Part shown: in pieces, positions 1 through 64,000 of the stretch
Layout: the number at the start of each line of letters is the position of its first letter
Numbering within the stretch: the stretch's first letter is position 1
Assembly (NCBI RefSeq): GCF_023169885.1
Contig: NZ_AP025516.1
Location: 3,699,501 to 3,763,500, forward strand
Length of the DNA stretch: 64,000 nucleotides
Direction: 5' to 3'
DNA from: Desulfofustis limnaeus
GTDB lineage: Bacteria > Desulfobacterota > Desulfobulbia > Desulfobulbales > Desulfocapsaceae
Made by a program: the position numbers and the translations under genes
The notes under the pieces: model-generated
Told to the model about the DNA's origin: nothing
The model's database searches: none
What the model saw: the letters and a program-made list of their open reading frames with translations, nothing else

Positions 1-134
1 GGTGTCGACAAGCCATACCCGGCCCAACGCGAGAAAAAGGTGTTGCCTTCCTGGTAGTTCCCGTTACCATACTTTGTTCCAATAATCATTATTGAATACC
101 GTCATGGCAGATACCAGCAACCCGTTACCGACCC

Positions 135-2027
135 TTGGCATTTTACCGATATGCTGCTACTATCATTCAGGAATGCACATCTGTTCTGGAGCATGCCGGG
201 GGTAACACCGGCATTCCGGATACCATCAACCTTCATGAGCCGAGATCTGTGAAACCGACCGACATCAGAAATCCGGAATATTTCCATAAGGTAATCGATT
301 GCCAATACGGCTGCCCGGCCCATACGCCGGTGCCCGAATATATCCGCCGGATTCTCCATGAAGATTACACCGGCGCCTACCTGATCAATTGGGAGTCAAA
401 CGTCTTTCCGGGCATTCTCGGGCGCGTCTGCGACCGGCCTTGTGAGCCGGTCTGCCGTCGCTGCCGGGTGGAAAAGGAGCCGGTGGCCATCTGCCGGCTC
501 AAGCGGGTTGCCGCCGACCACCGGGATGACATCCTGCCGCTGCTGCCGCCCGTTCCGGAGCAAAAAAACGGCAAGCGGGTGGCCCTCGTCGGGGCAGGCC
601 CAGCCTCGCTGACCGTGGCCCGCGACTTGGCTCTGCTCGGCTACGAGCTCGATCTTTACGACGATCAGTCCAAGGCCGGCGGGTTCATCCGCAGCCAGAT
701 CCCATCTTTCCGGCTGCCGGAAGCGGTGATGGACGAGGAGTTTGACTACATCCTGCGTCGAGGCGGTATCACCACCCATTTCAACACCTATGTCCGTGAC
801 CTGAAAGAGATCATGGCCCGTGGATACGATGCCATTTTCGTCGGCACCGGTGCACCGCGCGGTCGCGATCTCCCCGATCTGCCGGGCCGGGCCGAGGCCG
901 ACGCCTTCATCCATGTCGGTATCGACTGGCTCGCCGGGGTTGTCTTTCAGCACGTGGAACGGATCGCCCGGCGCGTCCTGGTGCTGGGCGGCGGCAACAC
1001 GGCCATGGATTGCTGCCGAACCGCCCGACGACTCGGCGGCGAAGAGGTGAAGGTGGTGGTGCGCAGCCCGCGAGAGAAGATGAAGGCCTCCGACTGGGAG
1101 ATCGAAGATGCCCTGCGTGAGGACATCCCGATCATCGACAACCACGTGCCGCTCGAGTTTGTCGTCGACAACGGGAAACTGGTCGGCATGCGTTTTGACC
1201 GGGTCCAACCGGAGTATGGAGCGGGCGGACGGAAACTGGTTTCCACCGGTGCCGAACCAGTCTTTTTGCCCTGCGATGAAGTACTGCTGGCCATCGGTCA
1301 GCAAAACGCCTTCCCCTTCATCGGCCCTGACTGCAACATCGCCTTCAACGACAAGGGCCTGCCGGTTCTCGATCCCAACACCCTGCAATCATCGGTTCCG
1401 TCAGTCTTTTTCGGCGGCGATGCCGCCTTCGGACCCGGCAACATCATCATCGCCGTGGAACATGGACATCAGGCAGCCATCTCCATCGATCTGTTCTGCC
1501 AGGGCCGGGATCTGCGCCGTCGCCCCCGGCCGACGGTATCGTTGGCCGACCAGAAGCTCGGATTTCACGACTGGATTTATGACGCTCAGGTCACCGAAGA
1601 ACAGCGGCAGCTCGTACCAACGGTGGAAAAAGCCAAAAGCCTGCGCGACCGGCTGGTCGAGGTGGAACTGGGCTTTCCGCCCGAAGTAAGCAAAACTGAG
1701 GCGAAGCGCTGCCTGAACTGTGACGTGCAGACTGTCTTCGATTACACGCTATGCATCGAATGCGATGCCTGCGTCGATATCTGCCCCACCACCTGCATCA
1801 ATTTCATCGATAACGGTGATGAGGACGACCTGCGCAGCCGTCTGGCGGTGCCGGCCGAAAACCGCAGCCAGGATCTGTACGTTTCCGACACCCTGCCGAC
1901 CAGCCGGGTCATGGTCAAGGACGAGAATGTCTGCCTGCACTGCGGCATGTGCGCGGAACGCTGCCCCACCGCCGCCTGGTCCATGGTCAAATTCGTCTAT
2001 CAAGCCGCACACGCCGGTGATTTATGA
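135..2027 (+). CDS. GltD-like FAD/NAD(P)H oxidoreductase with C-terminal 2[4Fe-4S] ferredoxin domain
   Basis: This is a fusion of a glutamate-synthase-small-subunit-like module and a ferredoxin. The N-terminus carries the Cys cluster typical of GltD Fe-S helices (CQYGCPAH, then CDRPCEPVCRRC). An FAD Rossmann motif (VALVGAGPAS) and a second dinucleotide-binding motif (VLVLGGGNTAMD) follow. The C-terminus has ferredoxin-like Cys runs (CIECDACVDIC and CLHCGMCAERC). It probably moves electrons between NAD(P)H and ferredoxin-level carriers. The stop overlaps the korA start (ATGA), so it should be translated with the two 2-oxoacid oxidoreductase subunits. The start is uncertain: position 135 is TTG without a good ribosome site and the next candidate is GTG at 249. 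The actual physiological substrate is not shown by the sequence. Bases 1-134 hold no gene I can support. Confidence 0.85.
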   Translation: MAFYRYAATIIQECTSVLEHAGGNTGIPDTINLHEPRSVKPTDIRNPEYFHKVIDCQYGCPAHTPVPEYIRRILHEDYTGAYLINWESNVFPGILGRVCDRPCEPVCRRCRVEKEPVAICRLKRVAADHRDDILPLLPPVPEQKNGKRVALVGAGPASLTVARDLALLGYELDLYDDQSKAGGFIRSQIPSFRLPEAVMDEEFDYILRRGGITTHFNTYVRDLKEIMARGYDAIFVGTGAPRGRDLPDLPGRAEADAFIHVGIDWLAGVVFQHVERIARRVLVLGGGNTAMDCCRTARRLGGEEVKVVVRSPREKMKASDWEIEDALREDIPIIDNHVPLEFVVDNGKLVGMRFDRVQPEYGAGGRKLVSTGAEPVFLPCDEVLLAIGQQNAFPFIGPDCNIAFNDKGLPVLDPNTLQSSVPSVFFGGDAAFGPGNIIIAVEHGHQAAISIDLFCQGRDLRRRPRPTVSLADQKLGFHDWIYDAQVTEEQRQLVPTVEKAKSLRDRLVEVELGFPPEVSKTEAKRCLNCDVQTVFDYTLCIECDACVDICPTTCINFIDNGDEDDLRSRLAVPAENRSQDLYVSDTLPTSRVMVKDENVCLHCGMCAERCPTAAWSMVKFVYQAAHAGDL

Positions 2028-3880
2028 ACAAAATCAAACGCACCAACGACTTTGTCGTCCGTTTCGCCAATGTCAACGGCTCCGGGTCGGCCAGCGCCAA
2101 CAATCTCTTTGCCAAGGTCGTCTATCGCCTCGGCGTGCCGGTCAGCCCCAAGAACGTCTTCCCCTCCAACATCCAGGGACTGCCCACCTGGTATGAGGTG
2201 CGGGTCAACGACCACGGTTATATCGGTCGCCGCGGCGGTGCCGATTTCATCGTCGCCGTCAACGGCCAGACCCTGCGCGAGGATTACCAGATGGTGGAGC
2301 CGGGCGGCTATTTCCTCTACGACTCGACCCGCCCCCTGCCGGACTCTTTTGTACGTGATGACATCACGGTGATCGACATCCCCCTCACCCAGCTGTGTAA
2401 TGACGCTTTCAGCGATAACCGCCTCCGGCAGCTGATGAAAAATATCATCTATATCGGATCGTTGGCCTATCTGCTCGATATCGGTCTGGAACCGATGGTG
2501 GATTCGGTGCAGCGCCAGTTCGCCAAAAAACCGAAATTGGCCGACCCAAACGTGAAGGCCATCGAAATCGGTTATCATTACGCCCGCGATCATCATCCCG
2601 ACAGCTGCGCCCTGTCCATCCGCCCCTCGGAGCGTGTCGGCCGGCAGATCCTGATCGACGGCAACAGTGCCGCCGCGCTCGGCGCCCTCTACGCCGGTGC
2701 GACGGTGGCCGGCTGGTATCCGATCACCCCGTCGACTTCGGTTATCGAAGCCTTTGAACGTTACGCCAGCCGTTACCGGAGAGAGCCGGAAACCGGGAAC
2801 AAAAAGTACGCCGTGGTCCAGGCCGAAGACGAACTGGCCGCCATCGGCATCGCCATCGGCGGCGGTTGGAACGGTGCCCGGTCCTTCACCGCCACGTCGG
2901 GGCCGGGCATCTCGCTGATGGCTGAATTTCTCGGGCTCGCCTACTTCGCCGAGATCCCGGTGGTACTCATCGATGTGCAGCGCAGCGGACCAAGCACCGG
3001 CATGCCCACTCGGACACAGCAGTCCGACCTGCTGGCCTGCGCCTACGCGTCGCACGGGGATACGCGTAACGTGCTGCTCCTGCCCGCCGACCCCACAGAA
3101 TGCTTCACCATGACCGCCGACGCGTTTGACCTGGCGGACCGTTTGCAGACCCCGGTGATTGTCATGAGCGATCTCGACCTGGGGATGAACGATCATCTCT
3201 GCGACCCACTGGAATGGCAGGACGAACGTCGTTACGACCGGGGCAAGGTGTTGCGCGGGGTCGACCTGGACCGGCTGAAAAAATGGGGCCGCTATCTGGA
3301 TATCGACCGGGACGGCATCTGCTACCGAACGCTGCCCGGAGCTCATCCGGAAAAAGGCGCCTATGTCACCCGCGGCACCTCGCATAACGAATATGCCGCC
3401 TATACCGAGGAAAGCGCTGCCTATGAACGGGGTATGAAACGACTGTTGAACAAGTGGGAAACCGCCCGCTGCTTGGTACCGTTGCCCGAGCGCACGATCC
3501 GTGACGAGCAAGGCCGTATCGGTGTCATCTATTACGGTTCCTCAACCCCGGCCACCTGTGAGGCGATCGATCAGCTCGAAGCAAGCGGTGTCAGGCTCAA
3601 CAGCATGCGCATCAAGGCTTTTCCCTTTCGGAAAGAAGTATTCGATTTCATTGACCGGCATGAGTCGGTGTTCATCGTCGAACAGAACCGGGACGCCCAG
3701 ATGCGCATCCTGCTGGCCGGTGAATGTCAGGTCGCACCGGGCAAACTGGTGCCGGTCATCAACTTCAACGGGCTGCCGATCACGGCCCGCATGATCACCA
3801 ATCAGATCCATACCACATTGCTCGCTTGCGGCCAGGCCTGTCTGGCCGACCGAAGTCCCTCCCCGGAGAAACGATCATGA
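2024..3880 (+). CDS. korA: 2-oxoacid:ferredoxin oxidoreductase, fused gamma-alpha subunit (KorA type)
   Basis: This 618-residue protein has an N-terminal gamma-like domain (about residues 1-190), followed by the thiamine-diphosphate pyrimidine-binding alpha domain (AGWYPITPSTSV, then ATSGPGISLMAE) and a C-terminal transketolase-like domain. The gamma-alpha fusion is the usual architecture of 2-oxoglutarate:ferredoxin oxidoreductases. In the family it decarboxylates a 2-oxoacid with CoA and passes electrons to ferredoxin. The ATG at 2024 overlaps the stop of the preceding flavoprotein and its own stop overlaps korB, a strict three-gene translational chain. 2-Oxoglutarate is the likeliest substrate; other 2-oxoacids cannot be excluded from sequence alone. 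Confidence 0.9.
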   Translation: MNKIKRTNDFVVRFANVNGSGSASANNLFAKVVYRLGVPVSPKNVFPSNIQGLPTWYEVRVNDHGYIGRRGGADFIVAVNGQTLREDYQMVEPGGYFLYDSTRPLPDSFVRDDITVIDIPLTQLCNDAFSDNRLRQLMKNIIYIGSLAYLLDIGLEPMVDSVQRQFAKKPKLADPNVKAIEIGYHYARDHHPDSCALSIRPSERVGRQILIDGNSAAALGALYAGATVAGWYPITPSTSVIEAFERYASRYRREPETGNKKYAVVQAEDELAAIGIAIGGGWNGARSFTATSGPGISLMAEFLGLAYFAEIPVVLIDVQRSGPSTGMPTRTQQSDLLACAYASHGDTRNVLLLPADPTECFTMTADAFDLADRLQTPVIVMSDLDLGMNDHLCDPLEWQDERRYDRGKVLRGVDLDRLKKWGRYLDIDRDGICYRTLPGAHPEKGAYVTRGTSHNEYAAYTEESAAYERGMKRLLNKWETARCLVPLPERTIRDEQGRIGVIYYGSSTPATCEAIDQLEASGVRLNSMRIKAFPFRKEVFDFIDRHESVFIVEQNRDAQMRILLAGECQVAPGKLVPVINFNGLPITARMITNQIHTTLLACGQACLADRSPSPEKRS

Positions 3881-4929
3881 GTTACACCCGTCCCGGCTTC
3901 CGCCATCCCGAGTCCCAGAAAAACCGTCTCGGACTGACACGCAAGGCCTATGAAGGCTCGATCTCGACACTGTGTGCCGGTTGCGGCCACGATTCCATCG
4001 TCAGCGCCATCATCACCACCGTCTTTGAGATGTCCATCGAGCCGCATCGCATCGTCAAGTTGTCCGGAATCGGCTGTTCATCGAAAACACCGGCCTATTT
4101 CCTCAACCGCGCCCATGGTTTCAATTCGGTGCATGGCCGCATGCCTTCGGTGGCCACCGGGGCCAATATGGCCAACCGCGACCTGATTTATCTGGGCGTC
4201 TCCGGCGACGGCGACACCGCCTCCATCGGTATGGGACAGTTTGCCCACGTGGTCCGGCGCAACCTGAACATGATCTACATCTGCATGAACAACGGCTGTT
4301 ACGGCCTCACCAAGGGCCAGGACTCGGCCACCGCCGATAAGGGCTCGCAGACCAGAAAAGGCGACCCGGTCGCCCTGGAGTCCATCGATCTCTGCGAAAT
4401 GGCGATCCAACTGGGCGCCGGATTCGTTGCCCGCGGCTTCTCCGGCGACAAAAAGCAATTGGTGCCGATGCTCAAGGCCGCCATCGCTCACAAGGGCTTG
4501 GCCTTTGTCGACGTAATCTCGCCCTGCGTCACCTTCAACAACGCCCCCACCTCGACCAAAAGCTACTCCTGGGTCAGGGAGCACATGGAGGTCACCAACA
4601 CTTTTGACTTCATTCCGTTGCGCCAGGAGATAACCACCGAGTATGACCATGGGACGACTATCCCGGTTATCCTGCACGACGGCTCAATCATCAACCTCTG
4701 CAAGCGCGAAGACAAGGAAGTCATCACCAGCCGCAAAGAGGCGATCAATGCGCTTGAACAGGCCAAGGGCAACCGTCAGATTCTCACCGGCATCCTCTAT
4801 GTGAACCCGGCCAGCAACGATTTTCACGATATCAACAACACCGTGAAAACGCCGCTCAACGAACTCGGCGAAGCTGATCTCTGCCCCGGCAATACAGCAC
4901 TGCAGGCCTTTAACGAGAGCCTGCGCTGA
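3877..4929 (+). CDS. korB: 2-oxoacid:ferredoxin oxidoreductase beta subunit (KorB type)
   Basis: This is the TPP-binding beta subunit, 350 residues. The CAGCGHDS motif near the N-terminus and the GDGDTASIG and NNGCYGLTKGQ motifs are the TPP/Mg and catalytic signatures of KorB/PorB proteins. The ATG at 3877 overlaps the TGA of korA by four bases. A longer reading frame opens at 3724, but that part lies inside korA and has no family similarity, so the overlap start is preferred. With KorA and the upstream flavoprotein it probably forms one oxidoreductase complex in the cytoplasm. Confidence 0.92.
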   Translation: MSYTRPGFRHPESQKNRLGLTRKAYEGSISTLCAGCGHDSIVSAIITTVFEMSIEPHRIVKLSGIGCSSKTPAYFLNRAHGFNSVHGRMPSVATGANMANRDLIYLGVSGDGDTASIGMGQFAHVVRRNLNMIYICMNNGCYGLTKGQDSATADKGSQTRKGDPVALESIDLCEMAIQLGAGFVARGFSGDKKQLVPMLKAAIAHKGLAFVDVISPCVTFNNAPTSTKSYSWVREHMEVTNTFDFIPLRQEITTEYDHGTTIPVILHDGSIINLCKREDKEVITSRKEAINALEQAKGNRQILTGILYVNPASNDFHDINNTVKTPLNELGEADLCPGNTALQAFNESLR

Positions 4930-5087
4930 GCCCCGGCGACGACGGCTGCGCTTATTTTCTTCGCTGTTGAATTATTATCTGCAGGCGGCTACCATGGTTG
5001 GCAAGAGGGCCGTGAACGAGCAGGCCCGGAAAGCATCCGGCGTCATGCTCCCCGTGGCCCCGACTGTCCCCTGAGGTCCCACCTGCC

Positions 5088-6461
5088 ATGGCCATTCACC
5101 AGCGAAACGACATCGGCGCCGTTGTCAATGCCATCGACCGTCAGCACCCCAAACAGGTCTATCTCTGCTGCGGTGAGCGGTATCTCTGCCAGCAGACGGC
5201 CGGCCAGATCGAGGAGTCCTTCAAGCGCAACGGCGGGGGGACGGTTCACTCGGTTGACGGGTCGACGGAGGACCCGGGCCGACTCCTGACCCGCTTGCAA
5301 AGCCTCAGCTTGCTGCCCGGCTGGCAAATCTATCGGGTCAGCGACACCAGACTTTTTCTGTCCCGGGCAAGCCTCGGAGATCTCTGGGAAAAGGCTTGTC
5401 AAGCCCACCGGGACAAGAAGAATGAGGCAGCCGCTCGTTATCTCTCGCACCTGTTGAGCCTGACCGCCATCGACCGGGGCGAGCCCGCCGTTTTCGGGAA
5501 CCTATCCCCGGACCAGTGGCAGACTGTTTTTGGTTTCCCCCACCCCGGCGGATCGCTGGTTTGGGCCGACGAGTTGCTTGCCAACTCGGTGACCACAACC
5601 GCTCCTGCCGCCGAAGATGATGGAGAACGACTGATCGCCCTGATCGAAAAAGGGCTTCCCGGAAGAAATGTGCTGCTGCTGCTCGCCGACACCGTGGACA
5701 AGCGGAAGCGGCTGTTTACTGCCATCAAAACCCATGGAGAGATCATCGATTGTTCGGTGCTCGAGGGCTCATCAAAAGCTGCCGTGGACGGACAGAAAAC
5801 GGTCGTCCGCGAATTGGCCCTGGCCACCTTGCAGGAGTTCGGCAAAACGATCTCACCAAAAGTTCTTGAGCAGCTCTTCGAACGAATCGGTTGTCACCCC
5901 ATCGCGGTGGTCCGGGAAACCGAGAAACTGGCGCTCTATGCCGACGAACGGCAGGAGATCTCTGCCGAGGACTTGGATCTATTGGTCGGCCAGACCAGGG
6001 AGGAAGCGATCTTTGCGCTGACCGAAGCCCTTTCAGCTCGGGACCGAGCCAAATCGTTGAACGTGTTGCACCATCTTCTTCGCAACAATGTCCATCCGTT
6101 GGCCATCTTTGCCGCGTTGCGCAATTTCTTGCGCCGTCTGCTGATTTTCCGCTCCCTGCAGATGCAAGCGCAGCCACGTTGGTACCGGGGAATGAGTGCT
6201 GCCGTCTTCCAAAACGAATACCTGCCAGCCCTGAAGGAGATCGGCCAGTGGCCGGAGTTGCTGAAAGGGCACCCGTACGCCCTGTTCATGAGCTTTTCCC
6301 GGGCGGCACAATGGCCTGCTGTGGCCTTGCAGCAGGGCTTGGCCGAGTTGGCGGAAGCCGAATTCCGGCTCAAAGGGTCATCGCTGCCGCCGGCTATTGT
6401 CCTCGAATCGCTTCTCGTCACGCTGATGAGCCCGGAGAAGTCACCGGCAGGGGTAGCATGA
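5088..6461 (+). CDS. holA: DNA polymerase III delta subunit
   Basis: HolA is the clamp-loader subunit that opens the beta sliding clamp. The N-terminus (VYLCCGERYLCQQ) is the AAA-like start typical of the family, which has a degenerate P-loop. Residues after about 200 (NVLLLLADTVDKRKRLF) and the C-terminal helical part (IFALTEALSARDRAKSL) match the HolA fold. At 457 residues it is about 100 longer than E. coli HolA. The extra length lies around residues 85-170, before the second half of the N-terminal domain. It has its own spacer upstream and no obvious operon partner. Confidence 0.85.
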   Translation: MAIHQRNDIGAVVNAIDRQHPKQVYLCCGERYLCQQTAGQIEESFKRNGGGTVHSVDGSTEDPGRLLTRLQSLSLLPGWQIYRVSDTRLFLSRASLGDLWEKACQAHRDKKNEAAARYLSHLLSLTAIDRGEPAVFGNLSPDQWQTVFGFPHPGGSLVWADELLANSVTTTAPAAEDDGERLIALIEKGLPGRNVLLLLADTVDKRKRLFTAIKTHGEIIDCSVLEGSSKAAVDGQKTVVRELALATLQEFGKTISPKVLEQLFERIGCHPIAVVRETEKLALYADERQEISAEDLDLLVGQTREEAIFALTEALSARDRAKSLNVLHHLLRNNVHPLAIFAALRNFLRRLLIFRSLQMQAQPRWYRGMSAAVFQNEYLPALKEIGQWPELLKGHPYALFMSFSRAAQWPAVALQQGLAELAEAEFRLKGSSLPPAIVLESLLVTLMSPEKSPAGVA

Positions 6462-6549
6462 AGCCATTGAAAACAACCCGAACAGGATTATTGTTAGTAT
6501 CAACGACGAAGGTAATCCACTGACGAACTAGAGAGAAACACAAAGAGAG

Positions 6550-6864
6550 ATGGGAGAAAAAAAAGGAGCGCTGCAGGACTTGGTAATGACTGAGGACCGC
6601 AGCGAAACCAAGGAGCCACCCCTTTACAAGGTGCTCCTGCACAACGACGATTATACGACCATGGAATTCGTGGTATCGATCTTGGAAAACATCTTTCACA
6701 AGACCCATCAGGAAGCAACCAGGATCATGCTCAATGTCCACCTTGAGGGCGTCGGTGTCGCCGGGATTTATACCCGGGAAATCTGCGAGACCAAGATCGC
6801 CATCGTCCACGAGTTGGCCAAGAAGAACGAATTTCCCCTGCGTTGTAGCATGGAAAAAGAATAG
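6550..6864 (+). CDS. clpS: ClpS adaptor for N-end rule degradation
   Basis: This 104-residue protein has the family core: YKVLLHNDDYTTMEFV, the helix with MLNVHLEG, and a C-terminal segment with ETKIAIVHELAK. ClpS binds N-degron substrates in a pocket lined by the HNDDY segment and hands them to the N-terminal domain of ClpA. It is followed 30 bases later by clpA, the standard arrangement. The N-terminal extension of about 20 residues is typical of ClpS, where it contributes to substrate delivery. Confidence 0.95.
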   Translation: MGEKKGALQDLVMTEDRSETKEPPLYKVLLHNDDYTTMEFVVSILENIFHKTHQEATRIMLNVHLEGVGVAGIYTREICETKIAIVHELAKKNEFPLRCSMEKE

Positions 6865-6894
6865 CAGTACCACCCCCAGAGCGAGCACCGCCTT

Positions 6895-9171
<2,277 letters not shown>

Positions 9172-9226
9172 ACCAAACCACTAAATCCCGGGCCCTCTTT
9201 CCCGGAAACCAGGCATAAGGGGAACC

Positions 9227-9568
9227 ATGAACGACTGTCTGTTTTGCAAGATCGCCACCGGAGCAATCACGGCCGATGTCCTTTATGAGGACGACGAGGT
9301 CCTTGCTTTTCGAGATATCGCCCCGCAGGCCCCGCACCACTTTCTGGTTATCCCGAGACGTCACTTGAGCGGACCGGCGGCTATCGGCAGCGACGAGGAG
9401 CAGCTCTTCGGCAAGATGATGCGGATCGGGGCCGAACTGGCCGAAAAATTGGGAATCGGGACCGGGTTCCGGGTGGTATTGAACAACGGCGCCGAAGCCG
9501 GGCAGACCGTTTTCCACATCCACATGCACATCCTCGGCGGTAGACCGATGCACTGGCCGCCCGGCTGA
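9227..9568 (+). CDS. HIT family nucleotide-binding hydrolase (HinT-like)
   Basis: This 113-residue protein starts CLFCKIATG and carries the C-terminal histidine triad HIHMHILGG, the active site of purine nucleoside phosphoramidases. It is close in length and layout to bacterial HinT. A ribosome site (AAGGGG) precedes the ATG at the expected distance. Its cellular substrate is unknown in most bacteria. It lies between clpA and rmuC on the same strand without overlap. Confidence 0.93.
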   Translation: MNDCLFCKIATGAITADVLYEDDEVLAFRDIAPQAPHHFLVIPRRHLSGPAAIGSDEEQLFGKMMRIGAELAEKLGIGTGFRVVLNNGAEAGQTVFHIHMHILGGRPMHWPPG

Positions 9569-9638
9569 TCGGTGATTTCATGAGGAACCTTTCCCGATAC
9601 CGTCGACGCCCCTTTCTCCCTGCCACGGCACCGAGCGC

Positions 9639-10889
9639 ATGAGCCTCAGCGAACGGGTACTGACCCTCGTCGCTGGGGCTGCCCCCGAGCATCTTCTGTC
9701 GCTGCTTGCCGCCTTACCGCTGCTTTTGCTCCTGGCCATCGGCCTCGGCTGGCGGGCCGGTTACTGGAAAAGACGGGCGGTTCGCCTGGAATCGCGGACA
9801 GCAACCCTGGAAGAGAGACTCTCTCAGGAACGGCACCATGCCGACGAAAAAATCGAGCTGCTCAACCGGGTCGGCACGGCCATGCAGGCCGAGTTCAAGA
9901 ACCTGGCCCAGGACATCTTCGAAGAGAAATCCCGACATTTGAGCCGCCTCAACAACGAACGGCTGGACAGTCTGCTGCAACCGTTCCGGGAACAGCTGCG
10001 TTTGTTCACTGCCACCGTCGAGCATGCGTTTCTCGAAGAGACCCGGGACCATGCCTCGCTGAAGCAGGAGATTGTCCAGTTGCGCCAGTTAAATCAACAA
10101 ATCAACGAGGAGGCGGCCAACCTGGCCCGAGCCATCAGCGGCAACAAGAAAAGTCAGGGGGATTGGGGGGAAATGGTGCTGGAGAGACTGCTCGAACAGT
10201 CCGGACTGCGCCGCGGCCATGAATATCTCGTGCAAACCGTTCTGCGTGACGCCGACCACCGGCTGTACCGGCCCGATGTCATCATCCGTCTGCCGGAGCA
10301 ACGGGATATCGTCATCGACTCCAAGGTGTCTCTGGCCGCCTGGAGCCGTTACATCGACGCCGACGATGAAGCCGAGCGCAGGCGGGCCCTGCATGAACAC
10401 ATCGGGGCGCTGCGCCAGCACTTGAAAGATCTCGCCGGCAAGGATTACAGTTCATTGCCCGACCTCCGGTCGCTGGACTTCGTCCTGATGTTCGTGCCCA
10501 TCGACGCTGCTTTCATCACCGCGGTGCAGCATGAGGAATCATTGGTCGGTGACATGTATGCCCGCAAGGTCATCGTCGTCACCCCCACCACCCTGTTCGC
10601 CGCCTTACGGACCATCGAGCACTTCTGGCAGATCGAACGCCAGAACAAGCATGCTCAGGAGATTGCCGAGCGGGCCGGCATCCTCTACGACAAGCTGGTT
10701 GGGTTTCTCGAAGACATGGAGCGCCTCGGCCGCCAGATCGACACTTGCAAAGACACCTATGACAAGACAATGACCAAGATCTGCCGCGGCCGCGGCAACC
10801 TGCTCGATCAGGCCAGCCGTTTTCCCCGCCTCGGGGTCAAGGTAAAGGCGAAACTACCAAAGAGCCTTACCGACAAAGTCGACGCCTGA
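9639..10889 (+). CDS. rmuC: RmuC family DNA recombination protein
   Basis: This 416-residue protein has an N-terminal membrane helix (LLSLLAALPLLLLLAIGLGW), a coiled coil over about residues 45-170, and the RmuC nuclease-like core (GDWGEMVLERLLEQSGL, DVIIRLPEQRDIVIDSKVSL). RmuC limits recombination at inverted repeats and has a restriction-endonuclease-like fold. The membrane helix plus coiled coil is the normal family layout. It stands alone between the HIT gene and an acyl-activating enzyme. Confidence 0.93.
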   Translation: MSLSERVLTLVAGAAPEHLLSLLAALPLLLLLAIGLGWRAGYWKRRAVRLESRTATLEERLSQERHHADEKIELLNRVGTAMQAEFKNLAQDIFEEKSRHLSRLNNERLDSLLQPFREQLRLFTATVEHAFLEETRDHASLKQEIVQLRQLNQQINEEAANLARAISGNKKSQGDWGEMVLERLLEQSGLRRGHEYLVQTVLRDADHRLYRPDVIIRLPEQRDIVIDSKVSLAAWSRYIDADDEAERRRALHEHIGALRQHLKDLAGKDYSSLPDLRSLDFVLMFVPIDAAFITAVQHEESLVGDMYARKVIVVTPTTLFAALRTIEHFWQIERQNKHAQEIAERAGILYDKLVGFLEDMERLGRQIDTCKDTYDKTMTKICRGRGNLLDQASRFPRLGVKVKAKLPKSLTDKVDA

Positions 10890-11025
10890 CAACCGGGAGT
10901 CGTTCCTCTCTACCGTTTCTTGCCAAACCGTGTGAAACATGGTACTCACTTTTGGCAATCGGCTCACCCGGTTCGACAGGTATTCTCTCCGCCCTTGACG
11001 CTGTCTTCAACCAGGAGGAGGTCTC

Positions 11026-12555
11026 GTGCTGCTGCATCACACCTTTATCGAAGTCGCTAAAAAACAGGGCAGTGCCCTTGCCATTCACGACTTCACCACC
11101 AACAAAGAAGTCTCGTACCACCGGGCCCTGCTCGCTTCGCTGCTGCTTCGTTCCGTTTTCAAGTCCTACAGCAAGGGGTTCATCGGTGTCATGCTGCCCA
11201 CTTCGGCCGGCTGCATTCTCACCAAAATTGGCCTGTTGATGTGCGGCCGCATCCCGGTGATGATCAACTACTCAACCGGAGCCGACCAGAACGTTCGCTA
11301 CGCCCAGAAAAAGTGCGGCTTCCGCACGGTTGTCACGTCCAAGGCCCTGTTGGAGAAGATCGATTGTCCATATATGGACGGCATGGTCTACATCGAAGAC
11401 ATCATGGAGGGCTTGACCGGCTTGAGCAAGATCAAGGCGGCATTGCTTGCCAAACTGCCGGCTGGAGTCATCAAGGCAATCGTCCATGACGGCAGGGACG
11501 ACGACGTGGCGGTCATCCTGTTTACCAGCGGCAGCGAAAAAGACCCGAAAGCAGTACAGCTCTCCCATAAGAATATCGCCGCCAACGTGATGGGCGCCGC
11601 TGAACGGTTCGGCTTCACCACCGAGGACAAATTCCTCTCGTCACTCCCCTATTTTCACGTCTTCGGCCTGACGGTCAACCTCTGGGTGCCGATCTTTCAC
11701 GGCTGCACCATTCTCTCCTACGCCAACCCGCTCGACTATCGCAAGATCTGTGAGATCGTCCGGGACCACAAGGCTTCCCTGATGGTCGGCACGCCCAGTT
11801 TTTTCTGGGGTTACCTCCGCAAATCGGAAAAAGGCGATTTCGAGTCACTGCGGATCGCCCTGGTGGGGGCCGACAAATGCCCGGACGCCCTGCGCGAAGC
11901 TTTTAAGGAAAAGCACGGCATGACCCTCTACGAGGGATACGGAGCTACCGAGTGCGCCCCGGTCATCTCCGCCAACTCCGAGGCCGAAAACCGGCCCGGC
12001 AGCGTCGGCAAACCGATCCCTGGTGTCCAGGTGCGGATCGAGAATTACGAGACCGGCGAGGAATGCGGCCCCGGCGAAGACGGCCGCATCCTGGTAAAAG
12101 GGGACAACGTGATGATCGGCTATTACGACGATTTCGAGCAAACCTCCCTGCACATCCGGCACGGCTGGTACGATACCGGCGACATGGGCAACATCGACAG
12201 CGACGGCTACCTCTGGCATGTGGGCCGCATCAAACGCTTTGTCAAGATCGGCGGAGAGATGATCTCACTGGTGAAGATCGAGTCGCTTCTGGAAAAAATT
12301 GTCCCGGAAGACGTTCAGTGCTGTGTCGTCGAAGTGCCCGACTCAACGAAAGGCGCACGGATCGTGGCCGTCACCACGGAGGCGATAGACGAAAAAGCGG
12401 TTTTGAAAAAACTCGGCGAGCAATTGCCGAAGATCGCGCTGCCCAAGCAATTTTTGGTGCTGGAAGATCTGCCGAAAATGGGCAGCGGTAAGATTGATTT
12501 CCGCAAAATCACGGAAACCGTGCGCGAAATGCTGGCAGAACAACGAAAATCTTGA
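11026..12555 (+). CDS. AMP-forming acyl-CoA/acyl-ACP synthetase
   Basis: This 509-residue adenylate-forming enzyme shows the core motifs: the P-loop-like FTSGSEKDPKAVQLSH, the A5 motif YEGYGATECAP, the A7 region YDTGDMG, and the C-terminal catalytic Lys region MGSGKIDFRKI. The pattern is closest to the acyl-ACP synthetase half of Aas-type proteins rather than acetyl-CoA synthetases. It begins with GTG at 11026 behind a strong AGGAGGAG. Its stop overlaps the next ATG (TGATG), so it is coupled to the amino-acid permease, an unusual pairing. Chain length and acceptor (CoA or ACP) cannot be told from sequence. Confidence 0.82.
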   Translation: MLLHHTFIEVAKKQGSALAIHDFTTNKEVSYHRALLASLLLRSVFKSYSKGFIGVMLPTSAGCILTKIGLLMCGRIPVMINYSTGADQNVRYAQKKCGFRTVVTSKALLEKIDCPYMDGMVYIEDIMEGLTGLSKIKAALLAKLPAGVIKAIVHDGRDDDVAVILFTSGSEKDPKAVQLSHKNIAANVMGAAERFGFTTEDKFLSSLPYFHVFGLTVNLWVPIFHGCTILSYANPLDYRKICEIVRDHKASLMVGTPSFFWGYLRKSEKGDFESLRIALVGADKCPDALREAFKEKHGMTLYEGYGATECAPVISANSEAENRPGSVGKPIPGVQVRIENYETGEECGPGEDGRILVKGDNVMIGYYDDFEQTSLHIRHGWYDTGDMGNIDSDGYLWHVGRIKRFVKIGGEMISLVKIESLLEKIVPEDVQCCVVEVPDSTKGARIVAVTTEAIDEKAVLKKLGEQLPKIALPKQFLVLEDLPKMGSGKIDFRKITETVREMLAEQRKS

Positions 12556-13373
12556 TGACCGAAGCCCCGCCGGCCCGCCGCTTGCGCCCGGCCTTCTTTT
12601 TACTCCGTGAGCCGGTGATCGACTCGGCCCGCTTCCTGCTGTTGCTGCTTCTGCTCGGCTGGTTCTTCTCCCGAAGCCTCGATTCGCTCGGCTACCATTG
12701 GCAATGGCACCGGGTCAAGCCCTTCCTGTTCACCCTGGTTGACGGCAAGCTGATCCCCGGACCGCTGTTGTACGGACTAGCGGTCACGTTGAAGATCTCC
12801 GCGGTCAGCCTGGTCTGCGCCTTTGTGATCGGCATGGCCGTCGCGCTGTTGCGGCTCTCCTCCTCACCCGTATCCCGACTGATCGCCAGAGTCTATCTGG
12901 AAATCATTCGTAACACCCCGCTGCTCATCCAGATATTTTTTATCTATTTCGTGCTCGGCCCGGTCCTCGGCCTGGACCGATTCCCCGCCGCCGTTCTGGC
13001 GCTCAGCCTGTTCGAGGGAGCCTATGCCTCGGAAATCTTTCGCTCCGGCATCCTTTCGGTTGATCGCGGTCAACTGGAAGCAGCAGCCAGTATCGGCCTG
13101 AAAACCCGGCAAATCTACCGCTATATCGTTCTGCCGCAAGCCATCCGTACCGTAACGCCGCCGTTGACCAGCCAGGCCATCTCGCTGATCAAGGACTCGG
13201 CCCTGGTCTCCACCATCGCCATCTACGACCTGACCATGCAGGCCCAAGCACTCATCTCCGAGACCTTTTTGACCTTTGAAATCTGGTTCACCGTTGCCAT
13301 TCTCTACCTGGTGATTACCATTTCATTGTCTTTTCTGGTGGCATATCTGGAAAGCCGATTCAAACTCAATTAG
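12555..13373 (+). CDS. Polar amino-acid ABC transporter permease (HisM/GlnP type)
   Basis: This is a 272-residue inner-membrane permease with several hydrophobic helices and the EAA loop (EAAASIGLKTRQIYRYIVLP) that docks the ATPase. The family moves glutamine, glutamate, histidine, arginine or similar substrates. The ATG at 12555 overlaps the upstream stop; a TTG one codon earlier is less likely. It is followed, after an inserted repeat, by the binding protein and a second permease. No ATPase gene lies nearby. Confidence 0.88.
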   Translation: MTEAPPARRLRPAFFLLREPVIDSARFLLLLLLLGWFFSRSLDSLGYHWQWHRVKPFLFTLVDGKLIPGPLLYGLAVTLKISAVSLVCAFVIGMAVALLRLSSSPVSRLIARVYLEIIRNTPLLIQIFFIYFVLGPVLGLDRFPAAVLALSLFEGAYASEIFRSGILSVDRGQLEAAASIGLKTRQIYRYIVLPQAIRTVTPPLTSQAISLIKDSALVSTIAIYDLTMQAQALISETFLTFEIWFTVAILYLVITISLSFLVAYLESRFKLN

Positions 13374-13424
13374 CCGGGATCGCCTCGTTTCTCGTACCGG
13401 TTTCAGCCACTCATCATCTGGGGG

Positions 13425-13556
13425 CCTTGAAAAATTCAAAATTTCGTTCAAGATCGAGGCGCGCAAGAGAATTGTACCGCAGACATATACATGATATTCC
13501 GAGGATAAAATTCGATTGCGCAACGATGCGATAGGACGAAATGGCAATTTTCAAGG
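13425..13556 (+). repeat. 132-bp palindromic-ended dispersed repeat, copy 1
   Basis: The element begins CCTTGAAAAATTC and ends CAATTTTCAAGG, so its ends are imperfect inverted repeats (arms of about 22 bases). A second copy of exactly the same length sits at 49599-49730 in the opposite orientation. The shared core includes GCGCGCCTCGATCTTGAACG and CCTCGGAATATCAT on the minus strand. The size and ends resemble a MITE or a structured intergenic repeat. It lies between the first permease and the binding-protein gene, directly upstream of that gene's ribosome site, and may affect its expression. No transposase is seen. Confidence 0.85.
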
Positions 13557-13579
13557 TTCCCATCTGTAAAGGAGGAAGT

Positions 13580-14416
13580 ATGCAGACGTTTCGCTTGGCC
13601 ACCTGCGCCCTCGCTTTGTTGGTCCTGCTCGCCGCCCCGTTCGCCAGCCGGGCATCAGCCGCATCCATCCAGAACGACCTGGCCCAGGCTAGTGTCGTCG
13701 AACAGATCATTAAACGCGGCGTCCTGCGGGTCGGTATGGACACCTTTGAGCCATGGGCCATGAAAGACAAGAATGGCCAGTTTATCGGTTTTGAAATTGA
13801 TGTGGCCAATCGTCTCGCCGAAGATATGGGCGTGAAAATCGAGTTTATCCCCACCGCCTGGTCAGGAATCATCCCGGCTTTGCTGACCGGCAAGTTCGAC
13901 GTGATCATCGGTGGCATGGGAATTCTGCCGCAACGGGCCTTGAAGGTCAATTTCACTGAGCCGTACGACTATACCGGCATGTCCATCGTCGCTCACCAGG
14001 AGAAAGCCGGCGGTTTCAGTTCTCTGGCCGACTTCAACCGTCCCGAGGTGGAGATAGCCGTCAAACTCGGCACCAGTGCCGTGGCTGCAGCCAAAAAGTA
14101 TCTGCCGCAGGCGACCCTGCGTCTCTTTGAGACCGAACCACAGGCCTATCAGGAGCTGCGCAACGGCAAGGTGCATGCGGTCGTCGGCAATGCCCCGAAG
14201 CCGGCATTCGAGGCCCTCGCCTATTCCGACACCCTGTTCCTGCCGCTGGCGGGGACCTTTACCCGTGAACCGGTCGGCTTTGCCCTGCGTAAAGGGGATC
14301 CAGACGCCCTGGCCTTTTTCAACTCTTGGATTACCGGCGTCCGTGAGGAGGGCTGGTTGCAGGAGCGGCACCGCTACTGGTTCGAGACCCGTGACTGGGT
14401 CGGCCAGGTGCAATAG
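13580..14416 (+). CDS. Periplasmic amino-acid-binding protein of ABC transporter
   Basis: This is a 278-residue solute-binding protein of the polar amino-acid family (SBP_bac_3). It has an N-terminal signal peptide (LATCALALLVLLAAPFASRASA), then GVLRVGMDTFEPW, FEIDVANRLAEDMG and DVIIGGMGILPQRA, which line the ligand cleft in this family. The ATG at 13580 follows AGGAGG by five bases; an upstream in-frame start at 13541 lies in the repeat and is rejected. It belongs with the two flanking permeases. A strong hairpin follows it and may raise its transcript level relative to the downstream permease. Confidence 0.9.
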   Translation: MQTFRLATCALALLVLLAAPFASRASAASIQNDLAQASVVEQIIKRGVLRVGMDTFEPWAMKDKNGQFIGFEIDVANRLAEDMGVKIEFIPTAWSGIIPALLTGKFDVIIGGMGILPQRALKVNFTEPYDYTGMSIVAHQEKAGGFSSLADFNRPEVEIAVKLGTSAVAAAKKYLPQATLRLFETEPQAYQELRNGKVHAVVGNAPKPAFEALAYSDTLFLPLAGTFTREPVGFALRKGDPDALAFFNSWITGVREEGWLQERHRYWFETRDWVGQVQ

Positions 14417-14430
14417 GGCCACTCGAGCCG

Positions 14431-14476
14431 GCTCCCCACGGCCCTGCCGGACATCCCCGGCAGGGTCGCGGGGAGC
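14431..14476 (+). promoter_or_regulatory. Intercistronic stem-loop after binding-protein gene
   Basis: An inner 9-bp stem (CCCTGCCGG with CCGGCAGGG, 14442-14465) is nested in an outer stem (GCTCCCC with GGGGAGC). There is no T-run, so it is more likely an mRNA-stabilising or processing hairpin than a terminator. Such hairpins are common after binding-protein genes, which need more product than the permease. Confidence 0.6.
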
Positions 14477-14485
14477 GTCTTGATC

Positions 14486-15370
14486 ATGAGCGGACGTCCT
14501 TATCGTTTCTCCTGGCTCGACCTGGTGTTGATCAGTGGCGTGCTCAGCCTGGTCGGATTCATCGTCTACCGGTTGTTCTTCGTACTCGAGTATCGCTGGA
14601 ACTGGTCCGTCGTTCCCACCTATCTGGTTCGCTACGACGAGCAGAGCGGGCAATGGCTGCCGAATATCCTGTTGGAGGGGTTGTTCACCACCATCAGGCT
14701 GAGCGTCTGGGGAATGCTGATTGCCGGGATCCTCGGTCTGTTCATCGGCATCGCCCGCACAACCCGGCGCTTGTTTCCCCGACTCTGCTCCAGAACCTTT
14801 GTCGAGTTGATCCGCAATACGCCGCCACTGGTGCTGATCTTCATTTTCTACTACTTCGTCAGCGATCAGATACTTCCCGCCCTGGGTATCGAGACCATGG
14901 TAAGAAACCTGCCCCCTGCCTGGCAGGGTCGCCTGGCCCTGATCGCCGCCCCGCCGGCTCTGATCATCCCCTTCCTCTCCGGAGCCCTCACTATCGGCCT
15001 GTTTCAAAGCGCCTATATCACCGAGATCGTCAGAGCCGGTATTCAAGCGGTCGATGCCGGCCAATGGGATGCCGCCCGGGCGCTGGGCTTCACCCGCAGT
15101 CAGCAGCTGAGCTGTGTCATCCTGCCCCAGGCCCTGCGTATCATGCTGCCGCCGCTGGCCAACGAATTCATCAACACCATCAAGTACTCCTCCATTGTCG
15201 CCATCATCTCCATCCAGGAGCTGACCTTTCAAGGGCTGCAGGTGATGGCCTCGACCCAGGCATCCATCGAAATCTGGCTGACCATTACCGTCATCTACCT
15301 CGTTCTCTGCCTCACGCTTTCCCTCGGCGTTCACCGCCTGGAAAAGCGACTCAACGTGTATCGGCGCTGA
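14486..15370 (+). CDS. Second polar amino-acid ABC transporter permease
   Basis: This 294-residue permease has hydrophobic helices, an EAA-like loop (DAARALGFTRSQQLSCVILPQ) and the IRNTPPLVLIFIFYYF segment common in this family. It has an additional loop between the first helix pair and the core (ETMVRNLPPAWQ) and is longer than the first permease. The ATG at 14486 is two codons inside the longest frame and has a GGGGAGCG ribosome site. It probably heterodimerises with the product of 12555-13373. The ATPase must be encoded elsewhere. Confidence 0.88.
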   Translation: MSGRPYRFSWLDLVLISGVLSLVGFIVYRLFFVLEYRWNWSVVPTYLVRYDEQSGQWLPNILLEGLFTTIRLSVWGMLIAGILGLFIGIARTTRRLFPRLCSRTFVELIRNTPPLVLIFIFYYFVSDQILPALGIETMVRNLPPAWQGRLALIAAPPALIIPFLSGALTIGLFQSAYITEIVRAGIQAVDAGQWDAARALGFTRSQQLSCVILPQALRIMLPPLANEFINTIKYSSIVAIISIQELTFQGLQVMASTQASIEIWLTITVIYLVLCLTLSLGVHRLEKRLNVYRR

Positions 15371-15371
15371 T

Positions 15372-16739
15372 ATGCAAACCGATCGATCAGCTGACAAACC
15401 GGTTTTTCAGATAGCCAATATCCGCCTGTTCATCGCCTTTCGTATCTTTTTCAACGCCCGTTTTTATTATCCCGTTTTCACCGTTCTGTTTCTCGATTAT
15501 GGCCTGAGCATCGAACAATTCGCCCTGCTCAACAGTGTCTGGGCGGTGACCATCGTTGCCGCCGAGATCCCTTCCGGGGCCATGGCCGACCTGATCGGTC
15601 GTAAACGGCTCCTGGTGTTGACCGCCCTGGCTATGATCCTGGAAATGAGCCTCATCGCTTTTGTACCGCTTGCCGATATCCAATTGGTTTTCTGGGTCTT
15701 TCTGGCAAACCGGGTGCTCAGCGGACTGGCCGAGGCCATGGCCAGCGGCGCCGACGAAGCCCTCGCCTATGATTCGCTGATCAACGAAGGCAACCCGGAA
15801 CACTGGCCGCAGGTCCTGTCTCTGTTGATGCGGCTGCAAGCCGTGGCGAGTGTGGTTGCCATGACCGTCGGCGCCCTGGTGTACGACCCGGACCTGATCA
15901 GCCGGATCTTTTCCTGGCTGTCGCTGCCAACGGAGCTGAGCCAGCAGACAACCATGCGCTTCCCCGTTTACCTGACCCTCGCCCTGGCCGTACTGGCGCT
16001 GCTCACCGCCGGCAGGTTCAATGAGTCGAACCATGGCGAGCAGGTAAGCTTTTCCACCGTTCGCAAAGCCTTCGATCTGACCTTGCAAGCCGGCTGGTGG
16101 ATCATGCGCACGCCATTTGCCCTGGCGGTCATTTTGTTTGGTATGGCCTACGACCATCTGCTGCGTTTGATCATCACCTTGGCAAGCCAGTATTTCCGCT
16201 TAATCGAGCTCCCGGAAGCCAGTTTCGGCGTGATCATGGCCACCTTTTCCCTCCTCGGGTTGTTCGTCCCCAAGGTCGCAGAATGGCTGATCTCCCACTT
16301 CTCCCCTCGGGCCAACTGCATCTGGCTGGCCCTGCTGGTCATGGCCACTCTGGGGAGCTTGAACGGTTTTTTCCCCTACGTCGGCGTCCTGCCCATGGCG
16401 GCGGTGATGATCGGCCTTCTGCTCACTTCCTTTTTCACCAGCCATTACCTCAACCGGGTCACCGCCTCGTCTCAGCGGGCCACCGTGCTCAGTTTCAAAG
16501 GAGTGTTGTTCAATCTGGCCTACGGCCTCATCGGCATCTTGTTTGCGGGCCTCGTCAGACATCTGAAAAGCCGGCAGCCACCGGTCGACCCGAGCCGACC
16601 GATGGAGATCATTGGCGACGAGGCATTCCGCCAGTCGTTTCTCTGGTTCCCCTGGTACGGTCTGCTTCTGCTGCTCGTCATCGGTCTGCTGTGTAGCCTC
16701 TTGCTCAAGGGAACCACCAAACACAGAAGTCCGTTTTAA
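15372..16739 (+). CDS. MFS transporter
   Basis: This 455-residue polytopic protein has the MFS motif A variant (GAMADLIGRKRLLVL) between helices 2 and 3 and about twelve hydrophobic segments. It starts one base after the permease stop, so it may be cotranscribed with the amino-acid transporter. A loop at about residues 185-200 is rich in polar residues. Substrate cannot be predicted. Confidence 0.8.
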   Translation: MQTDRSADKPVFQIANIRLFIAFRIFFNARFYYPVFTVLFLDYGLSIEQFALLNSVWAVTIVAAEIPSGAMADLIGRKRLLVLTALAMILEMSLIAFVPLADIQLVFWVFLANRVLSGLAEAMASGADEALAYDSLINEGNPEHWPQVLSLLMRLQAVASVVAMTVGALVYDPDLISRIFSWLSLPTELSQQTTMRFPVYLTLALAVLALLTAGRFNESNHGEQVSFSTVRKAFDLTLQAGWWIMRTPFALAVILFGMAYDHLLRLIITLASQYFRLIELPEASFGVIMATFSLLGLFVPKVAEWLISHFSPRANCIWLALLVMATLGSLNGFFPYVGVLPMAAVMIGLLLTSFFTSHYLNRVTASSQRATVLSFKGVLFNLAYGLIGILFAGLVRHLKSRQPPVDPSRPMEIIGDEAFRQSFLWFPWYGLLLLLVIGLLCSLLLKGTTKHRSPF

Positions 16740-16931
16740 CCATTCAGGGCGGTGGGAGGGAAAAATGGTTTACCGCCTTTCCCCCCACGATTGCCCTGTG
16801 GTATGATGATGCGGTTCTATCTGGCCAGCTCCTTCTCCTTCCAACCCTTTAACGGAACGAGGAAGCACTCCGACCCCGCTCCGATTCAGTATCCGGAGCG
16901 TTCAGTCGACCTCTTTGACCAGGGATGCATC

Positions 16932-18629
16932 ATGAAATTTGTCGTACCACAACTCCTCTATTTTTTTCAGGACAAGACAGCGCGGCGCAATATCCTGCTC
17001 CTGTCGAAATTCCTGTTGTTTCTTCTCTCCGTCGTCTGCCTCTATTCAATCCTGTTTCATATCATCATGGCCGAGGAGGGCAAGGATCACAGCTGGTTCA
17101 CCGGCCTGTACTGGACCCTGACCGTGATGACCACCCTCGGTTTCGGCGATATTACGTTCTCCTCCGATCTGGGCCGGATCTTTTCCATCATCGTGTTGCT
17201 CTCCGGGGTGCTCTTTCTGCTGATCATCCTGCCGTTCACCTTCATCCAATTCTTTTATGCACCCTGGCTCCAGGCTCAGGAAAAAGCCCGCACCCCCCGC
17301 GCCCTGCCTGACGACCTCAGTGGCCACGTGCTGATCACCAGCGTCGATCCGATCACCACCAGGTTGATCGAATATCTCAATCGTCGGCACATCCCCTACG
17401 CCATTATCACCGGCGACCAGCACCATGCCGCCGGACTGCTCAACGAGGGGTATCGGGTCATCGTCGGCGATCTCGACCGTCAGTCCACCTATCGCAATAC
17501 CCAGGTGGACAAGGCGGCGCTGGTGGTGGTGACCAACGACGACCTGCTCAGCACCAACATCTGTTTTACCATTCGGCAGATCAGCGACGACGTGCCCATC
17601 GTTACCAATGCGGAAAACAAGCACTCCATCGATATTCTCGAATATTCGGGCAACGTCAGCGTCTACGAGTTCATGCACATGCTCGGGGTATCGCTGGCCC
17701 GGAGAGCCTTCGGGGTCGGCCAGGGATCAACGGTGATCGGCCGTTTCGGCGATTTGCTCATCTCCGAACTACCGGTACGGTTCACCGGCCTCGAGGGCAA
17801 GACCCTGGCGCAGGCATCCATTCGTCAGGCGACCGGGGTCACCGCCATCGGCATCATGGAGAAAGGCAAATTTGTGGCGGCAACCCCGAACTCACCGATC
17901 AACCCTCAGGCCATCCTGATCCTTGCCGGGACCAGTGGTCAACTGAAGGCTTTCGACGAACAATTCGCGGCCAGCTACGAGCAATCGCCGCAGATCCCGC
18001 AGGTACTCATCCTCGGCGGTGGTCGTGTCGGTCAGGTGGCCGCCGCCACGCTGGAAGAGCATAACATCAACTTCCGGATTGTCGAGAAGCGAACCAACCT
18101 CGGCAAGACCCTCTATCAGGGCAAGACCATCGTCGGCGATGCCGCCGACATCGAGACTTTGAAAAGCGCCGGCATAGAGACGGTCAAATCGGTCATCATC
18201 ACAACCCACAGCGATGACATGAACATCTATCTGACCTTTTATTGCCGCCAGCTTCGTCCCGACGTGCAGATCATCAGCCGCTCGATCCTCGAACGAAACG
18301 TGGCCAAACTGCACATGGCGGGTGCGGACCAGGTGATGTCCTATGCCTCGCTCGGCGCCGGCACCATCTTCCAACTCCTGCAACCCAACGAGATCTCACT
18401 TTTTACCGAAGGCTTGGTGGTCCTGCAGCGGCAAGCCGGCAGCCGTTATGCCGGCACCACCATCCTCACCTGTGGTATCAGGGAACAAACCGGTCTCAGC
18501 GTCATCGCCATCAGGAAAGATGACCACCTGGAGATCAGCCCCAAACCGCAGACACCGATCGCTGAAATGGACGAATTGATCTTTATCGGCACCTCTGACC
18601 AGGAGAAGCTGTTCGAGCAGATGGACTGA
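16932..18629 (+). CDS. Potassium channel with two RCK/TrkA units
   Basis: This 565-residue protein has two N-terminal transmembrane helices flanking a pore loop with filter TTLGFGD, followed by two regulator-of-K-conductance units. Each unit has a TrkA-N Rossmann domain (first GHVLITSVDP, second QVLILGGGRVGQ) and a TrkA-C domain. The TLGFGD filter differs slightly from canonical TVGYGD but is frequent in bacterial channels. The ATG at 16932 places the first helix about 25 residues in; the longer frame upstream adds 60 residues of no family character. It converges on fdhE with only 15 bases between stops. Confidence 0.87.
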   Translation: MKFVVPQLLYFFQDKTARRNILLLSKFLLFLLSVVCLYSILFHIIMAEEGKDHSWFTGLYWTLTVMTTLGFGDITFSSDLGRIFSIIVLLSGVLFLLIILPFTFIQFFYAPWLQAQEKARTPRALPDDLSGHVLITSVDPITTRLIEYLNRRHIPYAIITGDQHHAAGLLNEGYRVIVGDLDRQSTYRNTQVDKAALVVVTNDDLLSTNICFTIRQISDDVPIVTNAENKHSIDILEYSGNVSVYEFMHMLGVSLARRAFGVGQGSTVIGRFGDLLISELPVRFTGLEGKTLAQASIRQATGVTAIGIMEKGKFVAATPNSPINPQAILILAGTSGQLKAFDEQFAASYEQSPQIPQVLILGGGRVGQVAAATLEEHNINFRIVEKRTNLGKTLYQGKTIVGDAADIETLKSAGIETVKSVIITTHSDDMNIYLTFYCRQLRPDVQIISRSILERNVAKLHMAGADQVMSYASLGAGTIFQLLQPNEISLFTEGLVVLQRQAGSRYAGTTILTCGIREQTGLSVIAIRKDDHLEISPKPQTPIAEMDELIFIGTSDQEKLFEQMD

Positions 18630-18644
18630 TCTTCCGTTCCGGCT

Positions 18645-19415
18645 TCACGTCATCTTTCTCAGGCCGATGGGGTTGGGTGCCAGCCGCACATAGCCTTTGT
18701 CCTGGGCCACCATATCCAACGGCAGACTGGCCATGTCGGCCAGATCGACACTCATCTTCTGCAGGACCGAAGATTCGATTGTTTTCAGATAGGAGTGGCA
18801 CTCATCACAGGTGGCAATGCGGAACCCTGGTTCATCGTCGGAGACGATCGTGCCCAGACGTTCCACGTCATTGTTGCCGCAATGGGGACAACCAATGAAC
18901 CGGAACGTACCGATGGTGGCGCAAAACGAACAGTGAAGGCGCCGTTGCGGGCCTTCGACGATGGAAGCAAGCACCGGCTGTGCCGAACAGAGCGGGCAAC
19001 GCCCTCCGACCCAGGCCCCGCCATCTTGCGGGGATCTCTGCCGCAGCGCTTGAAAGTGGGGGCGACTCAGCAAAAACAGAACGGTGCTGGCCTCCTCGGG
19101 AGAACACGAAAAATCCGGCAAGACCGGATAATCATCAAGGGGAAAGCGGAGAAAATCCAGATCTCCGCGGGCCAGCGCCGCACGCAGCGGCGCCAGATGC
19201 TCCGCAGACACGCCGAGGACGTCGAGGAAAAGGTCGAAAACAGCGTCCGCCACGTTGCCGGGATAGCTTCTGGCGTCACCCTCGGACCGGACCAACTGCA
19301 CCCCGGAGAGCATCTCCTGCACGCTCTGGGAAAAATGCAACCAACGGGCGTATCGCTCCAGGGGGTCGCGAAGATGTGGTCGCTGCTCGATCAGGGTCTG
19401 AATCTCGCTGTTCAT
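18645..19415 (-). CDS. fdhE: Formate dehydrogenase accessory protein FdhE
   Basis: This 256-residue protein has four CxxC motifs in its C-terminal half (CPLCSAQP, CSFCATIG, CPHCGNND, CDECHSY), as in FdhE, a rubredoxin-like iron protein needed for activity of periplasmic formate dehydrogenases. It lies at the end of the fdnGHI operon, eight bases after the peroxidase gene. It is cytoplasmic; no signal peptide is present. Confidence 0.92.
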   Translation of the reverse strand: MNSEIQTLIEQRPHLRDPLERYARWLHFSQSVQEMLSGVQLVRSEGDARSYPGNVADAVFDLFLDVLGVSAEHLAPLRAALARGDLDFLRFPLDDYPVLPDFSCSPEEASTVLFLLSRPHFQALRQRSPQDGGAWVGGRCPLCSAQPVLASIVEGPQRRLHCSFCATIGTFRFIGCPHCGNNDVERLGTIVSDDEPGFRIATCDECHSYLKTIESSVLQKMSVDLADMASLPLDMVAQDKGYVRLAPNPIGLRKMT

Positions 19416-19423
19416 GATCCTCC

Positions 19424-20476
19424 TCAGGGGATTTTAGGGTAGTCGATGACGATTTCTGCGCCGGTCAGGCCTTCTTCAAGAAAGCTCCGGAGTTGCTGTC
19501 GTTCTTGTGCGTCAAGGAGCACGGGCTGCAAAGCCCGATTATTTTCACCGCCTCCTGCGGCAAAGAAGTCGATAACCTGGTCCAGGGTGGCAAAGACCCC
19601 ATTATGCATGTAAGGAGCGGTTTTGGCAACGTCTCTGAGCGTTGGTGTCTTGAAGGCCTTCCAGTCCTTTTGTTCCTTGGTTATCAGGTAACGTCCCGGA
19701 TCCTCGTCTAACGTCCGGAAATCCTCGAACCCATAGAGTTTGGCCACAAATCTCCGTGTTGCGGTGATGCGGGGGTCGGCCAGGTGCTCCGGATTTTCCG
19801 GCACCATCAGCGCATGAAATCGGTCGTCCATCAGGTTCGGGCCAAAGTGGCACTGGCTGCAGTTGCCTTTGCCAACAAACAGCTGATAGCCCTGCTGCGC
19901 CTCCGGCGACAAGGCTGCTTCGTCTCCCGCCAGAAACCGGTCCAGGGGAGCACCCCGCGAGATGAGCGTACGTTCGAAGGCGGCGATGGCCTTGGCTATT
20001 CTCTCCCTGGTCACATCGGGATCACCGAAGGCAACCGCAAATGCGGCCTCATACTCGGGCACCGCACGAATCTCCTCTTCCAGGTAATCCAGGTTCTGAT
20101 TCATCTCGAAGGCCGACATCATCGGGAACAGGGCCTGTTCTTCCAAGGTCGCGGCCCGCCCGTCATGAAACAGGCTTTTCTGCAGTGCCGTATTGATCAG
20201 TGTCGGAGAATTGCGCCAATTTCTGGTGGTCGGGTAGTTCAGAGAAATATCCAGGCCGTCGCTGAACCCCATGTCCGGGTCGTGACAGGTACCGCAGCTC
20301 ATGGTCCCATCGCCAGAGAGGCGCCGATCAAAAAAAAACTGCTTGCCAAGTTCCACCAAGGCGGGCGAATCGGATTCCCGCCCTGGGACAGGTACACTGT
20401 CAAAGGGAACCAAGGGGCCGGCACCGACGGATGCCGGCAGAACCAGAATAGCCAACAACCAACCGATCGGTCTCAT
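19424..20476 (-). CDS. Diheme cytochrome c peroxidase (CcpA/MauG family)
   Basis: This is a 350-residue exported protein with a signal peptide (WLLAILVLPASVGAG) and two heme-c attachment sites, CGTCH (residues 61-65) and CSQCH (206-210). The family reduces hydrogen peroxide in the periplasm using cytochrome electrons; some members oxidise protein residues instead. The start at 20476 (MRPIGW) is chosen for the signal peptide, since the longer frame runs into the preceding gene. It sits four bases after the DsbA-like selenoprotein gene, which suggests a shared periplasmic redox role. Confidence 0.9.
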   Translation of the reverse strand: MRPIGWLLAILVLPASVGAGPLVPFDSVPVPGRESDSPALVELGKQFFFDRRLSGDGTMSCGTCHDPDMGFSDGLDISLNYPTTRNWRNSPTLINTALQKSLFHDGRAATLEEQALFPMMSAFEMNQNLDYLEEEIRAVPEYEAAFAVAFGDPDVTRERIAKAIAAFERTLISRGAPLDRFLAGDEAALSPEAQQGYQLFVGKGNCSQCHFGPNLMDDRFHALMVPENPEHLADPRITATRRFVAKLYGFEDFRTLDEDPGRYLITKEQKDWKAFKTPTLRDVAKTAPYMHNGVFATLDQVIDFFAAGGGENNRALQPVLLDAQERQQLRSFLEEGLTGAEIVIDYPKIP

Positions 20477-20480
20477 GGGT

Positions 20481-21071
20481 CTATGCCCCCTTCTTCTGCA
20501 ATTCTTCGTCAATGATCTTCTTGAAATAATCAAACGGACGCTCACCAACCACTTGCCGGCCGTTGATGTAGAAGGTCGGGGTATTGTACAGGTCCATCTC
20601 TTCAGCCAACTGGATATCGCGATCTATCTCCTGGTCAAACTTTTTTTCGTCAAGGGCCTTGGTAAAGACGCCCACATCGAGCCCCAGCTCGGTGGCATAG
20701 GCGATCAGGCTGTTACGATCCAGATCCGGCGAACGGGTAATCAGGATGTCATGCATCTCCCAATACTTTCCCTGTTCCCGGGCAGCCAGCGACGCCGCTG
20801 CCGAGATTCTGGCAAAATCACGGTATTTGTACGGATAGTTTTTAATCACCAGACGGATCTTGTCGGGATAGGCGGCGAGAATCTGCTTCACGGTCGGACC
20901 GACCGCAACACAGTGGGGTCACTGAAAGTCGAGAAATTCGATGATGGTTACCGGCGCATCGGCCGGTCCAAGCGACGGGGAATCTCCGATCGGCACGTCG
21001 AATCGCTTCTCCTGGGCGCCAGCCAGGCAGGCCCAGAAAAGAACAGCAAGCAACAGCACAATTTTTTTCAT
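20481..21071 (-). CDS. Selenocysteine DsbA-like thioredoxin-fold protein (UPHC active site)
   Basis: Reading through an in-frame UGA at 20919-20921 gives a 196-residue protein with signal peptide (MKKIVLLLAVLFW...AGA), VTIIEFLDFQ, then U51-P-H-C54, followed by a DsbA-like helical domain and the cis-Pro region YNTPTFYING. In thioredoxin folds this position is normally CPHC, so Sec replaces the first, reactive Cys. A hairpin 13 bases after the UGA, with a GGTC-containing loop, fits a bacterial SECIS. Without recoding, the C-terminal 136 residues would lack both signal peptide and active site. It lies between fdnI and the diheme peroxidase. It probably acts as a periplasmic thiol/selenol oxidoreductase or isomerase; the partner is unknown. 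Confidence 0.9.
20891..20905 (-). promoter_or_regulatory. Putative SECIS hairpin of DsbA-like gene
   Basis: A perfect stem-loop (CGGTC, loop GGTCC, GACCG) lies 13 bases after the UGA, inside the coding frame. Bacterial SECIS elements lie just downstream of the UGA and need G and U in the apical loop, which fits. A fold prediction and SelB-binding comparison would be decisive. Confidence 0.65.
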
Positions 21072-21082
21072 AGCGCCACGTC

Positions 21083-21155
21083 AAAGGGGGATACCGCAGT
21101 ATCCCCCTTTCCTCACAAGAGTTAGAGCCTGGCCGGCATTACCCGCATGCCGGCC
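21083..21155 (-). promoter_or_regulatory. Two strong intercistronic hairpins between fdnI and the DsbA-like gene
   Basis: Positions 21083-21110 form a perfect 12-bp inverted repeat (AAAGGGGGATAC with a four-base loop). Positions 21131-21155 form a 9-bp inverted repeat (GGCCGGCAT arms). Neither is followed on the minus strand by a convincing T-run, so they could be partial terminators or processing signals that set the ratio of formate dehydrogenase to the downstream redox genes. Confidence 0.7.
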
Positions 21156-21167
21156 CCAACCTCACGA

Positions 21168-21755
21168 TCAGCTGATCCATTTGGGATGCCTCTTTTTCGC
21201 CGTCTCCAGCGGCATCGTCCCGGTCACCATGATTCGGAAAGTTCCCGGGTTGGCCAAGGTGCCCAGATAGATATGCACCGGCACGACGATGACAAAGATG
21301 ACAAAGGCCACGTTATGAACCAGATGGGACAGAAGCATGATATTCCCATCATCCTTCATAAACCAGATGGCAAACCCGGATGCGGCGATGGCGATACCGG
21401 CGAGCAGGATAACCAGATAGTAGAGCTTCTGGCCGGGATTGTATTTGCCCATGGGCGGCACTTTCACCTTGTGTGACAGATAGCCGCCGGCCACCTTGAA
21501 CCATTGCCGGTCATCGGCATCGTATTCGAGGGACTCCTTAAGGTAATGCCGCATCGAATAGAGCAGGGAGACACTGAACACCACGCCGGCCCAATTATGC
21601 ACCGATTTCATGACCCCAAAGCCGCCGAACACCGCGCCGACCCCCTGCAGGTGGAACAGGAAGGCAAAGCCGGTGATGATCAGCAGAATGCAGCTGCCCG
21701 CCAGAATCCAATGGTTCAGCACCTCGTCGACACTTGACTTTCGTACCATGTCCAT
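21168..21755 (-). CDS. fdnI: Formate dehydrogenase cytochrome b subunit
   Basis: This 195-residue membrane protein has four hydrophobic helices and conserved histidines (LNHWILAGS, VHNWAGVVF, LSHLVHNVAF, VHIYLGT) that would ligate two b hemes, as in FdnI. It passes electrons from FdnH to the quinone pool. The ATG at 21755 follows AGGAGG seven bases upstream; a longer frame reaching 21839 overlaps fdnH and is rejected. Confidence 0.92.
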   Translation of the reverse strand: MDMVRKSSVDEVLNHWILAGSCILLIITGFAFLFHLQGVGAVFGGFGVMKSVHNWAGVVFSVSLLYSMRHYLKESLEYDADDRQWFKVAGGYLSHKVKVPPMGKYNPGQKLYYLVILLAGIAIAASGFAIWFMKDDGNIMLLSHLVHNVAFVIFVIVVPVHIYLGTLANPGTFRIMVTGTMPLETAKKRHPKWIS

Positions 21756-21756
21756 A

Positions 21757-22530
21757 TCATACCTCCTCTTCCGCGTCTTTGTGCGGGCCGATTGCCAGAT
21801 AGTGGATAGCGGCAGCACCGACCACGCCGCCCAGACCAATTAACGAAAGCGGCTTCAGGTAGGTATGCCAGAAGACGACGCTGCCCGGAATGGCCGGATT
21901 CTCCTTCATGCCGTAGAGTTTCGGCTCGTCCTTGAAGGCATAGACCGAGCCCAGTCCGCCGAGGTCCTGCTCGCCGTAAAGCGTGGCAAAGCCTTCGGCC
22001 CGGGCGGTGGCCAGCAACTCGTCTCGATCGCCGAACCTGAGCGCTCCGGTTGGGCAGGTCTTGACGCAGGCCGGTTCCATACCGGCGGCAAGCCGGTCGA
22101 AACAGAAGTGGCATTTGGTGATTTTGCCTTCCTCGTCGTAGCGGGGCACATCAAACGGACAACCGTTAACACAGAGCTTGCAGCCGATGCACTTGTCCCG
22201 ATCGAAGGCCACAGCACCCTCCGCCGTCCGATACAGGGCACCGGGGGACGGGCAGATGGTCATGCAACCGGCATCCTCGCAGTGCATGCAGCGCCGACTG
22301 ACAAAGAGCCAGCGCACCGGGTTGTCCTGCGACGGTACCTCGCTGTACTGAATGATGTTATAAGCGGCACTGGCGAGATCCGGCGGGTTCTGGTAGGTGC
22401 CGTTGTTCTTGGTTTTGATGGCCGACAACTGGTTCCAGGACTTGCAGGCAACCTGGCAAGCCCGGCAGCCGATGCAGAGTTCCGGCGTGACCAGGATCGC
22501 TTTGCGGTTTTTTGACGTATCGTTTGCCAT
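21757..22530 (-). CDS. fdnH: Formate dehydrogenase iron-sulfur subunit
   Basis: This 257-residue protein has four [4Fe-4S] ferredoxin-like motifs (CIGCRACQVAC, CMHCEDAGC, CIGCKLCVNGC, CHFCFDR with CVKTC). It ends with one transmembrane helix (YLKPLSLIGLGGVVGAAAI) that anchors it to the membrane, as in FdnH. It carries electrons from the catalytic subunit to FdnI. It begins 10 bases after the fdnG stop. Confidence 0.94.
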   Translation of the reverse strand: MANDTSKNRKAILVTPELCIGCRACQVACKSWNQLSAIKTKNNGTYQNPPDLASAAYNIIQYSEVPSQDNPVRWLFVSRRCMHCEDAGCMTICPSPGALYRTAEGAVAFDRDKCIGCKLCVNGCPFDVPRYDEEGKITKCHFCFDRLAAGMEPACVKTCPTGALRFGDRDELLATARAEGFATLYGEQDLGGLGSVYAFKDEPKLYGMKENPAIPGSVVFWHTYLKPLSLIGLGGVVGAAAIHYLAIGPHKDAEEEV

Positions 22531-22540
22531 GACTCACCCC

Positions 22541-25500
22541 CTATGCCTTCCGAACGTTGACCATGAAGGCCTTTGACTCGGGTATCATTGTATTCGCGTC
22601 ACCCACGTTCGGTGTCAGGAGGTTGGCGCTGTCATAGCCGCTGCCGTCCTCGGGAAACTGCCAGCCGAAGTGCCAGGGTAGACCAACCTGATGCACGGTG
22701 GTGTTCATCACCTTGAACGGCTTAAACCGCTCGGACACCAGGGCCACCGCCTTCACCTCGCCGCGGCCGGAGGAGACAACCACCGTTTCGCCGTTGCTAA
22801 TGCCCAGTTCTTTCGCCAACTCAAAGCTCATCTCGACGAAGTTCTGCGGTTGCATCTCCAACAGCCAGGAACAGTGCCGGGTCATACAGCCGGTCTGCCA
22901 ATGTTCCGTCACCCGGTAGGTGGTGCCGACAAAGGGATAGCGCAGGTCACAGGAGAAGAAGGCATCCATCTGATCGCCGAAGATCTTGATGGTCGGGTTG
23001 ATCCGCTGCTTCGACATGGCATTTTCTTCCAGCGGGCACTCCAACGCCTCGTAATGCTCCGGGAACGGTCCTTCAGCGAGGCCCGGGCCGAAGACTGAGG
23101 CGACACCGTCCGATTTCATGATGAATGGCAGGCCGCCGGAAACACCCATCGGCGGGGCTCCGCCGTCGGGTACATCACCGACCCAGCCGGGTTTGGCAGC
23201 ATCCCAGGTAAGTAGCGGCCGTTCCGGATCCCACGGCTGGCCCTGCAGATCCACCGAGGCCCGATTGTAAATGATCCGCCGATTGACCGGCCAAGACCAG
23301 GACCAATTGGAATAGAGGCCGAGACCGGTGGGGTCCTCCTTGCCGCGCCGGGCCATCATGTTGACCTCCTTGCCGTCCTTGAGCACGTACGAGTTGCAAT
23401 ACAGCCAGTTGCCGCTCGAGGTGGAACCGTCGGCCTGCAGAAAGGCGAAACTGGGTACCAGATCTCCCTTTTTGCCCACCAACTTGGGCGGCTCAACCTT
23501 GGTGTCGTAAACGTCCTGCAGGTAATAGCCGTTGATTTCCTTAGCAATGGCGTGGGTGTCGAGATGTTTGACTTTGCCCTGTCCATCCTTCTCGCCGTAG
23601 TCCCAACTGAGTTTGACGATGGGGTCGGGGTAGGCGCCACCTTCCTTCAGGTAGAGATCCCGCACTTTATAATAGAGCTCGTTGATGATTTCCCCATCCG
23701 GCCATGACTCACCGATCGGGTCGATGGCCTTGTACCGCCACTGCGCCCAGCGACCGGAGTTGGAGATGCTCCCTTCCTTTTCCACCGAGGAGGCGCAGGG
23801 AAGCATGAATACCTCGGTCTGGATATCCGCCGGATTCATACCCGGCCCACGCCAGAACGAAGCCGTCTCGTTGTCGAAGAGGTTGACGTTGACCAGCCAT
23901 TTGAGTTTGGTCATGGCGACCCGCGTCTTGTTGGAGTTGGCCCCCGAACAGGCCGGGTTCTGCCCCCAGGCGAAGAATCCCTCGAACTCGCCCTGCAGCA
24001 TTTTTTCAAAGAGATTGAGCCAGGAAGCGTTCTGGCCCACATCGAGTTTCGGCAACCAGGCGTAGCCGAAATCGTTTTCCGGAACCGCCGCATCACCATA
24101 GAGCGCCTTGAGGTAACTCACGATGTACTTGTTGCGGTTGCTCCACCAGTTGAGACTACCCGGCTCGTTGGTCTTCGGAGTATTTTTTTCAATATAAGTG
24201 GCCAGATCGACATGTGAAGCATTGGGTGTCGGGTTGTACCCCGGCAGGATATGGAAGAGGATGCCGTAGTCGGTGGATCCCTGGACGTTGGACTCGCCGC
24301 GCAGGGCGTTGACGCCGCCGCCGGCCATGCCCATGTTGCCGAGCAGCATCTGGATGATGGCCATCGTCCTGATGTTCTGGGTGCCGACGGTATGCTGGGT
24401 CCAGCCCATGGCGTAACATTCGGTGCCGACCCGGTTCGGCTTGCCGGTCGATCCATACAACTCATAGACGGCCAGCAGCTTATCCTGCGGGGTACCGGTG
24501 ATACCCACCACTTTGTCGATGGTGTAACGAGCGTAATGCTTCTTCAAGAGTTGGAAGACGCAATTCGGATCCTCCAGGCTCGGATCTTTCAGGACCACCC
24601 CGTTTTCATCCTTCTGGTAAGTCCAGGTGGCTTTGTCGTAATTGCGCTTGTCTTCATTATACCCGGAGAACAACCCATCCAGATCGGCCGGTCCTTTGAA
24701 CTCGGGATTGACCAGAAAAGAAGCATTGGTGTAACTGACCACGTACTCCTTGAAGTAAAGATTGTTTTCCAGGATGTAGTTGATCATGCCGCCGAGGAAA
24801 GCGATATCCGTCCCCGAACGAAGCGGCGCATAGAGGTCGGCCTTGGCCGCCGTCTGCGAGAAACGGGGATCGACGCAGATCAACTTGGCCCCTTTCTGGC
24901 GGGCCCGCATGATCCATTTCATCGAGATGGGGTGGTTCGATGCCGGATTACCGCCCATGGCCAGAATGACATCGGCGTTTTTCAGATCGATCCAGTGGTT
25001 GGTCATTGCACCGCGTCCGAACGACTCTGCCAGAGCCGCAACCGTTGCGGAGTGTCAGATACGCGCCTGGTGTTCCACATACACCAGGCCCCAGGACCGA
25101 ACCAGTTTTTGAAGAATGTAGCACTCTTCATTGTCCAGCGCGGCACTACCCACGTGGGCGATGGCATCCGTGCGGTTGACCACAAAGCCTTTCTCAACCG
25201 TCTTGAAGCTCTTGTCCCGGGCATCTTTGACCAACCGGGCAATCCGGTCCAAGGCCCAGTCCCACTCCACCTCCTTCCAGGCAGTCCCGCCCGGTTCGCG
25301 ATACATGGGTTTGCGCACGCGGTACTCGTTGTTCGGGAGCTGCATGATCGAGGCCCCCTTGGAACACAAAGCGCCTTCATTGATCGGATGATCGGGGTCG
25401 CCTTCGGTATTGATGACCTTCCCGTTCTCGGCGTAGACGATGATGCTGCATCCCACCGAGCAATACGGGCAGATCGTTGTCGTCTGCTTGGCGTTCTTGA

Positions 25501-25609
25501 TCCGCAACTCCTGGGCATAGGCCCGGGCCGGGTCAAGATTGACGCCGAGCGCGCCGACCAGAGCGGTGGAACCCGACAGTTTGAGGAAATCCCGTCTTGA
25601 TACTCCCAT
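22541..25609 (-). CDS. fdnG: Formate dehydrogenase-N catalytic subunit, selenocysteine protein
   Basis: This is one 1022-residue gene interrupted by an in-frame UGA at 25055-25057, read as Sec185. The N-terminus has a twin-arginine signal (SRRDFLKLSG), then the Fe-S motif C47-x2-C50-x3-C54 with C82. The UGA lies in the RIU-HSATVAALAESFG context that is the active-site signature of FdnG/FdhF. The rest is a molybdopterin oxidoreductase (bis-MGD, Mo or W). It oxidises formate at the periplasmic side and feeds FdnH and FdnI. Downstream hairpins (25023-25037, GGCTC/GAGTC; and 25036-25050) are candidate SECIS parts. Splitting at the UGA would give a 184- and an 821-residue fragment, which is an annotation artefact. 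Confidence 0.95.
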
Positions 25610-26070
25610 TGAAGCCTCCTTATCGATTTCAGGACCTGTTTTCCGGCTTAACCACCCCGGAGATTATGGTTCGTGCTGAACGCTTTCTTGTCTGAATTAA
25701 TAGAGAAACACACCCGCCGCCGAGCATGCTCGAAACCCCTTCCCAGGCCACCCGCGCCGTACGTCGGGGCTACGCTGCATTTTTTCCTGACTGCAATTCC
25801 TGCACGGTTCGCCGGATTTCAGACGAAAACAACCCGGTAATAAACCAAGTCCAACTATAAATGACAGAGATGCTTGATTATAGAGATGTCAAGAGAAGAA
25901 GAGAATCGGGCAGCGGCCTATTTTATCGCAGGAAAAAACCTTGCGTCCAGGTAGGCAGTCTGCTCTCGTGGGCGTAAGCAAATCGCTTACATTTGACGGA
26001 GACTTTGTCAGTTTTGGTCTTTCGTTTCCCCAGACGTTCCCAAGCCTGGGAAAAACTATCGATTATCTGC
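25610..26070. other. Non-coding region upstream of fdnG and downstream of pncA
   Basis: No convincing reading frame is seen in these 461 bases. The part next to fdnG should hold its promoter and operators; a TATAAT-like hexamer reads on the minus strand at 25877-25882, without a good -35. A short inverted repeat (TTCCCA / TGGGAA, near 26038-26053) lies downstream of pncA but lacks a T-run. Confidence 0.6.
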
Positions 26071-26703
26071 TCATTCCTCTAGACAGATGACCCCAGCCGC
26101 CGTTAGCTCAGCGATCACCGCCTGCAGCACAGACGTATCTATGGACCGGGTGCCGTTGAGCAAAACTCTCGTCCGATAGCCAAGAGAGGCCGCGTCAAGA
26201 GCCGTAGCGCGCACGCAATAATCGAAGGCCAGACCGACGATGTCCACCGCTTCGATAGCGTATTCCTCCAGCGCCCGATCGAGTCCGGTATCGTGGCGTC
26301 GGGCGTTGTCGAAGAAGGCGGAATAGGAATCGACCTGAGAATCCTGGCCCTTCTGGATAATAATCGCCGCCGCACCGCCTTTGACCATCTCAGCCAGGCA
26401 GTCGCTTATCTGCGGGTGTAGATGCGCCCCTTTGGTTCCCTGAACACAATGGTCGGGCCAGAACACCTGGGGCAAACCGGCCAGCTCACCGAGCGCAAAG
26501 GGTTCCGCACCGGGGTGATTGGAGGCGAAGGAGCCATGATTTCGCGGATGCCAATCCTGAATAACCACCAGGAGGTCGTAGCGCGACCGATCCCGCATCA
26601 GCTTCAGCACGTACGGGATGATCGCGTCGCCGTCCGGCACGGCCAGCGCGCCGCCAGGCAGAAAGTCGTTCTGTATGTCCGTCACCAACAGTGCCCGTTT
26701 CAT
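26071..26703 (-). CDS. pncA: Nicotinamidase
   Basis: This 210-residue isochorismatase-fold enzyme has LLVTDIQNDFLPGG (catalytic Asp), metal-binding DWHPRNHGSF, a central Lys (QKGQDSQVDSYSAF) and the nucleophile Cys in LAFDYCVRATALDA. It hydrolyses nicotinamide to nicotinate, the substrate of the neighbouring pncB. The ATG at 26703 has an AAGGTG ribosome site; a GTG three codons earlier would overlap the pncB stop and is also possible. Confidence 0.93.
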   Translation of the reverse strand: MKRALLVTDIQNDFLPGGALAVPDGDAIIPYVLKLMRDRSRYDLLVVIQDWHPRNHGSFASNHPGAEPFALGELAGLPQVFWPDHCVQGTKGAHLHPQISDCLAEMVKGGAAAIIIQKGQDSQVDSYSAFFDNARRHDTGLDRALEEYAIEAVDIVGLAFDYCVRATALDAASLGYRTRVLLNGTRSIDTSVLQAVIAELTAAGVICLEE

Positions 26704-26708
26704 CTTGC

Positions 26709-28238
26709 TCACCTTGCTGTCCGATCGTTTGGCAAACCATGACGATTGGCGGCCAGCCCTGCGGCCCGCAGGGTCTCCCGTCTCTGATAGAGTTTTTCCG
26801 ATAATCCGGCAGGATAACTGTGGGGGTTCAGCAAGCGAAGAATGGTCCGATCGAAACCTGCCAGGCCGTCCAGCGTCCGCTGCCGCATGGCAGCCACGGA
26901 CTCGTTACCACCAACCCTTTGTCCGTCGACAAAGAGTGGCTCGAGCAGCAGGCTGCCGCTGATGCCAGCCAGGGTGACGCGCTTGTTCTGCCACGGGTGC
27001 GTCACCGATATGATGTTCACCGCTCCTCCATCTCGATCCGGGCGCGACTCGGAGAGGGTGTCGAAAATACAGTCGCCGACACAAAAGCCATCCCGTTTTA
27101 GCCGAACGGTGTCAAGGCAGCCGGGGATCGAGGTCTTCTCCGGCTGGTCGCAGATTTTCATGCGTTCCATCAACCGGCCCTGTTCATCGTCCACCGCCGC
27201 AAGCTTATAGACACCACCCAAGGCCGGCTCGTCGAAAGCCGTCACCAGTTTGGTGCCCACCCCCCAGACATCGATGGGCGCCCCCTGACTTTTCAAACTA
27301 CACAGGAGATGCTCGTCCAGATCTCCCGAAGCGACAATCTTGGTAGCGGTAAAGCCCGCCTCATCCAGCAGCTTCCGCGCCTCGCCGGCCAGGTAGGCGA
27401 GATCGCCGGAATCGAGCCGGATGCCGAGCAGTTCGGCCCCTTGTTGACGCAGCCTGCGACCGACGGCGATGGCATTTCGCACCCCCCTCACGGTCTCATA
27501 GGTGTCGACGAGTAGTACCGAGTTGTGAGGAAAGAGCTCGGCATAGGCCAAAAACGCTTCCTGCTCATCGGCAAAGGCCAGGACCCAACTATGCGCGTGT
27601 GTCCCTCGAGCCGGAATCGAGAAGCGTTGTGCCGCCAGGACATTGGAGGTGGCATCCACGCCGCCGATGTATGCCGCCCGGCTGGCCGCCAGACCACCCT
27701 CAAGCCCGGGTGCCCGTCGCAAGCCGAACTCCAAGACCTCGTCGTCACCGGCAGCAAGACGAACCCGTGAGGCCTTGGTGGCTATCAGGCTCTGGTGATT
27801 GACAATGGCCAGCAGCGGCGTCTCGATGAGCTGCGCGTCGAGCAGGGGCGCCCGCACCCGAACCATGGGTTGGTGAGGAAAGACGATGGTCCCTTCCGGG
27901 ATCGCATCGATTGAACCACGAAATCGCCAGCGCGCCAGATAGTCAAGAAATGACCGAGAAAACAGCGGTCGTCCGCCCGCACCGGACAAGGTGGCGAGAA
28001 AGGCCAAGTCATCCTTGCTGAAGCAAAAGGTTTCCAACCATTCAGAGAACGACCCGATGCCGGCAGCCACCACATACCGACCACCGAAGGGCGGGGACCG
28101 ATAGAACATATGGAAGATGCTGGCTCGATCGGCCATCCCGGTGGCAAAATATCCCTGCGCCATGGTCAGCTGGTAGAGATCCGTCGCCAGCGCCCGGGAA
28201 ACGTTTTCTCCATCCTGCGTCTGTGCTCTTCTCTCCAT
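26709..28238 (-). CDS. pncB: Nicotinate phosphoribosyltransferase
   Basis: This 509-residue enzyme of the longer NAPRTase family starts its core with LATDLYQLTMAQGYF. It contains GTHAHSWV, GIRLDSGDLAYL and a C-terminal VDGQRVG region. It converts nicotinate and PRPP to nicotinate mononucleotide for NAD salvage. The ATG at 28238 sits behind AGAGG; a GTG eight codons earlier is less likely. It is upstream of pncA in a two-gene salvage operon. Confidence 0.93.
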   Translation of the reverse strand: MERRAQTQDGENVSRALATDLYQLTMAQGYFATGMADRASIFHMFYRSPPFGGRYVVAAGIGSFSEWLETFCFSKDDLAFLATLSGAGGRPLFSRSFLDYLARWRFRGSIDAIPEGTIVFPHQPMVRVRAPLLDAQLIETPLLAIVNHQSLIATKASRVRLAAGDDEVLEFGLRRAPGLEGGLAASRAAYIGGVDATSNVLAAQRFSIPARGTHAHSWVLAFADEQEAFLAYAELFPHNSVLLVDTYETVRGVRNAIAVGRRLRQQGAELLGIRLDSGDLAYLAGEARKLLDEAGFTATKIVASGDLDEHLLCSLKSQGAPIDVWGVGTKLVTAFDEPALGGVYKLAAVDDEQGRLMERMKICDQPEKTSIPGCLDTVRLKRDGFCVGDCIFDTLSESRPDRDGGAVNIISVTHPWQNKRVTLAGISGSLLLEPLFVDGQRVGGNESVAAMRQRTLDGLAGFDRTILRLLNPHSYPAGLSEKLYQRRETLRAAGLAANRHGLPNDRTAR

Positions 28239-28767
28239 GGCTGCGCCTCTTTTGCTGTACACCTCGTATTTCCGTCCCCTTCACCTGCCGGTCTTGTCCT
28301 GCGTATTCGTTTCGCCCAGCGTTACCCGCGCATCATACCAGGAACACGCCCCGGCTTCCAGGAGCATTGCGCCGGCCCGGCACTGCCATCCACCGATCCC
28401 TGAAGGTTCGGGCTCGCTAACCACTACCTTTAGCACCCTTGTCCATCAGGGCAAGGGGCCATCGCAGCTTCTGGGTCAGGGCCACAGTAATCGCCAAACC
28501 TGATTTTGCCTCCTTTGTCATCGTCCGGTTATACTCAAGGTTCCCTCAAGATGGTTTTCCTCTTTTGACAACCCCCTATCGCTCGGGTATGGTTGCCATT
28601 TCGATGGCGCATGGTAAGCAGCATTACGGTTGGCCACGGGGTGGTGCAAACGGCCACTGGCTCGAACAACGACTCGGCGGCATCCACAATCCATCACCCG
28701 GCACGACCGATGGCTCGCACGTTCCGGAAATGCGGGAGAAAAAGAATAGCCATAAGGAGTAACGCAC
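28239..28767. other. Long non-coding leader region between pncB and the PAS gene
   Basis: These 529 bases hold no supported gene. On the plus strand there is a good sigma-70-like promoter at 28565-28593. The roughly 170 bases between it and the PAS start would be an unusually long 5' leader with several GC-rich inverted segments (for example two GGCCAC boxes near 28633 and 28659). I could not match it to a known riboswitch class. Confidence 0.5.
28565..28593 (+). promoter_or_regulatory. Sigma-70-like promoter upstream of PAS gene
   Basis: TTGACA at 28565-28570 and TATGGT at 28588-28593 are separated by exactly 17 bases. This is the best-scoring promoter by eye in the intergenic region and points at the PAS gene and possibly the selenopeptide locus. 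Confidence 0.55.
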
Positions 28768-29211
28768 ATGTCGGATTCGAACAACTCTGATTACCTCACC
28801 TTGGCCGAGATCTTCAGTTATGATCCGAATTTTCAAGAACTCATGCTGAACATGCTGCAATCGGCATTTGAATCGTCATTCCAGGGAGTTATGATTACCG
28901 AGGCAGAACCCGGTTATCCCATTATCTATGTTAATCCGGCCATCTGCGAAATGACCGGATACACGCGCAAGGAGTTCATTGGCCAGTCACCGGCCATGCT
29001 CCAGGGCGAAAAGACCGACCCGGCGGTACTTGTGGAATTACGTGAAAAACTCGACCAGGGAGAAATCTTCCAGGGGAGGACCTACAATTATCGAAAAGAC
29101 GGATCTGAGTTCCTCATGGAATGGCGGATTGTCCCCATCCGTGGAGCGGAAGGCGAGATAGCAAACTACCTGGCCTTCCAGCGTGAAGTTCCGCTAACCG
29201 ATGCTCGTTGA
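28768..29211 (+). CDS. Stand-alone LOV-like PAS domain protein without the photoactive Cys
   Basis: This 147-residue protein is essentially one PAS domain: FQGVMITEAEPGYPIIYVNPAI, then GYTRKEFIGQSPAMLQGEKTD (residues 64-84), and a C-terminal RTYNYRKDGSEFLMEW strand pair. The middle segment aligns with the LOV signature GxNCRFLQG, but the flavin-adduct Cys is replaced (GQSPAMLQG). A flavin or other ligand might still bind, but no photoadduct can form. There is no output domain. It directly precedes the selenopeptide gene, with a separate promoter between them, so a regulatory link is only a guess. Confidence 0.8.
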   Translation: MSDSNNSDYLTLAEIFSYDPNFQELMLNMLQSAFESSFQGVMITEAEPGYPIIYVNPAICEMTGYTRKEFIGQSPAMLQGEKTDPAVLVELREKLDQGEIFQGRTYNYRKDGSEFLMEWRIVPIRGAEGEIANYLAFQREVPLTDAR

Positions 29212-29352
29212 TCCCTCGCGCTGATTGATCCGCCGGCACTGACAAGGAATTGATCGGGACTGGAGGCAACCACCAGAGACCGCGGCAACCTCCGGTGAGC
29301 GAACCCCCATCGCCCGAGCCTATCGATTCATTGGCATTGATTCATATTTCCT

Positions 29353-29381
29353 TTGAGTCCGCCCCGAGAAACAGGTATGAT
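29353..29381 (+). promoter_or_regulatory. Promoter of the selenopeptide gene
   Basis: TTGAGT at 29353-29358 and TATGAT at 29376-29381 are spaced by 17 bases. Transcription would start near 29388 and give a leader of about 57 bases that begins with a 7-bp hairpin (GGTAGGC 29392-29398 with GCCTACC 29409-29415) and ends in GAGGAG at 29432-29437, seven bases before the ATG. Confidence 0.65.
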
Positions 29382-29444
29382 CATAGTGTGTGGTAGGCTA
29401 TGCTGGTGGCCTACCGATCGCCCATCTTATCGAGGAGCGGATGT

Positions 29445-29828
29445 ATGAAGAAAGAGCTGAAAAAAGCATTGGCCGGGCTGGGTGTCGCAGGATTGCTCAG
29501 TGCCGGCGGCGTGACCCTTCCCGGCGCCATGGCGGCCGGTAGCGGCTGAGGCGCAAAACCCAGTGCCGGCGGCACTGAAGCGGCAAAACCAGCGACAGGC
29601 AGCGGTTGAAGCGGTCAAACGGGTGCCGGGAGCACCCAACCGACCGAAGCACCGGCGGCAGGCAGCGGCTGAAGCGGCCAGACGGGTACCGGGAGTACCC
29701 AACCGGCCTCGCCACCCACCACCGGGAGTGGCTGAAGCGGGAGCAAAGACAGCGCCGGGAGCGCTGACCAACAACCCGCCGAGCAACCAGCCGAACAAAA
29801 ACCCAAGAAGAGCGGCTGAAGCGGTTGA
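29445..29828 (+). CDS. sbtA: Selenocysteine-rich RiPP precursor peptide, SbtA type (five in-frame UGA)
   Basis: From the ATG at 29445 the frame runs 127 codons with no UAA or UAG, five UGA codons (29547, 29607, 29670, 29733, 29817) and a final UGA at 29826 taken as the stop. The product has a leader MKKELKKALAGLGVAGLLSAGG followed by P-G-A-M-A-A, then repeats of (G/K)SGU(S/G)(G/A), with Sec at residues 35, 55, 76, 97 and 125. Spacers between repeats are rich in Gly, Thr, Ser, Pro and Gln. This leader and the repeated Sec motif match my memory of the SbtA family of thio(seleno)oxazole precursors. Each UGA is followed by a hairpin. The gene for a radical SAM/SPASM maturase is next. Standard annotation would see only a 34-residue fragment or antisense frames. 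The mature product and its function are unknown. Confidence 0.9.
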
Positions 29829-29847
29829 CCAACCGTGCGGTCGCACG
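29562..29847 (+). promoter_or_regulatory. Array of five phased SECIS-like hairpins inside sbtA
   Basis: Hairpins lie at 29562-29576 (AGTGC/GCACT), 29621-29637 (GGGTGC/GCACCC), 29684-29700 (GGGTAC/GTACCC), 29750-29766 (CAGCGC/GCGCTG) and 29834-29847 (CGTGC/GCACG). They start 12, 11, 11, 14 and 14 bases after their UGA. Loops 2-4 are all CGGGA; loop 5 is GGTC. Between hairpins 2 and 3 one pair changes from G-C to A-T: the first change alters an amino acid and the matching one is a silent AGC-to-AGT, so the stem is kept by a compensating synonymous change. Confidence 0.8.
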
Positions 29848-29855
29848 TCACCAGG

Positions 29856-29891
29856 GGTGTCGCTGCCGCGAGTCGTCGGGGCAGCGACACC
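29856..29891 (+). promoter_or_regulatory. Perfect 12-bp hairpin between sbtA and the maturase gene
   Basis: GGTGTCGCTGCC at 29856-29867 pairs with GGCAGCGACACC at 29880-29891 across a 12-base loop. No T-run follows, so it is not a classical terminator. It could be a partial terminator or an RNA-end stabiliser that makes precursor mRNA more abundant than maturase mRNA, a common arrangement in RiPP operons. Confidence 0.7.
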
Positions 29892-29959
29892 GGTCACCCC
29901 TATATCCATCGGCCGATAACCTGCCAGAACGTCCATCTTCACCTTGAACAAGCCGGTCG

Positions 29960-31507
29960 ATGCCCCCGGACCTCCTTCACATCTTCCCCGTCAGCAGCAC
30001 TCTGCTTCCCGACGATTTCGTCCGCCCGTCGGCCGCCGCGCTTCCGCATCTTCTCCGGAGGTCGACGGCACTATCGAGACGCCACCCCTATCTGGCCGAT
30101 CTCGCTGAAATAGAACTGCAGATCTACCAGCTCAACCAACACCCACCTTCCCTGCCCGACATCGTCGATCATCTGCAGGTCAAACCGGGAGTCACGTTGC
30201 TGGAGGTTGGCTGGAACAGATTGCCGGAACGCCTTAACAATCAGCAGATCGAACCGCAAGCTGAATCATCTCTGGTTCTGCTGGTCCCGCCGACCGCCAC
30301 CACCCCCAGCCGTGCCCTGACCCCCAGTGGCCACCAACTACTGGCCATGAAAATTGCCGTCGAACACCTGGACCCCAAAACCGTAGCCGCCGAAGGCGAT
30401 GTTCCGGTAGGCGTGATCGATCGGCTCATTGCCGCCGCTGTCCGGGACGGTCTGTTGCTCGCACCGGCATCCGCCCTGGTCCGGCCGCCGTCCTATTTTC
30501 CGGCCGAAGCTCGCTTTCACAACCGACTCAAGGCCGATGTTTTCACACTGCAATGGCATATCACCCAAGCCTGCGACCTGCACTGTCGTCACTGTTACGA
30601 CCGCAGCAGCAGGACTGCCGTTTCCGCCGATCAGGGGAGAATGGTTCTCGATCGGTTCTACGATTTCTGCCAGGCCAATCACGTTCGCGGGCAGGTCAGC
30701 TTCACGGGCGGCAACCCGTTGCTCCATAGCCATTTTTTCGATCTCTATCGGGGAGCGGTGGAACGCGGCTTCATGGTTGCCATCCTAGGCAACCCGACCG
30801 ATCGCCAGACCCTCGAAGCCATTATTGCCCTGGCCAAACCGGAGTTCTATCAGGTCAGCCTGGAAGGTCTGCCGGAACATAACGATTACATCCGCGGCAT
30901 CGGCCATTTCCAACGGACCATGGCCTTTCTCGAAGTGGCCCGGGAGATGCGCATCTATACCATGGTCATGCTTACCCTGACCCGAGACAATCAGGATCAC
31001 GTATTGCCCCTGGCAGAGGTGCTGCGCCATCGCGTCGATCTGTTCACCTTCAACCGTCTGGCCATGATGGGCGAGGGAGCAGCACTGGCCTCCGCTCCGG
31101 TGGACGATTATCAAACTTTTCTTAAGCAGTACCTGCAGGCCGCTGCCGAAAACCCGATCATGAGCCTCAAGGACAGCCTCTTCAACATCATCCTCGATCA
31201 GGACGGACGGCCACCTGGCGGCGGTTGCGCCGGATTCGGTTGCGGAGCGGCCTTCAATTTCGTCTCCCTGCTCCCGGACGGAGAGGTACACGCCTGCCGC
31301 AAGCTCCCCTCCCTGCTCGGCAACCTCCATGAGCAGACTCTGCTGGAGATTTACCGCAGCCCCCTGGCAGCTGCTTTCCGCGAGGGCAGCTCCGCCTGCC
31401 GCCCCTGTCCCCTGCGCCCGGTCTGCCGGGGCTGTCCCGCCGTCGTCGCCGGGCTCGGCGGCGATATCTTCACCACCATCGACCCCTATTGTTTTTGCCG
31501 CCACTGA
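29960..31507 (+). CDS. sbtM: Radical SAM/SPASM peptide maturase, SbtM type
   Basis: This 515-residue protein has a roughly 190-residue N-terminal region that could hold the peptide-recognition part. The radical SAM motif is CDLHCRHC with Cys205, Cys209 and Cys212, followed by the GGNPLL motif. A C-terminal SPASM-like region has Cys423 and Cys428, CRKL, and a dense CPLRPVCRGCPAV cluster binding extra Fe-S clusters. It lies 131 bases after the selenopeptide stop on the same strand. SbtM family proteins are proposed to form thio- or selenoazole-type modifications on SbtA; I infer the same pairing here. There is no clear ribosome site at the ATG, and no transporter or protease gene follows. Confidence 0.85.
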   Translation: MPPDLLHIFPVSSTLLPDDFVRPSAAALPHLLRRSTALSRRHPYLADLAEIELQIYQLNQHPPSLPDIVDHLQVKPGVTLLEVGWNRLPERLNNQQIEPQAESSLVLLVPPTATTPSRALTPSGHQLLAMKIAVEHLDPKTVAAEGDVPVGVIDRLIAAAVRDGLLLAPASALVRPPSYFPAEARFHNRLKADVFTLQWHITQACDLHCRHCYDRSSRTAVSADQGRMVLDRFYDFCQANHVRGQVSFTGGNPLLHSHFFDLYRGAVERGFMVAILGNPTDRQTLEAIIALAKPEFYQVSLEGLPEHNDYIRGIGHFQRTMAFLEVAREMRIYTMVMLTLTRDNQDHVLPLAEVLRHRVDLFTFNRLAMMGEGAALASAPVDDYQTFLKQYLQAAAENPIMSLKDSLFNIILDQDGRPPGGGCAGFGCGAAFNFVSLLPDGEVHACRKLPSLLGNLHEQTLLEIYRSPLAAAFREGSSACRPCPLRPVCRGCPAVVAGLGGDIFTTIDPYCFCRH

Positions 31508-31721
31508 CCGCCCGGCCACAGGATTCCGGCATGGGGAAGGCAGGTCTACTGCAACGCTGCCTCATTACGAACCTAACGGCAGTGGCATAAAACGTGATTT
31601 TTTTCCAGTCAACACCTCGGAAAAAACGTGGCACCGCAGCCCGCCACTGGTGTGTCGTGCCCTACCGCCGCCGGGTTTTCTGCTAATTCTCCGGTTTTTC
31701 ATGAGATCCTACGCACCGGGC

Positions 31722-32567
31722 TCAGGCCGGTATGAACCCGAGAAAGGTGTGCCAGATTTTTTCGCTCTGCCAGCGTTTCACGACGACCGCACCCCGTTGC
31801 GCCAGAAGATCCGCCACAGCCCCGGCCTCTGACGTCTGCAGTCCGGAAAACACAAACCATTTCGGCGGGGAAAGAGCACCGCTGCGGATGATGTCAGCCA
31901 ACACCTGGTAACCGATATTGGCGATCAGCAGATCGACTTCCACCCGGCAGACATCTTCGGCACGACCGTTGACCACGGCTACGGTTGCGGCGAGGCTGTT
32001 CAGGCGCACATTACGCTGGGCCGTGCGAGCGGCCAGCAGGTTCAGATCCACGGCAACCACCTGTCGGCAGCCGAGCCTGGCGGCTGCCAGGGCGAGCAGG
32101 CCGGAGCCGGTGCCGAGATCTAGCACCCGGCGGATGTCGGCAGCCGAGCAGGCTCGTTGCACCGCCTCCAGACAATCGCGTGTCGTCGGATGACACCCAT
32201 CACCAAAGACCAGTCCGGCATCAAGTTTGATCATCAGACAATCGGACGGTACGTCAAACCCCTCGGCCGCCAGCGGTTGGACCATGATCCGGCCGACACG
32301 ACACGGCTCCGCCCGTCCTTCCTGCCACTGCCGGTAGCTCAAGCGAAACCGCTCAACCACCTGCAGGTGTGCCTCCTCGGCCAGCAGTTGAGTGATAGAT
32401 GCGGACTGTGGCTCGAGAAAAAACAAGTAGGAATAGTCGCCTTCCTGCCAGTTTCCCAGAAATCCGGGAGGATACTCGCGTCGCTCGGGAACTCGACCGC
32501 GAACGCACAAGACCGTCAGCTCGTCATCGGGAAGAAGGGGGCGAAGGGTAAGCGGATCGACGGGCAT
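31722..32567 (-). CDS. prmA: Ribosomal protein L11 methyltransferase-like protein
   Basis: This 281-residue protein has a divergent N-terminal domain and a Rossmann methyltransferase domain with FGDGCHPTTRDCLEA, motif I VLDLGTGSGLLALAAARLG and motif IV IANIGYQVL. The FGxGxHPTT segment before motif I is the PrmA signature. PrmA methylates ribosomal protein L11; the NIGY in place of the usual NIL at motif IV is a small departure. It converges on the maturase gene; the 214 bases between them show no strong terminator. Confidence 0.85.
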   Translation of the reverse strand: MPVDPLTLRPLLPDDELTVLCVRGRVPERREYPPGFLGNWQEGDYSYLFFLEPQSASITQLLAEEAHLQVVERFRLSYRQWQEGRAEPCRVGRIMVQPLAAEGFDVPSDCLMIKLDAGLVFGDGCHPTTRDCLEAVQRACSAADIRRVLDLGTGSGLLALAAARLGCRQVVAVDLNLLAARTAQRNVRLNSLAATVAVVNGRAEDVCRVEVDLLIANIGYQVLADIIRSGALSPPKWFVFSGLQTSEAGAVADLLAQRGAVVVKRWQSEKIWHTFLGFIPA

Positions 32568-32764
32568 GGCTGCTCATATGCTGCGAAACCCTGCAGGATT
32601 CGCTGTTTTTTTTCGCAATTTTTAATCGTTTCATGCACAATGGATTGGCCACGGCATTCTGTCAACCCGGCAACGGCATCACGAACACTTCCCCCGGAAC
32701 AGATAAAATGGCACCGGCACCGTCGTAAACAACCTCTCTTCATCCTGGACAGCGGAATACGGAC

Positions 32765-33214
32765 ATGGTTATCCTCTGGTGGTATTGGCTGATCTTCGGT
32801 ATGCTCCTGATGCTCGGCGAGCTCTTCATCCCCAGCTTCACCCTCTTCTGGTTCGGCCTGGCTGCTTTACTGCTGGGGGCGATCCTCTATTTCCTGCCGG
32901 ACCTGAGCCTTCCATCCCAATTGATCTGCTGGACCGTCGGCAGCATCGTCTTTACCGCGCTGTGGTTCAAGTATTTCAAACCGACCATGATCGACCGGAC
33001 CAAGGCCGGGATCTCCCGTGAAGCGGTCACCGGCCAGACCGGCATCGTCGTCAAACCGCCTCAAGACGACCTTCGGGGCATCGTTCGGTTCGCCCTGCCG
33101 CTGCTCGGTAACGACGAATGGGAATTCATCGCTACCGAAACCTGCCAGGTCGGGGACCGCGTGGAAGTAACCGACGTCTCGGGCAACACCCTGGTTGTCA
33201 GACGCAAGCCATAA
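32765..33214 (+). CDS. NfeD family membrane protein
   Basis: This 149-residue protein has two or three N-terminal helices (WLIFGMLLMLGELFIPSF, LFWFGLAALLLGAILYFL) and a soluble OB-fold C-terminus (GIVKPPQDDLRGIVRF...VGDRVEVTDVSGNTL). NfeD proteins pair with SPFH-domain proteins; here the slipin gene follows 31 bases later. This is the short NfeD form without the ClpP-like serine protease domain. It acts at the cytoplasmic membrane. Confidence 0.9.
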   Translation: MVILWWYWLIFGMLLMLGELFIPSFTLFWFGLAALLLGAILYFLPDLSLPSQLICWTVGSIVFTALWFKYFKPTMIDRTKAGISREAVTGQTGIVVKPPQDDLRGIVRFALPLLGNDEWEFIATETCQVGDRVEVTDVSGNTLVVRRKP

Positions 33215-33245
33215 CCATCGTAACCGTCCTGGGGAGGAACTATTT

Positions 33246-34106
33246 ATGGAAATCGGCGCCTTGTACACGGCCTTCGTATTCACCCTGATCGTCATTGTCA
33301 CCCTGTTCAAAGGGGTACGTATCGTTCCACAGGGTTCAAAATGGGTGATTCAGCGACTCGGCAAGTACCATTCAACCCTGTCCCCGGGTCTCAATTTCAT
33401 CATCCCCTATTTCGACAAGGTGGCTTACAAGGTCACCACCAAGGATATCGTTCTCGACATCCCCAGCCAGGATGTGATCACCATGGACAACGTGGTCATC
33501 ATCGCCAACGCCGTCGCCTTCATCAACATAGTTCACCCGGAAAAAGCGGTTTACGGAGTGGAAAATTACATCATCGCCATCCAGAATCTGGTCCAGACAT
33601 CGCTCCGTTCGATCATCGGAGAAATGCAACTCGACGACGCCCTGTCGAGCCGAGACACCATCAAGGCCAAATTGAAGACCTCCATCTCCGACGACATTTC
33701 CGACTGGGGCATCACCTTGAAAACGGTGGAGATCCAGGACATCAACCCGAGCCCGACCATGCAAAAGGCCATGGAGGAGCAAGCGGCCGCCGAGCGACAG
33801 CGCCGCGCCACCGTTACCCGGGCCGACGGAGAAAAGCAGGCCGCCATCCTCGAGGCCGAGGGACGGCTTGAAGCCTCGAAAAGAGACGCTCAGGCCAAGA
33901 TCGTCCTCGCCGATGCCAGTCAGCAGGCGATCGAAAAGGTTACCCAGGCGATCAAGGATCAGGAATTGCCGGTCATGTACCTGCTCGGGGAAAAATACAT
34001 CGAGAGCATCCGGGCCATGGCCACCAGCGCCAACGGCAAGACTATCGTCCTGCCGGCCGATATCCCGGCCGCCGTGCGCGGGATCATGGGCGGGGTAACC
34101 AAGTGA
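33246..34106 (+). CDS. SPFH-domain membrane protein (slipin/stomatin/QmcA type)
   Basis: This 286-residue protein has an N-terminal membrane helix, then the SPFH core (GVRIVPQGSKWVIQRLGKYHSTLSPG), the VITMDNV segment, and a C-terminal coiled coil rich in Ala, Glu and Lys (AAAERQRRATVTRADGEKQAA). Such proteins form oligomeric membrane microdomain scaffolds. The ATG at 33246 follows GGGGAGGA. It is the second gene of an nfeD-slipin pair, and its stop overlaps the next start. Confidence 0.92.
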   Translation: MEIGALYTAFVFTLIVIVTLFKGVRIVPQGSKWVIQRLGKYHSTLSPGLNFIIPYFDKVAYKVTTKDIVLDIPSQDVITMDNVVIIANAVAFINIVHPEKAVYGVENYIIAIQNLVQTSLRSIIGEMQLDDALSSRDTIKAKLKTSISDDISDWGITLKTVEIQDINPSPTMQKAMEEQAAAERQRRATVTRADGEKQAAILEAEGRLEASKRDAQAKIVLADASQQAIEKVTQAIKDQELPVMYLLGEKYIESIRAMATSANGKTIVLPADIPAAVRGIMGGVTK

Positions 34107-35314
34107 CGCTGGACCCCAAAATACTACCGGCTCCCGCTTGTTCCGCCCACCGGTTGCTACTGCTCGTAGCGATCCTGCTCGGCTTCTGCCCGGGGCTGGC
34201 AACGGCCGCTGCATCACCCGGCAATCCTTCCGTACGACCCAGTTCGATCATTCTCGGTCAGTCCTGTGCTCTCAGCGGCCCGACCCGGAACCATGGTCTG
34301 GAGATGCGCGCCGGCCTGCTGGCGGCCTTTGCCCATATCAACGAACGCGGCGGCGTCAAGGGGCGATCAATTCATCTGGTGAGTCTCGACGACGGATATG
34401 AACCGGACAAGGCGGTGAAAAATACCATCAGGTTGATCACCGAGGAAGGTGTCTTCCTGCTGATCGGCGAGGTGGGAACGCCAACCTCAAAAGCGGTGAT
34501 CCCGATTGTCGAGGAGTTCGAGATCCCGTTTTTTGCACCTTTTACCGGCGCCGAACTACTTCGTGAACCGTTTCGTCGTTATGTCATCAATGTGCGGGCC
34601 AGCTATTACCAGGAAATGGAGGCGCTCGCCGCCTATCTGATCGATCAGCAGCGGTTGCAGCGGATTGCCTGCTTCTACCAGAACGACAGCTATGGGCTCA
34701 CCGGACTGAAGGGCATCGAATTGGCTCTGGCCCGCCGCGGCATGGAACTGGTCAGTAAAGGGGCCTACGAGCGCAATACGCTGGCGGTCATGGGCGGAAT
34801 CCGCGACATCTACCGCGCCGACCCGCAAGCGGTAGTGATGGTCGGCGCTTATCCGGCCTGCGCTGAATTCATCAAACTGAGCAAGGTCAAGATGAACCGG
34901 GATCTGCCTTTTTGCAACATCTCCTTCGTCGGTACTGAGAGCTTGAAAAAGGTCCTCGGCGCCTATGGCGAGAATGTTATCGTTTCTCAGGTGGTTCCCC
35001 ACCCGTTGAGCAACGATATCAGCCTGGTTCGCGAGTTCCAGGAATCCATGAGCGTGTACCAGCACGACGCACCGATCAGCTTCATCAGTCTCGAAGGCTA
35101 TATCGCCGGCAAACTGTTCGCCCAAATCGCCGCCACCGTGCCCGGCGAATTGACCAGGGAAGCATTCATCAGCACCATGCAGGAGGTCGGCAGTTTCGAT
35201 CTGGGCGGCATTACCTTGCATTTCGGCCCCGGCGATCACCAGGGGATGGATTCGGTCTTTCTCACCACCATCTTTCCCGAGATCGTCAAAATTGAAAACA
35301 ACAACCACCCTTGA
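34103..35314 (+). CDS. Periplasmic ligand-binding protein of the branched-chain amino-acid type
   Basis: This 403-residue protein has a signal peptide (RLLLLVAILLGFCPGLATA) and the Peripla_BP_6 fold (ILGQSCALSGPTRNHG, NERGGVKGRSIHLVSLDDGYEPDKAV, CFYQNDSYGLTG). The GTG at 34103 overlaps the slipin stop by four bases. It is followed by a histidine kinase and a response regulator rather than by ABC permeases, so it may present a ligand to the sensor instead of feeding a transporter. The ligand is unknown. Confidence 0.85.
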   Translation: MTLDPKILPAPACSAHRLLLLVAILLGFCPGLATAAASPGNPSVRPSSIILGQSCALSGPTRNHGLEMRAGLLAAFAHINERGGVKGRSIHLVSLDDGYEPDKAVKNTIRLITEEGVFLLIGEVGTPTSKAVIPIVEEFEIPFFAPFTGAELLREPFRRYVINVRASYYQEMEALAAYLIDQQRLQRIACFYQNDSYGLTGLKGIELALARRGMELVSKGAYERNTLAVMGGIRDIYRADPQAVVMVGAYPACAEFIKLSKVKMNRDLPFCNISFVGTESLKKVLGAYGENVIVSQVVPHPLSNDISLVREFQESMSVYQHDAPISFISLEGYIAGKLFAQIAATVPGELTREAFISTMQEVGSFDLGGITLHFGPGDHQGMDSVFLTTIFPEIVKIENNNHP

Positions 35315-35346
35315 CCTCATAGGGCACACGGATCGATAGACTGGAC

Positions 35347-37806
35347 ATGCCCCGGCTCACCCCGTACAACATCCTGAAACGGCTCAAGTCGCACAAGGTC
35401 TCACTGTCGGCCGCACCGTTTTACGCTTCACTGCTGGTGATCATGGCGCTGGCCATTTTCATCGGCATCTTCTGGGCCATCAACGAATACCAAGCCTTGC
35501 AAGAGAGTATCGCCAATATCCGGACCACCTACGAGCAGCAATACCGGGACCGGGTCAAAGAGGAGTTTGATACCGTCATCGATTTCATCAATTTCACCAG
35601 AGACCAGGCCAATATCACCGTTGAGGAGGATATCCGCAACCGTGTCCAGTCTGCCTACACCATCGCCTCCCATCTCTATTCGCTTTACAAGGATGAACAG
35701 AGCAACGAGGAAATTCGCTCGATGATCGCCGAAGTGCTCCGCCCCATCCGTTGGTACGACGAGCGCGGTTATTTTTTCGCCGGGCAGATCGATACCGGTA
35801 TCATCGACCTGTTTGCCGATGAACCCTCGTATGAAGGAACAAAGAACCTGCAAGCCCTCGATCGTCAGCCAACGGCGGTGATTAACGATATCATCGAGAT
35901 CGTAACCGAACGGGAAGCCGGTATCTACCGCTACAATCTGATCAAACCGTCATTTACCGATCTGGTCTTCTCCAAGATCTGCTTTGTCAAATATTTTCAG
36001 CCATTGAACTGGTTCATCGGCGCCGGCGTCTACAACAACGACATGGAAAACCTGAACCAGGCGAACGTATTGGCTCGCATCAGCCAGATGAAATTCGGCC
36101 GGGGCGGCGAAGTCTTCGTCTTTCGCTTCGACGGCACCATCCTCTCCCACCAGAACCAGCAGCTGATCGGCCGTTCCATCCGCACGCTGACCAACGCCAC
36201 CGGAGAAGCCTATGGAGAAGCCATCTGGCAGGCCAGCACCGCCCCCCCGGACCAGCGCTATGTGGCCTTTCACGACGGGAACCCGAAAAACCTCCCCTAT
36301 CAGCAAAAGCTGTGCTTTGTCGGTCCCTTCAAAGACTGGGGCTGGACCATCGCCACCAGCATGCACATGAGCGAAATGGAAGAACTGGTGGCCACCGCCA
36401 TCCAGACCTACCGCCGGATCGCATTCAAAAACGTATCGACCTTTCTCGTCCTCTTTACCGTCGCCGTCTCCCTGCTGCTGCTCGTCGCCTACTATTACAC
36501 CGTCAAGATTAAACAGGGCTTCAGCCTGTTCACCGATTTTTTCCGGCGCGCCGCCGATGCCAAGGTGAAAATTGAAAACGAAGACCTGGCGTTCAGCGAG
36601 TTTGAAGACCTGTCGGTACTCGCCAATCGGATGGTCGACGACCGGATCCAGAAGGAGCGGTTGCTCCATCGCGACGAACTACGTCTCGACACCCTGCTTC
36701 GTCTGGGCATGATGGAAAATTTCTCGCTGAAGGACAAATACGAGTTCACCTTGCAACGGATCGTCCAGGTCACCCGTTCCGAGCAGGGATATCTCGCCCT
36801 GGTGAACGTTCCGCAGAGCCATATTACCATCATCTCCCACCGGTGGGCCGACGGCACCAAGGTCCACTACGACAACAAGCGCCGCATCTCCAGCATCGTC
36901 GCCCGGGCCGGCCTGCCGGGAACCGCCGTGCAAAGGAAGACCGCCGTCATCTGCAATCATTGCAGCAAATCGGGCAACGAGGCAACCTACCCGTACCAGA
37001 CTCCGATCAAACGCCACTTGGATGTGCCGATCTACGCCAGTGGTCTTATCGTTCTGGTCGCCGGCGTCTGCAATAATCAAGACATGTACGACAATGCCGA
37101 TGTTCGGCAGATGACCATGGTGCTGGAAGGCATGTGGCTGCATATCCTCAAGACCCGGTCGGAGAAAAAAATGGCTCGACTTGAACGGCGGGTCATCGCC
37201 GTCCGGGAAGCGGAGCGCAGCAACATCGGCCGGCTCCTTCACGACGATCTCGGCTCCCATCTCAGCGGTGTTGAACTGCTGGTCAAGGCCTTGAAGCGCA
37301 CCCTGGACAAAGACCTGCCGACCAGGGCCGAGCAGCTTGAATCAATCCGCACCCTGATTGTCGACGCCACGGAGAAGACCAGACGTCTGGCACGGGGCCT
37401 CTACCCGGTCCACATCATCGAAAACGGACTTGAAGCCGCCATTGAGGAACTGGCGATGGAGATCGAGACCCTGTTCGGCATCTCCTGTGAACTTTCCTTC
37501 CACTGCACCGCCGAATACAGCGACAATACCATCGCCACCCATATCTATTACATCATCCGCGAAGCCGCCTTCAACGCCGCCAAACACGGAAAGCCCGAAA
37601 ACATCGGCATCACCATGCATACCGAGGCCAACCTCCTGTCCATCAAAATCATCGACAATGGCAGCGGTTTTGATACATTATCCACTCGAAAGGGGATGGG
37701 ACTGCACACCATGGAGTACCGGGCCAAGGCAATCGGAGCCACCCTATCGGTGCAGTCCGGTGCCATGGGCACTATTGTCTCCGTAACCAAAGAGATCAAC
37801 AGCTGA
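35347..37806 (+). CDS. Sensor histidine kinase with two Cache domains, GAF and HisKA_3
   Basis: This 819-residue protein has a transmembrane helix near residues 24-46, a periplasmic region of about 300 residues with two Cache-like domains (the WYDERGYFFAGQ and KFGRGGEVFVFRFDG motifs), and a second helix near 356-380. A GAF-like domain at about 440-590 follows. The HisKA_3 box has His632 in RLLHDDLGSHLSG, then a HATPase with DNGSGFD and GMGLHTMEYRA. This NarX/DegS-like dimerisation class pairs with NarL-type regulators, and one follows with TGATG overlap. Confidence 0.9.
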   Translation: MPRLTPYNILKRLKSHKVSLSAAPFYASLLVIMALAIFIGIFWAINEYQALQESIANIRTTYEQQYRDRVKEEFDTVIDFINFTRDQANITVEEDIRNRVQSAYTIASHLYSLYKDEQSNEEIRSMIAEVLRPIRWYDERGYFFAGQIDTGIIDLFADEPSYEGTKNLQALDRQPTAVINDIIEIVTEREAGIYRYNLIKPSFTDLVFSKICFVKYFQPLNWFIGAGVYNNDMENLNQANVLARISQMKFGRGGEVFVFRFDGTILSHQNQQLIGRSIRTLTNATGEAYGEAIWQASTAPPDQRYVAFHDGNPKNLPYQQKLCFVGPFKDWGWTIATSMHMSEMEELVATAIQTYRRIAFKNVSTFLVLFTVAVSLLLLVAYYYTVKIKQGFSLFTDFFRRAADAKVKIENEDLAFSEFEDLSVLANRMVDDRIQKERLLHRDELRLDTLLRLGMMENFSLKDKYEFTLQRIVQVTRSEQGYLALVNVPQSHITIISHRWADGTKVHYDNKRRISSIVARAGLPGTAVQRKTAVICNHCSKSGNEATYPYQTPIKRHLDVPIYASGLIVLVAGVCNNQDMYDNADVRQMTMVLEGMWLHILKTRSEKKMARLERRVIAVREAERSNIGRLLHDDLGSHLSGVELLVKALKRTLDKDLPTRAEQLESIRTLIVDATEKTRRLARGLYPVHIIENGLEAAIEELAMEIETLFGISCELSFHCTAEYSDNTIATHIYYIIREAAFNAAKHGKPENIGITMHTEANLLSIKIIDNGSGFDTLSTRKGMGLHTMEYRAKAIGATLSVQSGAMGTIVSVTKEINS

Positions 37807-38465
37807 TGACCAGAATACTCATAGTCGACGATCACCCCATTTTCCAAATGGGCATGAAGGAACTGCTGAACCAGGAGGATGACTTTCAGGTCTGCGCTGT
37901 CGCCGAAGACTTTTCCAGCGCCCGACAGGCCTTGCGGGACCAGCGCCCGGACCTGGCCATCATCGACATTTCCTTGGCCGAGGAAAACGGGCTTGATCTG
38001 GTCAAGGAGATCGCCGCATCCTATCAGGGTCTGCCGATCCTGGTGCTGTCGCTCCACGACGAGTCGGTCTGGGCGGAACGTGCGATCAGGGCCGGAGCCC
38101 GCGGCTATGTGATGAAGAAGGAAGCATCAGAATCGGTGGTACAGGCGATACGCAATATTCTCGAAGGCAGGATCCATGTCAGCCCGGCCATGATGTCCTT
38201 GATTCTCGACAAATTCCAGTTCAATCCCCATGCCCAGGGAACGCCGACCATCGAACTCCTGACCGACCGGGAGTTGGAAGTCTTCCGCCTGATCGGATTC
38301 GGACTTTCCACCAGAGAAATCTCCGAACGGATGAAACTGGGCATCAAGACCATCGGTACCTACCGAGACCGGATCAAGCAAAAACTCTGCATCAAGACGG
38401 CGGCCGAACTGACCCGTCGGGCCGTTCTCTGGAACGAGAATGAACATTTTGGCAAGACCGACTGA
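37806..38465 (+). CDS. NarL/FixJ family response regulator
   Basis: This 219-residue protein has a receiver domain with the acidic pocket ILIVDDHP and phosphoacceptor Asp54 (AIIDISL), a conserved Lys near residue 104, and a LuxR-type helix-turn-helix (LTDRELEVFRLIGFGLSTREISERM). The start overlaps the kinase stop, so the two are translationally coupled. Target genes are unknown; no obvious divergent target promoter is seen. Confidence 0.92.
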   Translation: MTRILIVDDHPIFQMGMKELLNQEDDFQVCAVAEDFSSARQALRDQRPDLAIIDISLAEENGLDLVKEIAASYQGLPILVLSLHDESVWAERAIRAGARGYVMKKEASESVVQAIRNILEGRIHVSPAMMSLILDKFQFNPHAQGTPTIELLTDRELEVFRLIGFGLSTREISERMKLGIKTIGTYRDRIKQKLCIKTAAELTRRAVLWNENEHFGKTD

Positions 38466-39152
38466 ATCCTCCCTGACCGATAGTGTCACCCGCCACTGAA
38501 GATCCTCACCGGTCGGAAGGACGAGCCGGATTTTGGCGCTGCACCGTCCCATCCTGGGGTATCCGCGTTTCAGATAATCCCTCGCAACCGGGCGCCCGTC
38601 TTTCTCGCGGGGAAAGGTGTCCGGTAAGGCGACAACCTACAACGGCCGCGTCTTTGTCCTTACAAAAGAAAAGGACGTTTCCCGATTTTTCCCGCCGCCG
38701 CCACTCGCTACAATGGTTTGCATAGCTGCATTGAGTGGAACCTGATCAACCCGTTCGCCACCATCACTCCAGCAGTGAGTATCTTATGGGGATCTTTACC
38801 ATCCGTGTTGACCAAACAGGCGTGACACCTGCCGATAATCACCACTCCGGAACCGAAATCGAATCGGCGGCCACGATTCTGCTCAGATTTGCCGCGGCCA
38901 CCGCAACGCTGTCAAGCGCACCGATGACCCCGCCGTTGACCGTACACGATCCAACGGTCCGGCCGAACCGGCAGACACCCAGCCAGCCGGCGCCACACGA
39001 GGCCGGTGCGCCCCTTGTCCCCAGAAAAAAGCGAGCGGTTGCGCCTTTCTTCCATCAGTCGATGTCCGAATCCACCACCGGTTAATCGCCGGCAGGGCGT
39101 CTTCGAAAAACCCTGTCGCCCGTTGTACCATTTCGCCTGCGCCATTATTTTG
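38466..39152. other. Intergenic region, possibly with a small gene
   Basis: These 687 bases follow the regulator gene. A plus-strand frame from ATG 38786 to 39085 could encode a 99-residue protein (MGIFTIRVDQTG..., Pro/Ala/Thr-rich), but it has no good ribosome site and no recognised domain, so I treat it as unlikely. The rest shows no feature I can support. Confidence 0.4.
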
Positions 39153-39416
39153 GGTTCATCCGACTCAAGCGTACGTCTCTGCAACCGGGGAGGCGGAGGG
39201 TATCGTTGGAAAACGCCTCGCGGAGGCCCGCCGGCGCGCCACAGCAGGCCCGAAGGGTTGCGGACAGGACGTCCGCAACTGACAGCAGGCCATGGATGGC
39301 CTGTCTGTCAGCCGTGGCGTAACGGCAAAGGAGCCGAAGAGCAGCGTTTGGAAGCGTTGCCCTTCGCCGGGTTCTTTGCCGGTAACTCAAAAAAGTACGC
39401 TCAATCCGAATGAACC
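39153..39416 (+). repeat. 264-bp dispersed repeat with inverted ends, copy 1 (downstream of Lon-like gene)
   Basis: It starts GGTTCATCCGACTCAAGCGTAC and ends GTACGC...AATGAACC; the ends are imperfect inverted repeats (17 of 22 matching). Inside are the boxes GCAACCGGGGAGGCGGAGGG and GCAGCGTTTGGAAGCGTTGC, also found in copy 2 at 43909-44118 in the same orientation. Two hairpins, TTGCGGAC/GTCCGCAA and TGACAG/CTGTCA with AGGCCAT/ATGGCCT, are unique to this copy. It ends exactly at the stop codon of the Lon-like gene. Confidence 0.85.
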
Positions 39417-42400
39417 TTATTTGGGAAGCCGGTTTCGCCAGTCGCTCAAGAGATCGTGCATCGGCCCAAACATGCCGGATACTTTCTTTTTCATCTTGAC
39501 GACGACTTTTTCTTCCTGACGAAAGATCGCCTCCAGGGAAATGAGCGGATCTCGCTCGGGATTGCTCATGTAATCCCGGATAGCCTGGAGCTTCCTGACA
39601 ATCTCCTGTTCCGCCTGCTGGCGTAGCTGCGACTTCAGTCGGATGATGGTCTCGCCGATCTTTTCGTCGATCTCGTTGGCCTGATATTTTTTCAATTTGT
39701 AGGCGATGCGCAGGTTGATCAACTCTAGCAGCGTCTTCTCGTATGATTCGCCAAGCCAGATGGTTTCCGGCACCAGATCGCCGAAGCTGGTGACCCCGAG
39801 GATATCCTTGTCCTGGCTCCAGTAATTGATCAGAAAATCCATCTCCAGGCTCTTGTAGTTCTGTTGCGGCATATACATCCGGCGCAGGTATTGGAGCACC
39901 TTCTCGGCCTTTTTCTTATGGCCGCCGATAATCACCGAGCCACCGATCTCATCTTTGGTGACGCCCTTGGTCCAGGGTGCGCCGGTGATGCCAAAGTCGT
40001 TATAGATGGGGATATGCAGGAGGGCAGACAGGGTATTGAGCGCCAGTGCATACCCGGCTGAGGGCCCACCGACGTTATATGAAGCGGATAACAGCTGATG
40101 ATGGATGGTCATATTCGCCAGGAAGCTGCCGAGCAGTCTGGCCATGCTGATCTCAGGTAACAGGGCCTGAAAGTAGTTCTTCACCAGGGTCAAGGCCTCC
40201 TGGGCCGACTGCTGGGTCATCTGCACCGCCATCTCCATCTGGGCGGAGCTGTCTCCCGAGGCGGACACGGCACCGGTCACCAGAACCTTCTCTGCACTCA
40301 GGCTATAGGTCAGGCTGGTGGCGATGGGCAACAACACCCCATCCGTATCGCTGGCACCGACACCGACAATGAACCCCTTTTGCGGCTCTTTGCTCAATTC
40401 CGCTTCCAGGTAGGTGTCAAGCTCGATTTTTCCCTTCTTGATCGGGCTCTGTGACATCTCTTGACGGGCGAGATGCAGGTGTGAACTGCAGAGCGGGTAG
40501 TCGCCATCGGTTTCGATGGCAGCGAACAGGTCGTTGATCTCTTCGGCTCGAGCGAGGAATAGTTTCGGCTGCTCTTTGAGAATCCGCAATGAACCGCCGG
40601 GATTGCCCAGTGCTTCCAGAATCCCGCTGAGGGTCTTGAGGTTGAATTTCAGGAACCGTTCCTGCTCCTCTGTCGACAGTGAGGCAATGGATTTGAAGGT
40701 TTTCAGCACCATCAGCTCCGTACTGCGGAGGGACAGGGCCTTGGCAACGAATGCGGCAAAATCGGCCGGCGTGCTGCATAACCCTTTGGAGGCCTCGATG
40801 ACTTTCGTTGCCGTCATTCCAGCCTCACGGGGGATGCCGTTCAACGTGATCTCGATAATCTCGTTGATGTCGCCGCGCGCCAGTTGCCCGCTTACCTCGA
40901 GTACTTTCAGCCGCTTTGAGCGAATCAGGGCCGGATCAAGCAGATCGAGGCGGTTGGTGGTCAGGACGGTGAAGACCCGGGACAGGGGGCGCTCTCCGTC
41001 AATGATATTGAGGAAAGAATTGGTCAACCGGTCCGACGGCGCTCCCCCGACACTGCTGCGGCGCGGGGCCAGGGCGTCGGCCTCGTCGAAGAAGACCACC
41101 GCCGGGGCGATCATCTTGGCGATATCGTAGATCTTGGTCAGGTTCTCCACCGCTCCGTCCACCGGGTTCGCCGGATTATGCAGGATACTCGGGTTGGCGG
41201 ACACGTCATGGATGGTCTCGTTATCACTGAGCCAGGTCCGCACCAGAAAGGTCTTACCGCTGCCGGGAGGGCCATTGAGCACGACGCCCTTCTCCTCACG
41301 AATATGGTAGAGCAGGCAATTGTTGGCCATCTCCGAGAAGACGTGCTTCACTTCGCCGGCATAGTCGTCCCAGCGCGCCGAGCGATCGATCCGGCCGACC
41401 ACCTTATTGTACAGATCGCCAAATGAATTTTTTGCCACCAATTCGAATGCATGCCGCACCAGCATCGAATCGTCGAGATAATCGGGATGAAAGCTGCCCT
41501 TGAAGGAAACGATGTAGCCGACCAGCTTGCGGGTATACGCCGGAGTCAGCTTCAGGGACCGCTCTTTGAATATGTGGAAGAATTTGCCCACCGCGCTCTT
41601 CAATTCTTCCTCGCTGATCCATTGGATACCGGGAAAGTCAAGATGCGCCCCGGCGCCGGCAACGCGGATATTGTTGCGCATCAACTCGATGCGTAGAATT
41701 TCCTGCAGGTTCGATTTATTGCGCCAATATTCGGAAACATCGATGATCAGCCCCTTTTCGACAAAGCGACGATAGATGGCGGAGTCGAAGACTTCCGGCT
41801 GATCCGAGGTGGCAATGAGGATACAGTCACGACCGCCGTTAATGATCTCATCGATAATGATGTTGGAGCTGTCCACCAACGTCCCCTGCTGCCGCTCCAC
41901 ACCACCCGAGACACCGCTGCTTTCCTTACGGGCAAAAGCCGAATGCGCCTCTTCCAGATGCCTGATACAGGTAAACTTCGGGTTGCCGAAGGCCCGCCGC
42001 AGATAATTGCCGGGTTCGCCGGAAAGTGCCGTCTGAAAATCGTTGGGGGTGATCCGAGCATAATCAACCACCAGGCTTTGTTCTTCCAGTTCATTGAGAT
42101 TGCGGCCGATCTGCCGACGCAACAGCAGGTTGAGCAGGGGAATATGGGAAAGGAGTTTATAACGTCTCAGACGGCGGCGCCGATCGATGGCCAGGGCCAG
42201 TTCGGGTGAGACCTCCTCCAACCGTTTCCAGAACGGTACCGCCGACATGACCGAGGCGCGTTTCTGGCGCAGATCAACCTCCGGCCGTGTCTCATCGGCA
42301 AAAAACACCTGCTCGATGGCCCGGGTGGCCGTTGCCGTCTTGCCGCTACCGCTCGGCCCAACCAGCAGAATGATGGGCGCCTGAGGCACATCCGGATCGC

Positions 42401-42845
42401 TGGTGTACTCCTTGCGCAGATGGGCCCGGTAGATCTTCTCGAAGAGCCGGCGCAATTCCTCCGGCAGATGCACATCGGCCAGTTCCTGCTCGAGACGCGA
42501 CAGCAGGTAGGCGTGATCCTTCGGACTCAACTCCTTTTCCAGAATATGGTTCCAGGCCTTACGCGGTAACGTCTGGCCGGAGACTTCGAAGCGCCGTTGC
42601 CAATCGGTGAGGATCGCGGGATCCTTGAGAATCTGCAGGTCACGTTTGCGGCCGGTCACCGTGAACCATTGGTAACCACTGGCAAACAGACGGGCAAAAG
42701 GGGAAGGCGGTCGATACTGCTTCAATCGGGCCCGCATGAACTCCTTGGTTTCATGGGACCAGGAGGCAACCAGATTATCAATTTCTGCGATCCGTTTTTC
42801 CGGCAAACGGATATAACGAATCTGTTTGGTCAGACGTCTCGGCAT
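39417..42845 (-). CDS. Double-AAA protein with C-terminal Lon-type protease domain
   Basis: This is a 1142-residue protein. The first AAA domain has Walker A GPSGSGKT (163-170) and, after a long insertion, a Walker-B-like NIIIDEIINGG. The second AAA domain has Walker A GPPGSGKT (about 525-532), Walker B VVFFDEADALAPRR and an Arg-finger region. The C-terminal domain matches Lon (S16) proteases: nucleophile Ser929 in NVGGPSAGYALAL and Lys977 in IIGGHKKKAEKV, 48 residues apart. No transmembrane helix is evident, but a membrane SPFH protein is encoded seven bases upstream. It differs from LonA (one AAA) and LonB (membrane helices). It probably is a processive ATP-dependent protease; substrates are unknown. 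Confidence 0.85.
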   Translation of the reverse strand: MPRRLTKQIRYIRLPEKRIAEIDNLVASWSHETKEFMRARLKQYRPPSPFARLFASGYQWFTVTGRKRDLQILKDPAILTDWQRRFEVSGQTLPRKAWNHILEKELSPKDHAYLLSRLEQELADVHLPEELRRLFEKIYRAHLRKEYTSDPDVPQAPIILLVGPSGSGKTATATRAIEQVFFADETRPEVDLRQKRASVMSAVPFWKRLEEVSPELALAIDRRRRLRRYKLLSHIPLLNLLLRRQIGRNLNELEEQSLVVDYARITPNDFQTALSGEPGNYLRRAFGNPKFTCIRHLEEAHSAFARKESSGVSGGVERQQGTLVDSSNIIIDEIINGGRDCILIATSDQPEVFDSAIYRRFVEKGLIIDVSEYWRNKSNLQEILRIELMRNNIRVAGAGAHLDFPGIQWISEEELKSAVGKFFHIFKERSLKLTPAYTRKLVGYIVSFKGSFHPDYLDDSMLVRHAFELVAKNSFGDLYNKVVGRIDRSARWDDYAGEVKHVFSEMANNCLLYHIREEKGVVLNGPPGSGKTFLVRTWLSDNETIHDVSANPSILHNPANPVDGAVENLTKIYDIAKMIAPAVVFFDEADALAPRRSSVGGAPSDRLTNSFLNIIDGERPLSRVFTVLTTNRLDLLDPALIRSKRLKVLEVSGQLARGDINEIIEITLNGIPREAGMTATKVIEASKGLCSTPADFAAFVAKALSLRSTELMVLKTFKSIASLSTEEQERFLKFNLKTLSGILEALGNPGGSLRILKEQPKLFLARAEEINDLFAAIETDGDYPLCSSHLHLARQEMSQSPIKKGKIELDTYLEAELSKEPQKGFIVGVGASDTDGVLLPIATSLTYSLSAEKVLVTGAVSASGDSSAQMEMAVQMTQQSAQEALTLVKNYFQALLPEISMARLLGSFLANMTIHHQLLSASYNVGGPSAGYALALNTLSALLHIPIYNDFGITGAPWTKGVTKDEIGGSVIIGGHKKKAEKVLQYLRRMYMPQQNYKSLEMDFLINYWSQDKDILGVTSFGDLVPETIWLGESYEKTLLELINLRIAYKLKKYQANEIDEKIGETIIRLKSQLRQQAEQEIVRKLQAIRDYMSNPERDPLISLEAIFRQEEKVVVKMKKKVSGMFGPMHDLLSDWRNRLPK

Positions 42846-42852
42846 GGCGGCT

Positions 42853-43782
42853 TCACTGTTCTTCCCTGGCAGGTGGTGGCAGTGGCAGGGTCACCGAAGC
42901 ACCATCGGTATTCTGGATAACCACCGTGTTCTGGCCGGTCTGATTCTTTTCGTAGGCGGTGGCCCAACGCTGCTGGTTGAGAAATTGCATAATGATGGCA
43001 TCGGTGGAACCATCGTCCCTGCCGATCTCCTGCTGTAGTGATCGGATGCTCTCCAGGTAGGCGGCATACAGCTTTCTGATCCGGCTGGCTTCCTGATCAG
43101 CCGCGTAATTTTCCGCCTCGGCAATCAGCTCCCGCCGCTTCTTCTCCTCAGAGGCCTCGACCAGCTTATCACCGAAATGGGTCTCCCGCAGAACAAAGCT
43201 GACGATCTCGATTCCATATTTTTCCTCCAGAGTCGGGCCGCCCTCGTTGATCGGTCGCGATTTCAGCGCGGTAAAAATCCGCTCTTTGACCTCCGGGCGG
43301 TTGCTGATCAACTGATCCACCGATTCCGCCTGCATCAGATCCTTAACGATACCGTCATAATCACCTTGCAGAAGCCCCAGGGGCAACTGGTTCTCGATGG
43401 CCCAGATTTTCAGATCACGAATCCGATAGGTCAGAAGGGCCGAGGTCCACAGCGCCACATTCTCGCTGGAGATCACCCGTACCGGTTCAACGGAGCCGCC
43501 CAGGTAAAGGCTCTGGTTCATTAAGGTCACCTCCTGCTCGATCCGGGTAAACAGCGGCAGGCGCACATGCCAGCCGACTTGGGTAACCGGTTCCCGTCTG
43601 CCACCGAGTTTTTCCAGCACGACGGCATGGTTCATCTTGACCTTGAAAATGGTTTTCGTGGCATAGATGGCGGCCACCAGCCCGTAGACGACCGCCGATA
43701 AAATGGCGATCAGCAGAAACATGCGGCCCATCCGCAAGACAAACGCCCGTTGTACTACCCTGGCGACCGGACCTTTCGTCAT
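42853..43782 (-). CDS. SPFH/Band 7 membrane protein (HflC-like), partner of Lon-like protease
   Basis: This 309-residue protein has one N-terminal helix (FLLIAILSAVVYGLVAAIYA), then an SPFH domain (NHAVVLEKLGGRREPVTQVGWHVRLPLF) and a coiled-coil C-terminus (EASEEKKRRELIAEAEN). This is closer in layout to HflC/HflK than to slipins. It precedes the double-AAA Lon-like gene on the same strand with seven bases between, and has an AGAGGAG ribosome site. By analogy with HflKC around FtsH, it may confine the protease at the membrane; that is an inference. Confidence 0.85.
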   Translation of the reverse strand: MTKGPVARVVQRAFVLRMGRMFLLIAILSAVVYGLVAAIYATKTIFKVKMNHAVVLEKLGGRREPVTQVGWHVRLPLFTRIEQEVTLMNQSLYLGGSVEPVRVISSENVALWTSALLTYRIRDLKIWAIENQLPLGLLQGDYDGIVKDLMQAESVDQLISNRPEVKERIFTALKSRPINEGGPTLEEKYGIEIVSFVLRETHFGDKLVEASEEKKRRELIAEAENYAADQEASRIRKLYAAYLESIRSLQQEIGRDDGSTDAIIMQFLNQQRWATAYEKNQTGQNTVVIQNTDGASVTLPLPPPAREEQ

Positions 43783-43908
43783 GGCACTCCTCTTTATCCT
43801 GAAGAAAAAGACACGACCTCAGCATGGTCTGAGCTGTGTATCGACACTGCCGATTACGACTAGAAATCGACCGCGAATGCGGAATAATACAGAAGGTTAG
43901 TTCGTATC
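43783..43908. other. Non-coding region before the second repeat copy
   Basis: Short upstream region of the SPFH gene, likely to hold the promoter of the SPFH/Lon-like operon. No clear -35/-10 pair stands out by eye. With the repeat and the 176 bases after it, it makes a 512-base stretch without a gene. Confidence 0.5.
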
Positions 43909-44118
43909 GGTTCTCCCAACTCTAGCATACCTATCTGCGACCGGGGAGGCGAAGGGTACTACTGGAAACGGCTCGCGGGCGCTGGCCGGCGCACCACGGA
44001 TGGCCACCTGTCACCGTTACGTAACGGCAACCGAGCCGAAGGGCTGCGTTTGGAAACGATGCCTTTCGCCAGATTTTTTGCCAGTAACCCTAAAAAGTAC
44101 GCGTAATTCGGATAAGCC
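43909..44118 (+). repeat. 210-bp dispersed repeat, copy 2 (upstream of SPFH gene)
   Basis: It starts GGTTCTCCCAACTCTAGCATAC and ends GTACGCGTAATTCGGATAAG, parallel to copy 1 at 39153-39416. Shared internal boxes include TGCGACCGGGGAGGCGAAGGG, CGTAACGGCAACCGAGCCGAAG and TTTGGAAACGATGCC. It lacks the central hairpins of copy 1. The same orientation means the two copies bracket the SPFH/Lon-like cassette as direct repeats. Confidence 0.85.
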
Positions 44119-44294
44119 TCATTAACAGTAGCGAAACAAAATGCTCCTGTCAATCTCGGGCAGTGGAAAGGACATGGCGTTGCCGGCAGCGGAGCAACCG
44201 ACCCGTGTTACCGGTCCGGTGATCGGGTCATTCCGCAGCAGCGTCTGCCGAGGTGCCGGCAGCGGGACACCAATCGTCCCGCCGCAACTCAACC

Positions 44295-45428
44295 TCACGC
44301 CGGAAAAAGCTTGTCCAGCACCGTGGACAAACGCTTGACCGCACCGTCTACATCGGCAAGTTTTTCCAGACCGAAGAGGCCGATACGAAACGTCTGGAAC
44401 CCGGCCGGCTCGTCACAACAAAGCGGAACGCCGGCGGCAATCTGCAACCCATGCTCGGCAAATTTCCGGCCGGTATGCAGCTCCTGATCGTCGGTATAGC
44501 TGACCACCACGCCAGGTGCTTCAAACCCTTCTGCCGCGACGCTGACGATCCCTTTGTCGCGCAGCAAGGCTCGCACCCGACGCCCCAATTCCTCCTGTCG
44601 CTGCCGGGCGGCAGCAAAACCGAAGGTCTTGATCTCGGCGATGGTATCGCGCAAGCGGGCCAGGGCATCGGTGGGCAGGGTGGCATGATAGGCATGGCTG
44701 CCGCTTTCATAGGTCTGCATGATCCGCAACCACTTTTTCAAATCAACGGCGAAACTGGTGCTGGTCGTCTCCTCTATATGCTGCATACCGCGCTCGCCGA
44801 GCATCACCAAGCCACAGCAGGGCGAACTGCTCCACCCCTTCTGCGGGGCAGTGATCAGGATATCGACACCGGTTGCGGCCATATCCACCCAAATCGTTCC
44901 GGAGGCAACACAATCAAGCACCAGCAGACCGCCGACCCGGTGCACGGCGTCGGCCAGCCGAGAGATATACTCCTCAGGAAGCATCAAACCGGCAGCCGTC
45001 TCCACGTGGGTGGCGAAGACCAGTTCCGGACGCTGCTCGGCGATGGCGGCCTCGACCTCCTCGATCGGTGCCGGAGCGTAGGCCGCCATCGGCCCACCCG
45101 CCACCGGCCGGGCTTTCATCACCGTCTCCTGAGCGGGTATGGAGCCCACCTCGAAGATCTGCGACCAGCGATAACTGAACCACCCGTTGCGTATCACCAG
45201 GCACCGTCGACCGGTGGCGAACTGGCGGGCCACAGCCTCCATGGCCAGCGTTCCGTTGCCCGGCACGACAATGACCGCCGTCGACCGGTAGACCTCTTTG
45301 AGCAGCACCGAGATATCCCGCATTACCGTCTGAAAGTTCTGCGACATATGATTCAACGCCCGGTCGGTATAGACCACGCTGTACTCGAGCAATCCGCCGG
45401 GATCGACACCGGCCAGCAATGCAGCCAT
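44295..45428 (-). CDS. Class V aminotransferase (alanine-glyoxylate/serine-glyoxylate type)
   Basis: This 377-residue PLP enzyme has VPGNGTLAMEAVARQF at the N-terminus, the LVLDCVASGTI Asp that contacts PLP, and the PLP Lys in ITAPQKGWSSSPC. Family members transfer amino groups between glyoxylate, pyruvate, serine and alanine. The ATG at 45428 sits behind GAGGAG. A glycerate kinase gene about 7 kb away on the same strand could use its hydroxypyruvate-derived product, but no operon links them. Confidence 0.85.
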   Translation of the reverse strand: MAALLAGVDPGGLLEYSVVYTDRALNHMSQNFQTVMRDISVLLKEVYRSTAVIVVPGNGTLAMEAVARQFATGRRCLVIRNGWFSYRWSQIFEVGSIPAQETVMKARPVAGGPMAAYAPAPIEEVEAAIAEQRPELVFATHVETAAGLMLPEEYISRLADAVHRVGGLLVLDCVASGTIWVDMAATGVDILITAPQKGWSSSPCCGLVMLGERGMQHIEETTSTSFAVDLKKWLRIMQTYESGSHAYHATLPTDALARLRDTIAEIKTFGFAAARQRQEELGRRVRALLRDKGIVSVAAEGFEAPGVVVSYTDDQELHTGRKFAEHGLQIAAGVPLCCDEPAGFQTFRIGLFGLEKLADVDGAVKRLSTVLDKLFPA

Positions 45429-45600
45429 CTCAGGTAACTCCTCGTCTACTCATAACAAAAAACCGGTCCCGGCTTAAGATAACAGCCGGAAACGGAACTC
45501 TGGTTTCCTTTTTACGCAGATCTCAAGGTTCCCCCAAGGACAACAATTTATTACCCAGCCGGGACCCAAATTGCAACCACGGTTTGCCCCCGCAGCACGG

Positions 45601-46272
45601 TCACTTGTTTTTCAGCTCCAGGGCCTGGATCACATAGGGAAAAAGATTGTCCACGATAATCTGATAGCCCCGCTCGTTGGGATGAATGGCATCCTCTTGA
45701 TTCAGCTCCGCTTGCATCGCCACTCCGTCGAGGAAAAAAGGCATAAACACCACCGGGTAGCGACCGGCAATCTCGGGATAGACGGAGTCAAAACGATGCT
45801 GGTACTCGCTGCCCAGATTGGTCACCATCCGCATACCGACCAGAACCACGGTGATATCTTCAGCCAACATGGCCTCGACAATGGCCTCGAGATTTTGCCG
45901 CAACACCTCCACCGAAATACCGCGAAAACCATCGTTGGCGCCGGTCTCGACGATGACCAGATCCGGCTTGCTGTTGATGATCCAATCGATCCTGGCCCGG
46001 GCGCCACTGCTTGTTTCACCGCTTATCCCGGCATTGATCACCCGATAATTGGCCCCTGTCTGCTGCAGCTTCTTTTCCAGCAGCGCCGGATAGCTCCGAG
46101 GCAGGGCGACCCCCAGTCCAGCCGTCAAGCTATCACCCATGGCCACGATCACGCCATCGTAGGCCGGTGTGCTGGCGGCCGGCGGCAGCGCATCGTTTCC
46201 GTCACTGTCGCAGGACACCAGAAAAACGCAGATGAGCAAGAAGACACTCGTGACCCAACATAGCCTTACCAT
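45601..46272 (-). CDS. SGNH/GDSL-family esterase lipoprotein (TesA-like)
   Basis: This 223-residue protein has a lipoprotein signal (VFLLICVFLVSC), then the GDSL block MGDSLTAGLG (nucleophile Ser), the Gly block NAGISGETS, the Asn block ETGANDGF and the C-terminal DAIHPNERG (Asp and His). It is related to arylesterase and thioesterase I / lysophospholipase L1, but lipid-anchored here. It follows the FtsX-like permease and ATPase, the same trio as E. coli ybbA-ybbP-tesA. Confidence 0.9.
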   Translation of the reverse strand: MVRLCWVTSVFLLICVFLVSCDSDGNDALPPAASTPAYDGVIVAMGDSLTAGLGVALPRSYPALLEKKLQQTGANYRVINAGISGETSSGARARIDWIINSKPDLVIVETGANDGFRGISVEVLRQNLEAIVEAMLAEDITVVLVGMRMVTNLGSEYQHRFDSVYPEIAGRYPVVFMPFFLDGVAMQAELNQEDAIHPNERGYQIIVDNLFPYVIQALELKNK

Positions 46273-46294
46273 AACTCACCCCACTCCGTTTCAA

Positions 46295-48796
46295 TCACTC
46301 TGCCTGCCGGACCAGAAAGGCCATCGGCTTTTCTCTGATAATGGCCAACGAGCTGAACAGCCCGACCATCATCACCGCCACACCGGCCACCGCTATGGTG
46401 GCCGCCGCGCCGAGCCAATGCATGCGAAAGGCGATATCAAAATAGATCCAGCATAGGCTCCAGGCGACCCCGGAACCGATAACAACCGCTATCAACGAAC
46501 TGCATAGGCCAAGAAAGAGATTTTCCCAGACGGTTATCGACAGAACCAAACGACCGTGTCCCCCGACGATCTTGTAGAGAGCACAATCTCGCAGCCGCTC
46601 CAGCCTCGTGGCCAAGACCGAGCCGACCAGGATCAGACAACCGGCGATGATGGAGAACAGGGAGAAAAAAGTGATGACCCTGGCCAGCCGACCGACCAGT
46701 TGTCCAAGGCGCTCGGCGCTGTCGGCAACGTTGATGGTGGAAACGTTGGGCAGAGCCGTCACGATCCGCTCCACCGTGTCGTCAATGTCGCCCCGCGGGA
46801 GGTGCAAGGCGGCAAAAAACGTCTGCGGCGCCGCGGCGAGGACTTCTTCGGCAAAGACAAAATAGAAAAAAGGATACAACCTCGATTTGGTCCGCGCCCT
46901 GATGCTGGTCACCTCGGCGGTCAACGCCACCCCCTGGACGACAAATTCCAGCCGGTCCCCAAGCTTCAACTCACCGATCTCGGCGATGGTATCGAGTACC
47001 GATACGGCAACCATCGTCGAGTCTCGGCGCCGCTCTCCGAACAGCCCGCTGCCACGTACAATGATCTCATCGTCGAGCAGGCTGTCACGATAGGTAAGGT
47101 TAAACTCCCTGGCCAGGGTATCGCTTCTTCTCTGATTCTCCCGCTCATAATCGATCGGTTCACCGTTGATCGACACCAGTCGGCCGCGAATCACCGGAAA
47201 GAGAGTAACCTCCTCGCCCACTACGGAAAAAAACGACTGTTGCTGATCACGCTGGATATCAAGGCAAAACAGGTTGGGAGCGTCTTCCGGATAGGATGTG
47301 ATAAAGGTTGCTACCAAGTTGAACTGCAACAGGAAAATCGCCAACAGGGCGGCCAAGGCCGCCGTTAGGGTGACGATGATCGAACGGGTGGCATTGCCGG
47401 GGCGAAACAGACTTCTCTGGGCCTGCCGCAACGCCAGCGGTCGGATCGGAAGCCGGCGCACTCCCTTCAGGCTGAAGGTTACGATGATCACGATCAAGGA
47501 TATGAAGGCGAGGCTGCCGGCCGTGAAGTAAAGACCGATCTTCACATCTTCCAGCTGCCGGACCACCAGCAAACTCAGAAATAACAGGATCACCAGAGAT
47601 AGCAGCACCGGCAACCGCCGGCCGGCGAGCGTCACCTGTTCATGGCGAAGCAAGGCGATCGGCCGGATCAGATCGGCACGGTACAACGGCAACGCGGAGA
47701 ACACGAGCACCACGAATAGCCCCACCAGCATCCCCTCCACTAAGGGCCCCGGGGTCAAACCAAGAGCCGTCCCCGGTGGGATAATGAAACCAAAGAGGAG
47801 GGGAAAACACCATTTTATCACCACCCCGGCAACCACGCCGACGATACTGCCGATCAGTCCCAGAAAAAGCGTTATGCCGAGGTAGTGGGTAAACAGGAAC
47901 CGACGCGTCACGCCAAGCGCCTTGCCGATGGCAATGGTGGCCTGTTTGCGGCGCAGCAGGGCCGACAACGACGTCTGCATCCCGATACCGCTGAGCAGTA
48001 GGGTAAAGATACTGATAAACGAAAGGAAAAAAAGCAGATTGTCAAAAAAGCGCTTAACCTGAGAGCGGGCGGTGGTGGCCGTTTCCACCCGTTCTTGCCC
48101 GGCAGTAGCCACGTCCCGCAATTGGTCGGCGATTTCCGCAGCTTGGTCAGGTCGATCCAGTTTCAGCAAGACCTCGTACTGCGAGCGGCTGCCCACCCCG
48201 AGCAACCCCAGTTCCTCCAGATCCAGCGTCGAAACAAAGATCCGCGGTCCTAGGGCGAACAGGGATACCGGCCGGGACGGATCACGAACAACGGTATCGA
48301 CAACGCTCAGCTGAGCCGAGCCGACCTGCAGTCGATCACCCAACTCGAGACCGAGCCGGGTCAGAACCTCCGGGGCGGCAACCACCTGTCCACGGCCCAG
48401 AACTTGCGAAAAATCGCGCCCCGACGTCAGCTCAACCGTTCCGTAGAGCGGGTATTGCGGGGCCACCGCCATGATCGAGACAAACAACGACTCCTCCCCC
48501 TTAACCGGGCGAACCACCGAGTAAAACTCGTAGGTCCTGATCCATTCCCCGCCCGCTTTCTGGCGTATCGACTCGATCGCCTGGAGCAGTGGTGGTGAGA
48601 TCGGATAATGGGAATGGACGATGATGTCGCCGCCATGCAAGGCCTGGGCATCGCTGAGCAGCGAGCGGTGCACGTCGGCCTTGAAGCTGTTCAGGGCGGT
48701 CAGCGTGGCTATGGACAGAGCGACACAGAGGACGAAGGTCATCGCCTGGGCGCCGCCATGGCGAAGCTCTCCCAGCAGGAATCGCCAATGGATCAT
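46295..48796 (-). CDS. FtsX-family ABC permease with two MacB-type domains (YbbP-like)
   Basis: This 833-residue membrane protein has an N-terminal helix, a large periplasmic domain (SHYPISPPLLQAIESIRQ...), a central group of helices, a second periplasmic domain and a final helix group (WLGAAATIAVAGVAVMMVGLF). Ten predicted helices and two FtsX cores match YbbP. Such permeases are non-canonical transporters or mechanotransmitters. Its ATG overlaps the stop of the ATPase gene. Confidence 0.9.
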   Translation of the reverse strand: MIHWRFLLGELRHGGAQAMTFVLCVALSIATLTALNSFKADVHRSLLSDAQALHGGDIIVHSHYPISPPLLQAIESIRQKAGGEWIRTYEFYSVVRPVKGEESLFVSIMAVAPQYPLYGTVELTSGRDFSQVLGRGQVVAAPEVLTRLGLELGDRLQVGSAQLSVVDTVVRDPSRPVSLFALGPRIFVSTLDLEELGLLGVGSRSQYEVLLKLDRPDQAAEIADQLRDVATAGQERVETATTARSQVKRFFDNLLFFLSFISIFTLLLSGIGMQTSLSALLRRKQATIAIGKALGVTRRFLFTHYLGITLFLGLIGSIVGVVAGVVIKWCFPLLFGFIIPPGTALGLTPGPLVEGMLVGLFVVLVFSALPLYRADLIRPIALLRHEQVTLAGRRLPVLLSLVILLFLSLLVVRQLEDVKIGLYFTAGSLAFISLIVIIVTFSLKGVRRLPIRPLALRQAQRSLFRPGNATRSIIVTLTAALAALLAIFLLQFNLVATFITSYPEDAPNLFCLDIQRDQQQSFFSVVGEEVTLFPVIRGRLVSINGEPIDYERENQRRSDTLAREFNLTYRDSLLDDEIIVRGSGLFGERRRDSTMVAVSVLDTIAEIGELKLGDRLEFVVQGVALTAEVTSIRARTKSRLYPFFYFVFAEEVLAAAPQTFFAALHLPRGDIDDTVERIVTALPNVSTINVADSAERLGQLVGRLARVITFFSLFSIIAGCLILVGSVLATRLERLRDCALYKIVGGHGRLVLSITVWENLFLGLCSSLIAVVIGSGVAWSLCWIYFDIAFRMHWLGAAATIAVAGVAVMMVGLFSSLAIIREKPMAFLVRQAE

Positions 48797-49476
48797 AAGC
48801 GGTTGTTTTCGGCCAGACGGCCGTCGCTGAGATGAACCCGGCGATCCGCCCGGGCGGCAATGTCCGGGCTGTGCGTGGCCATGATCAATGTCACTCCCCG
48901 CTCACGCTGCAGTTCCAGCAACAGCCGCAAGACCTCTTCACTGTTTGTCGAGTCCAAATTGCCGGTCGGTTCGTCGGCAAAGACCAGCGGCGGCTCATTG
49001 ATCAGGGCCCGACAGATCGCCACCCGCTGCTTTTCACCACCGGAAAGCTCCTGGACGAAGTGGTACCGTCGATCATACAGGCCGACCTGTTCCAACAAAC
49101 GGGTCGCCTTGTCCTCGGCGGCGGGATCGTGTCGCAACTCTGCCGGAAACATCACATTTTCGATGGCGTTGAGCGAGGGGATCAGGTGGAAGGACTGAAA
49201 AACGAATCCGATAGACTGGTTACGTACCGGTGCCAGTTCCTCTTCGTTCAACGCTGTGATATCCCGGCCGTCCAAGAGAATCTGTCCGCTGGTCGGGCGA
49301 TCCAGGCAGGACAACAAGCTGAGCAGCGTCGTTTTACCGCTGCCACTTTTCCCGGTGATGACCGCGAACTCGCCTCGCTTGAAAGCCAGCGACACATCAT
49401 CAAGAACCAGCAGGTTCCGGGGGCCAACCCGGTATTGTTTCGTCAAGTGACGGCTTTCCAATATGCTGTCAGTCAT
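48793..49476 (-). CDS. ABC transporter ATPase (YbbA/LolD-like)
   Basis: This 227-residue ATPase has Walker A GKSGSGKTTL, the Q-loop IGFVFQSFHLIPSLNAIENV, signature LSGGEKQRVAI, Walker B PLVFADEPTGNLDS and a His-switch MATHSPD. This is the MacB/LolD type that works with FtsX-like permeases. The ATG at 49476 is preferred over a TTG three codons earlier. It heads the ATPase-permease-esterase operon. Confidence 0.92.
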   Translation of the reverse strand: MTDSILESRHLTKQYRVGPRNLLVLDDVSLAFKRGEFAVITGKSGSGKTTLLSLLSCLDRPTSGQILLDGRDITALNEEELAPVRNQSIGFVFQSFHLIPSLNAIENVMFPAELRHDPAAEDKATRLLEQVGLYDRRYHFVQELSGGEKQRVAICRALINEPPLVFADEPTGNLDSTNSEEVLRLLLELQRERGVTLIMATHSPDIAARADRRVHLSDGRLAENNRL

Positions 49477-49598
49477 GCGCTGCAATCCCTTATCTCATCA
49501 GCGTGGTGAAAATGGAATGAGGTCAACGTCAGCACAAGGTAATCATGAACCCTTGGAAAGACAGGGCAGCACATGCCGAGAAGCGGTTCTTGTGAGAA

Positions 49599-49730
49599 CC
49601 TTGAAAAATTGCCCTTTCGCCCAATCTCGTCGTTGCGCAAGCACATTTTATCCTCGGAATATCATGGATATGCCTGTGGTAAAATGCTCGTGCGCGCCTC
49701 GATCTTGAACGAAATTTCGAATTCTTCAAG
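49599..49730 (-). repeat. 132-bp palindromic-ended dispersed repeat, copy 2
   Basis: This is an inverted copy of the element at 13425-13556, the same length, with ends CCTTGAAAAATTG and ATTCTTCAAG. It lies between the NlpC-like gene and the ABC ATPase gene, ending 18 bases before the NlpC-like stop. A short frame in both copies would encode a similar peptide (RASILNEI is shared), but this follows from conserved DNA and is not evidence for a gene. Confidence 0.85.
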
Positions 49731-49748
49731 CCCCCCTGGCGCGGATGT

Positions 49749-50282
49749 TCAACGCAAAATCCGCCGCACCTGCCAGAGCCGGTCCCGCCAATAAGACTCG
49801 TTCAGGTGTGATACGGTCACTCCCAGGCTCGTCGACGCATGCAAAAACCGGCTTCGATCAAGCACGATGCCCACATGCCGATCCCACAATCCGGTTTTGA
49901 AAAAAATTAGATCTCCGGGGCGAGCCGTTGCGAGAGTGATTTCATCTCCGGTCTCGACCAGCCGGTCGGTAGTGCGAGGCAGCTTGATGCCGAATTGGCG
50001 GTGAAACGTCTCGGCCACAAATCCCGAGCAATCAATACCGTTTTTGCTGTTGCCCCCCTGGCGATACGGAACCGATCGCCATGACTCGTAATGACCAAGC
50101 AAGCGGGAGATCACCTTCCGCGTCTCCCGGTCATCCCACTCCGGCGCGACAACGATCGTTTTTTTCGTACATGAAGAGAGTGCTACCAACAGGATTGCCA
50201 TCAGCAGGGTGACGGATGAGTGTATCCGGACATGCCCCGCCGCTCCTTCTCCTGAGAAATCGTTCGTCCGTTTGATCTTCAT
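49749..50282 (-). CDS. NlpC/P60 family lipoprotein peptidase
   Basis: This 177-residue protein has a lipobox (LVALSSC) after an N-terminal extension of about 25 residues, then an NlpC/P60 domain with catalytic Cys in NGIDCSGFVAETF, His in DRHVGIVLD and a third residue near FLHAS. It would hydrolyse peptidoglycan stem peptides. The ATG at 50282 follows AAGGGA. An internal start nearer the signal sequence is possible. Confidence 0.9.
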   Translation of the reverse strand: MKIKRTNDFSGEGAAGHVRIHSSVTLLMAILLVALSSCTKKTIVVAPEWDDRETRKVISRLLGHYESWRSVPYRQGGNSKNGIDCSGFVAETFHRQFGIKLPRTTDRLVETGDEITLATARPGDLIFFKTGLWDRHVGIVLDRSRFLHASTSLGVTVSHLNESYWRDRLWQVRRILR

Positions 50283-50292
50283 GAAGTCCCTT

Positions 50293-52161
50293 CTAAGGTA
50301 TCGGTGCCATCCCCGGCAAGCCGACGACCAGGAAGGAATAACCGGAAAGGGAAAAAAGAGCGAGCAACAAACAGGACACGACCCTGCGGCTCATGGCCTG
50401 TTTGGCGAACAGGACAGCTGCCCCGATCATTACCGGCAGTGGGAAGAGGTAGCGTCCCTGAGCCTGAAAATCAGCCGTCCAGGAGTGATAAAACGATGCC
50501 CCCACCAGGGCTGCCGACACCACTAGGGCCGCAACCAGTGCCCCCCGTTGCGGCCAGTCGCCCTTGAGCAGAACAAAAACACACACAGCGCCCAGCAAAA
50601 CAAGGGCCAGCCACCGGAACAGATCGTACACCCCTTGCCGGGCGGATACCGTCATATGGCCATATACCCCGAAACCGCTGCGAAAGCTCTTTTCCAACCA
50701 GCGATGACTATGAATGAGTTTGGCGGCGGTGACCCCGCGCTCCTTCATGCTGAGATAGGGATGTTGTTTCTCCAGCGGTGTGGTGGGATTAAAAAGCGGC
50801 AACGCCAACTCGGCCCGCAGTGCGTCCTTTTTCTCGTTCAACGCAAAATCGTTTACATACCATTGCAGCGAGACGTAGCCAGCAGCACATATGACACCGA
50901 TCACACCGGGAAGCAGCAGGCGGAGCATGAGCGAGCGCCGCGACAGGTCGCCTCGATTCTGCCAGATGGTCAGGGCTACCAGTACCACCAGAAACCCCGC
51001 AACCGGCAGATAATTGCTTTTGACCAGGAGCAAAAGGGCAACCAGCGAGCCGGCCACCGGGCCCCAAAACCAATGAGAACCTTCACCGCTCAGCAAGTAC
51101 CGGTTGAACCGTGACGATCGATCGGCAACCAGCGCACAGCAAACGATGGAGATGAGCAGGGCAAAGGCATCTGAGTTGCAGTAGGAAAAGACATACCAGA
51201 GCTGCGGAGAGATCAGCAGAGTCGCCGCCATCCAGCGCATCCCAGAGATGGGGAGCGACAACAGAAGCAGGGCCAGCAACATGGTCACGTTGAAAAGCCG
51301 GAAGGGCAGGTGGTCAGGCAGGTGGAAGTGGTTGAGCAGATCGGCGAATTTCCCGGCAAACACATAGTAGATTTCCCGTCCATTGAGGCGGGAATTGCCA
51401 TAGGGGCCATAGGTGTCTCTCACTTCGGCATCATCCGCCGCCGGCGGGAACCAATGAGTCTGATAATACGCGGCGGCTTTGCGGTGTACCCCCTCGTCCG
51501 GATGGACGTCCGGGGAACTGATGATTGCCATGGTCAGGATCAGGGCAACCATGGCGGCGAGACAGAGCGGCACGAAATCTAAGTCGGCCCCCAACGTCCC
51601 GACCAACAGCCCGCCGCCATAGAGAAGCAGAAACATGACTAACAGCCGGACGGCTTCATGCGTTCGGTCCCACTGAGCCGGGAGTAGCTGCGGTTGATAC
51701 AGATAGGTCGGATCATTTCCCGAGGAAACGGTCAGCAGGCCGTCCGGGGTGGCAGCCGATCGCTCTATCTGGGTCAGCGGCTGCAATGCTGAAAAGCCAT
51801 TGTCTCCGAACAGCCTCCGGGTGGTCCATCCGGGTTGAGCGAAAGCAAGGCGGTGAATGGTGCTGGTTCCCTCATAGTCATGTGGATCAACCCTGATCCG
51901 CTGGACGTTGCCAAGATCGGTAAAATAGAAGCGGTAGTCCCGCTGTTCCGGGGAAACGAGAAGTCGTACCGAGCGCTGCTCAGTGAACGGTTCGTCTGAC
52001 CCAGCCCAATACAGCCGGAAATAACAGCGCTTTTCGACGGTGATCGAGAGATCAACCCGAGCCCGGTCAACGAAGAACTGGAAATAGGCGGTGCAGAGAA
52101 GCAAACAGGCCCCGATCAGGAACCAATGGTTTCGCAAGGCCGAAACAATGCGTGCAATCAT
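50293..52161 (-). CDS. DUF2142-like polytopic membrane protein (probable GT-C glycosyltransferase)
   Basis: This 622-residue protein has one N-terminal helix, a soluble domain of about 130 residues, and about ten helices. The motif HPDEGVHRKAAAYY just after a helix resembles the acidic first-loop motif of GT-C/DUF2142 proteins. The family is proposed to transfer sugars or phospho-sugars to envelope polymers; no substrate can be named. It begins ten bases from the NlpC-like gene, which it precedes on the minus strand. Confidence 0.7.
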   Translation of the reverse strand: MIARIVSALRNHWFLIGACLLLCTAYFQFFVDRARVDLSITVEKRCYFRLYWAGSDEPFTEQRSVRLLVSPEQRDYRFYFTDLGNVQRIRVDPHDYEGTSTIHRLAFAQPGWTTRRLFGDNGFSALQPLTQIERSAATPDGLLTVSSGNDPTYLYQPQLLPAQWDRTHEAVRLLVMFLLLYGGGLLVGTLGADLDFVPLCLAAMVALILTMAIISSPDVHPDEGVHRKAAAYYQTHWFPPAADDAEVRDTYGPYGNSRLNGREIYYVFAGKFADLLNHFHLPDHLPFRLFNVTMLLALLLLSLPISGMRWMAATLLISPQLWYVFSYCNSDAFALLISIVCCALVADRSSRFNRYLLSGEGSHWFWGPVAGSLVALLLLVKSNYLPVAGFLVVLVALTIWQNRGDLSRRSLMLRLLLPGVIGVICAAGYVSLQWYVNDFALNEKKDALRAELALPLFNPTTPLEKQHPYLSMKERGVTAAKLIHSHRWLEKSFRSGFGVYGHMTVSARQGVYDLFRWLALVLLGAVCVFVLLKGDWPQRGALVAALVVSAALVGASFYHSWTADFQAQGRYLFPLPVMIGAAVLFAKQAMSRRVVSCLLLALFSLSGYSFLVVGLPGMAPIP

Positions 52162-52235
52162 GCCGGGACCTCCGGGAAGAAACCTACTTCGAGCAACGGA
52201 CGCTACTTCTCACCTCGGCCAACAGATACCGCCTT

Positions 52236-53618
52236 TCATGAAGAATCGATCAGGGTGCAGTGCAGGTCACAGACGTTGGTGTTGGTCGGACCGGTAAGCA
52301 GCAGTCCGCCGCATTGCTGAAAGAAATGATAGGAATCATTATTTTCCAGATAGGTCTGGAGATGAAGTCCTTTTTTCGTCGCCTGTTCCAGGAGTTCCAG
52401 ATCAGCGAAAGCCCCCGCCGCGTCGGTGGGGCCGTCGTTGCCGTCGGTGGCGCCGGCAAGGAAGCTGAGATGGCCGGCCAGCTCCCGGTGATGCGCCAAC
52501 TCAAGCAGGTAGGACAGTGCCATTTCCTGATTCCGGCCGCCCGTGCCTCTGCCCCGTACCTGCACCACCGGCTCTCCTCCGGACAGAATACAGACCGGAG
52601 GCTCGGCCAGGGTCGCCTGCGCCGCACAATCAAGAGCGATCGCCGCAAGAACCTTGGCCACCTCGCGGGCCTCTCCGACGATACGGCTGGTCAGACGGAT
52701 CGGCCGATAGCCGCGCCGTTGAGCTTCTGCTGCGGCCGCATCAAGGGCTTGGAGATTGGTGCCGATGAGGATATTGGTTGTTAATTCCAGTTCCGGACTC
52801 CCCTCCTTGACGGTCTCCGGTATCGCTCCCCGTGCTCCCGCTTCGAGAAAGCGCCGAACCGCCGGGGGAACCTGTTCGTCAATGGAGTATTTCTTAATTA
52901 TTTCGAAGGCATCAGCGAAGGTGGTGGGGTCGGCGCAGGTTGCCCCCGAAGCGATGCTCGACAATGAATCACCCACCACATCGGAAAGGATGAAGTTGAG
53001 GCTGCGAGCCGGCGCCAGCCGGCTCAGCAGACGCCCTCCCTTGATCATCGACAGATGCTTGCGGATACAGTTGATTTCCTCGATATCGGCACCGCAGGCC
53101 AGGAGCAGGCCGGTGGTTTTCTGTTTCTCGGCAAGGGTGATAGCCACTTCCTCACCGTCAACCACCGCCCGGGCAGGAAGCGGCAACAATGCCGATCCAC
53201 CGCCGGAAATCAGTGAAATCACCAACGTCTGCTCGTCGCTTTGCTCGGCCAACGCCATGATCCGGCGGGTGGCCGCAAGCCCGTTTTCATCGGGAACCGG
53301 GTGACCGGCTTCAAGCAGGTGGATCTTTTGGAGTTGCTCGGTGTGACCATATTTCACGACAATGAGGCCGCCGTCCAGCCGATCGCCCATGATTTCCTCA
53401 AGAGCCAGCGCCATGGGCGCGGTAGCCTTGCCGGCGCCCATGGCGACAATGCGTCGATACCGCTTCAGGTCAACCCGTAGATCCCGAGCGCCAAGCTCGA
53501 TATGGAGTTCATCTCCCGTCAGATGGACGTGTTCCACCAGCATCCGATAGGGATCGACACGATGCAATGCCGCCTGGAATATTGCCGTCAGATCATCCCG
53601 TCGCTGCACCCAGCCCAT
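52236..53618 (-). CDS. Glycerate 2-kinase (GckA/MOFRL family)
   Basis: This 460-residue protein has VAMGAGKATAPMA, a Gly/Ser-rich SLISGGGSALLPLP, NCIRKHLSMIKGGRL and a C-terminal MOFRL region (GRGTGGRNQEMAL, ATDGNDGPTDAAGAF). The family phosphorylates D-glycerate to 2-phosphoglycerate. The ATG at 53618 follows GGGAGGAG; a TTG six codons earlier overlaps that ribosome site and is rejected. Confidence 0.93.
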   Translation of the reverse strand: MGWVQRRDDLTAIFQAALHRVDPYRMLVEHVHLTGDELHIELGARDLRVDLKRYRRIVAMGAGKATAPMALALEEIMGDRLDGGLIVVKYGHTEQLQKIHLLEAGHPVPDENGLAATRRIMALAEQSDEQTLVISLISGGGSALLPLPARAVVDGEEVAITLAEKQKTTGLLLACGADIEEINCIRKHLSMIKGGRLLSRLAPARSLNFILSDVVGDSLSSIASGATCADPTTFADAFEIIKKYSIDEQVPPAVRRFLEAGARGAIPETVKEGSPELELTTNILIGTNLQALDAAAAEAQRRGYRPIRLTSRIVGEAREVAKVLAAIALDCAAQATLAEPPVCILSGGEPVVQVRGRGTGGRNQEMALSYLLELAHHRELAGHLSFLAGATDGNDGPTDAAGAFADLELLEQATKKGLHLQTYLENNDSYHFFQQCGGLLLTGPTNTNVCDLHCTLIDSS

Positions 53619-53752
53619 GGCACTCCTCCCTTTCAAAAATCCGTTTCACTGCCGCCCCGCCTACTATACCGTCTCCGCTTCCCATTATCCAGCGTTGCCC
53701 GAACAGCTGCCCCACGGGACACGGGCAGGCTCCGGGTAATTTTTGTATTTTC

Positions 53753-53781
53753 TTCACATTCAGCTTCTGCTGAGCTACAAT
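53753..53781 (+). promoter_or_regulatory. Promoter of glycosyltransferase gene
   Basis: TTCACA at 53753-53758 and TACAAT at 53776-53781 are 17 bases apart. They point at the glycosyltransferase start 54 bases further on. The spacer contains the small inverted repeat CAGC-TTCT-GCTG. Confidence 0.5.
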
Positions 53782-53834
53782 GACACGTTCGCTGAAAGAA
53801 ATCACCTCCGCTCCTGGTTTCCCGCTGTACACGA

Positions 53835-55082
53835 ATGAACATATCCTTCTACCTGCCGTTCGTTTCCTGCCATGGCACCGCCAACAAAAAGGTTGCCCCA
53901 ACGGCACGGCAGGCGGGAGACGCGATGACGATACCGCCGCCCCCGTGGTTTCCGCCCTCATTTTTGGTACCTTACGCTGCTGCCGATCTGCTACAGTTGT
54001 CCACTCAAGGGCTCGATGGCATGGCCCTTTACGGTTTCTTGCAGGAGCAACGTCACGATATTTGTATCGCCAGCACCTATTGCAGCCGCGGCACCTACCT
54101 GAAACCGTGGGGATTCTCCCTGTTGAAAGAGCAACGAAAAGTGGCCTTGTCCCGGCAGAGCACGACCAAGTCTACTGTCTGGCTGAGCTGTCATTGCAGT
54201 GATACCGCACCTGACCTGCTCGGCCCCCATTGCCGTCGGCACCTGTCGATCCCCTATGTCGTCTACCAACCGATTCCTCCAGAGCATGGTCATCGGTTCA
54301 AGATCGGCTCCTTGGCCGGGCAGTGGCTCAACCGCCGTGCCCTGCAGAGGGCTGACCTGGTCTTCATCGATCGAAAAACCACGGAACAACAGTTGCGTCA
54401 CGCCTTGCCGTTGCAACGAATCCAGTATATCAAACCGCGACTCAATCCCGACCATTTTTCTTTTGATCTGGTAGCCCGCCGAGCACTCAGAGAATACTGG
54501 TCTGTCGGGGAGCAACGTATCGTCATGACAACTGCCATGCTTCGGCCGGGGGTGAAAACCATCGGCGTAAGAAAAGTAATCGACAGTTGTCAACGGTTGC
54601 GGCAACGCGGGCTGGAGACCTTATTGGTAATCGCCGGCGATGGTCTCGATCGAACCCTGCTGGAGCGTGAGGCCCGGGAGAAGCTGGCCGATCAGGTGAT
54701 CTTCATCGGCAAGATTCCACGCCATGACCTGTATCGCTACTACAGCGCCGCCGATGTCTTTGCCTTTCCCGGCATCCAGGAGTCGCGAGGATTGGTTTTT
54801 CTGGAGGCACAAGCGGCCGGCCTGCCGGTGGTTGCCTGTGCCGATTGGAGCGCCGCGGACACGGTTGTCCATGAAAAGACCGGCCTACTGGCGCCGGCCA
54901 GTCAACCAGACCGCTTTACCGGGTATCTGGAACGAATACTGACCAACCGAGAGGAGCGCATCACCATGCGTGAGGCGGCCAAGAATCACGTTCGCAGCAA
55001 TCACGCGGCAGAGGACGGCTACCGTCTCGTCCAGCGGGCCATGGAAAAAATCGTGGCACGGAAGAACCAGGCATACTCCTGA
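53835..55082 (+). CDS. Family-4-like glycosyltransferase
   Basis: This 415-residue protein has a GT-B C-terminal half with LLVIAGDGLDRTLLEREA, VIFIGKIPRHDLYRYYSAADVFAFPGIQESRGLVFLEAQAAGLPVVA, the usual nucleotide-sugar binding and E-x7-E type region of GT4. The N-terminus is divergent. It stands alone, close to a DUF2142-like protein, and may act in envelope polysaccharide or glycolipid synthesis. Confidence 0.88.
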   Translation: MNISFYLPFVSCHGTANKKVAPTARQAGDAMTIPPPPWFPPSFLVPYAAADLLQLSTQGLDGMALYGFLQEQRHDICIASTYCSRGTYLKPWGFSLLKEQRKVALSRQSTTKSTVWLSCHCSDTAPDLLGPHCRRHLSIPYVVYQPIPPEHGHRFKIGSLAGQWLNRRALQRADLVFIDRKTTEQQLRHALPLQRIQYIKPRLNPDHFSFDLVARRALREYWSVGEQRIVMTTAMLRPGVKTIGVRKVIDSCQRLRQRGLETLLVIAGDGLDRTLLEREAREKLADQVIFIGKIPRHDLYRYYSAADVFAFPGIQESRGLVFLEAQAAGLPVVACADWSAADTVVHEKTGLLAPASQPDRFTGYLERILTNREERITMREAAKNHVRSNHAAEDGYRLVQRAMEKIVARKNQAYS

Positions 55083-55206
55083 CGAGCCCCGACGACCGTT
55101 TCCCGTCCCGCCCGCGTAAGCAGCTGGTCAGAAACGCTTCACCATGCTCCTCCCCGTTGCCGTTCAGTCTGGATTGACCGAGAGGCTGCACCTCCGGAAA
55201 AAATGC

Positions 55207-55235
55207 TTTACCTTTTATCCAGGGCTCTGTATAGA
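55207..55235 (+). promoter_or_regulatory. Promoter of polyamine operon
   Basis: TTTACC at 55207-55212 and TATAGA at 55230-55235 are spaced by 17 bases. A start near 55242 gives a leader of about 48 bases and supports GTG 55290 rather than 55203 as the speA start. Confidence 0.55.
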
Positions 55236-55289
55236 GGGCTCGTTTTTCATGGACCCGCAGACTCATTTAGCGACGGAGAGGGTGCACTC

Positions 55290-57203
55290 GTGAAGCAGAC
55301 CATGGAACGCTGGAACACCACCAAGTCAGCGGAATTGTATGGGGTTCCCGAATGGAGCGGCGGCTATTTCACCATCGCCGACAGTGGAGAGATGATGGTG
55401 CTGCCCGCTGCCGGTGAAACAGGCAGAGCCGTCAGCATCAGCCAGATCGCCAAAGGGGTCAAGGAGCGGGGGCTGGACATGCCGGTGCTGCTGCGCGTCG
55501 AGAACATTCTCGACGCCCAGATTGCCACCCTGAACGAGACCTTTCGCCAGGCCATGGACGAACTCGGCTACCAGGGCTCGTTCCTTGGCGCCTACCCGAT
55601 CAAGGTCAACCAGCAACAACAGGTGGTGGAACAGATCACCCATTTCGGCTCCCGCTACCACCATGGCCTGGAAGCGGGCAGCAAGGCGGAACTGATCGCC
55701 GCCATGGGTACCATGCGCGATCGCAAATCGGTGCTGATCTGCAACGGCTACAAGGATGAAGAGTTCATCGATCTCGGCCTGTACGCGACAAAGATCGGCT
55801 TCACCTGTATTCTGGTGGTGGAGATGCCTGACGAGCTACCGCTGATCCTGGAACGCTCCAAGGAACTCGGGGCCAAACCGATCCTCGGCATCCGCATCAA
55901 GCTCGCCTCACAGGCCTCGGGGCACTGGGCCGAATCGGGCGGCGACCGCTCCATTTTCGGCCTCAACACCAACCAGGTGATCAAAGCGGTCGATCTGCTG
56001 GCCCAAGAGGGCATGCTCGACTGCCTGCAGATGGTTCACTATCATCTCGGTTCGCAGATCTCCAACATCCGCGAAATCCGCTCGGCAGTCCACGAGGCCT
56101 GCCAGGTCTATGCCGGCCTGGCCAAGGAAGGGGCAGCGGTTGCCTACCTGGACCTGGGCGGCGGTCTGGCCGTCGATTACGACGGGTCGCAGTCGAATTT
56201 CATGTCCAGCCGCAACTATTCGATAAACGAGTACTGCACCGACATCATCGAAGCGGTCATGACCTCGCTGGACGAGGTTGGGATCCAGCACCCGACCATC
56301 ATCACCGAGTCGGGCCGGGCCCTGGTGGCCTATTATTCGATCCTGCTGTTCAACGTGCTCGACGTCACCCGCTATCGTCCCGACCCGCTGCCGGAGCATC
56401 TGCCCGACGACTGCCCGGCGCAAATCAATTACATGATGGAAACCCTGGAGAAGCTGACCATCCGCAATCTCCAGGAAAGCTTCAACGACATCCTCTTCTA
56501 TCGCGACGAAGCCAGGCATCTCTTTCACCACGGCAAAATCGACCTGCGCCAGCGGGCCCTCGCCGAACAGATTTTCTGGACGACCATCACCCGGATCTCC
56601 GAGTTGTCCAAAGAACTGAAACACGTGACCCCTGAGCTGGCCGACCTGGAACGAGTTTTGTCTGATATTTATTATTGTAATTTCAGCGTCTTCCAATCTC
56701 TTCCCGATGCCTGGGCCATCGGTCAGCTGTTCCCCATCATGCCTATCCATCGGCTCAACGAGGAACCGACCGTCAATGCGGTACTCGCCGATATCACCTG
56801 CGACTGCGACGGCAAGATCGACCAGTTCATCGATCGGCGCGGCGTCCGACGCTTTCTGCCGCTGCACGAACTGAAAAACTCCGACGAGTACCTGCTCGGC
56901 GCCTTTCTGGTCGGCGCCTACCAGGAGACCCTCGGCGATCTGCACAATCTGCTTGGCGATACCAATGTGGTAACCGTGCGCATCCTGGACAACGGTGAGT
57001 TCGAGTTCGTCAACGAACTGGAGGGCGACACGGTTGCCGATGTCCTGTCCTATGTGGAATACGACCCGAAACGGTTGTTCAACAGCTTCCGCAAGACGGC
57101 CGAACGGGCGGTGCGGGCTGAACGGATCACCGCCCAGGAACGAAAACAGATCGTCCAGGCCTATGAAGCCGGCCTGCGCGGCTACACCTATTTCGAGCGT
57201 TGA
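55290..57203 (+). CDS. speA: Biosynthetic arginine decarboxylase
   Basis: This 637-residue PLP enzyme of the fold-III type has FLGAYPIKVNQQQQVVEQI with the PLP Lys, then MVHYHLGSQISNIREI, and the Gly-rich LDLGGGLAVDYDGS. It makes agmatine from arginine. The GTG at 55290 is chosen for its GAGAGG ribosome site and because a promoter lies upstream of it. It heads a four-gene operon leading from arginine to spermidine. Confidence 0.93.
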   Translation: MKQTMERWNTTKSAELYGVPEWSGGYFTIADSGEMMVLPAAGETGRAVSISQIAKGVKERGLDMPVLLRVENILDAQIATLNETFRQAMDELGYQGSFLGAYPIKVNQQQQVVEQITHFGSRYHHGLEAGSKAELIAAMGTMRDRKSVLICNGYKDEEFIDLGLYATKIGFTCILVVEMPDELPLILERSKELGAKPILGIRIKLASQASGHWAESGGDRSIFGLNTNQVIKAVDLLAQEGMLDCLQMVHYHLGSQISNIREIRSAVHEACQVYAGLAKEGAAVAYLDLGGGLAVDYDGSQSNFMSSRNYSINEYCTDIIEAVMTSLDEVGIQHPTIITESGRALVAYYSILLFNVLDVTRYRPDPLPEHLPDDCPAQINYMMETLEKLTIRNLQESFNDILFYRDEARHLFHHGKIDLRQRALAEQIFWTTITRISELSKELKHVTPELADLERVLSDIYYCNFSVFQSLPDAWAIGQLFPIMPIHRLNEEPTVNAVLADITCDCDGKIDQFIDRRGVRRFLPLHELKNSDEYLLGAFLVGAYQETLGDLHNLLGDTNVVTVRILDNGEFEFVNELEGDTVADVLSYVEYDPKRLFNSFRKTAERAVRAERITAQERKQIVQAYEAGLRGYTYFER

Positions 57204-57252
57204 ACAAAAATGCCAACGGCTCAACGAGCCACCACGCTGGAGAGAAACTGAC

Positions 57253-58443
57253 ATGGCACACGTACTAATTGTCGGAGCCGGCGGCGTCGGCAGCGTCGTC
57301 GCCCACAAATGCGCCCAAGTTCCATCGGTCTTTTCCCGGATATCACTGGCCAGTCGAACCAAGAGCAAATGCGACGCCATTGCCGCTTCGGTACGGCAGC
57401 GTTGCGATGTCGCCATCGACACCTATGCCCTCGACGCCGATCGGGTCGACGAGACCACGGCGCTGATCGAGCGGATCAAGCCGCAGTTGGTACTCAACGT
57501 AGCCCTGCCGTATCAGGACTTGGCGTTGATGGACGCCTGCCTGAAGACCGGGGTCGATTACCTGGATACCGCCAATTACGAGCCGCCGGATGAGGCCAAG
57601 TTCGAGTACAAATGGCAGTGGGCATACCGCCGCTCCTTTGTCGAAGCCGGCCTGATGGCCCTGCTCGGCTCCGGTTTCGATCCCGGCGTCACCAACGTCT
57701 TTTGCGCCTGGGCGCAGAAGCACCGATTTGACGAGATACACGAATTGGACATCATCGATTGCAACGCCGGTGACCACGGTCAACATTTTGCCACCAATTT
57801 CAACCCGGAGATCAACATCCGGGAGATCACCCAACGCGGCCGCTACTGGGAACACGGTGAATGGGTGGAGACCGACCCGCTCTCCTGGTCAATGACCTAT
57901 GATTTTCCCGACGGGATCGGTCCGAAAAAATGCTACCTGATGTATCACGAAGAGCTGGAATCCCTGGTCCTGCATCTCAAAGGCCTGAAACGGGCCCGTT
58001 TCTGGATGACGTTTTCGGAGCAATACCTGACCCATCTGCGGGTTCTGGAAAACGTCGGCATGACCCGGATCGATCCGGTTGACTATCACGGTACGCCGGT
58101 GGTGCCGCTGCAGTTTCTCAAGTCCGTCTTACCGGAGCCGGCCTCCCTCGGTCCCCTGACCAAGGGCCGCACCTGCATCGGCTGCCTGCTCAAGGGGACC
58201 AAGGACGGCAAGCCCCGACATCTCTACATCTACAACATCTGCAGCCATGAAGACGCCTACCGCGAGGTCGGCTCCCAGGCGATCAGCTACACCACCGGCG
58301 TGCCGGCCATGATCGGGGCGATGATGATGCTCACCGGTACCTGGAAACGGGCCGGCGTCTGGCATATGGAGCAGTTCGATCCTGATCCGTTCATGGAAGA
58401 GCTGAACCGCCACGGTCTCCCCTGGAAGACCATCGAGTGGTAA
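57253..58443 (+). CDS. Carboxynorspermidine/carboxyspermidine dehydrogenase (saccharopine dehydrogenase family)
   Basis: This 396-residue protein has the N-terminal NAD(P) motif VLIVGAGGVGSVVAHK and the saccharopine-reductase-like core (NVALPYQDLALMDACLKTGVDYLDTANYE, GSGFDPGVTNVFCAWA). It condenses putrescine with aspartate-semialdehyde to carboxyspermidine in the alternative spermidine pathway. The ATG at 57253 lies behind AGAGAAA. Its TAA overlaps the next ATG. Saccharopine dehydrogenase proper is disfavoured by context with nspC. Confidence 0.9.
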   Translation: MAHVLIVGAGGVGSVVAHKCAQVPSVFSRISLASRTKSKCDAIAASVRQRCDVAIDTYALDADRVDETTALIERIKPQLVLNVALPYQDLALMDACLKTGVDYLDTANYEPPDEAKFEYKWQWAYRRSFVEAGLMALLGSGFDPGVTNVFCAWAQKHRFDEIHELDIIDCNAGDHGQHFATNFNPEINIREITQRGRYWEHGEWVETDPLSWSMTYDFPDGIGPKKCYLMYHEELESLVLHLKGLKRARFWMTFSEQYLTHLRVLENVGMTRIDPVDYHGTPVVPLQFLKSVLPEPASLGPLTKGRTCIGCLLKGTKDGKPRHLYIYNICSHEDAYREVGSQAISYTTGVPAMIGAMMMLTGTWKRAGVWHMEQFDPDPFMEELNRHGLPWKTIEW

Positions 58444-59612
58444 TGAACACCGAACAACCGGTCAATTTTGACCCAGGCCTAGTGAAGACCCCGGCCTTTG
58501 TCGTGGACGAAGGCCTGTTGGAGCGCAACCTGGAAATTCTTGCCGACATCAAGCGCCGGACCGGATGCCGCATCCTGCTGGCGTTGAAATGTTTCGCCAT
58601 GCACAGCGTCTTCCCCCAACTGCACCGGGTACTCGACGGCACGTGCGCGAGTTCGCCGCACGAGGCGCGCCTGGGCCGGGAGGAATTCGGCGGCGAGGTC
58701 CACACCTTCGCCGCCGCCTACTCCGAGGACGATGTGCGTGATCTGGCGGCAACAACCGACCACTTGGTCTTCAACTCGTTTCGCCAGTTCGATCGCTTTC
58801 GTGCCCCGGCCCAGGCACAGGCCGAAAGTCTCGGCCGCCGGCTCCGCTTCGGGCTGCGCATCAACCCGGAACATTCGGAAGGCGCCGTTGCCATCTACGA
58901 TCCCTGCGCTCCCGGCTCGCGTCTGGGGATTCGCCGCCGGGATTTTCGGGAGGAAGACCTGGAACTGATCTCCGGACTGCACTGGCACAACCTCTGCGAA
59001 CAGAACGCCGACTGTCTGGAACGGACCATCGGCGCCGTCGAGCACTCTTTCGGCCCGTTTCTGGCACGGATGGACTACATCAATTTCGGCGGCGGGCATC
59101 ACATCACCCGCGCCGATTACGATCGGGAGCTGCTGGTCCGTTTGGTCAACGATTTCCAGCAGCGCTGGGGCGTCCAGGTCTACCTCGAACCGGGCGAGGC
59201 GGTGGCCCTGAACTGCGGCTTTCTCGTCACCACCGTGCTCGACATCGTCCAAGCCGATGGAGATATCGCCATTATCGACGCCTCGGTACCGGCCCACATG
59301 CCGGACGTTTTGGAGATGCCGTATCGGCCGCACATCATCGGCTCCGGACACCCCGGGGAGAAGCGCTACTCCTGCCGGATTGGCGGCCTGTCCTGTCTGG
59401 CCGGTGATGTGGCCGGTGCCTACTCCTTCGATCGACCGCTGCAGATCGGCCAGCGCTTGCTGTTCACCGACATGGCCATCTACACCATGGTCAAGACCAC
59501 CACCTTCAACGGCGTCCAACTGCCCGCCATCATCCGCTGTGGCGCCGGCAATGGAAAACTCCGAGTGGTTCGGACCTTTGCGTATGAGGATTTCAAAACC
59601 CGACTGAGCTGA
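58443..59612 (+). CDS. nspC: Carboxynorspermidine decarboxylase
   Basis: This 389-residue PLP decarboxylase of the alanine-racemase-like fold has LLALKCFAMHSVFPQ with the PLP Lys, SGLHWHNLCEQN and YINFGGGHHITRADYD. It converts carboxyspermidine to spermidine (or the nor forms). The start overlaps the dehydrogenase stop (TAATG) and the end overlaps speB (TGATG), so it is tightly coupled. Confidence 0.93.
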   Translation: MNTEQPVNFDPGLVKTPAFVVDEGLLERNLEILADIKRRTGCRILLALKCFAMHSVFPQLHRVLDGTCASSPHEARLGREEFGGEVHTFAAAYSEDDVRDLAATTDHLVFNSFRQFDRFRAPAQAQAESLGRRLRFGLRINPEHSEGAVAIYDPCAPGSRLGIRRRDFREEDLELISGLHWHNLCEQNADCLERTIGAVEHSFGPFLARMDYINFGGGHHITRADYDRELLVRLVNDFQQRWGVQVYLEPGEAVALNCGFLVTTVLDIVQADGDIAIIDASVPAHMPDVLEMPYRPHIIGSGHPGEKRYSCRIGGLSCLAGDVAGAYSFDRPLQIGQRLLFTDMAIYTMVKTTTFNGVQLPAIIRCGAGNGKLRVVRTFAYEDFKTRLS

Positions 59613-60493
59613 TGATACCACCACCTGCCTTTCTCGCCTCGGAACCGATCCGTTCCGCCGCCGCGGAATCGTTCTTCCATGTGATCCCGGTTCCCTTCGA
59701 ACAAAGCGTCTCCTATGGGGCCGGGACCGCTCAGGGACCCCAGGCCATTCTTGCGGCCTCTTCCCAACTGGAACTCTTCGATGGACGGTCGCAACCGGCA
59801 GAGCTCGGGATTCACACCACTGACGCCATCGACTGCCGGGGAAGCGCGGAAACGGTGTTGAACCGAATCGAAGAACGTTGCCGGACGGTTCTCGCAGCTG
59901 GCGTCCTGCCGGTCCTGCTGGGCGGCGAGCATACGGTCAGCGTCGGTGCCCTCCGGGCAATCAGGACGGCGTACCCCGGTCCGATCGGTCTCTTTCAGCT
60001 CGATGCCCATGCCGACCTGCGCGACAGCTACGAGGGCAGCCGACTCAGCCATGCCTGTGTCGCCCGCCGCGCCCACCAGGATCTGGGCATGACGCTCTTT
60101 CAATTCGGGGTCCGCGCCCTCTGCCTGGAAGAGCACCGTTACCGCGAGGAGCATGCCATCGCCCGCCTCGACGCTGCTGCGATTCATCGTGACGGCGTTG
60201 CAGCCCTGGCGGTGCCGAATTCTTTCCCCGACCGCATCTATCTGAGCCTCGACGTGGACGGGCTCGACCCTGCGGTGATTCGCGCCACCGGGACACCGGT
60301 ACCAGGCGGCCCCGGCTGGTACGATACCCTGGCCGCCTTGGAGACGGTTATCGCCGGACGGCAGGTGGTCGGCTTCGATGTGGTCGAACTGGCCCCCCGG
60401 GACGACGATCATGCCTCAGCTTTTGCCGCTGCCCAACTGGTCTACGCGGTCATGGGGATGATCCAGCGCAACCGTGGCGCCATGGTTATTTGA
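59612..60493 (+). CDS. speB: Agmatinase
   Basis: This 293-residue ureohydrolase has Mn-binding motifs VLLGGEHTVSVGA, LDAHADLRDSYEG (binding His and Asp) and YLSLDVDGLDPA. It cleaves agmatine to putrescine and urea, closing the gap between SpeA and the carboxyspermidine enzymes. It overlaps the convergent malonyl-CoA decarboxylase gene by eight bases at the 3' end. Confidence 0.93.
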   Translation: MIPPPAFLASEPIRSAAAESFFHVIPVPFEQSVSYGAGTAQGPQAILAASSQLELFDGRSQPAELGIHTTDAIDCRGSAETVLNRIEERCRTVLAAGVLPVLLGGEHTVSVGALRAIRTAYPGPIGLFQLDAHADLRDSYEGSRLSHACVARRAHQDLGMTLFQFGVRALCLEEHRYREEHAIARLDAAAIHRDGVAALAVPNSFPDRIYLSLDVDGLDPAVIRATGTPVPGGPGWYDTLAALETVIAGRQVVGFDVVELAPRDDDHASAFAAAQLVYAVMGMIQRNRGAMVI

Positions 60494-61898
60494 GGAGTCG
60501 TTTCACCGTTGGCACGGCAGAAATCTGGCCCTGACTCCGGTACGCTTCGTGATGCTTTTCGATGGATGACAGGTCGTAGAGGTAGTTCACCATCATCCCA
60601 GCCGATTCCTGGATGCCCCGGGGCGAGCGATTGGCCGCCCAGTTTATCTGTTTGACTTGCGCTCCGTTGCTCAAATGAAAATGCGCCACGCGATCCCACG
60701 CCTGAGTGCCGCGCTTGGCAGTCAGCAGGTAGCGTGCGCACAAGGCCAGCAACGCCTGTTGCAACAACCGTTGCTTCTCGTTGACAGGTTTCGAGCCGCC
60801 GGCGCCCAACAGAGCGGAAAAACAATCGACATCGATGGGCTCGGCCCGCAGACAGGCCACCGCCTCAGAGTCAACGTCCACCAGTTCGACCACGTCTTCC
60901 TGTTGTTGCAGCCAGCGGATGAAACCGGGTATCGGTGAGAGCGTGGAAAATGTTTTGATGGTGGGAAATTTAACCGACAGATCGGCCACCACCCGCTTGA
61001 TCAGGAAATTGCCGAAACTGACCCCGGCCAGTCCCGCCTGACAGTTGGAAATGGAATAGAAAATGGCGGTATCGGCCTGGCCCGGATCGGTGGCCGGTGC
61101 CTCTTGGTCCAACAGATCATGAATGCTGACGGCAATGCCGTTGACCAACGCCACCTCAACGAAGATCAGGGGCTCCTGCGGCATATGCGGATGGAAAAAG
61201 GCATAGCAGCAACGATCTCCTTCCAGTCGATTCTTCAAATCACGCCAGGACGTGATTTCATGAACAGCCTCATAGCGGATCAATTTTTCCAGCAATGCGG
61301 CCGAGGTATCCCAAGTGATCCGCTGCAGCTCGAGAAAGCCGACATCAAACCAGGAACCGAGCAGGCGACAGAGATCCCGATCCAGGGCCTGTAACGCTTC
61401 ATCTTCTCGAGCCCAGGTCATCAACTCGGCGCGGAGATCAACGAGAAATTTGACCCCGCCCCGCAGACTGTTGAACTGACGGAGCAACTTTATCCGCGGC
61501 GGCTCCAGGAGGTCCCGCAGATTGACCGTCGCCTGCTGTCGCTCCACGGGATCCCGGGCCTCCCGGTAGCGGGTCATCGCCCCGTCCAACTCCCGGCCGT
61601 CCACATCGTACGCTTCGGCCAGCAGCTTCAGGAATCGCCGGCGACCATGGGCGGTCAATACCGCATAGGTCTCGCCCAGTTCTGCGGCTCGGGCCCGCGC
61701 CGACACTTCGCCTCCTTCACCGGCCAGACAGGCATCGATCTTGACCCGGACCTTCTCCAGATCAGGCTGCGTCAGATCTCCCCCGACACTGTCTTTCAGG
61801 GCAAGGGGATCACCCAGCGGCCACAACTCTCGTATTTTCCTGAGCGTTCTCTCCCATAGCGGTTCCCGGTTCACCAGCGACGCTTCTTTCTCTCCCAT
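60486..61898 (-). CDS. Malonyl-CoA decarboxylase
   Basis: This 470-residue protein has an N-terminal helical region and a C-terminal acetyltransferase-like domain with the family hallmarks CCYAFFHPHMPQEPLIFVEVAL, IFYSISNCQAGLAGVSFGNFLIKRV and TFSTLSPIPGFIRWL; conserved His and Ser in these motifs are catalytic in the family. It converts malonyl-CoA to acetyl-CoA. The ATG at 61898 has a very strong GGGAGGAGGTGA ribosome site. Confidence 0.93.
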   Translation of the reverse strand: MGEKEASLVNREPLWERTLRKIRELWPLGDPLALKDSVGGDLTQPDLEKVRVKIDACLAGEGGEVSARARAAELGETYAVLTAHGRRRFLKLLAEAYDVDGRELDGAMTRYREARDPVERQQATVNLRDLLEPPRIKLLRQFNSLRGGVKFLVDLRAELMTWAREDEALQALDRDLCRLLGSWFDVGFLELQRITWDTSAALLEKLIRYEAVHEITSWRDLKNRLEGDRCCYAFFHPHMPQEPLIFVEVALVNGIAVSIHDLLDQEAPATDPGQADTAIFYSISNCQAGLAGVSFGNFLIKRVVADLSVKFPTIKTFSTLSPIPGFIRWLQQQEDVVELVDVDSEAVACLRAEPIDVDCFSALLGAGGSKPVNEKQRLLQQALLALCARYLLTAKRGTQAWDRVAHFHLSNGAQVKQINWAANRSPRGIQESAGMMVNYLYDLSSIEKHHEAYRSQGQISAVPTVKRLLK

Positions 61899-62119
61899 GG
61901 ATCACCTCCTCCCAAGGCTCGATCCGGTTTCAAACTCCATGATGTCACTTTTCCATGCGTCACGAGATCAATGCAGTTCAAAGGTACACTGACACTTGTC
62001 GGAAATGCAAGACCGATAGAACGCTCGCTCGGTTTCCGCAAACTGGTTCAGGTCCCCGGGAGATGATGTTCGCACCTGGTTTGCCTTTCGTCCATCTTCT
62101 CACCTTCGCAAGCATTTAT

Positions 62120-62148
62120 TTGAGTTTTTCTGCGGAAGCATGTTTAAA
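62120..62148 (+). promoter_or_regulatory. Promoter of HD-GYP regulator gene
   Basis: TTGAGT at 62120-62125 and TTTAAA at 62143-62148 are spaced by 17 bases. It lies so close to ATG 62155 that the message would be nearly leaderless, or the true start is the in-frame ATG at 62197. Confidence 0.4.
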
Positions 62149-62154
62149 TAGCTG

Positions 62155-63252
62155 ATGAAGACCTTCACTTCCTCCTTGCTGCCTGGGCCTGCCACCATGA
62201 AACAAGCCACAACGCTACCCTTGGAAACTGCGAAACTGCTCATCGTCGATGATGACGATCAGGTCCGCAACGTTATTTCGGTCATCGTAGAATCGGAAGG
62301 CTATCAATTCCGTACCGCCGACAATGCCGAGGCAGCTCTGGTGATACTGCAGAACGAATCGTTCGACCTGGTGGTCTCCGACATCAACATGACCGGCATG
62401 ACCGGGGTGGAACTCCTCGAGACCTGCCAACGGACGTATCCGGATCTCGCCTTTCTCATGGTAACCGGAGTCGATGACCGGAACACGGCCATCGATACCC
62501 TGCACATGGGGGCATACGGTTACGTCACCAAGCCGTTTCAAGCCAATGAACTGATCATCAACATCACCAACGCCCTGCGCCGGAGACGGCTGGAGATGGA
62601 GAACCGGAGGCATCGGGAAGAATTGGAATTGCTGGTCGAAGAACGGACCTTCGAGTTGGACAAGTCGCGCGAGGAGACCATCCTCATCCTGTCCAAGGCA
62701 GCCGAGTTCAGAGACGACGAAACCGCCAAGCACACCATCCGCATGGGCCGCTTCTGCGAGACGTTGGCCCGCCTGCGAGGGTTGCCGGAATCGCTGTGCA
62801 AGTCCTTGAAAATCGCGGCGCCACTGCACGATGTCGGCAAGATCGGGATATCCGACACCATCCTGTTGAAGCCGGGCAAATTAACGCCCGAGGAGTTTGA
62901 GATCATCAAGACCCACTGTGAGATCGGTCACCGTATTCTCTCCGAATCAACGTCGTCGATCCTGCAGATCGGAGCCGAGATCGCTCTGACCCACCACGAG
63001 AAATTCGACGGCAGCGGTTATCCGCGCGGTTTGCAAGGAGAAGAGATACCGGTCATCGGTCGCATCGCCGCCGTTTGTGACGTCTTCGATGCGTTGACCA
63101 GCGAACGGGTTTACAAAGCGGCCTCGACCGTCGAGGAAGCCCTGGAAATCATGCGGGACGGCAGCGGCAGCCATTTCGATCCGCACATTGCCGGGCTGTT
63201 TTTCGACCATATCGACACGATCCTGTCCATCAAACAGACGCTTTCGGATTGA
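62155..63252 (+). CDS. Response regulator with HD-GYP output domain
   Basis: This 365-residue protein has a receiver domain (LLIVDDDDQVRNVISV, phosphoacceptor Asp in LVVSDINMTGM, VTKPFQ with Lys), a coiled-coil linker and an HD-GYP domain (PLHDVGKIGIS, IGHRIL, LTHHEKFDGSGYPRGL). HD-GYP proteins hydrolyse cyclic di-GMP. ATG 62155 and 62197 are both possible starts. No cognate kinase is adjacent. Confidence 0.92.
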   Translation: MKTFTSSLLPGPATMKQATTLPLETAKLLIVDDDDQVRNVISVIVESEGYQFRTADNAEAALVILQNESFDLVVSDINMTGMTGVELLETCQRTYPDLAFLMVTGVDDRNTAIDTLHMGAYGYVTKPFQANELIINITNALRRRRLEMENRRHREELELLVEERTFELDKSREETILILSKAAEFRDDETAKHTIRMGRFCETLARLRGLPESLCKSLKIAAPLHDVGKIGISDTILLKPGKLTPEEFEIIKTHCEIGHRILSESTSSILQIGAEIALTHHEKFDGSGYPRGLQGEEIPVIGRIAAVCDVFDALTSERVYKAASTVEEALEIMRDGSGSHFDPHIAGLFFDHIDTILSIKQTLSD

Positions 63253-63302
63253 CAGGAAAGCGTCGTTCGACCGGTCTTCAATCGGTGTCGGGGCGAGTCG
63301 GC

Positions 63303-63698
63303 TCAGCGACGGCTGAGACAGAGATGCTCCACCGCCGGTCCGATCTTTTTCCAGTCGACACACGGCCGGGTAAAGCCCGGTGGGCGGACCAGTGGGCAGC
63401 CGAACGCGGAATCATCGATATAGAGGTCGGCATAGACCTTCGGGCTCGAAGTCCAGCTCTCTTGGGTCGGGTTATGATTTACCCCGTACAGCTCGACGCC
63501 CTGCTCCTGGAGGTAACGAACGGCGGGAAGGAGGGTATTTCCGGCCACCCCTTCCTCGGAGCGCATGGTGTAGAGGATGAGACGGGCACCGCAGGACTGC
63601 AGCCGTTTCAGCCAGACAACCGCTTCCGGCACCGGTTGGCCAAGCTCCGGATAGCGGTGATCGACGATGGTTCCGTCAAAATCGACACAGATGATCAT
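63303..63698 (-). CDS. HAD-superfamily hydrolase-like protein
   Basis: This 131-residue protein starts IICVDFDGTIVDHRYPE (nucleophile Asp and its +2 Asp), has LILYTMRSEEG (motif II) and ends with YIDDSAFGCPL (motif III/IV). This is a short cap-less HAD protein. It could be a phosphatase or be related to a small protein of polynucleotide-kinase phosphatase type. The function is unknown. Confidence 0.8.
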   Translation of the reverse strand: MIICVDFDGTIVDHRYPELGQPVPEAVVWLKRLQSCGARLILYTMRSEEGVAGNTLLPAVRYLQEQGVELYGVNHNPTQESWTSSPKVYADLYIDDSAFGCPLVRPPGFTRPCVDWKKIGPAVEHLCLSRR

Positions 63699-63839
63699 CG
63701 GCCGCCCCTCATATGGTTCCCCAAGGTTCTGACAACGCCGTCCCGAGCCGGGTGTTGGTTCGGACCGGCCGTTTCAAGGTACCCTCACGAATGGCCCGCA
63801 GGCAATCAGCAGAGCTGACTGCCTGCGGAAAACAGTCTC

Positions 63840-64000
63840 TCAGAAAATCGGCTTCATGGCACTCATATAGCCACGCAGCTCGGCGCCGATTGCCTCCACT
63901 TCGGTATAGCGGATCGCCTCATTGACATCGATCAGGTCAAGGTTGTCGACTCCGTAATCGTCGAGATCGAGCCCTTTGCCGATAACCTCGGTATCGATGC
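63840..64000 (-). CDS. ilvC: 3' end of ketol-acid reductoisomerase-like gene (partial)
   Basis: The minus-strand frame entering the window at 64000 ends at a TGA at 63840-63842 and encodes the last 52 residues, which include YGVDNLDLIDVNEAIRYTEV and ELRGYMSAMKPIF. This resembles the C-terminus of some ketol-acid reductoisomerases (branched-chain amino-acid synthesis), recalled from memory. The gene is cut by the window edge. The 141 bases between it and the HAD-like gene hold nothing recognised. Confidence 0.5.
   Translation of the reverse strand, partial: IDTEVIGKGLDLDDYGVDNLDLIDVNEAIRYTEVEAIGAELRGYMSAMKPIF

Follow-up and report, generated by a model that had tools for sequence, protein, structure and literature searches.

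A predicted SbtA precursor with five selenocysteine codons beside the radical SAM/SPASM maturase SbtM in Desulfofustis limnaeus

A gene at positions 29445-29828 (forward strand) of a 64,000-nucleotide stretch of Desulfofustis limnaeus DNA, here called the window, is identified by its sequence as the gene for an SbtA precursor beside SbtM, a known kind of system, and it is a real, and very likely a functional, member of a known family with five selenocysteine (Sec) residues. Translation from ATG 29445 gave 127 codons with no UAA or UAG, five internal UGAs that all follow Ser-Gly, as originally predicted, and a sixth UGA (29826-29828) that we take to be the true stop. Read as Sec, the five UGAs fall at U35 (29547-29549), U55 (29607-29609), U76 (29670-29672), U97 (29733-29735) and U125 (29817-29819), the last three codons ahead of the end. 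These repeats had been described as evenly spaced, which is roughly right, with spacings of 20, 21, 21 and 28 codons. A plausible ribosome-binding site, GAGGAG, can be read at 29432-29437 (+), and the single sigma-70-like site found at 29353-29381, against 0.7 expected, is no evidence of a promoter. Just upstream of sbtA, at 28768-29211 (+), lies the gene for a single-domain PAS protein of 147 aa, whose nearest NCBIfam models, all below cut-off, are LOV-type light sensors.

The original prediction had called for a search against SbtA family models, and the leader passed TIGR04081 over residues 1-26 (41.6 bits, cut-off 30.5); the peptide had no Pfam match at E up to 1. The predicted radical SAM/SPASM maturase next to it was confirmed as SbtM, whose gene (29960-31507, +; 515 aa) starts 131 nt downstream of sbtA and whose product matches TIGR04082 at 635.4 bits against a cut-off of 350, with the Radical_SAM and SPASM domains of Pfam. 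This is the SbtA/SbtM thio(seleno)oxazole system (TIGR04081/TIGR04082) reportedly treated by Haft and Basu in 2011 and by Lewis et al. in 2021, and the pair in the window resembles it in its leader, its adjacent SbtM, its Ser-Gly-Sec sites and the hairpin that directly follows each UGA.

Since other frames that overlap sbtA in this GC-rich stretch are also open, on both strands, the open frame by itself proves little. These frames, together with the lack of a selA match, would suit a chance frame or a decayed gene that is no selenoprotein and whose translation yields 34 residues and halts where the first UGA stands. We compared sbtA with that of the closest named relative, Desulfofustis glycolicus DSM 9705 (L013), whose SbtM is 67% identical (80 of 311 relative loci taken) and whose SbtA is the same as that of the same-genus locus L118. 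Past the first UGA, the two genes differ at 19 first, 11 second and 38 third codon positions (78 codons), and the third-position share of 38 of 68 differences has a binomial p of 1.1e-4. All four UGAs of the D. glycolicus gene align with UGAs of the window gene, which is richer by one repeat and one UGA, and a whole unit has therefore been gained here or lost there. No relative was encoded on viral contigs. The third-position signal beyond the UGAs, the retention of UGAs and hairpins across relatives with covariation, and the selB, tRNA-Sec and selD genes of the genome all stand against a frame without Sec, which we regard as very improbable. We consider sbtA to be above chance because of the TIGR04081 match, the third-position excess, the aligned UGAs and a hairpin model that picks the same five UGAs, and Sec decoding of all five appears highly probable on the sequence evidence.

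Each of the five UGAs is followed by a SECIS-type stem of 5-7 pairs whose loop starts 17-20 nt past the UGA (all on the forward strand). Hairpin 1 (CAGUGCC GGC GGCACUG, 29561-29577) has its loop 18 nt past UGA 1, hairpins 2 (GGGUGC CGGGA GCACCC, 29621-29637) and 3 (GGGUAC CGGGA GUACCC, 29684-29700) have theirs 17 nt past UGAs 2 and 3, and hairpin 4 (CAGCGC CGGGA GCGCUG, 29750-29766) has its loop 20 nt past UGA 4. Hairpin 5 (CGUGC GGUC GCACG, 29834-29847), which is weak when folded alone, lies behind the stop with its loop 19 nt past UGA 5. The stop UGA is 10 nt from the next loop and, at the distance seen for Sec-UGAs, lacks any hairpin that reaches -5 kcal/mol. Taken singly, these stems are not extreme: z-scores were -1.0, -3.4, -1.9, -1.5 and +1.1 for hairpins 1-5 (joint p 0.006), and stems as stable follow 4-15% of all TGAs in the window.

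Comparison across the family gives the strong evidence. Stems of -5 kcal/mol or below with a loop 16-25 nt away follow 172 of the 181 Sec-UGAs of 67 distinct SbtAs, compared to 1 of 20 SbtA stop UGAs (Fisher p 7e-19, for sequences that are related and not independent); 166 and 145 Sec-UGAs retain a stem at -6 and -7 kcal/mol, respectively. This count is unselected, unlike the alignments A2 and A4, whose elements were picked by eye. For A2, 77 of 112 references (at most two per locus, of 156) were chosen, which left out near-duplicates and the upstream member of twin UGAs, and a few terminal-element rows were included; A4 holds 34 of 43 terminal elements, the nine omitted including L079, which has no clear hairpin, and odd-spacing rows. 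Both retain L016, a Desulfofustis. The alignments A1 (36 of 121 SbtM proteins), A5 (53 of 76) and A6 (41 of 51 available pieces) were also picked by eye. In the 77 elements picked for A2, most of them internal, 96.1% of cells are paired, both sides change in 6/6 pairs and the covariation score was matched by 0/500 shuffles; in the 34 chosen terminal elements, 98.0% of cells pair, with both-side changes again in 6/6 pairs and 0/500 shuffles reaching the score. A measure of further pair types was not above shuffles in either the internal or the terminal set (95 and 479 of 500).

Two hairpin models built without the window and D. glycolicus, R1 and R2, were run over the whole 64 kb. R1 found UGAs 1-4 with their hairpins at E 2.5e-7 to 3.7e-4, with its next match at 1.3, and missed UGA 5, while R2 found the five sbtA UGAs (0.0087 to 0.31; UGA 5 at 0.047), with no other match up to E 10. 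R1 also found 3/4 UGAs of D. glycolicus. It had no match at the two selD loci of the genome (L011, L012) and is therefore SbtA-specific in sequence. Rfam returned nothing over 29000-30200 at E up to 1. In L016 (3618/3630), L035 (1796/1811) and L092 (3607/3622), twin Sec-UGAs 4 or 5 codons apart seemingly have one common downstream hairpin.

The original prediction had been made to depend on selA, selB and selC in the genome, and it holds for the latter two: selB is present (364.7 bits, cut-off 242.25), as is tRNA-Sec (72.5 bits, gathering 47), with a TCA anticodon by ARAGORN. Two selD genes (L011 and L012) each have one in-frame UGA. selA was not matched by two models, and its syntenic place reads N in the genome sequence, so its absence cannot be claimed. 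selA occurs in 72 of 93 family genomes, including the same-genus genome, where it adjoins a TPR-type gene whose counterpart here borders the run of N. A PF03841 match in the open frame L010 was rejected as selA at 19.4 bits, below the cut-off of 22.8; by eye, L010 looks like what we take to be a Cys/Met-metabolism PLP enzyme. No SepSecS that might stand in for SelA was found in the genome.

In-frame UGAs also mark two more likely selenoproteins in the window. The gene for formate dehydrogenase-N alpha (22541-25609, -; 1427 bits against TIGR01553, cut-off 814.2), which standard ORF calling splits into two frames, has one at 25057-25055 (U185, ARI-U-HS). A DsbA-like thioredoxin-fold protein (20481-21071, -; best NCBIfam match NF041057, 87 bits, below the cut-off of 190) has a UGA at 20921-20919 (FQ-U-PHC) and is likely a selenoprotein.

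To place the five Sec residues within the family, we surveyed 111 SbtM loci, comprising the window, 80 of 311 relative loci and 30 from family genomes. An SbtA leader was found in 77 and not in the flanks of the other 34, several of which are cut off; in L042, L044, L047, L057, L058 and L073 the leader lies 2-4 kb downstream. L082 (12.6 bits) was dropped under a 25-bit cut, which left 76 SbtAs, 67 of them distinct. Sec residues were called by a context rule, on which the count of 181 depends. One distinct SbtA had no Sec, 4 had one, 25 two, 24 three, 11 four, one five and one six; the five-Sec SbtA is the window gene, and the six-Sec SbtA is L016, from Desulfofustis sp. PB-SRB1. SGUG or SGUS occurs at 149 of the 181 Sec sites, and 12 of the 67 SbtAs end in Glu-Gly-Cys. 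Residues other than Cys or Sec, which had been named as evidence against the prediction, do occur at the UGA place of single repeats in L067, L088 and L117; since these genes keep their other UGAs and hairpins, we read such repeats as dispensable.

According to the available text of a 2026 inventory, most prokaryotic selenoprotein families by far contain a single Sec, two or three being confined to a small subset, and the SbtA family is named Selenobacteriocin with two Sec listed (PMC13188914). The window gene with its five Sec, like L016 with six, thus departs from the family as inventoried there. The prediction that five Sec are exceptional is therefore borne out in that the window gene stands near the top of the family and above the two given in that text (PMC13188914), and not in that L016 has more. 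No report of five or six Sec in SbtA was found in a literature search made mostly without subscription papers. Given SbtAs with up to six Sec against the inventory's two, annotation in which every UGA ends a gene would cut such members short.

The regular SbtA repeats appear to carry two codes. A Ser-Ala-Gly/Val-Ser-like motif stands at one of two fixed distances after 125 of 132 internal Sec residues of the family SbtAs, compared to 92 of 2267 positions elsewhere in the same peptides, and this linker motif is the translation of the hairpin. Terminal elements mostly retain the hairpin behind or overlapping the stop, where it does not code (L079 has no clear hairpin), and the all-Cys SbtA of L071 has neither an internal UGA nor the linker motif, although this is one case. 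The L071 gene, which runs from 3613, encodes five Cys after a lipobox-like leader. Since the motif is encoded by the hairpin, the terminal hairpins are noncoding and L071 lacks both, we infer that the even, RiPP-core-like repeats are largely an imprint of the RNA signal. Covariation of residue pairs within the linker motif did not reach significance (Fisher p 0.066).

The nature of the linker bears on the possibility that SbtA yields a secreted small RiPP, a selenobacteriocin, in which SbtM would modify the Sec cores, a protease coded elsewhere would trim leader and linkers, and short selenooxazole peptides would hit other cells. Multi-core precursors are common among RiPPs, which speaks for this possibility, as does the family name in the inventory (PMC13188914). 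However, the regular linker is largely translated hairpin, and no protease, exporter or immunity gene was widely conserved beside SbtM in the surveyed loci. A peptidase occurs in 10 of 81 loci, at about 3.5 kb and among clade neighbours; we assume it to be of the M16 type. Some SbtA relatives moreover have lipobox leaders. We therefore hold a secreted small RiPP to be quite unlikely.

The leader had been called typical; by motif survey, it looks more like a signal peptide. Residues 1-30 (29445-29534, +) look like a signal peptide ending in A-M-A, and among the 67 distinct SbtAs, 10 have a lipobox by motif rules and 42 have A-x-A. From these motifs, we judge that the SbtA product is probably exported. 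Its chain probably stays uncleaved, since neither a protease nor an exporter is a widespread neighbor of SbtM in the surveyed loci.

In addition to its catalytic part, SbtM has a predicted RRE-like domain at residues 62-172 (30143-30475, +), found by structure prediction and comparison. In VIA-align, the model of full-length SbtM aligned mostly over residues 169-513, and a separate prediction was therefore made for residues 62-172. In the predicted structure, this domain looks like the partners of thiooxazole-making MNIO enzymes. Sequence searches with the SbtM N-terminus returned one database match, P0124 (218 residues, no Pfam domain), and nothing among PDB sequences, and homology to MNIO partners is thus unsupported by sequence. 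PF22106 had no match anywhere in 395 genomes, control genomes included, and is therefore uninformative. None of the flanking products (the PAS protein, SbtM and a PrmA-like protein) had a Pfam match to MNIO (PF05114). SbtM shares the fold of its catalytic part and an N-terminal RRE-like part with SuiB, CteB (which we take to be 5wgg/5why) and TigE, RRE-bearing radical SAM/SPASM RiPP maturases that differ from it in making thioethers and other chemistry on other precursors, at identities under 21%.

The original prediction knew SbtA/SbtM as a computational proposal only, which is outdated: according to a review, Cys as well as Sec peptides lost four hydrogens when SbtM was tested in vitro, and a thiooxazole was seen by NMR in the Cys product (PMC11002830). 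By analogy, we somewhat favor the idea that SbtM makes an oxazole at most Sec residues of SbtA. SbtA could instead be a selenium store or a redox or electron-carrying peptide, with Sec present as selenols, selenosulfides or cargo and SbtM acting on only some. Cys is rare in place of Sec (among 201 matches to x-S-G/S-X-G/S/A/T, X is U in 150 and C in 4), Sec number ranges from 1 to 6 among Sec-bearing SbtAs, and selenoproteins are mostly redox proteins in the available text of the inventory (PMC13188914), all of which would suit such a peptide. Against it, a dedicated maturase adjoins the gene, the chemistry reported in the review text uses up Sec (PMC11002830), and no redox partner is widely conserved near SbtM. 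We consider a store or redox peptide unlikely, if worth keeping in mind.

We tentatively prefer, without calling it probable, a reading in which the five-Sec SbtA receives selenooxazoles from SbtM, is exported whole and, like bufferins, binds soft metals. SelB with Sec-tRNA-Sec would read the SECIS-type hairpin that has its loop 17-20 nt past each UGA, and the sixth UGA, 10 nt from a loop, would end translation. The RRE-like domain of SbtM, to go by the structure prediction, would hold the SbtA leader while SbtM converts Sec to a (seleno)oxazole, a reaction that the review reports in vitro for a different SbtM (PMC11002830). The leader would then act as a signal peptide, of the lipoprotein type in some relatives, and the probably uncleaved chain, in the periplasm or on a membrane, may be a multi-site soft-metal chelator.

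The model for this last step is the bufferins or captophorins, copper peptides with MNIO-made 5-thiooxazoles (PMC12452194, PMC12668002, PMC12538549), which, as far as the available texts go, resemble SbtA/SbtM in a signal-peptide-like leader that is partly of the lipoprotein type, in the same sort of heterocycle as reported, and in a predicted RRE-like domain of similar fold; a further source of parallels is PMC12710340. For 5-thiooxazoles, an absorbance near 305 nm is reported (PMC12668002). They differ in that SbtM is a radical SAM enzyme and not an MNIO, SbtA carries Sec and not Cys and has no DUF2282 match, and metal binding by SbtA is a suggestion by analogy. Metal buffering by the SbtA product is a possibility that we would not call likely. 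No paper proposing a link to bufferins was found in a literature search made mostly without subscription papers. Selenoprotein P of animals also has many Sec in an exported chain, with SECIS elements in the 3' UTR and no maturase; SbtA resembles it in its many Sec in a single chain of predicted export, whereas the sequences are unrelated and SbtA has its own hairpin per UGA and a maturase.

The value of sbtA lies in its Sec count, its paired codes and the bufferin parallel. With five Sec in 127 codons, four hairpins in frame and one behind the stop, the gene lends itself naturally to testing how serial UGAs are recoded and how translation nevertheless ends at the sixth. More speculatively, and with considerable doubt, SbtA/SbtM might be a selenium branch of the thiooxazole metallophores. 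The signal peptide would then double as RiPP leader and be read by an RRE of the MNIO-partner type that is joined to a radical SAM enzyme; the exported chain, left uncut and carrying as many as six selenooxazoles, would serve anaerobes as a buffer of soft metals; and the SECIS hairpin would also be the code for the Ser-Ala-Gly/Val-Ser linker. If SbtA is indeed an exported multi-selenooxazole chelator, this would give SbtA selenopeptides a function and link the thiooxazole chemistries of radical SAM and MNIO enzymes.
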